Shown: positions 1 through 44,538 of the stretch, one piece after another | Numbering within the stretch: position 1 is the first letter of the stretch | How the letters are laid out: each line of letters starts with the position of its first letter | From: a bacterium | GTDB lineage: Bacteria; Vulcanimicrobiota; Vulcanimicrobiia; Vulcanimicrobiales; SCRA01 | Reading direction: 5' to 3' | Length of the DNA: 44,538 bases | NCBI GenBank assembly: GCA_004298675.1 | Contig: SCRI01000017.1 | Span: 1-44,538 of the forward strand | Position numbers and translations under genes: made by a program | The notes under the pieces: generated by a model | Database searches by the model: none | Told to the model about the DNA's origin: nothing | What the model saw: only the letters and a program-made list of their open reading frames with translations

Positions 1-63
1 AAAGACCACCCGCGCCAATGGTACGCGGGCCGCAGGGCCCCCGGAGAGTAGGTCAGCGCCAGA
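1..63 (+). rRNA. rrf: 5S ribosomal RNA, 3' part (5' end outside window)
   Basis: The first ~63 bases match the 3' half of a bacterial 5S rRNA: a CCAATGGTAC segment, a GC-rich helix, then the near-universal GAGAGTAGGTC followed by a GCC-rich closing strand. A strong hairpin terminator follows directly, as expected for the end of an rRNA operon. The exact 3' end (about 61-65) cannot be fixed without the 5' strand of the closing helix, which lies outside the window. Confidence 0.8.
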
Positions 64-76
64 TTATTTAAGGACC

Positions 77-115
77 AAAGCCCGCCGGCACCACGCCCGC
101 GGGCTTTGCTCGTTT
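77..115 (+). terminator. rho-independent terminator of the rRNA operon
   Basis: A perfect 9-bp stem is formed by AAAGCCCGC (77-85) and GCGGGCTTT (99-107) with a 13-base loop, followed by the T-rich stretch GCTCGTTTTG. It lies about 14 bases after the 5S rRNA end and so most simply ends the rRNA transcript. Confidence 0.8.
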
Positions 116-241
116 TGTCGCTGTGCGGTACGTAAGAGCGGAGAATAAGCACCAGCAGCGCGGCAGGGGATTGCGCTTGCGTGGGCGCAAGAGACCCGGT
201 CCTCAAACTTTACTACGTCGCTACAGGAGGTTTTGATTCGC

Positions 242-1129
242 ATGCACATGCTACGCTCCATCGGAGCGCGTGCCGTTGCGGCGGGAACCGTGCTCGCGAT
301 GGCCGCGGCTATCGGCGCACCCGCGTCGGCTGCGTCCAGCACTGCCGCGAAGGTCGCGCTCCCCGCGGCCATCGCCAAGGCGGGCGTTGTCCGCGTGGGA
401 TCCCACATCAACTATCCGCCCGCGGAGTTCTACGCGGCCGGCTCCCATAAGGTGGTCGGATTCGAGTACGACCTCATGGCGGCGGTGGGCAAACACCTCG
501 GCACGAAGATGACGTGGACCGACACGCCCTTCGCCGGCATCGTGCCGGCGCTCTACGCCGGGCGCTTCGATATCATCGTCACCGCGATGAGCGACACACC
601 CGAGCGTGAGAAGCGCGTTACCTACGTCGATTACTTCCTGGCCGGAAGCTCGATCCTGGTAAAGAAGGGGAACCCCGAGGGTATCCACAGCATCGATGAC
701 CTCTGCGGTAAGGCAGTGGACGTCGAGCTGGCGACCTCCGAGGACCGCCAGCTCAAGGCAGCCTCACAGGATTGCCTAGCCAAGGGCAAACAGGCCATCA
801 GCCTGTTGGAGTTCGACTCCGACAGCGGCGCCTTCGAGCAGCTGAAGATCGGCCGGAGCGTGGCACACGTGACGGACTTCCCGGTCGCGGCCTACCTGGC
901 GTCGTCTGAGGCAGCCGGTAACGCCTATGAAGTCGCAGGGAGTCAGTTCGACGTGAGCCCGTACGGCATCGGGATCCGTACCGACCAGCCCGAGTTGGCT
1001 AAGGCGATCCAAGCCGGTCTCCAAGCGGTGATCGACAGCGGCGAGTACGCCAAGATCCTCAAGAAGTGGAACGTCTCGCAGGGGGCGGTGACCAAAGCCG
1101 ACATCAACGGCGGCGCGCACTCCAAGTAA
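242..1129 (+). CDS. family 3 extracellular solute-binding protein (amino-acid ABC transporter type)
   Basis: A 295-residue exported binding protein. The N-terminus has a positively charged start followed by an alanine-rich hydrophobic stretch ending near ASAAS, a typical Sec signal peptide. The mature part begins with the VVRVGSHINYPPAEFY strand of SBP family 3, followed by GFEYDLMAAVGKHLG and the hinge motif MSDTPEREKRVTYVDYF, where the Arg after TPE is the usual carboxylate-binding region. Such proteins deliver polar amino acids to ABC permeases. No permease or ATPase gene is adjacent, so this is an orphan gene. I chose ATG 242 because AGGAGG (225-230) is 11 bases upstream; a TTG at 233 would sit only 2 bases from it. 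The substrate cannot be read from sequence. A terminator follows. Confidence 0.85.
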   Translation: MHMLRSIGARAVAAGTVLAMAAAIGAPASAASSTAAKVALPAAIAKAGVVRVGSHINYPPAEFYAAGSHKVVGFEYDLMAAVGKHLGTKMTWTDTPFAGIVPALYAGRFDIIVTAMSDTPEREKRVTYVDYFLAGSSILVKKGNPEGIHSIDDLCGKAVDVELATSEDRQLKAASQDCLAKGKQAISLLEFDSDSGAFEQLKIGRSVAHVTDFPVAAYLASSEAAGNAYEVAGSQFDVSPYGIGIRTDQPELAKAIQAGLQAVIDSGEYAKILKKWNVSQGAVTKADINGGAHSK

Positions 1130-1154
1130 GAGCTCGCGCGCGCAGCCGGCAACA

Positions 1155-1187
1155 GAGCCTCCGCTAACGGAGGCTCCGTTGTCTATT
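1155..1187 (+). terminator. rho-independent terminator after the binding-protein gene
   Basis: GAGCCTCCG (1155-1163) pairs perfectly with CGGAGGCTC (1168-1176) around a CTAA loop. A T-rich tract (CGTTGTCTATTTT) follows. It lies 26 bases after the binding-protein stop and separates that gene from the methyltransferase. Confidence 0.85.
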
Positions 1188-1206
1188 TTCGCGTAGCATC
1201 CATGCA

Positions 1207-1983
1207 ATGGGCGATGACACACGCGCGCTCGACGAGCGCGATCCACTGAAGCGTTTCACCGCGCGGGCGCAGAGTTACGCGGCGTTCCGTCCGAGCTATC
1301 CCCCCGGGCTCATCGATGCCGTCCTCGAGGGCTTGGGTGAGCCGGCGGCATTGCGCATCGCCGACATCGGCGCCGGCACGGGGATCTCGGCGCGCCTGTT
1401 GGCGGATCGAGGAAGCCTGGTGTACGCCGTCGAGCCTAATGCGGCAATGCGCAACGCCGCTTCTGCGCACGAGCGCGTGCTGGCGGTCGACGGTACAGCA
1501 GAGCGCACCGGGCTCGCAGACGCGTCGGTCGATCTCGTGACGGCCTTCCAGGCCTACCACTGGTTCGACCCGGAGCCCACGCAGCGCGAGTTTGCCCGCG
1601 TCCTCGTGCCCGGCGGCCGCGTGGCTTTAGTTTGGAACGTACGTGACGACAGCGATCCCTTCACCGGTGAGTACGGCGAACTGATTCGCGCCGCCGCCGT
1701 CGATCGCGAAGTCGAGCGTCGCCATGGTGCCGTCGAATCCTTCTTACGCGATGCGCGCTTCACCAACGGGCGCAGGCTTGAGGTGGTAAACTTTCAACGG
1801 CTCGATCTTGCGGGTCTCAGTGGCCGCGTCGAGAGCACCTCGTACGTCCCGCATGCGGGGCCCATCTACGAACGCCTCCTCGCGGGCATCCGCAGGCTGC
1901 ATGCGCGCTACGCAGATCGCGAGGGCTACGTCGCATTAGCCTACCGCGCCCAAGCGACGCTAGGTGAGACCGCGCCGCGTTAG
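1207..1983 (+). CDS. class I SAM-dependent methyltransferase
   Basis: A 258-residue soluble protein with the Rossmann-like methyltransferase core. Motif I is IADIGAGTGISARLL (about residues 51-65), followed by the acidic residue at the end of strand 2 (YAVEPNAAMR) that usually contacts the SAM ribose. The later AFQAYHWFDPE and LVPGGRVALVWNVRDD segments match the motif IV to post-motif region of the Methyltransf_11 group. The N-terminal FTARAQSYAAFRPSYP is typical of stand-alone small-molecule methyltransferases of the YcgJ/Tam-like type. The substrate cannot be predicted. The stop overlaps the stop of the convergent YbaK gene by a few bases, so the two transcripts run into each other with no terminator hairpin between them. 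Confidence 0.8.
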   Translation: MGDDTRALDERDPLKRFTARAQSYAAFRPSYPPGLIDAVLEGLGEPAALRIADIGAGTGISARLLADRGSLVYAVEPNAAMRNAASAHERVLAVDGTAERTGLADASVDLVTAFQAYHWFDPEPTQREFARVLVPGGRVALVWNVRDDSDPFTGEYGELIRAAAVDREVERRHGAVESFLRDARFTNGRRLEVVNFQRLDLAGLSGRVESTSYVPHAGPIYERLLAGIRRLHARYADREGYVALAYRAQATLGETAPR

Positions 1984-2501
1984 GCGCCGTACGGGCCGGG
2001 CATCGCACCCGTCACCCGCACCAGTTCGCGCGACTCGATCTCGAAGACCGCATGCGGGTGGCCCGCAGCGGCCCAAACGGTCTCGAACTCGAGGAGGCTC
2101 TCGTCGATGAAGCTCTCGACGTCTTGCGGATAGCCTACCGGTGGTACGCCTCCGATGGCATAGCCGGTAATGGCGCGGACCTCACCGGCGTTAGCCTGCC
2201 GCAGCTTCTCACCAAAGGCGCCGGCCAGCTCGTCGAGGCTGGCGCGACGTGATCCGGAGATCAGTGCGAGAACCGGACGCCCGCTCTGCGCGCCTACGAA
2301 GATGAGCGACTTGGCGATGCGCGCCGGCTCGCAGCCGATCGCGTCCGCTGCCTCCTGTGCGGTGCGCCCCGTCGCTGGGAGCATCACGACTGTAGCTTCT
2401 GAACCCAAGGCGCGCAGCGCGCGCTCCACGGACTCGACGCTAGGCGGTAGGGATGAAGCGTGCGGTGCCTGTTCCACGGCGTGGCCTCTTCGTGCGATCA
2501 C
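1980..2501 (-). CDS. YbaK/EbsC-family aminoacyl-tRNA deacylase
   Basis: A 173-residue protein of the YbaK/ProX/EbsC superfamily, which hydrolyses mischarged aminoacyl-tRNAs (for example Cys-tRNA-Pro) in trans. Visible family features are the TAQEAADAIGCEPARIAKSLIF segment with its conserved lysine, the ALISGSRRASLDELA block, and the glycine-rich ITGYAIGGVPPVGYP loop near the active site. The length is normal for the free-standing form. The tRNA specificity cannot be assigned. The gene follows pckA on the same strand with a 9-base gap, so co-transcription is likely. The start could lie further in, since the first ~20 residues are not conserved. Confidence 0.85.
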   Translation of the reverse strand: MIARRGHAVEQAPHASSLPPSVESVERALRALGSEATVVMLPATGRTAQEAADAIGCEPARIAKSLIFVGAQSGRPVLALISGSRRASLDELAGAFGEKLRQANAGEVRAITGYAIGGVPPVGYPQDVESFIDESLLEFETVWAAAGHPHAVFEIESRELVRVTGAMPGPYGA

Positions 2502-2510
2502 GCCGGCTTC

Positions 2511-4118
2511 CTAGCGCGGCGCGATCGCCGCGGCGATCGTGGCCTCGTCCGCGTGGCCTGCGAAACGTTTGAAGTTCTCGGCGAAGAGCGTGGCTAGCCG
2601 GCGCGCCTGCGCGTCGTAGGCAGCCTGGTCGGCCCAAGTGCTGCGGGGGTTGAGCAGTTCGCTGGGCACGCCGGGGACGGCCTTGGGGATCGAGAGGCCG
2701 AAGAAAGGCTCCGTTTCATACTCGGCCTTGGCCAGCGTGCCGTCGAGCGCCGCGTGCACCATCGCGCGCGTGTACGGCAGGCTCATGCGCTTGCCTACGC
2801 CGTATGGACCGCCGTTCCAGCCCGTGTTGATCAGCCAGCACTCCGCACCGTGCTCCGCGACCTTGCGCCCCAGAAGTTTGGAGTAGACCGTGGGGTGGTG
2901 TACCATGAACGGCGCGCCAAAGCAGGTGCTGAACGTCGCCTCCGGCTCCTTGCCCAGCCCCTTCTCCGTACCCGCCAGCTTTGAGGTGAAGCCGGAGAGG
3001 AAGTGATACATCGCCTGGGCCCGCGAGAGACGCGAGATCGGCGGGAGCACGCCGAAGGCGTCCGCCGTCAGCAGGATCACGTTGCGAGGGTGGCCGCCGG
3101 CTGATCCCGGGGCGATATTGGGGATGAAGGTCAACGGGTAGGCCGAGCGCGTGTTCTCGGTGTAGCGGTCGCTGTCGAGATCGAGCAGGCGCGTCTGATC
3201 GTCCATCACGACGTTCTCGAGCACCGTGCCGAAGCGATGCGAGGCCGCGTAGATCTCCGGCTCCCCGTCCGCCGAGAGACGGATGACCTTGGCGTAACAT
3301 CCGCCCTCGAAGTTGAAGACGCCGCGGTCGCTCCAACCGGTTTCGTCGTCGCCGATCAACTGGCGCTCGGGATCGGCCGAGAGCGTGGTCTTGCCGGTTC
3401 CGGAGAGGCCGAAGAAGATCGCGCTGTCGCCGCTCTTGCCGATGTTCGCGGAGCAGTGCATCGAGAGCACGCCGCGCAACGGCAACAGGTAGTTCATGAT
3501 CGTGAAGACGGATTTCTTCAGCTCGCCGGCGTACTCGGTGCCGCCGATCAGTACGATCCGGCGCTCGAAATTGATGATGATGAAGGTCCCCGAGCGCGTC
3601 CCGTCGCGTGTTGGATCGGCCTCGAACGTTGGAGCGCAGAGCACCGTGAATGCCGGCTTGTGATTCAAGGCCTCGTCGTCGTCGATGAAGAGGTCCCGGC
3701 AGAACAGCGCGTGCCAGGCGTACTCCGAAACGATTCGCACCGGCATGCGATACGCCGCGTCCGCGCCTACGAAGCAATTGAGCGCGAAGACGTCCCGTCC
3801 GCGCAGATGCTCGCCGACGCGCTGCAAGAGGCGCTCGAAGACCTCGGGGGCGATGGGTTTATTGGCCTCCCAGTCGATGTGGCTCTCCGAGCCCGCCTCC
3901 AGCACGAAGAACTTGTCCTGCGCCGAGCGTCCGGTGTGGCGCCCGGTTAAGACGACGAGCGGGCCTCCTTCGGCGGCCTTGCCTTCGCTACGGCGCAGGG
4001 CCTCTTCGTAGAGCGTTGCGGATGGCAGGTTCACGGCGATGGCCCCCAGGCCGCGCAGCCCCATGGCCTCCAAATCCGCGCGAACCGCGATCTTCGTATC
4101 TCCGTGGGCGGTGATCAT
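2511..4118 (-). CDS. pckA: phosphoenolpyruvate carboxykinase (ATP)
   Basis: A 535-residue ATP-dependent PEP carboxykinase, which interconverts oxaloacetate + ATP and PEP + CO2 + ADP, the entry step of gluconeogenesis. The length is typical. Diagnostic motifs are the P-loop GLSGTGKTT (237-245), the second kinase motif GDDETGW (256-262), and the metal/substrate segment GGTEYAGELKKSVFTIMNY (192-210) with its conserved lysines. The C-terminal adenine-binding region (NTRSAYPLTFIPN) is also present. ATG 4118 is preceded by TAGGAG at a 7-base spacing. The gene is divergent from isocitrate dehydrogenase, placing two oxaloacetate/2-oxoglutarate branch-point enzymes on a shared 184-bp control region. 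Confidence 0.97.
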   Translation of the reverse strand: MITAHGDTKIAVRADLEAMGLRGLGAIAVNLPSATLYEEALRRSEGKAAEGGPLVVLTGRHTGRSAQDKFFVLEAGSESHIDWEANKPIAPEVFERLLQRVGEHLRGRDVFALNCFVGADAAYRMPVRIVSEYAWHALFCRDLFIDDDEALNHKPAFTVLCAPTFEADPTRDGTRSGTFIIINFERRIVLIGGTEYAGELKKSVFTIMNYLLPLRGVLSMHCSANIGKSGDSAIFFGLSGTGKTTLSADPERQLIGDDETGWSDRGVFNFEGGCYAKVIRLSADGEPEIYAASHRFGTVLENVVMDDQTRLLDLDSDRYTENTRSAYPLTFIPNIAPGSAGGHPRNVILLTADAFGVLPPISRLSRAQAMYHFLSGFTSKLAGTEKGLGKEPEATFSTCFGAPFMVHHPTVYSKLLGRKVAEHGAECWLINTGWNGGPYGVGKRMSLPYTRAMVHAALDGTLAKAEYETEPFFGLSIPKAVPGVPSELLNPRSTWADQAAYDAQARRLATLFAENFKRFAGHADEATIAAAIAPR

Positions 4119-4302
4119 TCAGCAACTCCTAGGCGTCGGACGACGGTATCTCGGGGAGTGGAAGACCCCGCTCGCGTGGACTTTCTCGCGCCCCCGGCGA
4201 CGTGCCTTCCGCCACATATGCACGATAGGACTCAACGCGAACAGGGCCGAAGCGCCCAGCGCCGCGCCTGCCGGCGCGGCGTCTCCGTGTGGAAAGGTGA
4301 GT
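4119..4302. promoter_or_regulatory. divergent pckA / icd control region with a 5'-leader hairpin
   Basis: This 184-bp gap separates the pckA and icd starts and must hold promoters for both. I could not pick convincing -35/-10 pairs. Two features stand out: TAGGAG upstream of pckA, and a perfect 9-bp hairpin CGCCGCGCC-TGCC-GGCGCGGCG (4260-4281) in the icd leader, ending 21 bases before the icd ATG and just upstream of its GGAAAGG ribosome-binding site (4291-4297). The hairpin could influence icd translation; that is inference. Confidence 0.5.
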
Positions 4303-5748
4303 ATGGCACAGGCAACTCCGATCACCGTCGCCTACGGCGACGGCATCGGCCCCGAGATCATGCAGGCGACACTCGATATCATCCAAGCGGCCGGCGCCTC
4401 CATCGCCCCGCAGATCATCGAGATCGGCGAAAAGGTCTACACCAAAGGTATCTCGGCCGGTATCGAGCCCTCCGCGTGGGACTCGCTGCGTTCGACGAAA
4501 GTCTTCTTGAAGGCCCCGATCACCACGCCGCAAGGCGGCGGCTTCAAGAGCCTCAACGTCACCACGCGCAAGGTGCTGGGCCTCTACGCCAATGTGCGCC
4601 CTTGCGTGTCGTACAGCCCGTTCATCGCGACCAAACATCCCAACATGGACGTGGTGATCGTGCGCGAGAACGAGGAAGACGTCTACGGCGGCATCGAGCA
4701 TCGCCAAACGCAGCAGGTTACACAGTGCCTGAAGCTCATCTCGCGCCCCGGCTCCGAGCGTATCGTGCGCTACGCCTTCGAATACGCGTTACGTCACAAC
4801 CGTAAGAAAGTGACGTGCTTTACCAAAGATAACATCATGAAGATCACCGATGGGCTCTTCCATCGAGTGTTCGACGAGATCGGCCAAGAGTATCCGGAGC
4901 TCGAAAAGGAGCACTGGATCGTCGACATCGGCGCCGCGAAGCTAGCCGATACGCCGGAGGCCTTTGACGTCATCGTGCTCCCCAATCTCTATGGCGACGT
5001 GCTCTCCGACGTCGCGGCGCAGATCGCGGGCTCGGTGGGCCTGGCGGGATCCGCCAATATCGGAGACAACTACGCGATGTTCGAGGCCATTCACGGCTCG
5101 GCGCCGCGCCGCGCCGGCCAGAACCTCGCCAACCCGTCCGGCCTGCTCTTCGGCGCGCTGCTGATGTTGGTACACATCGGTCAGCCCGAGGTTGCACAGC
5201 GCGTTCACAACGCTTGGCTGACGACGATCGAGGACGGCGTCCACACCTACGACGTGTATAAGGATGGCGTCAGCAAACAGAAGGTCGGGACCAAAGAGTT
5301 CGCGCAGGCGGTCATCGCGCGCCTGGGGCAGACGCCGCGCACGCTCAAGGCCGCCAGCTACAACACGCAACCGCAGAGCGAACCGCGCAAGCCGCGGCCG
5401 GCCGCCGCGCCGGAGCAGAAGGTGACGGTCGGCGTCGACGTCTTTTTGGACTGGACCGGTTCGCCCGACGAGCTCGGCGAGAAGATGAAGACGATTACGG
5501 TTCCAGGGCTGGAGCTCTATATGATCACCAACCGCGGCACCAAGGTGTGGCCGAATGGTTTCCCGGATACCTTCTGCAGCGACCACTGGACCTGCCGTTA
5601 CCTGGGTCAGAACGGCAAGAGCATCGAGCACCGGCAGATCGTGGACCTGCTCGGGCGTGTGGCAGCTGCCGGCTTTGACTTCATCAAGACGGAAAACCTC
5701 TGCACCTTCAACGGTAAGAACGGCTTCGCGGCCGCACAGGGCGAGTAG
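4303..5748 (+). CDS. icd: isocitrate dehydrogenase, probably NADP-dependent (long Thermus/Rickettsia type)
   Basis: A 481-residue enzyme converting isocitrate to 2-oxoglutarate in the TCA cycle. The first ~335 residues form the isocitrate/isopropylmalate dehydrogenase fold: YGDGIGPEIM near the N-terminus, YANVRPC and VIVRENEEDVYGGIEH for substrate binding, and HGSAPRRAGQNLANPSG for the cofactor. Two arginines occupy the positions that are aspartate/isoleucine in NAD-specific relatives, so NADP is favoured. After a Pro/Arg-rich linker comes the ~140-residue C-terminal domain (VGVDVFLDWTGSPDELGEKM to the end) found in the Thermus and Rickettsia enzymes. ATG 4303 was chosen because GGAAAGG lies 5 bases upstream and homology starts there, although the frame stays open to 4039. 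Confidence 0.93.
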   Translation: MAQATPITVAYGDGIGPEIMQATLDIIQAAGASIAPQIIEIGEKVYTKGISAGIEPSAWDSLRSTKVFLKAPITTPQGGGFKSLNVTTRKVLGLYANVRPCVSYSPFIATKHPNMDVVIVRENEEDVYGGIEHRQTQQVTQCLKLISRPGSERIVRYAFEYALRHNRKKVTCFTKDNIMKITDGLFHRVFDEIGQEYPELEKEHWIVDIGAAKLADTPEAFDVIVLPNLYGDVLSDVAAQIAGSVGLAGSANIGDNYAMFEAIHGSAPRRAGQNLANPSGLLFGALLMLVHIGQPEVAQRVHNAWLTTIEDGVHTYDVYKDGVSKQKVGTKEFAQAVIARLGQTPRTLKAASYNTQPQSEPRKPRPAAAPEQKVTVGVDVFLDWTGSPDELGEKMKTITVPGLELYMITNRGTKVWPNGFPDTFCSDHWTCRYLGQNGKSIEHRQIVDLLGRVAAAGFDFIKTENLCTFNGKNGFAAAQGE

Positions 5749-5752
5749 CGCC

Positions 5753-6916
5753 CTACAGCGCGGAAGCCGATCCCCACGAGAGGCGCTTACGCGCCTCTCG
5801 TGCCGTTTGCAGCAGCTGCGCGGGCGGCGTACCGGGATCGCGCAGTAGCGTGAAGTGGCCCATTTTACGGCGCGCCAGGGCTTGCCGCTTTCCATACAGG
5901 TGCAGGGAAACGGCCGGGTCGCTCAAGAGTTCCGGTATCCCCAACAGGCGGTCGCCGGAGCCGCTGCCCAGGATATTCACCATGACCGCGCTGCTGGTCA
6001 GCCGCGGTGCCGGCAGCGGGAGGTCGCAGATCGCGCGTAGTTGCGCTTCGAACTGCGAGAGGGTGCAGGCGTCGATCGTGTAGTGGCCGCTATTGTGCGG
6101 ACGCGGCGCGATCTCGTTGACCAGCAGCTCCCCGTCTGGGAGCAGAAAGAACTCCACGCAGAATGTCCCAACGAAATCCAGTCCCAGGGCGATGCGCTGG
6201 GCAATCTCGCGGGCGCGCTCCTCTACCGGTGCTGGGACGCCGGCGGGCACGACCGAGAATGCGAGGATATTCTCCTCGTGAATGTTTTGGGTGAGTGGAT
6301 ACGTCACCATTTGCCCGCTCTCGCTGCGTGCGCAGATGATGCCGAGCTCGCGGGTGAACGGTGCGAAGCGCTCCCAAATCAACTCGCGCCCGCGCAGGCG
6401 CTCGAAGGCCTGGAGAGCCTGAGCGCGCGTGTGCACCACCGCCTGCCCCTTGCCGTCATAACCGCCGGCGGCCGTCTTGATGACGGCGGGATAGCCGACG
6501 TGCTCGCCTGCCGACGTCAAGTCGTCCGCGGTCGTCACGGCTGCGAACGGCGTGACGGCGATGTCCTGGTCGCGCAGGAAGCGTTTTTCGCGTAACCGGT
6601 GCTGCGCGACACGTAAGGCGCGGCTGCCGGGGGCGATGCGCACGCCGGATCCCTCGAGCAGTTCCACCGCGCGCACGTCGACGTTTTCGAATTCGTAGGT
6701 GACGGCGTCGCACATCACTCCCAAGCGCTGGACCGCCGCCAGGTCTCCGTACGATGCCACGACCTGTTGGTCGGCGATCTGCCCGCACGGGGAGTTGGGC
6801 GTTGGATCGAGCATCGCCACCCGATACCCCATCCGCTTGGCATCCAGCGCCAGCATGCGCCCCAACTGACCGCCACCCAAGATACCGATCGTCGCCTCCG
6901 GCGAGATCGCCCTCAC
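5753..6916 (-). CDS. purK: 5-(carboxyamino)imidazole ribonucleotide synthase
   Basis: A 387-residue ATP-grasp enzyme that carboxylates aminoimidazole ribonucleotide with bicarbonate and ATP to give N5-CAIR in purine synthesis. The N-terminus has the PurK nucleotide-fold signature [20 protein letters not shown], followed by LDPTPNSPC and the ATP-grasp core ([16 protein letters not shown], with the ATP-binding lysine). [31 protein letters not shown] is the metal-binding end of the ATP-grasp domain, with its conserved E, N and R-H residues. The length is normal. The start overlaps the purE stop by 4 bases (ATGA), so the pair is translationally coupled, in the order purE-purK. Confidence 0.96.
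5776..5801. terminator. 11-bp inverted repeat at the icd/purK convergence, possible terminator
   Basis: ACGAGAGGCGC (5776-5786) pairs perfectly with GCGCCTCTCGT (5791-5801) around a TTAC loop. It lies 27 bases after the icd stop but inside the last codons of the convergent purK gene. On the plus strand only a weak T-run (GCCGTTTGC) follows, so it is at best a partial intrinsic terminator for icd. Confidence 0.5.
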
Positions 6917-7416
6917 GCGTGCTCCTCTGGCGGCGCCACGGCCTCGGCCGCCAACGTGCGCGCGTAGGTCTCGAGCGCGCCATGGAGTTCGGGGTATGCC
7001 AGCGCGAGCATGCGCACCGCGAGCAGCGCGGCGTTCTTGGCGTTGCCGATGGCTACCGTGGCTACCGGCACGCCGCCCGGCATCTGCACGATCGAGAGCA
7101 GGGAGTCCAACCCCTTGAGAGCCTTCGAGGTAACCGGCACGCCGATGACCGGCAGCGTGGTCTTGGCCGCCGTCATCCCCGGCAGATGTGCCGCACCGCC
7201 CGCCCCCGCGATGATGATGCGCAGGCCGCGCGCGCGTGCGCCTGCGGCGTACTCGTACATCAGATCGGGCGTGCGATGAGCGGAGACGACGCGCTGTTCG
7301 TAGGGGATGCCGAAATCACGCAGAACGGCGCCGGCCGGTTCCATCGTGGGGAGGTCGGAACGGCTACCCATGATGATACCAACCAGCGGGTGATCCGTCG
7401 GAAGCGAGACCTTCAT
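6913..7416 (-). CDS. purE: N5-carboxyaminoimidazole ribonucleotide mutase
   Basis: A 167-residue class I PurE that rearranges N5-CAIR made by PurK into CAIR. The family core is complete: [13 protein letters not shown] near the N-terminus (substrate phosphate site), [15 protein letters not shown] with the catalytic His of the SAHRTP motif, and [19 protein letters not shown]. The later [23 protein letters not shown] closes the octamer-forming fold. It is the first gene of the purEK pair. Only 18 bases separate its start from the divergent moeA gene, so the promoters must overlap or lie inside the neighbouring coding region. Confidence 0.96.
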
Positions 7417-7434
7417 GGCCGACCTTCTACGACT

Positions 7435-8721
7435 ATGCCGGAGCCCGAGCCTCTAGCCGCGAAGTTCGGCTCCATGCCCGAGCTGTTCACGGTGGTCGCG
7501 CCGGATGAGGCGTTCGAGCGGCTGCGCGCGGTTCTCAAGCCCGTGCCGCGGGCGGAAAACGTGCCGCTGGAACGGGCTCTGGGGCGCACGCTGGCGCGCG
7601 AGATCGTGGCCCGGGAGGCGCTTCCACCTTTCGCGCGCAGCGCCATGGACGGCTTCGCGGTGCGCGCGCGCGACACGCTTGGAGCAGCGGAGACGTCGCC
7701 GGTCTATTTGCGCTTGGCGGGCGAGTCGCTCATGGGAAGCTTACCATCGTTTGAGGTCCTCCCCGGCAGTTGCGCGCGCATCCACACGGGGGCGGCGCTG
7801 CCACGCGGCGCGGATGCCGTGGTGATGATCGAAGAGACCAATGCACTGCCTCGTGACGAGATCGAGGTGCTGGCATCCGTTGCGCCGGGTGAGGACGTGA
7901 TCGCGGCTGCCGAAGATCTAGCCCCCGGTGAGCGTGCCTTTGCGGCGGGGCAACGGCTACGCGCGGTCGACGTAGGCGGGCTGGCGGCGTTGGGCGTGGT
8001 CGAGGTTGCGGCGGCGGTGGCTCCGCGCGTGGCGGTGATCTCGACTGGCGATGAGCTCGTGGCGCCGCAGGCGCAGCCGCGCCCCGGCGAGATCCGCGAC
8101 GTCAACGGCGCGCTCATCTGCGCGCTCCTCGAGGGTGCTGGGGCGTTGGTGCGCCACGCCGGCATCGTCCGTGACGACGAAGCGTTGTTGGCTGCCGCGG
8201 CCGCGCGTGCCCTTGAAGAGAGCGACGTGGTCGTCGTCAGCGCCGGCTCTTCGGTTAGCGCACGCGATGCCACGGCACGTGCTTTTGCGCGTCTGGGTCC
8301 GCCGGGGATCTTGCTGCACGGCCTCGCGGTAAAACCGGGTAAGCCCACGCTCGTCGCCTGCGCCGGCGGTCGCCCCGTCTTCGGCCTTCCCGGCAATCCC
8401 GTGTCGGCCGCCGTGCTCTGCTGGCGTCTAGTGCTCCCGGCAGTTCGTGTGCTGCTGGGGCAGAGCGTGCCGTACGGCGGGCTCGGTCCCGCGGCGCACG
8501 TGGCGCGTCTCGCGCAGAACGTACCCTCGCGCGCGGGACGCGAAGATTACGTTCCCGTCACGCTCTCATGGGGTGCCGGCGGTGCGCCGCCCGAGGCCCG
8601 TCCCGCCTTCGCCAAGTCGAACCTGATCTTCTCGTTGGTGCGCTCGGAGGGCTTGTTGCGCGTTCCGCGCGACGCGGGCGGACTGCGGGCCGGTGAGCTC
8701 GCGGAAATCTACACCTGGTGA
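7435..8721 (+). CDS. moeA: molybdopterin molybdenumtransferase MoeA (first paralogue)
   Basis: A 428-residue MoeA/gephyrin-E-like protein, which inserts molybdate (or tungstate) into adenylated molybdopterin. Domains: MoeA N-terminal part with [13 protein letters not shown] and the DAVVMIEET loop, then the MoCF-biosynthesis (MPT-binding) domain with [26 protein letters not shown] and [10 protein letters not shown], and a short C-terminal MoeA domain IV. All metal- and MPT-contacting loops look intact. ATG 7435 is used; ATG 7474 in the same frame is the main alternative, since the conserved part starts after it. The gene overlaps the second MoeA gene by 4 bases (GTGA). The cofactor would serve the Mo/W enzymes encoded further downstream. 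Confidence 0.92.
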
Positions 8722-10640
8722 GTGAGACCGAACGCTCGCTCTACCTGCATGACGTGCCGCTGGAAGAGGCGCGCGCGCGTTTCGAGGCGTTGCTGCAGCG
8801 CAGCGGCGCGGCGGCGGCGCTGACCGGGGAGACCGTCGCGCTACGGGATGCGCTCGACCGCGTGGCCGCGGCCAATGTCGGTGCACGCCTCTCGTCGCCG
8901 CACTACCACGCCTGCGCGATGGATGGCATCGCGGTCTTGGCCGCTCGCACGGCCGGGGCCAGCGAGGCCGCTCCCGTACGTTTGCAGCTAGGGACGGAGG
9001 CGGTCAGCGTCGACACCGGCGATCCGCTGCCGCCCGATTGCGATGCCGTGGTGATGGCGGAGGTCGTGGAGAGCCTGCCCGAAGGCCGGGTGCTGCTGCG
9101 CGCGCCGGTGGCGCCCTGGGAGCACGTGCGCCCCATCGGTGAGGACGTCGTGGCCTCCGAGTTGGTGGTGGCCGCCGGCGATCGCTTGCGCGCGGTAGAT
9201 CTCGCCGCGCTCGCCGCTGCCGGAGTCACGCACCTGGAGGTAGTGCGTCGCCCGCGCGTTGCCGTCATCACGACCGGCAGCGAGCTCGTGGCTCCGGATG
9301 TACAACCGCGGCCTGGCGAGATTCTCGACTCCAACGGCGTGCTGCTCGCCGCCTCCGTCGAGGCCTGGGGCGGCGTGCCGGTCGCCCAGGAGCGCGTGCC
9401 GGACGATCTGGCTGCGCTGGCGCACGCGCTGGAGGTGGCGCTCGAGCAGTGCGACGCGGTGGTGATCAATGCGGGGTCGAGCGCGGGTCGAGAGGACTAC
9501 ACGGCCCGCGTCATCGCGGAGCGTGGGGACGTGGTGGTGCACGGCGTGGCGATCCGTCCGGGGCATCCGCTGATCCTGGGCGCGGCACGCGGCAAGCCGG
9601 TACTCGGCATTCCGGGTTATCCGGTGAGTGCGGCGCTGTGCGCGGAGCTTTTCCTGCGGCCCCTCGTGGAGCGGCTGTCGGGACGCCGGTCTGCGCAGCC
9701 CGAGCGCGTCCAGGCGCGTCTGGCACGCAAGCTGTTCTCGCCGCTCGGCGAAGAAGAGTACGTGCGCGCCGTGGTCGCACCCGTGGACGGCACGCTTACG
9801 GCGTTACCGCTCAAGCGCGGTGCCGGAGCCATCAGCTCCCTCGCGCGGGCTAATGCCCTGCTGCTCTCGCCGCGTGAGAGCGAGGGCTACCGGCAGGGAG
9901 AGTTCGCGCCGGCGCTGCTGCTGCGCTCGCCCGGGCGCGTCGCCCGCACGCTGCTGGCGGCGGGCTCACACGACGTCGCGCTCGACGCGCTGAGCGCCGC
10001 GCTGCGCGCGCGCGGCTACGATCTCGTCTCCTCCAACGTGGGATCGATCGCGGGTTTGGTCTCGCTCAAGGCCCGGGCCTGCCATTTGGCCGGCACGCAT
10101 GTACTGGATCCCGCCAGCGGAACGTACAACGAGCTCGCGGTGGCCCACTACTGCGAAGACGAACGCGTGGCGCTGATCGGTTTCGTGGAGCGCGTGCAAG
10201 GGCTGATCGTGGCGCACGGCAATCCGTTGCAGCTGGAGTCCGTCGCCGACGTGGCGCACACGGGCGCACGTTTTGTGAACCGGCAACGCGATTCGGGAAC
10301 GCGAATCCTGCTGGACTATCTGCTGGCACAGGCGGGTCTGCGTCCAGAAAGCCTCAACGGATACGAGCGCATCGAATTCACCCACACAGCCGTGGCCGCG
10401 CTGGTGCGCGACGGCGCTGCCGACTGCGGTGTGGGGATTCTGGCCGCCGCGCAGGCGCTGGGCTGCGGCTTCGTGCCGTTGGCTCAAGAGCGTTACGAAC
10501 TTGCGACGCTGCCTTCGCGTTTAGAGGAGGAAGCGTTCCGCGTGCTGCTGCAGACGTTGCGCGAACCCAGGTTGCGCGAGGAGATCGTGGCCTTTGGGGG
10601 CTACCGCGTCGAGCATAGCGGCGAGATCCGCATGCGCTAG
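8718..10640 (+). CDS. MoeA-like molybdotransferase fused to a substrate-binding-protein-like domain
   Basis: A 640-residue two-part protein. Residues ~1-405 are a complete MoeA: YHACAMDGIAVLA, DCDAVVMAE, RVAVITTGSELVAPD, VINAGSSAGREDYTAR (MPT-binding) and LGIPGYPVSAA. Residues ~415-640 match the PBP-like domain (PF12727 type) related to molybdate-binding LysR/ModE-associated modules, with GSHDVALDAL, SNVGSIAGLVSL, HVLDPASGTYN and DCGVGILAAAQALG. No signal peptide is present, so this domain would act in the cytosol, probably as a metal-oxyanion sensor or donor for the MoeA half (inference). It starts at GTG 8718 overlapping the first moeA stop. A division of labour between Mo and W is possible for the pair. 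Confidence 0.9.
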   Translation: MSETERSLYLHDVPLEEARARFEALLQRSGAAAALTGETVALRDALDRVAAANVGARLSSPHYHACAMDGIAVLAARTAGASEAAPVRLQLGTEAVSVDTGDPLPPDCDAVVMAEVVESLPEGRVLLRAPVAPWEHVRPIGEDVVASELVVAAGDRLRAVDLAALAAAGVTHLEVVRRPRVAVITTGSELVAPDVQPRPGEILDSNGVLLAASVEAWGGVPVAQERVPDDLAALAHALEVALEQCDAVVINAGSSAGREDYTARVIAERGDVVVHGVAIRPGHPLILGAARGKPVLGIPGYPVSAALCAELFLRPLVERLSGRRSAQPERVQARLARKLFSPLGEEEYVRAVVAPVDGTLTALPLKRGAGAISSLARANALLLSPRESEGYRQGEFAPALLLRSPGRVARTLLAAGSHDVALDALSAALRARGYDLVSSNVGSIAGLVSLKARACHLAGTHVLDPASGTYNELAVAHYCEDERVALIGFVERVQGLIVAHGNPLQLESVADVAHTGARFVNRQRDSGTRILLDYLLAQAGLRPESLNGYERIEFTHTAVAALVRDGAADCGVGILAAAQALGCGFVPLAQERYELATLPSRLEEEAFRVLLQTLREPRLREEIVAFGGYRVEHSGEIRMR

Positions 10641-10975
10641 CTAGGGTCGCGTGTATAGCGTGTGTATTCGACCCGCTCGAGCGTCAGCAATCCCTCGCTC
10701 ACCATCTCGCCGATCAGCGGGACCAGCGCGTCGATGCGCTCCTCGTCATCGACGACTTCGATGAGGATCGGCAAGTTGGGCCTCAGTGAGAACACGCTGG
10801 CTTGATGCAGCTCGCGATGCGCGCCGAAACCTTCGACGCCGCGAAAGACGGTGGCGCCGGCGGCGCCGTTGCGGCGCAGCACGTCGACGATGGCGGTGTA
10901 CAGCGGCTGTCCGTGCCAGCGATCGTTCTCGTCGACGAAGATGCGCAGGAGCCTTCCGAAAGCGCTTACCTTCAA
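10637..10975 (-). CDS. DUF190 (PII-like) protein, first of two
   Basis: A 112-residue DUF190 protein. This family adopts a PII-like ferredoxin fold and is often encoded beside crcB-type fluoride channels. Family features: LLRIFVDENDRWHGQPLYTAIVDVLRR, then the GAAGATVFRGVEGFGAH segment and LPILIEVVDDEERIDALVPL. Start is TTG 10975, with AAGGAG 7 bases upstream inside the end of the preceding DUF190 gene. It is the last gene of a crcB-DUF190-DUF190 unit and its stop touches the convergent moeA-fusion gene. It shares a recognisable pattern with its neighbour, so the pair probably arose by duplication. The biochemical role of DUF190 is unproven. Confidence 0.85.
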   Translation of the reverse strand: MKVSAFGRLLRIFVDENDRWHGQPLYTAIVDVLRRNGAAGATVFRGVEGFGAHRELHQASVFSLRPNLPILIEVVDDEERIDALVPLIGEMVSEGLLTLERVEYTRYTRDPS

Positions 10976-10979
10976 CGGG

Positions 10980-11294
10980 TTACTCCTTCACGGTCTCGAT
11001 GCGTTCGCTCGTGACCAGCGCCTCGACGAGCATCTCGTCGAAGAGCGCGAAGAGCGCCTCGACACGCTCCTCCTGCAGCACGATCTCGATGACCACCGGA
11101 AGATCCTGTGACAGCTCGAAGATGCGCGCGGTGCGCATGCCGGCGTGCGAGCCGTAACCAGCGATGGCTTTGAACGTAACACAGCCGGGAAAGCCGCCGG
11201 CTGCCAAACGCAGGAGCAGGGCCCGATGCAAGGGCCGGCCGTGATGACGCTCGGCTTCGCGTACGTAGACGCGTACGAGCCGCGCCGCGCTCAA
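10980..11294 (-). CDS. DUF190 (PII-like) protein, second of two
   Basis: A 104-residue DUF190 protein with the family pattern VRVYVREAERHHGRPLHRAL, then FPGCVTFKAIAGYGSHAG and LPVVIEIVLQEERVEALFAL. The start is TTG 11294, overlapping the crcB stop by 4 bases (TTGA), so it is probably translationally coupled to the channel gene. Its GYGSHAG loop corresponds to the GFGAH loop of the downstream paralogue; in PII-like folds this region lies near the ligand cleft. A regulatory or accessory role for the CrcB channel is suggested by the gene order only. Confidence 0.85.
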   Translation of the reverse strand: MSAARLVRVYVREAERHHGRPLHRALLLRLAAGGFPGCVTFKAIAGYGSHAGMRTARIFELSQDLPVVIEIVLQEERVEALFALFDEMLVEALVTSERIETVKE

Positions 11295-11692
11295 CGTAGC
11301 GCTCCCAACAGCCGCGCCGCAATCAACCCAAGATAGGCGGCGGCCAGCCCCCCGCCCAGGCTCGCCATGGTGTAGACGAACGACGCCATCAAGGCGCGCT
11401 CACCGGCGAGGGTCAGCGCTTCGTTGGTGAAGGTGGAGAAGGTGGTGTAGCCGCCCACGAACCCGACCGTCAGCAGGACGCGCGCGGCAGGGCTCAGCGT
11501 GACGACGCGAGTGGTGGAGAGCTCGGCGATCAGTGCAAGGATGAAACTGCCGCTGACGTTGATGAAGAGTGTGGCCCACGGAAAGCCGGGGCCCACGCGC
11601 TCGGTCAACGCGACGGAGACGACGTAGCGCAACATGGAGCCACTGGCTCCGCCGAGGCCTACCGCCAATACGAGCGAGAATCGCAGGTTCAC
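11291..11692 (-). CDS. crcB: fluoride ion channel/transporter CrcB (Fluc)
   Basis: A 133-residue membrane protein of the CrcB/Fluc family, which exports fluoride as a dual-topology dimer in the inner membrane. Motifs: GGASGSMLRYVVS in helix 1, the pore segment TLFINVSGSFILALI (with the conserved Asn), and GFVGGYTTFSTFTNEAL, which carries the TTFSTF polar track and Phe residues. Four hydrophobic helices are visible. A single crcB copy implies a homodimer. Start is GTG 11692. The gene leads a crcB-DUF190-DUF190 unit. I looked for a fluoride riboswitch upstream and did not see one; instead a nested hairpin sits between this gene and the MFS carrier upstream. Confidence 0.93.
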   Translation of the reverse strand: MNLRFSLVLAVGLGGASGSMLRYVVSVALTERVGPGFPWATLFINVSGSFILALIAELSTTRVVTLSPAARVLLTVGFVGGYTTFSTFTNEALTLAGERALMASFVYTMASLGGGLAAAYLGLIAARLLGALR

Positions 11693-11710
11693 GGATGGCG
11701 GCGCTTTCTC

Positions 11711-11760
11711 GCCGTCGCCGCGAGCGACCTCCGCGCGTACGCGGGGCCGCTCGCGACGGC
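11711..11760 (-). other. nested inverted repeat between the MFS gene and crcB
   Basis: GCCGTCGCCGCGAGCG (11711-11726) pairs with CGCTCGCGACGGC (11748-11760), leaving a 3-base bulge. Inside lies a second small hairpin CCGCG-CGTA-CGCGG (11731-11744). It fills most of the 75-bp gap between the MFS stop and the crcB start. No T-run follows on the minus strand, so it is not a classical terminator. A processing site, attenuator or RNA-stability element is possible. Confidence 0.45.
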
Positions 11761-11767
11761 GAATGCT

Positions 11768-13024
11768 CTACGCGGTCACGGCCCCTTTCACGCCGATAGC
11801 CTTCTGCGGCGGCTTGGTGATCAGCGGCAGAATGATCGAGAGCAGCAGCATGATCGCGAACGGTACCAGTGCTCCGTGGTAGGAACCGGTGAGATCGCGA
11901 ATGCGGCTCCCGAATAGCGGACCGGCCAATCCGGCCACGCCCCAGGCGGTGAGTATCCAGCCGTAGTTGACGCCCATGTACTTCACGCCGAAGTAGTCGG
12001 CCGTGAACGACGGCATCGTTCCGAAGCCTCCGCCGTAGCAGAGGAGCACGATGGAGAAGAGCAGGACGAACGCGCTCGGTGAGTGGCCCGTAACGTTGAG
12101 GATCAGGAAGACCACCACCTGCACGCCATAGATCAACCCGTAGGCCCAACGGCGGCCGATGCGGTCGCTGACGGTGCCCCAAAACCATCGCCCCACGCCG
12201 TTGAAGATCGACATGATGCTGACGAGTCCGGCCGCTGCGACCGGCGTCATACCGGCCAGCTCCACGCCCATCGGCGCAGCCTGCGAGATGACGAAGATGC
12301 CCGCGGTAACGTTCAGGAACAGCATGCCCCACAGCGCGTAGAATTGCCAGCGCCCGAACATCTCCTCGGGCGGAAAGTCGGCGCCCGACGACTTCGAAGC
12401 CTGCACCGGCGGCGGTGTCCAGCCGGGAACGGTATAGCCTTCCGGCGGATTACGCAGAATCGAGGCGAAGATCAGGCCGATGATCAGGTAGATGATCCCA
12501 GCGTAGAGGAACGTGTGCAGGACACCAACGTCGCGGATCAGCGGGTTGAGCACCGGCCGCGCGAAGATGAACGCGCCCAAGCCGAAGCCCATCACGACGA
12601 AGCCGCTGGCGAAGCCGCGCCGGTCGGGGAACCACTTCGTGACCATGGTGACCGCGCAGATGTACACCATGCCCAGCCCCAGGCCACCGATGACGCCGTA
12701 GGTGAGGTAGAGCCACGGCCAGTTGAGTGCTCCTGTGCCTAGCCCGGCGAGGATGTTCCCCACCGACCAGAAGAGTACGCCCGCGATGGTGACCGTGCGC
12801 GGCCCCGCGCGATCCTGCCAGCGGCCGCCGATCACGGCGCCCACGCCCAGGAAGAAGATGGCAAGTGCAAATGCCCACGACGTCGTCGTGGCGTTCCATC
12901 CGAAGATCGCTTCGAGCGGCTTGACGTGGACGCTCCACGCGTAGACCGTCCCGATGGTCATGTTGACGATCGCGCCCGAGATCGCCATGAGCCATCGGTT
13001 CGGCGTCGCTGCTGTCGGTGACAT
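11768..13024 (-). CDS. MFS transporter of the oxalate:formate antiporter (OFA) family
   Basis: A 418-residue, 12-helix major facilitator of the OFA type. Helix 1 has GAIVNMTIGTVYAWSV, followed by ALAIFFLGVGAVIGGRWQDRAGPR, the MFS motif A loop between helices 2 and 3. GLGLGMVYICAVTMVTKWFPDRRGFASG is the very characteristic OFA segment, and GRWFWGTVSDRIGRR is the second motif A. OFA carriers exchange oxalate, formate or related carboxylates. The gene follows the formate dehydrogenase genes on the same strand, 15 bases after the NrfD-like subunit, with GGAGGA 6 bases before its ATG. This supports import of formate or oxalate for that enzyme, but the substrate is inferred. Confidence 0.88.
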   Translation of the reverse strand: MSPTAATPNRWLMAISGAIVNMTIGTVYAWSVHVKPLEAIFGWNATTTSWAFALAIFFLGVGAVIGGRWQDRAGPRTVTIAGVLFWSVGNILAGLGTGALNWPWLYLTYGVIGGLGLGMVYICAVTMVTKWFPDRRGFASGFVVMGFGLGAFIFARPVLNPLIRDVGVLHTFLYAGIIYLIIGLIFASILRNPPEGYTVPGWTPPPVQASKSSGADFPPEEMFGRWQFYALWGMLFLNVTAGIFVISQAAPMGVELAGMTPVAAAGLVSIMSIFNGVGRWFWGTVSDRIGRRWAYGLIYGVQVVVFLILNVTGHSPSAFVLLFSIVLLCYGGGFGTMPSFTADYFGVKYMGVNYGWILTAWGVAGLAGPLFGSRIRDLTGSYHGALVPFAIMLLLSIILPLITKPPQKAIGVKGAVTA

Positions 13025-13039
13025 GCGATGTCCTCCGTA

Positions 13040-14065
13040 TCACTCTGGTTGACGTAAGGCGGCACGCGGGTCATCGGCCGAGGCCCTGCCCGCTTCGATC
13101 AGGGACTTCCGCAAGACGTACCCGCCGTAGAGCGTGAGGCCCGCGGCGATCAGCGTCTTGACAACGTTGGGTTTGCCGGCATGGCTTGGTTTGGTGAAAA
13201 GGCTGGCGAGATTGAGCAGGGCCGGAACCGCGATCCCGCCCACGAGCGTATTGGCACGCAATCGCTGTCCGGTCTCTCCGCCGAACAGTGCGTTGCCCGT
13301 CTCGCCTGCCGACGAGGCGTAGTCAACGAGCAGTACGCCCTCGGTCAACGACGCGACGAACTCGATGCGCTCGAGCTTGTTGATGCTTCTCGCGGAACCG
13401 CCGCGGAGCGCCAAGAGAGCCGCTTGGGCGGCGCAGGCCGTGGCGACGGCCGAGCAGACGAAGATGGCCGGGATCTGGCGGCGTCCGCTGTTCCACACGG
13501 GGACGGCCGTAGCCGAGATCAGCACGCCGGTGTATGACCCGGTGAAGGCAGCGGCCAGCGCGTGCGCCAGATTGCGTGGGCCGCGCGGCAGGAGGCCCCC
13601 GAGCAGCCACGGCACACGCCCGCGTCCGCGCAACTCCTCCAGCACGGCGATCGCGGAGAGGCCTGAGAAGCTCAGGAGGGACCAAACGCCGACCGACATC
13701 GGAGACTTCAGTTTGAGGATGCGGGTCATGTTCAGAAAGCGCTCTGGGCGCCCGAGATCCTTGATCAGCAGCAGCGGGCTGATCGCAGCGCCCACGAGCG
13801 CCAGCCAGCGGCCGTTGCGCACGACCGCTTCATCGCCTTCAGCGCCGAACGTGTCGGCGGCAGCGGCCAGAATGGCGCTGCCGCTCATGAGTCCGCCGAT
13901 GTAGAAGTACCAGATGATCTCCCAGCGCCAGTGTGCGCCGCGCAGCACCGGGTGATCGTAGTACGAGCGCTGATTGCGCCCGAAGCCGCCGTCGCCCCGC
14001 GCTAGACTCGCGGCGACGGCATCCGGCGTGATCTGGACGATGTCGCCGTGGGTGACGCCAGCCAT
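13040..14065 (-). CDS. NrfD/PsrC-family membrane subunit of formate dehydrogenase
   Basis: A 341-residue polytopic membrane protein of the NrfD/PsrC family, the quinone-reactive anchor of molybdopterin oxidoreductase complexes. The soluble N-terminus (about 45 residues) contains GGFGRNQRSYYDHPVLRGAHW, followed by WEIIWYFYIGGLMSGSAILAAAAD, a typical first NrfD helix, and GRWLALVGAAISPLLLIKDLGRPERFLNM, the strongest family signature. Further hydrophobic helices include GSYTGVLISATAVPVW. The start ATG 14065 overlaps the stop of the iron-sulfur subunit by one base, so the frame open further upstream is not used. Together with the two upstream genes it forms a catalytic/iron-sulfur/membrane complex passing electrons from formate to quinone. 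Confidence 0.88.
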   Translation of the reverse strand: MAGVTHGDIVQITPDAVAASLARGDGGFGRNQRSYYDHPVLRGAHWRWEIIWYFYIGGLMSGSAILAAAADTFGAEGDEAVVRNGRWLALVGAAISPLLLIKDLGRPERFLNMTRILKLKSPMSVGVWSLLSFSGLSAIAVLEELRGRGRVPWLLGGLLPRGPRNLAHALAAAFTGSYTGVLISATAVPVWNSGRRQIPAIFVCSAVATACAAQAALLALRGGSARSINKLERIEFVASLTEGVLLVDYASSAGETGNALFGGETGQRLRANTLVGGIAVPALLNLASLFTKPSHAGKPNVVKTLIAAGLTLYGGYVLRKSLIEAGRASADDPRAALRQPE

Positions 14066-14838
14066 CAGCGGCTCCTGAACGCCTGCATCGCCACGATTGC
14101 CAGCGCTGCGGTGGCGAGAAACCCGCTGAGATAGGCCACGGGCTGGTAGGTTGAGGGAAGCACGGGTTTGGGCGGAAGGTTGAAGACTTCGGGGCGATCG
14201 GTGATGAGGAAGAACGCGTTGAGATCGCCGACCGAGGTGTCTTCGTCGACGCCGTAGAGCCGCGCCGGCACGTTGCGCGCCAGCAGCTCCTCGGTGCGCC
14301 GCCGGGCGCGCTCCTTGAGTTGCTCGACGGGCCCGAATTGGATCGAGTCCGTGGGACACGCCTTGGCGCAGGCGGGTTCAATGCCATCCTTCATGCGGTC
14401 GTAGCAGAGCGTGCACTTCTGCGCCACGCCCTGGTCCGGCTCGAGTGCGATGACGCCGAATGGGCAAGCGGGCACGCAGTAGCCGCAACCGTTACAGATA
14501 TCCGGCTGGACGTAGACGGCACCGTACTCGTTGCGGATGATGGCGCCGGTGGGACAGGCCTCCATGCAGCCGGCGTGCGTGCAGTGTTTGCAGACATCCG
14601 ACATCATCACCCAGCGCGACTCGGCTGGATTGATACGATCGAACTGCTCGACGAAGTCCACGTGGCGCCAGGTCGTCGCTGAGAGGCGTCCGGTGTTGTC
14701 GTAGGAGTTCCCGGAGAGCGCATAACCGTCCGAGGGCAATTGATTCCACTGCTTGCAGGCAACCTCGCACGCCTTGCACCCGATGCAGAGCGTCACGTCG
14801 GTAAAAAATCCCATGTCGGGGGAAGCGTCGTCGATCAT
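14065..14838 (-). CDS. fdhB: formate dehydrogenase iron-sulfur (beta) subunit
   Basis: A 257-residue ferredoxin-like electron-transfer subunit. Four Cys clusters fit four [4Fe-4S] centres: CIGCKACEVAC (18-28), CKHCTHAGCMEACPTGAI, CNGCGYCVPACPFGV, and CTLCYDRMKDG followed by ACAKACPTDSI. A hydrophobic stretch near the C-terminus (VAYLSGFLATAALAIVAMQAF) is a membrane anchor, as in FdnH/FdoH. The start overlaps the end of the catalytic subunit by 4 bases (ATGA) and the stop overlaps the NrfD start by 1, so all three subunits are coupled. The Cys spacing and the context with a selenocysteine FDH support this subunit rather than another oxidoreductase. Confidence 0.94.
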   Translation of the reverse strand: MIDDASPDMGFFTDVTLCIGCKACEVACKQWNQLPSDGYALSGNSYDNTGRLSATTWRHVDFVEQFDRINPAESRWVMMSDVCKHCTHAGCMEACPTGAIIRNEYGAVYVQPDICNGCGYCVPACPFGVIALEPDQGVAQKCTLCYDRMKDGIEPACAKACPTDSIQFGPVEQLKERARRRTEELLARNVPARLYGVDEDTSVGDLNAFFLITDRPEVFNLPPKPVLPSTYQPVAYLSGFLATAALAIVAMQAFRSR

Positions 14839-17800
14839 GACCGTTCCTCGTGACGATGCGTGTAGCGAGAGGCCGCCATGATCGTCTCCGGCGGCACGAT
14901 CTCCGGCGAGGTTGCCTCATCGGCGGATTTCGAACTCACGGCGCCCGCGCGCGTGGGCGTCCCCAGCGGGTTGCGTTGACCCAACGGTACGTCGTCGTCG
15001 GCGGCGTAGGGACGGGCGGCGCTGCGGCGTCCGGGGCGAATGTTGCACGTGAATGCCTTGCCCTCGTGGATCGAGACGTTGGGGTCGGCGACCATGGGGG
15101 GAAGGTCGTTGGGGGTGTCGCCCGTGACGACGCCTTGCGTGCCCCAGTGCCACGGCAAGCCGATCTGGTGGACGAAGCGTCCCTTGCCCAGCCGGATCGG
15201 CTGCATGCGCCCGGTAACCAGCGCCTTGGCCTCCACCTCGGCGCGCGCCGTCTCGATGGTCACCCACTCGCCGTTGCGGATGCCGCGCTCTACCGCCAAC
15301 TCCGGTGAGATCTCGCAGAAGAGCTCCGGCTGCAACTCCGCCAGCCACGGCAGCCAGCGTGACATCGCGCCACTGAGGTGGTGTTCGGTGAGGCGATACG
15401 TCGTGATGATGTAGGGGTAGCGCGGATCGCCGATGTCGTGGTAGGGGTTGTCGCGCCGGCGCCACTGCTTGAGCACTGGGTTGTATTGTGCGTTGGGATA
15501 GAGCGCGTTGCCGACGGGCGACTCCTTGGGCTCGTAGTGCGCCGGCAGCGGTCCGTCGACGGTGCCCGCGGGCGCGAAGAGCTGCACCACCCCATCGGGG
15601 TTCATGATGAAGGGCGAGGCGCCGTCGTGCGCGTCGATACCGCTGCCGTCGGCCTTGGCCGGCGTGTCCGGCGCCTTGCCGACGGGGAAGTCGGGGACGT
15701 CATAGCCCACCCACTTGCTCTGCGCCGCGTCCCACCAGACGTACTTCTTGCGTTCGCTCCAGGGCTTGCCTTCGGGGTCCGCCGAGGCGCGGTTGTAGAT
15801 CTGCCGGCGGTTGGAGGGCCACGACCAAGCCCACTCCAGCGAGACCCAGCGGTCGCCTTTACGCCGGCGCGTGAGGTTCTCGCCGGGTGAGGGATACATG
15901 CCGGAGTATATCCAGCTACCGCAGGCGGTCGAGCCGTCGTCCTTGCATTCGGAGAAGCCCTTGAGCTGCTCGCCGGTGTCGAGGCGGTAGCCGTTCATCT
16001 CGCGCATCACGGCCTCGACGTCCGGATCGCCGAGCGCGCGCTCGTGTGCGTCGGGATGATCGTAGTCCCAGGTCATATCGAGGACGGGGCGGTCGCGCCG
16101 CTGCGTGGAGTCGGCGTAGAGTTGCTTGAGGCGCTTGCCCAACTGATAGACGAAACCCAAGTCGCTGCGGCAGTCGCCGGGCGGATCGACGGCCTTCTCG
16201 TGGAACTGCACCAGCCGCATCGTGTTGGTGAGCGTCCCCGCCTTCTCCGCGATGGCAGCACTGGGCAGGAAGAAGACCTCCGTGGGGATCTGCTTGGGAT
16301 CCACGCCTTCGCGCTTCCAGAATGCCGCGGACTCGATCTCGAAGAGGTCGCGCACGACCAGCCAATCGAGCTTGGCCATGGCGTTGCGCTGAAACTCCGC
16401 GTTCTGCCCGCCCACGGCCGGGTTCTGGCCGAAGAGGATGAGGCCGCGCACCGTGCCGTCCTTCATACCCACGAACATCGGCATGTGGGAATGGTCGCCG
16501 GTGTTCTTCGGCAGGTAGTCGTAGGCCCAGTCGTTGTCCTTGGCGGCGGCGTCACCGTACCACGCCTTCATGAACGAGACCGCGTACTTGGGGAAGTTGT
16601 TCCACCAACCCGTGCGCGGGGTCTGATTCTTACACCAGGTGGCGAAGTCGATCTCGTTCTTCTCCAGCGTGGGTGCCTTCAAGTAGCCCGGGAAGAGATC
16701 GTACAGCGTGGCGTTATCGGTGGAGCCCTGAATGGAGGCATGGCCGCGCAGCGCCATGACGCCACCGCCGGGGCGCCCCATGTTGCCCAGCAACGCTTGC
16801 AGAATGCCGCAGGCGCGGATATTCTGTACGCCGATACTATGCTGCGTCCAGCCCATGGCATAACAGAAGACGGCCGTACGCTCGCGCCCGCTGTTGGTGC
16901 AGAGCAGCTCGGCCAGCTCCAGGAATCGCTCCTGGGGGGAGCCGCAGATGCGCTCCACCATCTCCGGCGTGTAGCGCGCGTAGTGACGGCGCAGAATGTT
17001 CAGCACGCAACGCGGATGCGTCAGCGTGAGATCGCGCTTGGCGCGTGGGGCGTCATGCTCGCCACCGGGCTCCAGTTCGTAACGCCACGTCACCGGATCG
17101 TAGATCCCACGCTCGGCGTCGAAGCCGCTGAAGAGGCCTTCGAGGTCCTCGCTGTCGCGGTAGTCCTCGTTGACGATGAACGACGCGTTGGTGTAGCTGA
17201 CCACGTACTCCTTGAAGTAACGCTCGTGCTCCAGCACGTAGTTGATCAAGCCGCCCAAGAATGCGATGTCGGTACCGGAGCGCAACGGTACGTGTAGATC
17301 GGCTAGAGCGCTGGTACGTGTGAAGCGTGGGTCGACGTGAACCACCTTGGCGCCCTTGGCTTTGGCCTGCATGACGAAGCGGAAGCCCACCGGGTGGCAC
17401 TCCGCGAAATTGCTGCCCTGAATGACGATCAGATCGGAGTGTTGGAGATCCATCAGGAACGTCGTGGCGCCGCCGCGGCCGAAGGAGGTGCCTAGACCAG
17501 GCACCGTCGAGCTATGTCATATCCTGGCCTGGTTCTCGACGAAGCACATGCCAAGACTGCGGAAGAGCTTGGCCATGAGGTAGTTCTCTTCGTTGTCCAG
17601 GGTGGCGCCGCCCAGCGAAGCCAGTGCCATGGTACGATTGACGCGGCGCCCGTGCTCGTCTTCCTCTTGGAACGTCGCGTCGCGCGTCTCCTTGACGCGT
17701 TGCGCGATGCGCTCCATCGCCCACTCCAGCGACACCTCCTGCCACGCCGTTGCTCCGGGCGCGCGGTACTTGCACGTGGTCCAGCGCGCGGGGTTGACGT

Positions 17801-18092
17801 GGAGCTGGAAGGTAGCCGCCCCCTTCGGGCAGAGGGTGCCCGCGTTGATCGGTGAGGCTGGGTTGCCCTCGATGTCGATGATGGTATTGCCGCGATGGTA
17901 GACCAGCGTGGCACAGCCGACCGCGCAATACGGGCAGACGCTCGGCGTGACTTTGGCGTTGGCGATGCGCGGGCGCAATTCGCGCGAGCGTTCGCTTAAC
18001 GGATTGGGAAGCACGCCGACGCGCTCGCGTAAGGTATCTGCGACGCGCGCGAAGAGTTGCTGAACACCCAGTGAGTCCTTCTTGGTCGCCAT
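14835..18092 (-). CDS. fdhG: formate dehydrogenase catalytic (alpha) subunit, selenocysteine-containing
   Basis: A 1085-residue Mo/W-bis-MGD formate dehydrogenase read through an in-frame TGA (17517-17519), codon 192. The N-terminal part has the [4Fe-4S] motif VCPYCAVGC...LCPKG; the residues before the TGA (FVENQARI) and after it (HSSTVPGLGTSFGRG) align with the region around Sec196 of E. coli FdnG, and a SECIS hairpin follows. Later segments include IQGSNFAECHPVGF, AMGWTQHSIGVQNIRA, NMGRPGGGVMALRGH and the C-terminal MGD-binding domain. ATG 18092 was chosen (GGGGGGA upstream; the next conserved residues start soon after). No twin-arginine signal is visible, so a cytoplasmic-facing site is likely. 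It oxidises formate to CO2, passing electrons to FdhB and the NrfD subunit. A gene finder that treats TGA as stop would split it. Confidence 0.95.
17487..17519 (-). promoter_or_regulatory. UGA selenocysteine codon and bacterial SECIS hairpin in fdhG
   Basis: Reading the minus strand: TGA (17519-17517), 11 bases, then GGTGCC (17505-17500), the loop TGGTCTA (17499-17493), and GGCACC (17492-17487). The 6-bp stem has an apical GGTCT, the sequence SelB reads in the E. coli fdhF SECIS, where the upper stem also begins 11 bases after the UGA. Both spacing and loop match that element. It directs UGA decoding as selenocysteine; selA, selB and selC are not in this window. Confidence 0.88.
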
Positions 18093-18208
18093 GCCGACGA
18101 TCCCCCCCGGAAGAACGGTCTCTGCAACGGGTTTGAGGGTTCGCGAGGGCGAATGCATTCTCCCGGGCAAAAGCTTTGGGCGCGAAGCTTCTCACTGTGC
18201 GGAACCTC

Positions 18209-18493
18209 ATGGAATCGAAGCACATGGTACGCTTGGAGCTCTATGGAATGGCGCGCCACCTGGTTGGCGCAGGCGACATGCGCGTACCCGTTGCGCCGGA
18301 TGCAACGGTGGGTGCGCTGTTGCGCGAGGCCGCGCGGCTGGCTCCGGCGCTGGTGGGTGTCGTCCTGGAAGCCGACGGAACGCCGATTGCGCCGAATTAC
18401 GTCTTGCTCGACGGTCGCGGCACTGCGGCGCTCGATGACCCGGTCAGCGACGGCGATCGTCCCTGTCTGTTCGTGCTGGCTTCGGGGGGGTAG
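18209..18493 (+). CDS. MoaD/ThiS-type ubiquitin-like sulfur carrier protein
   Basis: A 94-residue protein of the MoaD/ThiS beta-grasp fold. It has MVRLELYGMARHLVG at the first strand, ATVGALLREAARLAPAL around the helix, and ends in the Gly-Gly tail (FVLASGG) that becomes a thiocarboxylate carrying sulfur for molybdopterin dithiolene formation. It lies 6 bases before the aldehyde oxidoreductase gene. A MoaD-like gene beside a tungsten AOR is a recurring arrangement, so it probably serves the pterin cofactor of that enzyme. ATG 18209 is used; ATG 18224 (starting MVRLELYG) is an equally plausible start, and neither has a strong ribosome-binding site. ThiS function cannot be excluded, but no thiamine gene is near. 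Confidence 0.8.
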   Translation: MESKHMVRLELYGMARHLVGAGDMRVPVAPDATVGALLREAARLAPALVGVVLEADGTPIAPNYVLLDGRGTAALDDPVSDGDRPCLFVLASGG

Positions 18494-18499
18494 CGCGCG

Positions 18500-20287
18500 A
18501 TGTCGAGCCTGCCCCGCGATCTGCTCGAGATCGACCTCGAGACGCGGGCCTGGCACCGCAGCCGCCTCGATGATGCTGTTTTCGAAGCGGCTCCCGGCGG
18601 TACGGCGCTAGCTGTACGGTTGTTGGACGAGCGAATCCACGGACCGCTGGATCCGCTCTCGGCCGAGAATCCGCTCTGCTTCGCCGCGGGTCCGTTCGCC
18701 GGCTCGAGCGTCCCCGCCGCCACGAAACACGCCCTTGCCACGGTTTCGCCGCTGACGGGGCTGGTCAACGACACCCTCTCGTCGAGCCATTGGTCGGCAT
18801 CGCTGCGCCGCATGGGTTTGGCGGCGCTCGTGATCAATGGCCGCGCACGCACTCCGACGGCCGTGGTCGTCGACGAGCGCGGCGTGGAGTTTCGCGCCGC
18901 GCGGGGGCTTGCAGGGGTCTCCGCCGCCGAGGCGGGCCGCATGCTGCGCGCCGAGCTCGGCGATATGCGCGCACGCGTCTGTGCGATCGGTGCGGCTGGG
19001 GAACGCGGTGTGAGTTTCGCGGTTGTCGAGAACGACGGGCGCCAAGCGGGGCGCGGCGGAGCGGGGGCCGTCTTCGGGGCTAAGAACCTCAAAGCCATCG
19101 CGCTGCGTGGCGGTGGTGAGGTGCCGGTAGCCGATCCGGATGCCACGGCGCGCTTTGCGCGCGTGCTGCGCGAGCGCGCTCTTGGGCCCAAGACCGCTAA
19201 GTACCGCGTCTTGGGAACCGGCGCCAACATGCGCGTGCTCGATCGCATGGGCCTGCTGCCCACGCGCAACTTCAGCGCCGCCGTTTTCGAGGGCACGGAG
19301 CGGGTGACGCCCGAACGGGCGCGCGAGTCACCGGGAGAGTACGTGGAGTATCGCGCCGGCTGTGCCAACTGTCCCGTGCAGTGCGAGCACCGCTACGTGC
19401 GCCGCGATGGCGACCGGCGCCGCGCTGCCGCCAGCGAATACGAGTCGACCTGGGCGTTCGGCCCCAACTGCGGCGTCGACGATCTCGACGCCGTGCTCGC
19501 AGCCGTGGAGCGCTGCGACCGCTATGGCTTGGACACGATCTCCACCGGGGGGGTGATCGCGTGGACGATGGAGTGCGTGGAGCGCGGCATCTTGAGCGCG
19601 GCGCAGGTGGGCGTAGAGGCGCGCTTCGGCCACGCCGCCGCCATGCTCGAGCTGATCGATGCCATCGCCGCGGCGCGGGGCTTCGGCGCGCTCTTGGGGC
19701 GTGGCGTGCGGGCGGCGGCCGCTGCCGTGGGCGCTGGCAGCGAGCGCTTCGCTATGCACTGCAAAGGCTTGGAGATGCCGGGCTACGAGCCGCGCGGCCT
19801 GCCGACGTATGCGCTCGGTCTAGCCGTCTGCACGCGCGGTGCCTGCCACAATCGTGCCGCTACCTACGACCTAGACCTACGCCGCCCCACGGCCACGTAT
19901 GGTGCCGAGGAGCGCGCGCGAGCCTGCGTCGAGCAAGAGGATTACGCCGCGGCGTGGGACACGTTGCTGCTGTGCAAGTTCGTACGCGACTGCTTTGAGG
20001 ATTTCTGGGAGGAGGGCTCGCGCCTGCTACAGGCAGCCGTGGGCGGCAACTGGGACGCCGCACGTTTGCGCGCGGTGGCCGCGCAGAGTTGGGCGCGTAA
20101 GCGGGCGATCAACGTCCGCCTCGGCTGGAGGCCGGAGGACGACGTGCTGCCGGCACGCCTGTTCGACGAGCCGCTGCGGGGCGGCCCAGGCGCGGGTCTG
20201 CGACTGGAGCGCTCCGCGCTCGAGGAACTCAAGCAGGCCTATGCTCGGGAGCGCGCCAAGTACGCGGCCGCAGAACTCCTTGGCTGA
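18500..20287 (+). CDS. tungsten-dependent aldehyde:ferredoxin oxidoreductase
   Basis: A 595-residue AOR-family enzyme. These oxidise aldehydes to carboxylates (or reduce acids) with a tungsto-bispterin and one [4Fe-4S] cluster, passing electrons to ferredoxin. Signatures: GRGGAGAVFGAKNLKAIA (184-201) in the N-terminal domain, the cluster ligands C288, C291 and C295 in GCANCPVQC, the pterin-binding EYESTWAFGPNCG, KGLEMPGYEPRG, and the second pterin motif with the fourth cluster Cys, DTLLLC (487-492). The length is close to the archaeal AOR. No ferredoxin or AorA-type partner is adjacent; the MoaD-like gene 6 bases upstream is the only linked partner. The exact aldehyde substrate is unknown. 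Confidence 0.93.
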   Translation: MSSLPRDLLEIDLETRAWHRSRLDDAVFEAAPGGTALAVRLLDERIHGPLDPLSAENPLCFAAGPFAGSSVPAATKHALATVSPLTGLVNDTLSSSHWSASLRRMGLAALVINGRARTPTAVVVDERGVEFRAARGLAGVSAAEAGRMLRAELGDMRARVCAIGAAGERGVSFAVVENDGRQAGRGGAGAVFGAKNLKAIALRGGGEVPVADPDATARFARVLRERALGPKTAKYRVLGTGANMRVLDRMGLLPTRNFSAAVFEGTERVTPERARESPGEYVEYRAGCANCPVQCEHRYVRRDGDRRRAAASEYESTWAFGPNCGVDDLDAVLAAVERCDRYGLDTISTGGVIAWTMECVERGILSAAQVGVEARFGHAAAMLELIDAIAAARGFGALLGRGVRAAAAAVGAGSERFAMHCKGLEMPGYEPRGLPTYALGLAVCTRGACHNRAATYDLDLRRPTATYGAEERARACVEQEDYAAAWDTLLLCKFVRDCFEDFWEEGSRLLQAAVGGNWDAARLRAVAAQSWARKRAINVRLGWRPEDDVLPARLFDEPLRGGPGAGLRLERSALEELKQAYARERAKYAAAELLG

Positions 20288-20312
20288 TATACCGTGAGGA
20301 GATCGGGCGTTC

Positions 20313-20948
20313 GTGCACAATCGGCGGCGTTTCCCCCGCGCTCGCAAACCCTTTCGGGCCGTGTACTTTCCGACCCAGGAGACGCGCGTGCCCGCAGTCG
20401 GCCTCGACATCGGCGGCGGCGGCCTCTGCCTGCTGACCCAGGAACCGCTCCCGCAGGGCAACACGCTGCTGCGGGCGCTGGTGCTGATCGGTGAGCGCCC
20501 CGTTCCCGTCTCCGGGACGATCTGCTGGAGCGATACCGTTACCTACCGCGCGCGGACGCACTATCGTTACGGCTTGAAGTTCGCCGCCATCAACGATGGC
20601 GACTGGGACCATATCATGCGCTCGGCCTGCACGGGCGAGAAGGATGGCAGCGTCTTCGCCACCGGGAGCACGCTCAGCAGCAGTCAACGCGACGTCTTGA
20701 TCCCCTACCTGGCTCAACGGCGAGTGGTCGAGGCACTCGTGCGCGCGGGGCGCCTGGACCAGCCGCGAGCGAGCGGCGTCGCTCTCGTGCAATACCGATT
20801 CGACGGATACACGATGCGCGCGGGCGTCCCGTATCTGCGCCTGACCGTTCGCTCGCGGCGCACGATTCTCTCCACGGTCTCGGATTTCTCGACCGCGCTC
20901 TTGGTGCCGATCGAGGATCGGCGCTCGGCTCCGGTCCTCCTGAACTAG
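20313..20948 (+). CDS. PilZ-domain protein with a degenerate c-di-GMP motif
   Basis: A 211-residue protein with an N-terminal PilZ domain (about residues 4-110). The RxxxR-like block RRRFPRAR (4-11) is present, but the second motif reads DIGGGG (32-37), where the consensus serine of [D/N]xSxxG is glycine. The strands VPVSGTICWSDT and YRYGLKFAAIND fit the PilZ barrel. The remaining ~100 residues have no clear match. The protein is soluble, without a signal peptide. GTG 20313 is supported by GAGGAG (20296-20301) 11 bases upstream. The diguanylate cyclase gene ~1.4 kb downstream suggests a c-di-GMP role. Whether this PilZ still binds c-di-GMP is uncertain. Confidence 0.75.
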   Translation: MHNRRRFPRARKPFRAVYFPTQETRVPAVGLDIGGGGLCLLTQEPLPQGNTLLRALVLIGERPVPVSGTICWSDTVTYRARTHYRYGLKFAAINDGDWDHIMRSACTGEKDGSVFATGSTLSSSQRDVLIPYLAQRRVVEALVRAGRLDQPRASGVALVQYRFDGYTMRAGVPYLRLTVRSRRTILSTVSDFSTALLVPIEDRRSAPVLLN

Positions 20949-20952
20949 CGCG

Positions 20953-22368
20953 CTACCGGCGCGCGACGTCGATCACGGCGCCGGCTTGCACGAGCGCCGT
21001 GCGCAGTTGATGCATCAGATTGCGCTGCAACGCGAGGCTGGCGAAGTCCACGCCACGACGCAGCGAGAAAGATGCCGCGATGCCCGCCGCTTCACCCTCC
21101 TCGATCGTCGTAGGGATCGTGCGTACGCTGCCCGCGGCCACGTGCGTGGCCGAGATCGCGGGTCCGGCCACCAGCAGGTTGTCGAAGCCGTGCGGCACCA
21201 TGGCGCGGAACGGCACGCCGTAGACGTGGCGTACCGGCGCGTAAGCCGGCGGCTCGCCCACGTAGGTAGGATGGATATCCAGCGGGTACGAGGCCAGTCC
21301 AATGGTGTCGTACGGTATGCGTCCGTGCCAGATGTCCGCCGCGGTCAGCAACGTCAGACCCAAGATGTGGCGTGTCTCGCGGATGTAGAGCTCGTCGGCG
21401 AATGCCGCCAGACGCGCGTGCGCGAAACCGGGCACGCGCGCGCGCAGAAACGCCAGCAGACGGAAGATCTCGACGCGTGCGATCGCCGCGCCCTCCGCAA
21501 CCGATTTCGGATCGCGCCCGTCCACGCCCACCACGTCGACGGCGTTGACGGTGACGCGCCCGCCCGGCTCGCGCCCTAGATTGAGGTCGCGCACGATCAC
21601 GCGGGGAGAGAGCGGCTCGTACGTGCGCAGGAGGCGCGTGTACCCCCACAGCTTCTTTTCGGTGGCACCGCCCTCGCCGTAGCGCGTATCGTCGTACGAG
21701 CGTACCGCGGTGTGCCAGTCCACGCCGTCGACGGAGAACATCAGCGTCGCCGCCTGCATCTTGGTGTCGAGACCCGTGTCCTGCCGCCCCACGTCATAGC
21801 GGGCGCCCGCCAATGCCGCGAGGTCCCCGCCGTCGGTGGCGTCGATGACGACGGGCGCACGGATCTCCAGGCGCGCGCGCGTCTCACGGTCTTGGAAGGT
21901 GACGCTCTCGACGCGGCGGTCGAGCTCGGGGCCCGCGAGCGTGACCGCCAGCAGCTGGGTGTCGAGGTGGAGCGTGATCTCCGGATAGGAGGCGACCAGG
22001 CGCTGGAAGACCGCCTCGGCGCTCTGCGGATCGAAGGACTCACCCAGCTGATCATAGATATCCCGGAACAATCCACCCTCGATGCGCCCGCCGTCGGGTG
22101 CTTTATTGAGGTCCCACTGATCCATCATGGCGCCGGTGAGCAGGCCGCCGAGATAGGGCCGGTCGCAGATCAGCTCCACGCTCAGGCCCTTGCGCGCGGC
22201 GGCAACCGCCGCGGCGATGCCGGCCGGCGTTCCGCCGGCGACTAGGACTTGCGGTCCTCGCGCCGGCTCCTCGAGCTGCAGGGCGTGCTGGGGCGTCGCG
22301 AGCGCCGGAAGCGCGAGGGCAGACAGGGTCAGCAAGGCGGCGAGAGCCGCCACTGCCAAGCGGGTCAT
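20953..22368 (-). CDS. exported FAD-dependent oxidoreductase
   Basis: A 471-residue flavoprotein of the FAD_oxidored (PF12831) group. The N-terminus MTRLAVAALAALLTLSALAL is a Sec signal peptide. A GxGxxG-like FAD motif follows (VLVAGGTPAGIAAAVAAARKG), then CDRPYLGGLLTGAMMDQWDL, typical for this group, and VVIDATDGGDLAALAGARYDVG, the second FAD-contacting segment. The C-terminus has NLLVAGPAISATHVAAGSVR. Its substrate is unknown; relatives are annotated only as FAD-dependent oxidoreductases. The ATG at 22368 overlaps the stop of the diguanylate cyclase gene by 4 bases (ATGA); an upstream start at 22392 is possible. The gene is convergent with the PilZ gene, only 4 bases apart. Confidence 0.8.
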   Translation of the reverse strand: MTRLAVAALAALLTLSALALPALATPQHALQLEEPARGPQVLVAGGTPAGIAAAVAAARKGLSVELICDRPYLGGLLTGAMMDQWDLNKAPDGGRIEGGLFRDIYDQLGESFDPQSAEAVFQRLVASYPEITLHLDTQLLAVTLAGPELDRRVESVTFQDRETRARLEIRAPVVIDATDGGDLAALAGARYDVGRQDTGLDTKMQAATLMFSVDGVDWHTAVRSYDDTRYGEGGATEKKLWGYTRLLRTYEPLSPRVIVRDLNLGREPGGRVTVNAVDVVGVDGRDPKSVAEGAAIARVEIFRLLAFLRARVPGFAHARLAAFADELYIRETRHILGLTLLTAADIWHGRIPYDTIGLASYPLDIHPTYVGEPPAYAPVRHVYGVPFRAMVPHGFDNLLVAGPAISATHVAAGSVRTIPTTIEEGEAAGIAASFSLRRGVDFASLALQRNLMHQLRTALVQAGAVIDVARR

Positions 22369-23459
22369 CGGATGGACTGTGCGACGGAGCAACGGTTCTT
22401 TCCCTCGACTTTGGCTTGGTAGAGTGCTTTGTCGGCCGCCACGAAGAGCTCTTGTTCGTTCTGGGCGTCGCTGGGATACACGGCCAACCCGGCCGATGCG
22501 CGGATGCCGCGCGCGTTCAGCGCCTCCAGCACGCGCTGCACCGCGCGCACCCCGGCCACAGCGCCGGTTTGCGGCATCACCAGCACGAACTCGTCGCCGG
22601 CGTAGCGTGCCACCAGATCGCTCGTGCGCGCGGTCGCCTTGAGCGTTTCGGCGAATGTGCGCAGCGCCGCGTCGCCGGCAGCGTGCCCCTGCGAGTCGTT
22701 GATGAGCTTGAGATCGTCCAGATCCAGAATGACGAAGCAGAGCGGCTGGCCGTGGCGCCGCGCCAGCGCCAGCGTATGCTCCATCTGATCGTGCAGTTGG
22801 CGCGCGTTGGCCAGGCCCGTGAGATGATCCACCAGCGCGAGGCGCTTGGTTTCGTGGAAGAGTCGCGCCGACTCGATGGCCATCGCCGCCTGCGAGGCAA
22901 AGTCCAGCAGCACGCGCACCGAGTCATCGGTGATCTCGCCGTCGCGCCCGTCCACGAAGAGGACGCCGCGGATGGCGTCGCGCGCGACCAGCGGAACCAG
23001 GCAGAAGGTGCTGCCGGAGGTAAGCGGCGGCAGGCTTTCGTGGGCGACGTACAACTCGAACTTACCGGTGGCCACGCAGAGCAGGGGTGACTCGGCGTCG
23101 AGCGCCAGGGGTCCAGCGAGCGCGAGCGGCTCCACGCTGCCGTCGGGTTCCGTGGCCATGCGCGGGGTGACGGCGCCGCCCTCCACGTCGAGCAGCACCA
23201 CGCGCTGGTAACCCAACGCCTCGCGGATGCCGCGCATGACCATCGAGAGAATGTCATCGAGCTCGAGGGTCGAGTTGATCGCGGAGAAGACCTGCTGCAA
23301 GATAAATAACTCGCTATTCTGTCTAGCGAGTTCGTCGCGTTCAGCCTCGGCGCGCGCTAAGCATTCGCGCGCGGACGCCAACTCCCGGCGGAGCGCTTCA
23401 CACTCGCTCGCGCGGGTGTCAGGTGCGTCCCCCAGCGCAGATCCCTCCGTACTCGTCAT
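22365..23459 (-). CDS. GAF-GGDEF diguanylate cyclase
   Basis: A 364-residue cytosolic signalling protein that makes c-di-GMP from two GTP. Residues 16-55 form a charged heptad-like coiled coil, residues ~58-195 a GAF domain (LDDILSMVMRGIREALGYQRVVLLD at its start), and ~205-364 the cyclase domain. The active motif is AGDEF (287-291), a functional variant of GGDEF, preceded by the inhibitory-site RxxD (RTSD, 278-281) exactly five residues upstream. The metal-binding LDLDDLKLINDSQGHAAGD segment is intact. So catalysis and product inhibition are both expected. The ligand of the GAF domain is unknown. It precedes the FAD oxidoreductase in an overlapping pair and is divergent from dnaE. Confidence 0.93.
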   Translation of the reverse strand: MTSTEGSALGDAPDTRASECEALRRELASARECLARAEAERDELARQNSELFILQQVFSAINSTLELDDILSMVMRGIREALGYQRVVLLDVEGGAVTPRMATEPDGSVEPLALAGPLALDAESPLLCVATGKFELYVAHESLPPLTSGSTFCLVPLVARDAIRGVLFVDGRDGEITDDSVRVLLDFASQAAMAIESARLFHETKRLALVDHLTGLANARQLHDQMEHTLALARRHGQPLCFVILDLDDLKLINDSQGHAAGDAALRTFAETLKATARTSDLVARYAGDEFVLVMPQTGAVAGVRAVQRVLEALNARGIRASAGLAVYPSDAQNEQELFVAADKALYQAKVEGKNRCSVAQSIR

Positions 23460-23600
23460 GATCGGCCTGCTCGCTCGGTTCGGTCCACGGACAATCGGTG
23501 CCTCCGGTAGAACGTAAGGCTACGGTAAGAGATTTCGCCGCGCGGCAGCCGCCGGCGCTGCCCAGGGCTGCGTCGAGGCGGCGTGGTATGTAGGCCCGCC
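23460..23600. promoter_or_regulatory. divergent intergenic region, diguanylate cyclase / dnaE
   Basis: This 141-bp gap must drive the cyclase leftward and the long dnaE-his-fts chain rightward. I found no convincing -35/-10 pair and no hairpin strong enough to report. Confidence 0.4.
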
Positions 23601-26600
23601 GTGAGTTTTGTCCATCTCCATGTCCACAGCGAGTACTCCCTCCTCGACGGTGCTTGCCGTATCGAGGACCTCTGCCGCCGCACGGTGGAGGAAGGGGCGC
23701 CGGGAGTCGCGTTGACCGATCACGGCGTGATGTTTGGGGCGATGGAGTTCTATTACGCCGCCAAGGACCACGGCATCGTCCCCATCATCGGCTGCGAGGC
23801 GTACCTCGCACCGCGCGGCCGCAAGGATCGCAGCGTGCGCGACGAGGCACACGTGACCCTGCTTGCTGCCGATCATACCGGCTACAAGAATCTGGTCGCG
23901 TTGATCTCGGCCGGTTTCCTGGAAGGCTACTACTACAAGCCGCGTATCGATCTGGAACTCTTGGAGCGGCACAACGACGGATTGATCGTGCTCTCCGGCT
24001 GCATGAGCGGTTTGGTGGCCGCGCCGCTGCTCAAGAACGATCGCAAGGCCGCGCTCCAGAACGCCAAGACCTACCACGAGATCTTCGGGGATCGCTTCTA
24101 CGTCGAGATCATGCGCCACGGCATGCCTGAGGAGGAGGAGCTCAATCGCGGGTTGGTCTCCGTCGCGCGCGAGTTGAACCTGCCGCTGGTTGCCACCAAC
24201 GATTCGCATTACCTCAGCCGCGGCGATGCGCCGGCTCACGACGTGCTGCTCTGCATCGGCACCGGCAAGACCGTCTCGGACACGCAGCGGCTGAAGTTCT
24301 TCTCCGATCAGTTCTACATCAAGACGCCGCAAGAGATGCGCGAGCTCTTCGCCGATCTTCCGGATGCCTGCGACAACACGGTCGAGATCGCCAAGCGTAT
24401 CGACATCAAGATTCCCGAGCGCGTCTTTCACCTGCCCGTCTACCCCGTGCCCGAGCCGGAGACGACGCCGGAAGCCTACCTGCGCGAGTTATGCGAAGCG
24501 GGCCTGGTGGAGCGCTACGGCGCGCAGCGTGCCGCCGGCGATCCCGAGCTGCGCGAGCGCCTGGAGTATGAGCTCGGCATCATCGTCAAAATGGGCTTCG
24601 CTTCGTACTTCCTCATCGTCTGGGACTTCATTAAGTACGCGCGCGACCACGGCATCCCGGTGGGGCCGGGGCGCGGCTCCGCTGCGGGCTCGCTGGTTTC
24701 ATACTGTCTGCACATCTCCAACGTCGACCCCATCCGCTTCTCCCTGATCTTCGAGCGCTTCCTCAATCCCGACCGCATCTCGATGCCGGATATCGATACC
24801 GATTTTTGCGTCGAGCGGCGCGACGAAGTCATTCGTTACGTGGAGGAGAAGTACGGTAAGGAGCGCGTGGCGCAGATCGTGACGTTTGGAACGATGCTGG
24901 CGCGTGCCGCGGTACGCGACGCCGGGCGCGCGCTGGCCGTGCCGTTACCGGAAGTGGACAAGGTTGCCAAGCTCATTCCCAGCGGCCCCGGCGGTCTCTC
25001 GATCGCGCAATCCTTGGAGCAGATTCCGGAGCTGCGGCTGCTCTACGATAACTCCCCGCAGGTACGCCGGCTACTGGACACCGCACGCTCCATCGAGGGC
25101 TTGGCGCGCCATGCCTCCACCCATGCGGCGGGCGTGGTGATCGGCAAGGAGGCGCTGACGCAGTACGCGCCCCTGATCAAGCTGGGCGACAACGACGTCA
25201 ACACGCAATACTCGATGGGCTGGATCGAGAAGATCGGCCTGCTCAAGATGGACTTTTTGGGCCTGCGCAACCTCACGGTCATGCAGAACGCGGTCGAGGA
25301 GATCCGGCGCACGGTCAATCCCACCTTCGATCTCGATACCGTCACGCTGGAGGATCCCAAGACGTTCGCACTGCTCTCGCAAGGGCGCACCACGGGTGTC
25401 TTCCAATTCGAGTCCGACGGCATGCGCCGCTATTTGATGGAGCTGCAGCCCAGTTGCCTGGACGATCTCGTGGCGATGAACGCGCTCTACCGTCCCGGGC
25501 CGATGGACTGGATTCCGGACTTCATCGCCGGCAAGCACGGCAAAAAGAAGCCCACCTACCTGCATCCAAAGCTGGAGCCGATCCTCGCGGAGACCTACGG
25601 CGTCGCGGTCTATCAGGAGCAGGTGATGCAGATCGCGCGGGAGCTGGCCGGCTTCACGATGGGGCAGGCCGACGAGCTGCGCAAGGTCATGGGGAAGAAG
25701 CAGGTCGACAAGGTTCCCAAGTACCGTAAGAAGTTCGTCGACGGCTGCGTCCAGCAAGGCATCGACGAAGCGCTAGCGGAACGGGTCTTCGGCTTCATCG
25801 AGCCGTTCGCCGGCTACGGCTTCAACAAGTCGCATAGCGTCTGCTACGGCCTCATCGCCTATCAGACGGCCTACCTCAAAGCGAACTATCCGCAGCAGTA
25901 CATGGCGGCGTTGGCGTCTTCTGTACGGGACAAGACCGACAAGCTGGTAGAGTACATCGAGGAGTCGCGTGCCCTAGGCATCGACGTGCTGCCGCCGGAC
26001 GTCAATACCTCGCAATCCGATTTCAGCGCCGACGGCGCGGCGATCCGGTTCGGGCTGAGCGCCATCAAGGGGGTTGGGGAGTCGGCGGTGCGCGCGGTGA
26101 TCGCCGCGCGCGAGCAAGGCGGCGCCTTCGCGGACGTCTTCGATCTAGCGGCGCGCGTGGACACCAAGCAGCTCAACAAGCGCGTGTTGGAGGCGCTGGT
26201 GAAGGCGGGGGCGCTGGACTCGCTGCCGGGCAATCGCGCCCAGCAGCTCGATGCCGTGGAGGATGCCCTCGCCTCCGCCGGGCGCGCCGCACGCGATCGT
26301 GAGTTGGGGCAAGCGTCGCTGTTCGGAGCGCTGGAGGCCAACGGGGGCGGTCCGGCTCTGACGCACGCGCTACGCGAGTTACCGCCGCCGCCACAGTCGG
26401 AGGCGCTGGCTTGGGAGAAGGAGCATTTGGGGCTCTACCTCTCCGGACATCCGCTAGCGGAGGCGGCCGAGACGCTCTACGCGCGCACGGGACGCTCGAT
26501 CCGCGAGCTGCAGCGCTGCGAGGACGACGAGTTCGTCTGTGTTGGCGGCATCATCGTGGAGTTGCGCAAGGTCCTCACCAAGCAGCAGCAGCAAATGCTG

Positions 26601-27068
26601 ATCGCCAAGATCGAGGACACGACCGGCGCAATCGAGGTCGTGGTTTTCCCGAAAGTCTACCCCGCCGTGCAGCAGCTCTTCGAGCGCGATGGAGTCGTGA
26701 TCGTCAAAGGGCGTTTACGCGTGCGGGAGGCGCGCGGCGCCGTGCCCGCCGAGGGCGAGGAGGAGACGCCGCTGGAGCTGACGATCCACGTGAACGAAGC
26801 GGCACCGTTTGAGTATAACGGTAGTGCGCAGAGCCGCGGCTGGCACTTGCGCGTGGCGACGAAGGCTCAGATCGACCGCTTGCGCGCGCTGGTTTCCGAG
26901 TGGCCCGGGGAGGTGCCGCTGGTGCTGCACCACGGCTCGCACGTGAAGCGCCTGCCGGCAGGGATCAGCGGCGCGCCGCAGGTCCGCACCGAGCTCGAGC
27001 GCATCTTCGGCAGCGAAGGCATGCGCGAAGGTGCAGTAGACGACGGAGGAGGACGGTCATCGCCATGA
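23601..27068 (+). CDS. dnaE: DNA polymerase III alpha subunit (replicative polymerase)
   Basis: A 1155-residue DnaE-type replicative polymerase, about the length of the E. coli enzyme. The N-terminal PHP domain begins HLHVHSEYSLLDG; its metal-binding residues (TDHGVMFG, GCEAYL, TNDSHYL) look intact, unlike proteobacterial PHP domains. The palm catalytic motif PDIDTDF (396-402) has both aspartates, and GRGSAAGSLVSYCL is the conserved Gly-Ser loop. Then come the fingers, the GFNKSHSVCYGLIAY segment, and C-terminal HhH and OB-fold domains (VCVGGIIVELRKVLTKQQQQML). GTG 23601 fits the usual DnaE start better than GTG 23583. The stop overlaps hisZ (ATGA), so it heads a long chain. Confidence 0.97.
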   Translation: MSFVHLHVHSEYSLLDGACRIEDLCRRTVEEGAPGVALTDHGVMFGAMEFYYAAKDHGIVPIIGCEAYLAPRGRKDRSVRDEAHVTLLAADHTGYKNLVALISAGFLEGYYYKPRIDLELLERHNDGLIVLSGCMSGLVAAPLLKNDRKAALQNAKTYHEIFGDRFYVEIMRHGMPEEEELNRGLVSVARELNLPLVATNDSHYLSRGDAPAHDVLLCIGTGKTVSDTQRLKFFSDQFYIKTPQEMRELFADLPDACDNTVEIAKRIDIKIPERVFHLPVYPVPEPETTPEAYLRELCEAGLVERYGAQRAAGDPELRERLEYELGIIVKMGFASYFLIVWDFIKYARDHGIPVGPGRGSAAGSLVSYCLHISNVDPIRFSLIFERFLNPDRISMPDIDTDFCVERRDEVIRYVEEKYGKERVAQIVTFGTMLARAAVRDAGRALAVPLPEVDKVAKLIPSGPGGLSIAQSLEQIPELRLLYDNSPQVRRLLDTARSIEGLARHASTHAAGVVIGKEALTQYAPLIKLGDNDVNTQYSMGWIEKIGLLKMDFLGLRNLTVMQNAVEEIRRTVNPTFDLDTVTLEDPKTFALLSQGRTTGVFQFESDGMRRYLMELQPSCLDDLVAMNALYRPGPMDWIPDFIAGKHGKKKPTYLHPKLEPILAETYGVAVYQEQVMQIARELAGFTMGQADELRKVMGKKQVDKVPKYRKKFVDGCVQQGIDEALAERVFGFIEPFAGYGFNKSHSVCYGLIAYQTAYLKANYPQQYMAALASSVRDKTDKLVEYIEESRALGIDVLPPDVNTSQSDFSADGAAIRFGLSAIKGVGESAVRAVIAAREQGGAFADVFDLAARVDTKQLNKRVLEALVKAGALDSLPGNRAQQLDAVEDALASAGRAARDRELGQASLFGALEANGGGPALTHALRELPPPPQSEALAWEKEHLGLYLSGHPLAEAAETLYARTGRSIRELQRCEDDEFVCVGGIIVELRKVLTKQQQQMLIAKIEDTTGAIEVVVFPKVYPAVQQLFERDGVVIVKGRLRVREARGAVPAEGEEETPLELTIHVNEAAPFEYNGSAQSRGWHLRVATKAQIDRLRALVSEWPGEVPLVLHHGSHVKRLPAGISGAPQVRTELERIFGSEGMREGAVDDGGGRSSP

Positions 27069-28285
27069 GGTTGCCCGCAGGGACCCGGGACTGGCTACCC
27101 GAGGAGCTTGCGGCTAAACGTGCCCTAGAGGCCTCGCTGCGCGAGGTCTTTACGCGCTTCGGCTACCGGGAGGCCGCAACCCCCGGCTTCGAGCGCTTCG
27201 ACGTGATTGAAGCGGGCCTGGGCGAGGCGCTGGGCGAGGAGAGTTTCCGGTTCACGGACCGGCGCGGTACCACGATGGCATTGCGTCCGGAGATGACCAC
27301 GCCGATCGCGCGCCTGGTCTCGACGCGCCTGCGCGGTGCACCGATGCCCTTGCGGCTTTGTTACGTCGCCCCCGTCTATCGCTATGAAGAGCCGCAAGAG
27401 GGGCGCATGCGGGAGTTCACGCAAGCCGGAGTCGAGCTGATCGGCAACGGGTCGGTGGAGGCGGACGTCGAGATCATGCTCTCGGCGCTCGAGGCGCTCG
27501 ACGCCGCCGGCCTGCCCGATGCCCGTATCGACGTCAACCACGTAGCGATCGTCGACGCGGTGCTGCGCGAAGTAGGGCTGGAGCCGCGCGAAGTGCGCAT
27601 CGTCAAAGGGCTGCTGGGCCGGCGCAATCTCGTGGCGCTACGGGCCTTCTGCGCCGCGCACGGCGCACCCGGCGTACAGGTGATTCCGGAACTGGCGCTG
27701 ATGCGGGGCGGGGAAGAGGTGCTGGAGCGCCTGCTGCAGTACGTGCCGCACCCGCGTGTGGACGGCGGCATCGCACGCTTGCGCGCGATTTTGGCGCGTG
27801 CGGCCAGCCTCTCCATGGAGCACCGCATCGCGATCGACTTCGCGCTGCTGCGCGACTTCGAGTACTACACCGGCCTGGTCTTCGAAGCGTACGTGCCCGA
27901 ACTTGGCTTCTCGCTGCTGGGTGGCGGCCGGTACGACGGGCTGCTGGAAAACTTCGGCTTCGAGACTCCGGCGGTAGGCTGGACCGTCGGCGTCGAGCGC
28001 CTCTTGATCGCGCTGGAGCGCCGGGGCGGTATCCCTGAAGCGCCGGACGGCTCAGTGCAGTTTTTGGTGGCGTGTGACGACCGCACGGCACGCGCGCTGC
28101 GCGAGCGCGGAGCACGCGTGTTGCGTGCGCTTGACGATTGCGGGGAGCAGGCGCTCTTGGCCGAGGCACGCCTGCGCGGCATCCCGCACGTCGTGGTCGC
28201 GGGGCTCTGTATCGGCGTGGCTGACGGAACTCGCCGCCCCATCGAGGAGGTGCTCGGCGCACCCGCGGGGGATGGGCGCTCGTGA
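27065..28285 (+). CDS. hisZ: ATP phosphoribosyltransferase regulatory subunit HisZ
   Basis: A 406-residue HisRS-like paralogue lacking the C-terminal anticodon domain. It pairs with short HisG to form the hetero-octameric first enzyme of histidine synthesis and supplies the histidine-feedback sites. The class II synthetase-like core is visible: LPAGTRDWLPEE at the N-terminus, ALRPEMTTPIARLV, a motif-2-like CYVAPVYRYEEPQEGRMREFTQAGVELIG, and GGGRYDGLLENFGFETPAVGWTVG as the motif-3 equivalent. It is followed directly by a short (208-residue) HisG, which needs HisZ; this decides HisZ over a true HisS. ATG 27065 overlaps the dnaE stop by 4 bases, and the frame open upstream of it is not used. Confidence 0.92.
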   Translation: MRLPAGTRDWLPEELAAKRALEASLREVFTRFGYREAATPGFERFDVIEAGLGEALGEESFRFTDRRGTTMALRPEMTTPIARLVSTRLRGAPMPLRLCYVAPVYRYEEPQEGRMREFTQAGVELIGNGSVEADVEIMLSALEALDAAGLPDARIDVNHVAIVDAVLREVGLEPREVRIVKGLLGRRNLVALRAFCAAHGAPGVQVIPELALMRGGEEVLERLLQYVPHPRVDGGIARLRAILARAASLSMEHRIAIDFALLRDFEYYTGLVFEAYVPELGFSLLGGGRYDGLLENFGFETPAVGWTVGVERLLIALERRGGIPEAPDGSVQFLVACDDRTARALRERGARVLRALDDCGEQALLAEARLRGIPHVVVAGLCIGVADGTRRPIEEVLGAPAGDGRS

Positions 28286-28908
28286 GCCTGACCATCGCCG
28301 TACCGAAAGGGACCCTGCTCGAGGAGTCACGCCGGCGGCTAGCCAACGCCGGCCTCTCGCTGCCGCACGACGTTGGCCGCAAGCTGATCCTCGACGACCC
28401 CGGCGGAGGTGCGCGCTTCCTGCTGCTGCGCCCCAGCGACGTACCGACGTACGTGGAGTTCGGCGCCGCCGACTGCGGTATCGTCGGGGCCGATGTCCTT
28501 TGGGAGACCGAACGCAGCGTCTCGGAGCTAGCCGATTTGAACTTCGGCTACTGCAGGCTGGTGGTGGCGGGGCCACGCTCGGCGGGGTTCCACCAAGGCC
28601 GGCCGCTGCCGACGTTCTGCCGCGTGGCAAGTAAATTCGTGCGCTCGGCGGAGGGGTATTTCGCCGAACGCGACCTGCCCGTACAGATCATCCCGCTGCA
28701 CGGCAGCGTGGAAATCTCTCCGGTGGTGGGCCTGGCCGACCTCATCGTCGACTTAGTGGCCACGGGGCGCACCCTGGCCGAACATGACTTGGTGATCGTG
28801 GACGAAATCGCACCCTCGACGGCGCGCTTCGTGGTCAACCCCGTGCGTTTCCGTGCGAAATACGAAGAAGTCACCGCCTTACTGGAGCGCCTGCAATGCG
28901 ACGCATAA
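28282..28908 (+). CDS. hisG: ATP phosphoribosyltransferase catalytic subunit, short form
   Basis: A 208-residue HisG_S, catalysing ATP + PRPP to phosphoribosyl-ATP, the first step of histidine synthesis. It begins LTIAVPKGTLLEESRRRL, contains FGAADCGIVGADVLWE and the PRPP-binding signature DLIVDLVATGRTLAEHDL (about 153-170), and ends after VNPVRFRAKYEEVTALLERL without the ~80-residue regulatory C-terminal domain of long HisG. So it depends on HisZ, encoded 4 bases of overlap upstream (GTGA start 28282). It overlaps hisD by 13 bases. The hisZ-hisG-hisD trio lacks the remaining his genes, which must lie elsewhere. Confidence 0.96.
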   Translation: MSLTIAVPKGTLLEESRRRLANAGLSLPHDVGRKLILDDPGGGARFLLLRPSDVPTYVEFGAADCGIVGADVLWETERSVSELADLNFGYCRLVVAGPRSAGFHQGRPLPTFCRVASKFVRSAEGYFAERDLPVQIIPLHGSVEISPVVGLADLIVDLVATGRTLAEHDLVIVDEIAPSTARFVVNPVRFRAKYEEVTALLERLQCDA

Positions 28909-30191
28909 GAGCCGGGGAGGCGGCCGCGGCCGGGCTCTATGCGCGCGGCTGGGAACCGCCGGCGCAGGTGGTGGAGGCGGTGCGGGCCATCATCGCAGAG
29001 GTGCGCGCGCGCGGCGACGATGCGCTGGCCGAATATACCCGCCGCTTCGACGGCGTGGAGCTGTCCGTTGGGACGCGCGTACGCATCCCAACGTACGAGG
29101 AGGCCCAGCGGCTAGTTTCGGCCGAGGTGGCGGCGGCCTTCGAGTTGGCGCGCGCACGCATCGTGGCCTTCCATGAGCGTCAGCGCGCGCACGCGCAGCT
29201 GCAGCCGGAGAGCGACGGCAGCGTCAGCGGATGGCTGGTCGAGCCGTTGCAGCGTGTCGGTCTCTACGTGCCCGGCGGCTCCGCCGTACTCTCGTCATCG
29301 GTGCTGATGAACTCGATCCCCGCGCACGTGGCCGGTGTCGGAGAGATCGTGGTTTGCTCGCCGCCTGACCGGAACGGACGCGTGAGCGACGCGGTGCTCT
29401 TCGCCTGCGCGTTGTGTCCGTGGATCACCGAGGTATACGCCGTAGGTGGGGCGCAGGCGGTGGCGGCGCTGGCGTACGGCACGCAGGCGATCGCCGAGGT
29501 GGAGAAGATCGTGGGTCCCGGTAACCTGTACGTCACGGAGGCCAAGCGTCAAGTGTACGGCGCCGTCGGCATCGACAGCTTGGCGGGACCCTCCGAAGTC
29601 TTCGTGGTTGCGGACGAGCGCGCACGCCCCGAGTTCGTGGCCGGCGAGCTGCTCGCGCAAGGAGAGCACGATCCGCGCGCGCGAGTGGTGGCAGCATCGC
29701 CCTCGTCCGCATTGCTCGATGCGGTTGCGGCACTGTTGCAGGGCGCGTTCGCGCACGAGACGGGGCGCGACGAGATCCTGGAGGCTTCCCTGCGCGATGG
29801 GACGTGGCTGGTGGACTGTGACAGCCTCGACGAAGCGGTCGACGTCGCCAACCGTTTCGCGCCCGAGCACCTGAGCGTGCAGACGGCGGATCCGTGGCGG
29901 CTGGTGGGACGCTTCCGCCATGCCGGCGCCATGTTCTTAGGCGATTGGACGCCGGTGGCCGCCGGTGATTATCTCGCGGGCTCCAATCACGTTTTGCCCA
30001 CCAGCGGCGCGGCGCGCTATGCCTCCGGCCTACGCGTGGCGGACTTCACGCGCACGGTTTCGGTCGTGGCCTACAGCCCCGGGCGCATGGTGCACGATGC
30101 TCCGCACTTGGCGGCGTTGGCCGATTTCGAAGGTCTGCGGGCGCACGCGCGTTCGGCGCGTCTGCGCGCGGCCGGGGAGGAGCGCGGGTGA
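28896..30191 (+). CDS. hisD: histidinol dehydrogenase
   Basis: A 431-residue zinc enzyme that oxidises histidinol to histidine in two NAD-dependent steps, the last step of the pathway. Visible signatures: RVGLYVPGGSAVLSSSVLMN, VYAVGGAQAVAALAYGT, EKIVGPGNLYVTEAKRQVYG, the Zn-associated IDSLAGPSEVFVVAD and LLAQGEHDPRA (with conserved Gln/His), FAPEHLSVQ and DYLAGSNHVLPTSGAARYASGL. The length is standard. It overlaps hisG by 13 bases and the HAD phosphatase by 4 (GTGA), so it is embedded in one translationally coupled chain. Confidence 0.97.
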   Translation: MRRIRAGEAAAAGLYARGWEPPAQVVEAVRAIIAEVRARGDDALAEYTRRFDGVELSVGTRVRIPTYEEAQRLVSAEVAAAFELARARIVAFHERQRAHAQLQPESDGSVSGWLVEPLQRVGLYVPGGSAVLSSSVLMNSIPAHVAGVGEIVVCSPPDRNGRVSDAVLFACALCPWITEVYAVGGAQAVAALAYGTQAIAEVEKIVGPGNLYVTEAKRQVYGAVGIDSLAGPSEVFVVADERARPEFVAGELLAQGEHDPRARVVAASPSSALLDAVAALLQGAFAHETGRDEILEASLRDGTWLVDCDSLDEAVDVANRFAPEHLSVQTADPWRLVGRFRHAGAMFLGDWTPVAAGDYLAGSNHVLPTSGAARYASGLRVADFTRTVSVVAYSPGRMVHDAPHLAALADFEGLRAHARSARLRAAGEERG

Positions 30192-31006
30192 GTGCCGATC
30201 CGCCCTATGCCAAGCCGCCGCAACTCATCGCGCTCGACATCGACGGCACGCTGGTCGATGCCCGTTTGACGCTGGCCGAAGCGGACAAGGCGGCGATCGC
30301 GGCGGCGCGCTCCGCCGGCAGCCGCGTCGTACTCTTCACCGGGCGCATGTTCGCCGCCAGCGTACGCTTCGCGCAGGAATTGGAGTTGGACGGCCCGCTG
30401 GTGTGCTATCAGGGCGCGGCTTGTTACGATGTGGCTTCGCGCGCCTTGCTGTGGGAGGAACCGGTGCCTGCGGAGCGGGCGCGCCGCGTCGTGGACCGCG
30501 TGCTGGCGGACGGCTTCCACGCCCAGGCGTACTTCGACGATCGCCTGTACGTTCAGAGCATCAACCACTGGTCGCGCGTCTACACCAATATCGCGGCGGT
30601 CGAACCGGTGCTGGTCGCGTCGCTGGATGCGGCCATCACCCGCCCCTCCACCAAGGTGGTGGCCGTGGGTGATCCCGCGCGCATGGAGGAGTATGCGCGC
30701 ACGCTGGCCCAGGCATTTCCCGACCTGTACGTGACGCGCAGCCAACCGGAGTTCGTCGAAGTGCTGAGCCGGCTGGCCAACAAGGGCGACGCCATGCGCC
30801 GCTTGGTCAGCTCACTGGGGGTGGATCCCATCTCCACCATCGCCGTGGGGGACTCGTGGAACGACCTGCCGCTTCTGGGTGCCGCCGGATTCGGCGTGGC
30901 GATGGGTTCGGCGCCGCCGGAACTGAAGGCGCTGGCGGGCGCCGTCGTGCCGCCGGTGGCGGCGCACGGAGTCAGCCAGGCCTTGCGCGAGTTCGCCGTG
31001 CCGTGA
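30188..31006 (+). CDS. Cof-type HAD-family phosphatase
   Basis: A 272-residue HAD superfamily hydrolase of the Cof/IIB subfamily. Motif I is LIALDIDGTLVD with the two catalytic aspartates, followed by VVLFTGRMFAAS (motif II), the conserved lysine of LANKGDAMRRLV (motif III), and IAVGDSWNDLPLLGAAGFGVAMGSAP (motif IV). The cap sits between motifs II and III. Such enzymes dephosphorylate sugar or nucleotide phosphates, pyridoxal phosphate or FMN. Its place between hisD and ftsQ, overlapping both by 4 bases, makes a histidinol-phosphatase role conceivable but unproven, since known HAD histidinol-phosphatases are of another subfamily. GTG 30188 start. Confidence 0.88.
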   Translation: MSADPPYAKPPQLIALDIDGTLVDARLTLAEADKAAIAAARSAGSRVVLFTGRMFAASVRFAQELELDGPLVCYQGAACYDVASRALLWEEPVPAERARRVVDRVLADGFHAQAYFDDRLYVQSINHWSRVYTNIAAVEPVLVASLDAAITRPSTKVVAVGDPARMEEYARTLAQAFPDLYVTRSQPEFVEVLSRLANKGDAMRRLVSSLGVDPISTIAVGDSWNDLPLLGAAGFGVAMGSAPPELKALAGAVVPPVAAHGVSQALREFAVP

Positions 31007-31731
31007 GACCCACGCAGCGCCGCCGCCCGCCGCTGCGCGCGCGCCTCAAAGCCGCCTCGCTCGTGCTCGCCGTGTTGGCGGGTCTGGCCGCCTACGGTGG
31101 CTTCCGCCTAGCCGAGTGGCCGGGCTTCGAGGTGCAGCGCGTGATCGTCACCGGCAACGGCCATCTCAGCGCGGAGCAAGTGGTAGCGGCGGCGGCGGTC
31201 CCTCACGACCGCAATCTTTGGCTGCTGCCCCTGGGGCCGGTGCGCAGGCGCGTCGAGTCGTTGCCCTGGGTGGCACACGTCCGGCTGGCGCGCCGGCCAC
31301 CCGCGTTCCTGCGCATCGAGGTGACCGAACGCGTGCCGGCCGCCGTGGTTCCTCTCGACGCGGGGGCGGCCCCGGGCTTCGCTCTGGTCGACCCGGGCGG
31401 GCACGTGTTGGAGCGTGGCGAACGTAAGCTGTGGGGATATCCGCTCGTGCGCGGCGCGGCGCCCGGGGCCGCCAACTTTCCGCGCGTGATCGCGGATTTG
31501 GAGACGCTGGCGACGGAGGGTGTGCGCGTGCGCGAGCTCGACGTCACGCCGCTTGGCGAACTGGTGGCGGTGACGTATACTCGACTTAGGCTCGATCTCG
31601 GCGACGACGAAGATCTTTCGCACAAGGCGAGCCTGGTCAATCCCATCATCGCTCGACTCGGGCGCCGGGTGGCAGGCGTAGCCGCACTGGACTTGCGCGC
31701 ACCGGGGACACCCGTGGTCGTCTACCGCTAA
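31003..31731 (+). CDS. ftsQ: cell division protein FtsQ/DivIB
   Basis: A 242-residue single-pass inner-membrane protein. A basic N-terminus (RPTQRRRPPLRARLK) precedes one helix (AASLVLAVLAGLAAYGGF). The periplasmic POTRA domain follows: FEVQRVIVTGNGHLSAEQVV, then LWLLPLGPVRRRVESLPWVAHVRLARRPP and FLRIEVTERVPAAVV, the classic FtsQ pattern. It is a scaffold linking early divisome proteins to FtsB/FtsL and FtsW/I. GTG 31003 overlaps the HAD stop by 4 bases; the open frame further upstream lies within the HAD gene. The next gene (DUF881) follows with one base between, and ftsA and ftsZ lie beyond a reversed gene. Confidence 0.9.
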   Translation: MRPTQRRRPPLRARLKAASLVLAVLAGLAAYGGFRLAEWPGFEVQRVIVTGNGHLSAEQVVAAAAVPHDRNLWLLPLGPVRRRVESLPWVAHVRLARRPPAFLRIEVTERVPAAVVPLDAGAAPGFALVDPGGHVLERGERKLWGYPLVRGAAPGAANFPRVIADLETLATEGVRVRELDVTPLGELVAVTYTRLRLDLGDDEDLSHKASLVNPIIARLGRRVAGVAALDLRAPGTPVVVYR

Positions 31732-31732
31732 C

Positions 31733-32491
31733 ATGGCAACGCTCGCAACCGTACCCACCAAGCCGGCTCATCTGCGCCTCTCGTGGCAGCTTTCGCTGGC
31801 ACTCGTAGGCGTGGTGCTGGGCGTGATCGTCGCGCTGCTCTTCCGGACCCAGGCTAGTCAAGGCTTTCCGTTGGCCAATCAGAGCACCGGGACGCTGGCG
31901 GCGCTGCTCAAGCAGCAAGATGCCGTGGACGGGCGCCTGCGCGCGACCATCGCGGAGCAACGCTTAGAGCTGGACCGCTACGAGCGTCAGGCCGCCGCAG
32001 GACGCTCGCTCTCGCATGTGGCGCGCGGCGAGTTGCAGCGTTTCAAGATCGCCGCGGGCCTGGTGGCGCTGACCGGGCCTGGGCTCACGGTGGCGCTGAA
32101 CGACTCGCCCAAGCCGGCTGCGGGTCCTGTGGACGCGCAGTACAAGCTCGTGCACGATTACAACGTGCGTGAGATCGTCAACGAACTCTGGGCCTCCGGT
32201 GCGGAGGCGGTCGCCGTGAACGGACAGCGCTACGTCGCCGGAACGCCGATCCGTTGCGTGGGTCCGGTGATCCTGGTCAACGAGGAGCGCATCGCTCCGC
32301 CGTACGAGATCAGCGCGATCGGTCCCGCTAAGGCGATGGCCGCGGCGCTCCAGATGCCGGGTGGCGTGCTCGACGCGATGGGGCCGCAGATTCAAAGCGG
32401 CGTGCAGGTGCACCTCGCCGCGGCAACATCGCTCACCGTGCCGGCCTATCCGGCGCTGCCCGCATTCCACTACGCCAAGGCCGCGCAGTAA
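31733..32491 (+). CDS. DUF881 family membrane protein
   Basis: A 252-residue protein with one N-terminal helix (LSLALVGVVLGVIVALLF), a coiled-coil stretch (LAALLKQQDAVDGRLRATIA then a second heptad region), and a DUF881 domain: GLVALTGPGLTVALNDS, VHDYNVREIVNELWASGAEAVAVNGQR and RCVGPVILVNEERIAPPYEI are all typical. The family is found beside ftsQ and the small basic protein in Firmicutes and Actinobacteria, as here, and is thought to work in sporulation or division. Its molecular role is not established. ATG 31733 follows the ftsQ stop with 1 base between. Confidence 0.87.
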   Translation: MATLATVPTKPAHLRLSWQLSLALVGVVLGVIVALLFRTQASQGFPLANQSTGTLAALLKQQDAVDGRLRATIAEQRLELDRYERQAAAGRSLSHVARGELQRFKIAAGLVALTGPGLTVALNDSPKPAAGPVDAQYKLVHDYNVREIVNELWASGAEAVAVNGQRYVAGTPIRCVGPVILVNEERIAPPYEISAIGPAKAMAAALQMPGGVLDAMGPQIQSGVQVHLAAATSLTVPAYPALPAFHYAKAAQ

Positions 32492-32492
32492 C

Positions 32493-32855
32493 ATGAAGCT
32501 GGCGCTGAGCCTCTTGCTCCCCGCGCTTGGAGTGGCCTTCGGAATCTGGCTGGGCTTCGCCGTGCCGGGGCAAGTGCCCAACGCGTACGTGAAGTATCTA
32601 GGCGTGGCGCTGCTGGCCGCGTTCGACTCGGCCTTGGGCGGTCTGCGTGCAGGGCTCGAGGATACCTACGACCCCACGGTGTTCTTTTCGGGCTTCGTCG
32701 CGAACACGGTCCTGGCGGGACTGCTCACGTATGTGGGCGACCGCTTGGGCGTGGAGCTCTACTTGGCCGCCGTGATCGTCTTCGGCGCACGCATCTTCAA
32801 CAACATCGCGATCATGCGCCGCATCATCATCGGCCGCCTCCGCCGCGCCCGCTAG
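32493..32855 (+). CDS. sbp: small basic protein (DUF1290)
   Basis: A 120-residue, strongly hydrophobic membrane protein. Three helices are visible: LALSLLLPALGVAFGIWLGF, a middle segment LGVALLAAFDSALGGLRAGLEDTYDPTVFF, and LYLAAVIVFGARIFNNIAIMRRIII. The loop GLRAGLEDTYD and the C-terminal basic IMRRIIIGRLRRAR match the small basic protein family. It is found with FtsQ and DUF881 in Gram-positive division clusters. Its function is unknown. ATG 32493 follows the DUF881 stop by 1 base. It is the last gene of the dnaE-led chain; a convergent gene starts its stop 12 bases further. Confidence 0.88.
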   Translation: MKLALSLLLPALGVAFGIWLGFAVPGQVPNAYVKYLGVALLAAFDSALGGLRAGLEDTYDPTVFFSGFVANTVLAGLLTYVGDRLGVELYLAAVIVFGARIFNNIAIMRRIIIGRLRRAR

Positions 32856-32867
32856 ACCGCACTGGGG

Positions 32868-33521
32868 CTAGTCGTTGCGGCGCGAGCCGCCGGCGTTGGC
32901 GAAGAGCTGCAAGAGCGCGATGAAGATGTTCACGAAATCCAGGTAGATCGAGAGCGCCAGCGTCACCGGCGTGTCGTACGGTGCCGCCGCGCGCACGCGC
33001 GCAAAGTCGACGAGCGTGAGCAGTGCGAAGATGGCGAGCGTCCACCACGCGTAGGTGCTGGGCGCCATGAAGTGCAGAAATGCGCTGGCTATTCCCACGA
33101 CGACCAGGCCGATCAACGCGGCGAAGGCGATGCCGGAGAGGCGCCGGAAATCGAACGTCGAGGTGTACACGAGCGCACCCAACAAGCCCATGCCGACGCC
33201 TGCGGTCAAGGCCGCCTCGCCCACCTGCGAGGAGCCGATGACGGCGGTGTAGCGCGCGATGATCGGCCCCAGCCAAACGCCGTCTGCGATGGCGAACAGG
33301 TAGAAGAGCCCTAGTGAGAGCGAAGCGTTGGCGCGCGTCATCTGCACCGCGAAGATCAACGCGAACGAGAGCAGCAGCGAGGCGAAGTAGATCACCGGCG
33401 GCGGAGCGGGCACGGCGTACGCGGTAATCCCCGCGACGGCTAGCGCCCCAGCGGTGATGACCAAAACCTGCCCCAGCAGGGCGCGCGTCCGGACGGCGGT
33501 GTTGGCGGCGTAATCGTACAT
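32868..33521 (-). CDS. Bax inhibitor-1/YccA family membrane protein
   Basis: A 217-residue, seven-helix membrane protein of the BI-1/YccA/YbhL family. The sequence holds the usual features: a short soluble N-terminus, hydrophobic helices with FAVQMTRANASLSLGLFYLFAIADG in the middle, TSTFDFRRLSGIAFAALIGLVVVG, and the conserved end LALSIYLDFVNIFIALLQLFA containing the Asp of the calcium/pH-sensing di-aspartyl region. The cellular role in bacteria is unclear (calcium leak, FtsH regulation in E. coli YccA). It runs opposite to the division genes, splitting ftsQ-sbp from ftsA. Its 217-bp upstream region is shared with ftsA. Confidence 0.9.
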   Translation of the reverse strand: MYDYAANTAVRTRALLGQVLVITAGALAVAGITAYAVPAPPPVIYFASLLLSFALIFAVQMTRANASLSLGLFYLFAIADGVWLGPIIARYTAVIGSSQVGEAALTAGVGMGLLGALVYTSTFDFRRLSGIAFAALIGLVVVGIASAFLHFMAPSTYAWWTLAIFALLTLVDFARVRAAAPYDTPVTLALSIYLDFVNIFIALLQLFANAGGSRRND

Positions 33522-33738
33522 GGTCTCCGATACCCACGCCGGACGCGCCGAGTTTCAGCGCCCGTGCAACGCGGCCTAACGCCTGCCCGCCCGCCACAAT
33601 ATCTTGGGGCGGCCTGCCGTGTCCTACCCTACATTTCGTGGTTTTCCACCGCTTGTCCACAAGGGAGTCCCCCGCCGCCGCCGGAATGAACCGCGAAACC
33701 GGCAGCAGCCATGGCCGGCGAGGAGAGCGGACGCGCGG
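33522..33738. promoter_or_regulatory. ftsA upstream region with two DnaA-box-like motifs
   Basis: This 217-bp divergent gap contains TTGTCCACA (33653-33661), a well-known high-GC DnaA-box variant, and TTTTCCACC (33642-33650), one base from TTTTCCACA. Both point the same way and start 11 bp apart, one helical turn. They lie 78-97 bases before the ftsA ATG. GAGGAG precedes the start at about 13-base spacing. A promoter was not resolved. DnaA control of ftsA is inferred. Confidence 0.5.
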
Positions 33739-34965
33739 ATGCCCAAACAGGAGACGATCGCCGGGCTCGACGTGGGAACCACCAAGACCTGCGCCGTCGT
33801 CGCGTCCTACGGACCCGAGGGCTTGGAGATCATCGGCGTGGGCGAAGCCCCGAGTATGGGTCTGCGCAAAGGCGTGGTGACCGATCTCGATCAGACCATC
33901 AAGTCGATCGAAGCCGCCTGCGAGAAGGCCGAGCGCATGGCCGGCGTGCAGATCACGGAAGTCTACGTCGGCGTCACCGGCGAGCACGTGAAGAGCCGCA
34001 ACAATCATGGTGTGGTGGCCGTCTCCGGTGAGGACCGTGAAGTGGAGGCCGCCGACGTCTCGCGCGTGGTCGAAGCTTCGAAGATCATCGACCTCGACGC
34101 CAACCGTCAGATCCTGCACGCCCTGCCGCGCTCCTACGCCATCGACGGTCAGGACGGCGTCGTAGATCCCGTCGGCATGGCCGGCCAGCGTCTGGAGGTG
34201 GAGACACACATCGTCACCGCCGGCACGACGTTTCTCGCCAACGTGCTCAAGTGCGTTCATCGCGCCGGCCTGGAGACGCGCGGGATCGTCTTCGAGCCTC
34301 TAGCCAGTTGCGCGGCGACGCTGCTGCCGGAGGAACGTCACGTTGGCGTGGTCCTGCTCGACATCGGCGGCGGCACCACCGACATCGCCGTCTACGCCGG
34401 CGGCGGCGTCGTGCACTCCGCGGCGATCCCGGTGGGCGGCAACATCCTCACCAACGACATCGCCGTAGGGCTGAAAACCACGCTGGCCGAGGCGGAGCAG
34501 ATCAAGCGCATGTACGGGACCGCGGCCTTTGCGCGCAGTGAGCGCGACGACGCGCCCATCGAGGTCAAGACGCTCGACGGCCGAGCCACGCGCTCGGCCA
34601 CCGTGGGTGAGCTGCGTGGCATCATCGGTCCGCGCGTGCAGGAGCTCTTCCGGCTGATCAAGCGCGAGCTGGTGGAGCACGCCCCGCGCGATCTCATCTT
34701 GGGCGAAGTCGTGCTCACCGGCGGCGGCGCGCTGCTGCCCGACCTCGACGCGGCGGCGCAGGAGTTCTTCGGCCTGCCCGTGCGCGTCGGTGTGCCGCAG
34801 AATGTGGGCGGCCTCACCGAATCAGTACGCAATCCCGCCTATGCTACGGCCGTGGGTCTGGTGATCTTCGGTCCCAATTCGGAGCAGGCGCCGCGCTCCG
34901 CGCGCCGCAACGGTCCGAGTCTCTTCGCACGCATCCGCGCCTGGCTCTCCGACCTGTGGTCGTGA
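33739..34965 (+). CDS. ftsA: cell division protein FtsA
   Basis: A 408-residue actin-like ATPase that tethers FtsZ to the membrane. It begins with TIAGLDVGTTKTCAVVA (phosphate-1 loop), then the FtsA-specific 1C subdomain (SMGLRKGVVTDLDQTIKSIE...YVGVTGEHVKSRNNHGVVAVS). Later motifs are LLDIGGGTTDIAVYAGGGVVHS (phosphate-2) and LTGGGALLPDLD (adenosine). The last 15 residues, SLFARIRAWLSDLWS, form an amphipathic helix that serves as the membrane-targeting sequence. The length is normal. ATG 33739 follows a GAGGAG, and homology starts at MPKQE; the frame upstream is not used. It is followed by ftsZ. Confidence 0.96.
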   Translation: MPKQETIAGLDVGTTKTCAVVASYGPEGLEIIGVGEAPSMGLRKGVVTDLDQTIKSIEAACEKAERMAGVQITEVYVGVTGEHVKSRNNHGVVAVSGEDREVEAADVSRVVEASKIIDLDANRQILHALPRSYAIDGQDGVVDPVGMAGQRLEVETHIVTAGTTFLANVLKCVHRAGLETRGIVFEPLASCAATLLPEERHVGVVLLDIGGGTTDIAVYAGGGVVHSAAIPVGGNILTNDIAVGLKTTLAEAEQIKRMYGTAAFARSERDDAPIEVKTLDGRATRSATVGELRGIIGPRVQELFRLIKRELVEHAPRDLILGEVVLTGGGALLPDLDAAAQEFFGLPVRVGVPQNVGGLTESVRNPAYATAVGLVIFGPNSEQAPRSARRNGPSLFARIRAWLSDLWS

Positions 34966-35007
34966 ATGGATCCGCAACTCGAGCTCATGCTCACCCCGGA
35001 GGAATCG

Positions 35008-36075
35008 ATGGCTGAAAGTAAGCGTTACGTCCCCGATCATGCCGCGACGATCAAAGTGATCGGCTTAGGCGGCGGCGGCTCCAATGCGGTCAACCGCATG
35101 ATCGACGCCGGGCTGCTAGGCGTCGAGTTCTTCGCCGTCAATACCGACGTGCAGGCGCTCAAGAACTGCCGCACGGAGAACCGCGTCCAGATCGGTCATG
35201 GATTGACGCGGGGGCTCGGTGCCGGCGCCAATCCCGACACCGGACGTCAGGCCGCCGACGAATCGCGCGAGGATCTCGCGATGGTCATCGACGGGGCCGA
35301 CCTCGTCTTCATCACGGCGGGCATGGGCGGCGGTACCGGCTCGGGCGCCGCGCCGGTGGCCGCGGAGATCGCACGCGAATCCGGCGCGCTGACGATTGCT
35401 GTCGTGACCAAGCCCTTTGCCTTCGAGGGCCGCAAGCGCATGCAGGTGGCCGAGCGCGCCATCGCCGAGTTGGAGAGCAAGGTCGATACGCTCATCACCA
35501 TTCCCAACGAGCGCTTGCTGCAGATCATCGAGAAGCGCACGCCGCTGCAAGAGGCTTTCGGTTACGCTGACGATGTGCTGCGTCAAGGCATCCAGGGCAT
35601 CAGCGACCTGATCACGCAGCCCGGTCTCATCAACCTCGATTTCGCGGACGTCAAGGCGATCATGACGGAGGCGGGCTCGGCGATGATGGGCATTGGCGTG
35701 GGCTCCGGCGAGCATCGCGCCGCCGATGCCGCGCAGAAGGCCATCGCCTCACCGCTGCTGGAGACCACCATCGAGGGCGCGCGCGGCGTGATCTTCAATA
35801 TCACCGGCGGTCCCGATCTCTCGATGTACGAGGTGAACGAGGCGGCCGAGATGATCGCGCGCGCGGTGGACTCGGAAGCCAACATCATCTTCGGTGCCAC
35901 CGTGGACCCCGAGCTGGGCGACCGCGTCCGCGTCACGGTGCTTGCGGCCGGCTTCGGCGCACGCACGCGGCGTAACGGCGTGGCCTTCAACGCCGGCGAG
36001 ACGCCCTTCGAGAAGATCGCACCACTGAACATGGACGACATCGAGGTCCCGGCCTTTCTGCGGTATCGCAGTTAA
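35008..36075 (+). CDS. ftsZ: cell division protein FtsZ
   Basis: A 355-residue tubulin-like GTPase that forms the Z-ring. Motifs: [14 protein letters not shown] (T1), the tubulin signature GMGGGTGSG (105-113), and NLDFADVK (209-216), the T7 loop that completes the catalytic site of the neighbouring subunit. The conserved C-terminal peptide [12 protein letters not shown], which binds FtsA and others, follows a short linker of about 24 residues. ATG 35008 was chosen because GGAGG lies about 7 bases upstream; ATG 34966, directly after the ftsA stop, would add 14 unconserved residues. Not followed by murG/murC-type genes; pil-like genes come next after 44 bases. Confidence 0.97.
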
Positions 36076-36119
36076 GTCCGAAGCCGTCTAGCAGACTCAC
36101 GGCGGGGCACTCTCCCGGC

Positions 36120-36674
36120 GTGAGCCGCTCGATCGTTCCACGCACGCTCCCCCCAGCCGCCGTCGCCATTCTGGCGACGGCGGTCCTGCTCGCGTCCGCG
36201 GATCTGGGGCGCTCGCTGTGGCGACTGCACGAGGTGAGCGTCCGCAGCGCCGCCGACCGGGCCGCGCTAGCCGCCGCCGACACCGCACTCGGTAACGCGG
36301 CCGCCGTGCGTGCGCACCGCGAACGGTTGCTGCTCGCGCTGCGCGGCAGCCACCACGTGGCCGGCGCGTGGCTGGAGGATGTGGAGCGCGCCGCGCGCCG
36401 GCGCGGGCTCGTCTTGACCGCGGTGCACCCCGTGGACGCCGCCGCGCCCGGGCGTGCGCCGGTGGACGCGCTGGTGCGCGAAGCTGCGGAGGTGCGCGTG
36501 AGCGGGAGTTGGCGCGCCATGGAGGTGTGGCTGCACGCGCTACCGGCCAGCTCCGGTAGCGTCGGGGTGGAGAGCATCGCGCTGCAGCCCGCGCACGGCA
36601 AGCATACGGGCGTCCTCGAGGCGCGCACCGTGCTGCTGTTCGCAGCGCTGCAACGGCCGGGAGGCGGCGAGTGA
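36120..36674 (+). CDS. PilO/GspM-like assembly protein
   Basis: A 184-residue protein with a short cytoplasmic start and one helix (AAVAILATAVLLASADLGRSLW), then a helical segment (VSVRSAADRAALAAADTALG) and a small alpha/beta periplasmic domain (RRRGLVLTAVHPV...EVRVSGSWRAMEVWLHALP). This matches the topology of PilO/GspM: coiled coil plus ferredoxin-like domain. No single diagnostic motif is present, and the call rests on that shape and on the PilP-like and secretin genes directly downstream. GTG 36120 start; the gene overlaps its neighbour by 4 bases (GTGA). Similarity is weak, so confidence is moderate. Confidence 0.55.
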   Translation: MSRSIVPRTLPPAAVAILATAVLLASADLGRSLWRLHEVSVRSAADRAALAAADTALGNAAAVRAHRERLLLALRGSHHVAGAWLEDVERAARRRGLVLTAVHPVDAAAPGRAPVDALVREAAEVRVSGSWRAMEVWLHALPASSGSVGVESIALQPAHGKHTGVLEARTVLLFAALQRPGGGE

Positions 36675-37132
36675 GACGCGCGCTACGGGTTGTACTCGCG
36701 CTGACGCCCGGCAGCGTGTTGGCGTTGGCGGCTATCGCCGTTGGAGGCGACGGGGTACTGCTACCGGCGCGTGCGGCCGCGCCCGTGCCTCGGCCCCTCG
36801 CCGCAGCACGCAGCGTTGCCGCCGGCGTCTTCGCTACGGTACCGCTCGCGCGCGATCCCTTTCAACCGCCTGCCGGCGCGTCGGTCGAACGCAGCCCGGA
36901 GCCAACCGCAACGAGCGCGGCGCGTCCGCAGGCGCCTGGCGCGGTTCCCGTGCTGCGCGCGTTGCTGGTAGGAGAACACGCGGCGGCGCTCCTGGACGTG
37001 GCTGGGCATTCGGTCGTGGCGCGGGCCGGGGAGCAGGCCGGGGACTGGCGGGTGCAGGCGGTGTCGCCCGCGGGAGTGCGCCTCGCGCGCGCGGGCGCGG
37101 AGCTGACGCTGCGCCTGGAGGCGGAGCGATGA
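36671..37132 (+). CDS. PilP/GspC-like periplasmic protein
   Basis: A 153-residue protein with an N-terminal signal or membrane segment (VVLALTPGSVLALAAIAVGG) and a Pro/Ala-rich low-complexity linker. RDPFQPPAGASVE is the kind of short motif seen in PilP proteins, and the C-terminal part (LRALLVGEHAAALLDVAGHSVVARAGEQ...WRVQAVSPAGVRLARAG) is a beta-rich domain of the PilP/GspC homology-region type. These proteins dock the secretin to the inner-membrane platform. It sits between a PilO-like gene and the secretin, overlapping both by 4 bases. Weakly conserved, so the call depends largely on gene order. Confidence 0.6.
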   Translation: MRRALRVVLALTPGSVLALAAIAVGGDGVLLPARAAAPVPRPLAAARSVAAGVFATVPLARDPFQPPAGASVERSPEPTATSAARPQAPGAVPVLRALLVGEHAAALLDVAGHSVVARAGEQAGDWRVQAVSPAGVRLARAGAELTLRLEAER

Positions 37133-38529
37133 AGGCCGGGGTCCTGCCAGCGGCGATACTCGGACTCGTCCTCCCGCTGGCGGTGCTAGGCGGCGCCGGT
37201 GCGAGCACGCCGCACTCCACGCGCATCGATCTCGACGCGCGCGAGGCCGATGCAGCCGACGTGTTGCGCCTGCTGGCCACGGAATCCGGAGTGAATCTCG
37301 TTGCCGACGCCAGCCTGCCGCGCGTGCGTCTCACGCTGCGCTTGCGCGGCGTCACCTTCGAGCGCGCGTTGGAGGCCGTGGCGCATGCGGGCGGGCTCGC
37401 CGTTCACCGCGAGCAAGGACTGATCGTCGTAGGCGGCGTGGAGGCGCTCAACCGCGCCTACGGCGGTGACGGCGGCGGCCTGGAGACCGCGGTCGTGCGC
37501 TTGGAGAACGCGCACCCTGTGGAGGTTGCCGCAGGCCTGCGCGCGGCGCTGCCGTTGGGCACGGTGGTGGTTCCGGATGCGAGGAGCGGCACGCTGGTCG
37601 TGGAGGGAGAGCACGGCGTGGTCGAGCGTGCGCGCCGGCTCGCCGCGACGCTGGACGTGGCGGTGGTCGGCGGCGGCGGTGCCCTCGGCTCCGCCAGCGC
37701 GATCCCGTTGAAATATCTGCGGCCGAGCGAGGTTGCGACGCAGCTCAAGGGCATGCTCCCCGACGGCAGTTATCTCCCTGACGATCGTCAGAACGCCATG
37801 GTGGTATCGGGCGGCCCGCAGCTGGCGGCGCGGGCACGGGCGCTTTTGGCCGCGCTCGACGTTCCGGCGCCGCAGGTGACCTTCGAAGTGCGCGTGCTGG
37901 ACGTGACGCCGCGCGAGCGCACGCAGAACGTCGGTGTGCTCTGGGGCTCACTCAGTGCAGGGGCTTTTACGCCTGGGCAGATCGATCTCTCGACGAGCAA
38001 CGGGCGCGCCTTCACGGCAGCGGGTGCGGCTCTCGACGCGCGCATCGGCGCGTTGGTCTCAAGCTCTCAAGCGCGCGTGCTGGCGGAGCCGAAGATCACC
38101 GTGCTGAACAACCATGAGGCCTCGCTGCTGGTGGGCGAGACCTATCCGCTCACGCAGATCGACCTGCGCACCGGGCAGGTCAGCGTGCAGTATCTGGACA
38201 TCGGCGTCAAGCTACGGCTCACGCCGACGATCGGCGCCGACGGCACCATCATCGCGGAGCTGCACCCCGAGTACAGCACCGTGATCGGCAACGCGGGCGT
38301 GGGTAACTATCCGATCATCGGCAACCGCAAGATCGATGCCGTATTGCGCGTGCGCAAAGGCGAGGCGATCGTGTTAGGCGGGATGCTGGAGGAGATCGAC
38401 TCCCAAACCGTCTCCAAAGTCCCCGTGCTGGGGGACGTTCCGGTCTTCGGCGGGCTCTTTCGCAGCCGCAGCGCCCACGAGCGGCGCGATGAAGTCGTCT
38501 TCGTGATCACGCCGCGCGTCGTGAATTGA
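37129..38529 (+). CDS. PilQ/GspD-type secretin
   Basis: A 466-residue outer-membrane secretin of the type II/IV secretion superfamily. Residues 1-25 are a signal peptide; ~33-102 form an STN-like domain (LDAREADAADVLRLLATESG, then GVTFERALEAVAHAGGLAV); two short N-type repeats follow (119-178 and 190-246, the latter with AIPLKYLRPSEVATQLKGML); and ~250-466 is the secretin core, with SSQARVLAEPKITVLNNHEA, DIGVKLRLTPTIGADG and KVPVLGDVPVFGGLFRS. At 466 residues it is shorter than typical PilQ (~700), without AMIN domains. It would form the gated channel for a type IV pilus or related system. ATG 37129 overlaps the PilP-like stop by 4. Confidence 0.88.
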   Translation: MKAGVLPAAILGLVLPLAVLGGAGASTPHSTRIDLDAREADAADVLRLLATESGVNLVADASLPRVRLTLRLRGVTFERALEAVAHAGGLAVHREQGLIVVGGVEALNRAYGGDGGGLETAVVRLENAHPVEVAAGLRAALPLGTVVVPDARSGTLVVEGEHGVVERARRLAATLDVAVVGGGGALGSASAIPLKYLRPSEVATQLKGMLPDGSYLPDDRQNAMVVSGGPQLAARARALLAALDVPAPQVTFEVRVLDVTPRERTQNVGVLWGSLSAGAFTPGQIDLSTSNGRAFTAAGAALDARIGALVSSSQARVLAEPKITVLNNHEASLLVGETYPLTQIDLRTGQVSVQYLDIGVKLRLTPTIGADGTIIAELHPEYSTVIGNAGVGNYPIIGNRKIDAVLRVRKGEAIVLGGMLEEIDSQTVSKVPVLGDVPVFGGLFRSRSAHERRDEVVFVITPRVVN

Positions 38530-38576
38530 CTGCGTCCGCGGCGGGGGGCGGCACACGCCGCGTCGAAGCGCCGCCC

Positions 38577-38942
38577 ATGCAGTTCGAGGAGTTCTGGCCG
38601 CGCTATCTTCGAGCGCACTCCGACCCCAGCACGCGCGCCTTCCACGTCGCGGGAACGCTCGCGGGCGTTGGCCTTGCGGCGTATGCGCTGGCGTCGCGCC
38701 GGCCGGCGCTCTTGGCGGCGGCGCTGGTGGCCGGCTACGCTCCGGCTTGGCTCTCGCACGTGCTGATCGAGCGCAACCGCCCCGAGACGTTCCAGGAGCC
38801 GCTGCTCTCGCTCCAAGCGGATTTCGCCATGGTCGCCCACGCGCTCTGCGGCACGCTCGGACGTGAGCTCGATGGGGCGCTGGGCAAGGCAGGCTCAGCT
38901 GCCGGCATCGGCCCCGCTGATGCAACCTCTTCCACCCGGTAG
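38577..38942 (+). CDS. DUF962/Mpo1-like membrane protein
   Basis: A 121-residue protein of the DUF962 (YGL010w/Mpo1-like) family. It has FEEFWPRYLRAHSDPSTRAFHVAGT with the conserved His and Arg-x-x-His, two hydrophobic helices (LAGVGLAAYALA and ALLAAALVAGYAPAWLSHVLIERNRPETF, which carries the second conserved His and the E-x-N-x-P motif), and PLLSLQADFAMV. In yeast, Mpo1 is an Fe-dependent dioxygenase in fatty-acid alpha-oxidation; the histidines are retained here, but bacterial function is unknown. ATG 38577 is preferred; a TTG at 38526 overlapping the secretin stop would add 17 unconserved residues. It lies between the secretin and aroC. Confidence 0.8.
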   Translation: MQFEEFWPRYLRAHSDPSTRAFHVAGTLAGVGLAAYALASRRPALLAAALVAGYAPAWLSHVLIERNRPETFQEPLLSLQADFAMVAHALCGTLGRELDGALGKAGSAAGIGPADATSSTR

Positions 38943-38951
38943 GATTCCAAC

Positions 38952-40115
38952 ATGTTTCGCTACATTACCGCCGGTGAGTCGCACGGGCCGGCACTCGTCG
39001 GTATCCTCGACGGCGTTCCCGCTGGACTGCGGCTCGACGTCGACCGCATCAATGCCGCTCTGGCACGCCGGCAGGGCGGCTACGGACGCGGCGGACGTAT
39101 GAAGATCGAGAAGGACGCCATCGAGTTTCTCGCCGGCTTGCGCGGTGGTGTGACGCTGGGTTCGCCGTTGTGCGTGATGGTGCGCAACCGCGACTTCGAG
39201 AACGTGCGTGCCCTGATGGATCCCTTGACGGGATCGGGCAAGCCGATCACCAACCCGCGCCCGGGCCACGCGGACTTTGCCGGTGCGCTGAAGTTCCGTC
39301 AACGCGACCTGCGTAACGTCCTGGAGCGGGCCAGCGCGCGCGAGACCGCGATGCGCGTGGCGCTCGGCGCCATCTGCGCACAGTTGCTGGAGCAGTTTGG
39401 TGTGCGCATCGGCTCGTACGTCACGCGCATCGGCCCCGTCGAGGCTCCACCCTGTCAGACGTTTCCCGCGCCCGAGGGTGTCGATGCCTCCGACGTCCGC
39501 TGCCCCGACCCCACGGCCTCGCAGCAGATGGTCGAGGCCATCGACGCGGCCAAGGCCGCAGGGGATACGCTGGGCGGTCAATTCGAGGTGCGCGTGACCG
39601 GGATGCCCGTGGGCATCGGCTCGAATCGGCAGCCGGCCGAGCGTCTCGACGGTGTCATCGCGGGCAGCGTGATGGCGATGCAGACGGTACGGGCGGTGGA
39701 GATCGGCGCGGGCGCGGCCATCGCCGCCACGCCGGGCTCGCAAGCGCACGACACCTTCGCCGTCGACCAGGGCCAGCTCGTGCGCGGCTCCAATCGCGCC
39801 GGCGGCATCGAGGGCGGCATGTCCAACGGTCAGGACATCAGCGTGCGCGTCTCGGTGAAGCCGATCCCCACGCTCATGAAGGCGCTGCCCTCCGTAAATC
39901 TGCACGAGGGTCAGACCGCACCCGCCGCCATCGTGCGCAGCGACGTCTGCGTCGTGCCCGCCGGCTCGATCGTCGGCGAGGCGATGGTGGCGCTGGCGCT
40001 GGTGGCACCGTTCCTCGACAAGTACGGCGGTGATTCCATGGAGGAGACGCTCGACAACTTCCGCCGCTCGCAGGAGGCCGCCGCGGGGATCTTCCCCAAC
40101 GTCGCGCTCTCGTGA
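38952..40115 (+). CDS. aroC: chorismate synthase
   Basis: A 387-residue FMN-dependent lyase that makes chorismate from EPSP, the last step of the shikimate pathway. Visible signatures: YITAGESHGPALVGILDG at the N-terminus, RRQGGYGRGGRMKIEKDAIEFLAG, ITNPRPGHADFAGALKFRQRDLRNVLERASARETAMRVA, and AGGIEGGMSNGQDISVRV. The length suits the monofunctional bacterial form. ATG 38952 is preceded by AGGA. GTGATG at its end overlaps aroK by 4 bases, and aroB follows the same way, giving an aroC-aroK-aroB coupled unit. Confidence 0.97.
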   Translation: MFRYITAGESHGPALVGILDGVPAGLRLDVDRINAALARRQGGYGRGGRMKIEKDAIEFLAGLRGGVTLGSPLCVMVRNRDFENVRALMDPLTGSGKPITNPRPGHADFAGALKFRQRDLRNVLERASARETAMRVALGAICAQLLEQFGVRIGSYVTRIGPVEAPPCQTFPAPEGVDASDVRCPDPTASQQMVEAIDAAKAAGDTLGGQFEVRVTGMPVGIGSNRQPAERLDGVIAGSVMAMQTVRAVEIGAGAAIAATPGSQAHDTFAVDQGQLVRGSNRAGGIEGGMSNGQDISVRVSVKPIPTLMKALPSVNLHEGQTAPAAIVRSDVCVVPAGSIVGEAMVALALVAPFLDKYGGDSMEETLDNFRRSQEAAAGIFPNVALS

Positions 40116-40612
40116 TGCCCTTGGTGCTGGTAGGCTTCATGTGTGCGGGTAAGAGCACCGTCGGGCGCCTGTGCGCGCGACGCCTGCGCCTCCCCTTCCT
40201 CGACACCGATGAAGAGATCGAGCGGCTGCACGGCCCCATCGAGCGGCTCTTCGCAGAGCGCGGCGAGGCGGAATTCCGGCGCATCGAACGCGAGGTGGTG
40301 GATGCCGCGCTCGAAGGCGAAGGCGTGGTGGCATTGGGCGGCGGCGCCTTCGTGCAGCCCGGTGCGGCGGAACGGATTTTGGCGCGCAGCCGCGTGGCGT
40401 GGCTGCGGGTGAAACCGGCGCGCATTCTGGCTCGTGCAGGCGAGCACGTGCGCCCGCTCTTGGGGACGCAGCCGACGCGCGCGCACGTCGAGGAACTGCT
40501 GCGCGCACGCGAGCCGCACTATGCACGCGCCCATCTCACGCTCGACGGCAACGGCGACGCCGCGACGATCGCCGAGCGCATCTGCGCCTGGTACGCGGGG
40601 GTGCGGCCATGA
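40112..40612 (+). CDS. aroK: shikimate kinase
   Basis: A 166-residue P-loop kinase that phosphorylates shikimate at the 3-hydroxyl. VLVGFMCAGKSTVGRL is the Walker A motif; FLDTDEEIERLHG carries the conserved Asp of the shikimate site; FAERGEAEFRRIEREVV contains the shikimate-binding arginine; VVALGGGAFVQP is the Walker B-like GGG motif; and VAWLRVKPARIL, then RPLL, fit the lid and adenine regions. GTG 40112 overlaps the aroC stop, with ATG 40115 next to it as a possible start. It overlaps aroB by 4 bases. Confidence 0.95.
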   Translation: MMPLVLVGFMCAGKSTVGRLCARRLRLPFLDTDEEIERLHGPIERLFAERGEAEFRRIEREVVDAALEGEGVVALGGGAFVQPGAAERILARSRVAWLRVKPARILARAGEHVRPLLGTQPTRAHVEELLRAREPHYARAHLTLDGNGDAATIAERICAWYAGVRP

Positions 40613-41658
40613 TCCAAGAGCCGCAGCTCGCATATCCGATCGTCGTCGGCACGGAGCTGCTCGAGGGCGTGGGAGCTCTCGCCGCGCAGCGCGGCCATGG
40701 CCGTGCGGTGGTCCTGTCCGATGCCAATGTGGAGGCTCACGCGCGTCGCGTCGCCGCAAGTTTCGACACCCCCACGTTGCTGCGGACGTTCGGTTTGGGT
40801 GAAGAGCGTAAGACCTTGGCGACGCTAGCCGAGGTTTACGGGGCGCTCGCGGAGCTGGAAGCCGATCGCGGAACGCTGGTGGTGGGTGTCGGAGGAGGCG
40901 TGGCGGGCGATCTCTTCGGTTTCGCCGCCGCCACCTACATGCGCGGCCTGCCCTTCCTCAACGTGGCGACGTCGCTGGTGGCGATGGTGGACGCGGCCAT
41001 CGGCGGCAAGACCGCCGTGGATCTGCCAGCCGGCAAGAACCTCGCCGGCGCCTTCGCGGATCCCGTGGCAGTGGTCGCGGACGTACGCGCACTGGAGACG
41101 TTACCAGCCGGGCAGATTCGCGAAGGCTTGGGCGAGATGGTGAAGCATGCGGTGCTCGCAGGCGCGGCGGCGTTCGAGCAGCTGGAGCATTGGGCAGCTG
41201 CGCCGTTCGAACGCTGGCCGTGGGCCGAATTGATCGAGCGCAACGTGCGCGTGAAGGCGGGGATCGTGGCGCGCGACCCGCTCGAGCGCGGCGAGCGCGC
41301 GTTACTGAATCTCGGGCACACCTTCGCGCACGCCTTCGAGCGCGAGTCACACTACGCGCTCTCGCACGGCAATGCGGTGGCCGTCGGCTTGCGTGCCGCG
41401 GGGATCGCGGCGCAACGCTGGGGTCCGTGGACCGAGCGCGATCAGCAACGCGTCGTCGCGCTGCTGCGAGCGCTAGGACTGCCGCTCGCGTACCACGGGC
41501 TCGACGTGGATGGCGTACTGGCGGCGATGCGCGTCGACAAGAAGCGGCGCGAAGGACGCCTGCGCTTCGTCCTGGCGCGCGCGCTAGGCGACGTCGTCAG
41601 CGGCGTCGAGCTCGACGATGCGGTGGTGCGCGAGGCGGTGGAGCGCTGCACGCGGTAG
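40609..41658 (+). CDS. aroB: 3-dehydroquinate synthase
   Basis: A 349-residue NAD- and metal-dependent enzyme cyclising DAHP to 3-dehydroquinate, the second step of the shikimate pathway. Motifs: VVGVGGGVAGDLFGFAAATYMRG (NAD-binding loop), PFLNVATSLVAMVDAAIGGKTAVDLPAGKNLAGAF (substrate site with conserved Lys), REGLGEMVKHAVL (metal-ligand Glu) and LNLGHTFAHAFE, with the His ligands of the HTFAHA block. ATG 40609 overlaps the aroK stop (ATGA). The aroC-aroK-aroB order followed by priA resembles the pil-aroK-aroB region of many gammaproteobacteria. Confidence 0.96.
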   Translation: MIQEPQLAYPIVVGTELLEGVGALAAQRGHGRAVVLSDANVEAHARRVAASFDTPTLLRTFGLGEERKTLATLAEVYGALAELEADRGTLVVGVGGGVAGDLFGFAAATYMRGLPFLNVATSLVAMVDAAIGGKTAVDLPAGKNLAGAFADPVAVVADVRALETLPAGQIREGLGEMVKHAVLAGAAAFEQLEHWAAAPFERWPWAELIERNVRVKAGIVARDPLERGERALLNLGHTFAHAFERESHYALSHGNAVAVGLRAAGIAAQRWGPWTERDQQRVVALLRALGLPLAYHGLDVDGVLAAMRVDKKRREGRLRFVLARALGDVVSGVELDDAVVREAVERCTR

Positions 41659-41672
41659 ACGTCCTCGTCGAC

Positions 41673-44030
41673 GTGAAGACCAGCCGCTTCGACCGGCGGC
41701 TGACGTACGCGCTGGACGACGGCGAGGTTCCCCGGATCGGCGACGTGGTGCGCGTTGCGCTGGGCTCTCGCGGCGTCTACGGATACGTGGTGGGAGCGCC
41801 GTTCGCGGCAACTGAGGCGCAGATACCGCGTCTGAAGCTGCTGACGCGCACGCAGGCGCCGCGAGCCTTCAACGAAGAGGGCCTGGCACTGGCCGAGTAT
41901 CTCTCCGACCGCTACCTCTGCAGCTTGGGCGAGGCACTGGGCGCGATCACCTTCGCGGGTGCCGTACCGCGCGCGTTGGACCGCCTCTATCGCACGCGCG
42001 AGCGTCCGCGCCCGGAGCGTTACCCCAGCGTGCCCGCGCGGCTGCTGGCGCTGATCTGGGACGAGTTGGGAGACGGCTGGACACCGCAGCGCCTCTTGCA
42101 CCATCCCGAAGCGCGGCGCGTGGCCGACGCCGCGCGGCTGCGCGGGTACCTGCAGACGCTGCAGCGCAGCGGCGATCTCGAGCGCCGGCGCACCTTCGGC
42201 CACCTAGCGGTGCGCGCACGGCGCGAACGCTGGCTGAGCTGCGGCGCCGCGCCGGCGCGCGGCCCCAAAGCGAAGGCGCTGGCGGCGCTCGTGCGCGAGC
42301 GCGGGGAGCTGGCTCGCGACGAGGCACTGCTGCGCGGGTTCAGCGCGGAGGTCATTGCGCGCGCCGTGGCCGCGGGGGTCCTCGTGGAGCAGGCGCGCGA
42401 AGCGGCACGCGGCGAGCGCGTGGGCCGTGAGCGCGCGGCCGCCGTCACGCCTACCGCGCAGCAGCAGGCGGCGATCGACGCCGTGCGGGGGGCGCTGGAC
42501 CGCGGCGGCGAGTTCCTGCTCTACGGTATCACCGGCTCCGGGAAGACGCTGGTGTATTTGGAAACCATCGCCGCCGCGCTGGCGCGCGGCCGGCGCGCGA
42601 TCGTGCTCGTGCCCGAGATCTCGCTGACGCCGCAGACCGCGGCGCGCTTCGAGGACCGCTTCGGCGGGCGGGTCGCCGTCTTCCACAGCGCGCTCTCCGA
42701 CCGCGAGCGCTTCGAGGCCTGGCAGGCCTGCTGGAGGGGTGAGATCGACGTTGTGGTGGGCGCGCGCTCGGCCGTCTTCGCACCGCTGGAGAACGTTGGC
42801 TTGATCGCCGTCGACGAGGAGCACGAGTCGAGTTACAAACAGGACACGACGCCGCGCTACGTCACGGCCGACGTGGCGCGCGAGCGGGCGCGGCGTAACG
42901 GCGCCGTGCTCATCTTCGGCGGTGCGACGCCGTCGCTCGAGCGCTGGCACGATGCGCAGACGAAGCGTGTCGCGCTCCTGCGCCTGCCGAACCGTGCCAC
43001 GGGGCTTCCGCTACCTGCCGTGCGCGTCGTGGACATGGCGGAGGAGCTGCGTAGCGGCAACCGGCGCATCTTCTCCACGGCGCTACTGCAGGCGCTGGAA
43101 CAACGACTGAACGCGGGGGAGAAGAGCGTGCTCTTCGTAAACCGGCGCGGCGCAGCGGGCTTCTTGCTCTGCCGCGCCTGCGGCTGGGTGCCGGCCTGCG
43201 CGCGCTGCAGCGTCTCGCTGGCGCTGCACCGCGCGGAGGGGCGGCTGCGCTGCCACTACTGCGATCTGCAAATGCCGCCGCCAGCACGCTGCGGCAACTG
43301 CGGCAGCGATATCTTTCGCGAGTTCGGCGTGGGCACCGAGCGGGTGGAAGAAGAGGTACGGAGGCTCTTTCCCCGGGCACGCGTGCAACGCATGGACTCC
43401 GATACCACCACGCGCCTAGGCGATCACGCCCGCATTCTCGATGCGTTTGCTGGCGAGGGCGACATCCTGGTAGGGACGCAGATGATCGCCAAAGGCTTGG
43501 ACTACCCGCAGGTGACGCTGGTGGGCGTCGTGGCCGCGGACATCGGCTTGCACCGCCAGGATTTTCGCGCCTCCGAGCGCACGTTCGCGCTGCTGGTGCA
43601 AGTGGCGGGACGCAGCGGCCGCGCGCGTCCAGGCGAGGTGATCGTACAGACGTATGCGCCGGAGCATCCGGCGATCGCGCTGGCGGCGGCGCATGACTAC
43701 GAGGCCTTTGCGGAGCGCGAGTTGCGGGAGCGTGAGGCACTGCGCTATCCGCCCTTTGCCGCGCTGCTGTACGTGGGGGTGATCGGACGCAATCGCGCGC
43801 ACGTCGAGCGAGCGGCGCGCGCCTACGCGCAGCGGCTGCGGGACTCGCAGTTAGCCGAGGTGCTCGGACCCGCTCCCTATCCCATCGAGCGAGTCAACGA
43901 CGAGTGGCGTTGGCGGATTGCCTGCAAAAGCGCGCGCCCGAGCGAGCTGCGCGCCTTCGTGCGCGAGCGTATCCTCTCGTTCGCCCGCACCGACCGGGCC
44001 GCCCGCGTCGTGGTCAACGTCGATCCCTGA
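41673..44030 (+). CDS. priA: primosomal replication protein N' (PriA helicase)
   Basis: A ~785-residue superfamily 2 DNA helicase that restarts stalled replication forks. Walker A is ITGSGKTLVY (about residue 285), the Walker B box reads VDEEHESSYKQD, and a zinc-binding insertion has eight cysteines (CRACGWVPACARC, then CHYCDLQMPPPARCGNCGSD). The C-terminal lobe has GTQMIAKGLDYPQVTLVGVV and QVAGRSGRARPGEVIVQ. The start is uncertain: GTG 41673 is the nearest usual start, but the typical first PriA strand (VDVLVDV) begins just before it, in the aroB overlap, where only CTG 41646 or GTA 41655 are available. The 3' end is followed by a terminator. Confidence 0.93.
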   Translation: MKTSRFDRRLTYALDDGEVPRIGDVVRVALGSRGVYGYVVGAPFAATEAQIPRLKLLTRTQAPRAFNEEGLALAEYLSDRYLCSLGEALGAITFAGAVPRALDRLYRTRERPRPERYPSVPARLLALIWDELGDGWTPQRLLHHPEARRVADAARLRGYLQTLQRSGDLERRRTFGHLAVRARRERWLSCGAAPARGPKAKALAALVRERGELARDEALLRGFSAEVIARAVAAGVLVEQAREAARGERVGRERAAAVTPTAQQQAAIDAVRGALDRGGEFLLYGITGSGKTLVYLETIAAALARGRRAIVLVPEISLTPQTAARFEDRFGGRVAVFHSALSDRERFEAWQACWRGEIDVVVGARSAVFAPLENVGLIAVDEEHESSYKQDTTPRYVTADVARERARRNGAVLIFGGATPSLERWHDAQTKRVALLRLPNRATGLPLPAVRVVDMAEELRSGNRRIFSTALLQALEQRLNAGEKSVLFVNRRGAAGFLLCRACGWVPACARCSVSLALHRAEGRLRCHYCDLQMPPPARCGNCGSDIFREFGVGTERVEEEVRRLFPRARVQRMDSDTTTRLGDHARILDAFAGEGDILVGTQMIAKGLDYPQVTLVGVVAADIGLHRQDFRASERTFALLVQVAGRSGRARPGEVIVQTYAPEHPAIALAAAHDYEAFAERELREREALRYPPFAALLYVGVIGRNRAHVERAARAYAQRLRDSQLAEVLGPAPYPIERVNDEWRWRIACKSARPSELRAFVRERILSFARTDRAARVVVNVDP

Positions 44031-44035
44031 CCGGC

Positions 44036-44075
44036 AGCAAAAACCGCGGGGCCGTTCGGCCCCGCGGTTTCAACA
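44036..44075. terminator. bidirectional terminator between priA and rpsT
   Basis: AAACCGCGGGGCC (44041-44053) and GGCCCCGCGGTTT (44058-44070) form a perfect 13-bp stem with loop GTTC. An A-run on the left gives the minus strand a TTTTT tract after the hairpin, and a short TTT follows on the plus strand. It can therefore end rpsT (minus) and, less strongly, priA (plus). Confidence 0.85.
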
Positions 44076-44095
44076 TTCCTGTCGCAGAAGCGGCG

Positions 44096-44350
44096 CTACG
44101 CCGTGGCCGCGGCCTTGCGCAGGGCGCGTGCGAGGCGCGCCTTCTTGCGAGCGGCTTTGTTGGGATGAATAATGCCCTTGTTAGCCGCCTTGTCGAACGC
44201 GGACTCGACGGTACGCGCGAAGGCAGTGTTGTCAGCCGCGGCAAGCGCTTTCTTGTAGAGCGTCTTCAAACGGGTCTTGGTGGAGAGGTTGCGTACGCGG
44301 CGTTTCTCCGACTGGCGGACCCATTTGACGGCGGCCTTGATGTTGGGCAC
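44096..44350 (-). CDS. rpsT: 30S ribosomal protein S20
   Basis: An 84-residue basic ribosomal protein that binds 16S rRNA. The pattern is standard: a start PNIKAAVKWVRQSEKRRVRN, then STKTRLKTLYKKALAA and KGIIHPNKAARKKARLARAL, the conserved IHPNKAARKKSRL-type block. The start is GTG 44350 with TAGGAG 11 bases upstream. It is a single-gene transcript, with its own promoter upstream and a strong terminator 26 bases after the stop. Confidence 0.97.
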   Translation of the reverse strand: MPNIKAAVKWVRQSEKRRVRNLSTKTRLKTLYKKALAAADNTAFARTVESAFDKAANKGIIHPNKAARKKARLARALRKAAATA

Positions 44351-44385
44351 GGGCGATTCGACTCCTATGGCAAAATGACCGCCGA

Positions 44386-44415
44386 ATCATACCATACGGC
44401 GCGTGCGGCGGTCAA
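44386..44415 (-). promoter_or_regulatory. sigma70-type promoter of rpsT
   Basis: On the minus strand, TTGACC (44415-44410) and TATGAT (44391-44386) are separated by 18 bases, close to the consensus -35 and -10 of the housekeeping sigma factor. The -10 is about 36 bases before the rpsT start codon, with TAGGAG (44367-44362) as ribosome-binding site between them. Confidence 0.8.
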
Positions 44416-44427
44416 TCGCTCGAATTA

Positions 44428-44482
44428 GCTCACCCAAAATCTGACCCGGCCCGGATCGTTCGCTCACGGAAGAATCTGACCC
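44428..44482. repeat. imperfect tandem direct repeat, possible insertion-sequence end
   Basis: GCTCAC followed after 4 bases by AATCTGACCC (44428-44447) recurs as GCTCAC followed after 5 bases by AATCTGACCC (44462-44482). The copies start 34 bases apart, and both CTGACCC cores are identical. Repeats of this kind occur as transposase-binding sites at ends of some insertion sequences, and a new ORF starts just downstream. The other end is outside the window. Confidence 0.5.
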
Positions 44483-44502
44483 AAGGAGGGGCAGAGCAAG
44501 CG

Positions 44503-44538
44503 ATGCGGATCGATGCGCGGTACGAGCTGGCGGCGGAG
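44503..44538 (+). CDS. start of an ORF cut by the window end, possibly a transposase/integrase
   Basis: ATG 44503 follows AAGGAGGG (44483-44490), an excellent ribosome-binding site, at 12-base spacing, and the frame is open for all 12 remaining codons (MRIDARYELAAE). A start of this general form is known from some integrase-core transposases, and the direct repeat directly upstream fits an insertion sequence. Twelve residues are too few to identify a family, so this is a suggestion only. Confidence 0.35.
   Translation, partial: MRIDARYELAAE

Follow-up and report, generated by a model that had tools for sequence, protein, structure and literature searches.

A predicted selenocysteine formate dehydrogenase and its SECIS hairpin in a little-studied bacterial phylum

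Among bacterial selenoproteins, selenocysteine (Sec) formate dehydrogenase (FDH) is the most widespread (PMC13188914), and multicomponent membrane-bound Sec FDHs with selenium-dependent formate removal have been described in A. chiangmaiensis DSM 45062 (PMC7176365). The published model of the bacterial SECIS element specifies a loop of 3-9 nt, a stem of 4-16 bp, a G in the first two loop positions, a distance of 16-37 nt from the UGA and a minimum free energy of at most -7.5 kcal/mol (PMC13188914). In the E. coli SECIS, U17 must be bulged (PMC8659212). Both E. coli and Methylorubrum depend on the FdhD sulfurtransferase for an active FDH, and a 2023 review already stated that some FDH organisms are without fdhD. 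Here we analysed a window of 44,538 nucleotides, the whole stretch of DNA under study, which almost certainly encodes the catalytic subunit of a Mo/W-bisMGD FDH with an NrfD-type membrane partner, its in-frame TGA being decoded as Sec by means of a SECIS element. Among the papers searched, none combined "Eremiobacter-" and "selenocysteine".

The catalytic gene lies in an open frame of the minus strand, 18170 to 14835, with the TGA inside it; the initial annotation had given the right coordinates and left the strand unsaid (Table 1). Position 18092 holds the likely start codon, an ATG (MATKKDSLGV...); counted from it, Sec falls near residue 192. Gene callers that treat TGA as a stop would break the gene, and the list of open reading frames, in which none spans the TGA, fits the split that the initial annotation foresaw. 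In profile searches FdhA passed the cut-offs of both TIGR01553 (1102.8 bits, cut-off 814.2) and NF041513 (1516 bits, cut-off 1400). The latter, "formate_DH_Act", places the alpha subunit in the same family as the FDHs of that model. The A. chiangmaiensis enzymes, from another phylum, are by family among the closest known counterparts. By sequence, the best PDB relative is 1h0h, an FDH alpha subunit of Desulfovibrio gigas aligned over residues 69-1045, nearly full length; it comes from another phylum and has other partner subunits than the FDH here. E. coli FdnG shares 43% protein identity with FdhA. Alignment with FdhF and FdnG shows that the catalytic residues are retained, namely Sec, the next His and the equivalents of FdhF Arg333 and Lys44. 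The FDH likely faces the cytoplasm, because the likely N terminus of FdhA, unlike that of FdnG, shows no twin-arginine (Tat) motif.

Table 1. Predicted features of the FDH locus (window coordinates)
Feature	Position	Strand	Basis or remark
SECIS hairpin (predicted), 7-bp stem GGUGCCU/AGGCACC, loop GGUCU	17487..17505	-	11 nt after TGA; fold, covariation, RF01989
In-frame TGA, predicted selenocysteine codon	17517..17519	-	Aligned with known Sec; stop in all homologous loci
fdhA, formate dehydrogenase alpha (catalytic) subunit	14835..18092	-	TGA predicted to be read through as Sec
fdhB, iron-sulfur (4Fe-4S ferredoxin-type) beta subunit	14065..14838	-	Fer4_11 and related domains
NrfD-like membrane subunit	13040..14359	-	PF03916 NrfD, 80 bits; gene order same in Eremiobacterota relatives
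MFS carboxylate transporter adjoining the FDH operon	11768..13024	-	NF049980, 422.8 bits, over cut-off

The beta subunit scored 174 bits against TIGR01582 (FDH-beta), which is under that model's cut-off. The membrane subunit of FDH-N is a cytochrome b; the one here is of the NrfD type. The 5' end of its listed frame overlaps fdhB, and the true start probably sits downstream. The transporter fell below the cut-offs of the oxalate/formate antiporter models. The neighbourhood of alpha, beta, NrfD and transporter genes recurs in Eremiobacterota relatives, where the MFS transporter is often present in varying position.

Several other genes surround this unit. Genes at 18176-20287 diverge from fdhA and code for a small MoaD-like protein and for a candidate tungsten enzyme, an aldehyde ferredoxin oxidoreductase (AFOR_N/AFOR_C); we dropped both as members of the FDH unit, as they adjoin FDH only within the genus and not in two further genomes (G004 and G050). 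A tandem MoeA pair is found near the operon at 6754-10640, its second member fused to a PBP_like domain (PRK14498), and one MoeA may serve Mo and the other W. Between this pair and a CrcB fluoride channel, two short frames (10637-11322) gave no family matches. In one genus mate (G002) a second copy, 48% identical, comes after the first of these frames; a tandem pair is therefore likely, and the second frame listed in the window may not be the real one.

Alignment bears out the initial assignment of the TGA to Sec196 of E. coli FdnG, and it also places the codon at Sec140 of FdhF. The site is a stop codon in 110/110 homologous loci (103 TGA, 7 TAG); these loci comprise 80 from genome contigs and 30 from relatives, with the locus of the window and a few duplicated loci among them. 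Relatives with Cys at this position had been named in the initial annotation as evidence that would speak against selenocysteine, and none was found among the 110 loci, genus mates included. The seven TAG rows all come from Geodermatophilaceae (Modestobacter, Geodermatophilus and Blastococcus) and carry the same hairpin, in agreement with an earlier report of UAG-Sec recoding in Blastococcus (PMC5330540). Candidate further Sec codons in some relatives were rejected, since the extra stops lie close to either end of the match (query residues 27 and 1050-1067), apparently outside the real genes.

Read 5' to 3' on the minus strand, the element is TGA CATAGCTCGAC GGTGCCT GGTCT AGGCACC, where the spacer CATAGCTCGAC is 11 nt long. 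The pattern TGA-N11-stem7-RGTCT-stem7 has one occurrence in the window, which is this site. The stem consists of seven perfect Watson-Crick pairs, to which the folded structure adds a G-U for a total of eight. The spacing and the GGTCT motif described in the initial annotation both stand; however, it had counted six pairs, and because there are seven the exposed loop is not UGGUCUA but GGUCU, which shrinks to GUC (3 nt) in the fold of minimum energy. With a loop of 5 nt beginning GG, a stem of 7-8 bp, a distance of 18 nt and a folding energy of -11.8 kcal/mol, the hairpin falls within all the published bacterial SECIS limits (PMC13188914). RNA folding, which had been proposed as a check, does give the stem, but energy alone is unremarkable (the 33-mer has a z of -1.9) and, in longer stretches, uninformative (z about 0). 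A 401-base search with the Rfam model RF01989 (SECIS_3) gave a full-length alignment from the TGA on, at 36.8 bits (E 7.5e-7), below the gathering score of 63; SECIS_3 was seen only in this short-stretch search, and at gathering thresholds Rfam had no match anywhere in the window.

The initial annotation also likened the element closely to that of E. coli fdhF. This holds for the loop, GGUCU in both, and for the spacer, whose 11 nt are shared with fdnG/fdoG as well, although the loop of those two is AGUCU. Furthermore, G23 and U24 of the apical loop, counted from U1 of UGA, occupy the same positions as in E. coli. The likeness ends at U17, which is bulged in E. coli and here pairs with A31 within the continuous 7-pair stem. 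U17 is paired in 51/51 rows of the subfamily (with A in 42 and with G in 9). As judged from these alignments, the element fits the general bacterial SECIS model but not the E. coli bulged type, and recognition by SelB would have to differ in detail from that of E. coli because U17 is paired.

The genome to which the window belongs (3.03 Mb, 98.5% complete) contains the corresponding machinery, with profile scores all over cut-off for selA (542.9 bits), selB (302.9, pieces joined), selD (380.3) and tRNA-Sec (71.7), the last with the anticodon TCA (UCA). This gene set supports the selenoprotein synthesis predicted in the initial annotation, which had named a lack of selA, selB or selC as evidence against it. 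By association, not from a marker-gene tree, the genome is placed in one order with a genome of Candidatus Eremiobacterota, a group that NCBI lists under the phylum Vulcanimicrobiota. The selA and selB genes are adjacent on contig 71, tRNA-Sec lies about 10 kb further and selD is on contig 43. This selD has an in-frame TGA of its own, in SSCAG-Sec-ASK, followed by a stable hairpin whose loop differs from that of the FDH SECIS. Among 61 genomes of the order, selA is present in 38/39 with this FDH and in 13/22 without it (Fisher p 2e-4, a statistic that ignores relatedness); the single FDH-bearing genome without selA is 83% complete. The sequence itself shows the FDH gene, the hairpin and all four Sec genes. 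In the mechanism that we propose, SelA would make Sec-tRNA-Sec(UCA) using selenophosphate from SelD, SelB, bound to the hairpin that follows the TGA after 11 nt, would deliver the tRNA, and Sec would serve as a ligand of the active-site metal. From the family to which the protein belongs, we infer the decoding, the metal ligation and the enzyme activity of the FDH.

Could the TGA instead be a nonsense mutation or an assembly error, leaving a pseudogene? The open reading frame is indeed interrupted under table 11, but genus mates whose protein is about 90% identical share the codon, as do more than 100 loci of several phyla, the remaining frame is open and conserved, the hairpin covaries and the Sec gene set is full, so that we consider this explanation extremely improbable. 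Just as improbable is that an ordinary amino acid, such as Trp under a changed code, is inserted at the TGA without selenium. The open frame by itself would be compatible with it, whereas the position of the codon at the metal-ligand Sec of FDH and the presence of a UCA-anticodon tRNA-Sec together with selA, selB and selD argue against it.

Very unlikely too, if slightly less so, is that Sec is inserted while the hairpin follows from the conserved peptide TVPGLGT alone and does not serve as the signal for SelB. This peptide fixes most stem bases, and seven pairs arise in 8.4% of synonymous draws; a 7-pair Watson-Crick stem together with the loop, however, arose in 0.67% of draws in which the peptide was kept and codons were taken from the gene's own usage. 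Across 51 distinct aligned sequences, 96.1% of stem cells are paired, whereas shuffles give 81.8% and slid controls no more than 55.5%. The covariation score reaches 0.406; shuffles give 0.161 +/- 0.015, with 0/500 attaining the observed value, and slid controls stay at or below 0.083. The slid controls allow for relatedness and the shuffles do not. Two-sided changes are found at four stem pairs in these 51 sequences. Most change falls in two wobble-wobble pairs that change together, 18/30 (GC, CG, UA, AU and wobble types) and 21/27 (CG, GC, UA). In addition, the loop is GGTCT in 68/80 distinct sequences, though 9.7% of the Gly codons of these genes are GGT. Because the stem covaries at wobble positions and the loop persists in spite of codon bias, the comparison indicates that the hairpin is selected as RNA. 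For a hairpin beyond chance, the decisive evidence is comparative, not thermodynamic, and Sec insertion directed by a SECIS is the reading that we retain.

Maturation to an active FDH is not assured, because the E. coli enzyme needs fdhD for its activity and searches here did not recover that gene. It (PF02634) was not found in any of the six genomes with the window-type Sec FDH (our own, three genus mates, G050 and the single-contig genome G004). With the FdhD protein of a relative as query, matches up to E 10 included nothing credible; one weak FdhD-like match in our own genome (E 0.16) was rejected, as its open frame is not recognisable as FdhD. In contrast, fdhD is present in 32/33 of the other FDH-bearing genomes of the order and in 39/43 FDH-bearing genomes from elsewhere. 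Five FdhA rows from these six genomes form one clade (100/100) beside fdhD-bearing Eremiobacterota. A single loss is probable, and the p of 2e-6 for the absence of fdhD in the clade therefore overstates the association. Tentatively, and with rather less than even confidence, we suggest that fdhD was lost once in the ancestor of the six genomes and that the Sec FDH of the clade may be matured without FdhD, by another sulfurtransferase or with no usual sulfido ligand. The absence of fdhD is less ordinary than the FDH itself, and a Sec-FDH clade without it could reveal if FdhD can be replaced in sulfurating the cofactor.

The feature itself is an ordinary one, and this FDH joins the best-known family of bacterial selenoproteins. 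As its kind is the commonest bacterial selenoprotein (PMC13188914), the gain lies in better annotation for a phylum that has been little studied. This organism is very probably a selenoprotein maker, and its annotation should say so.
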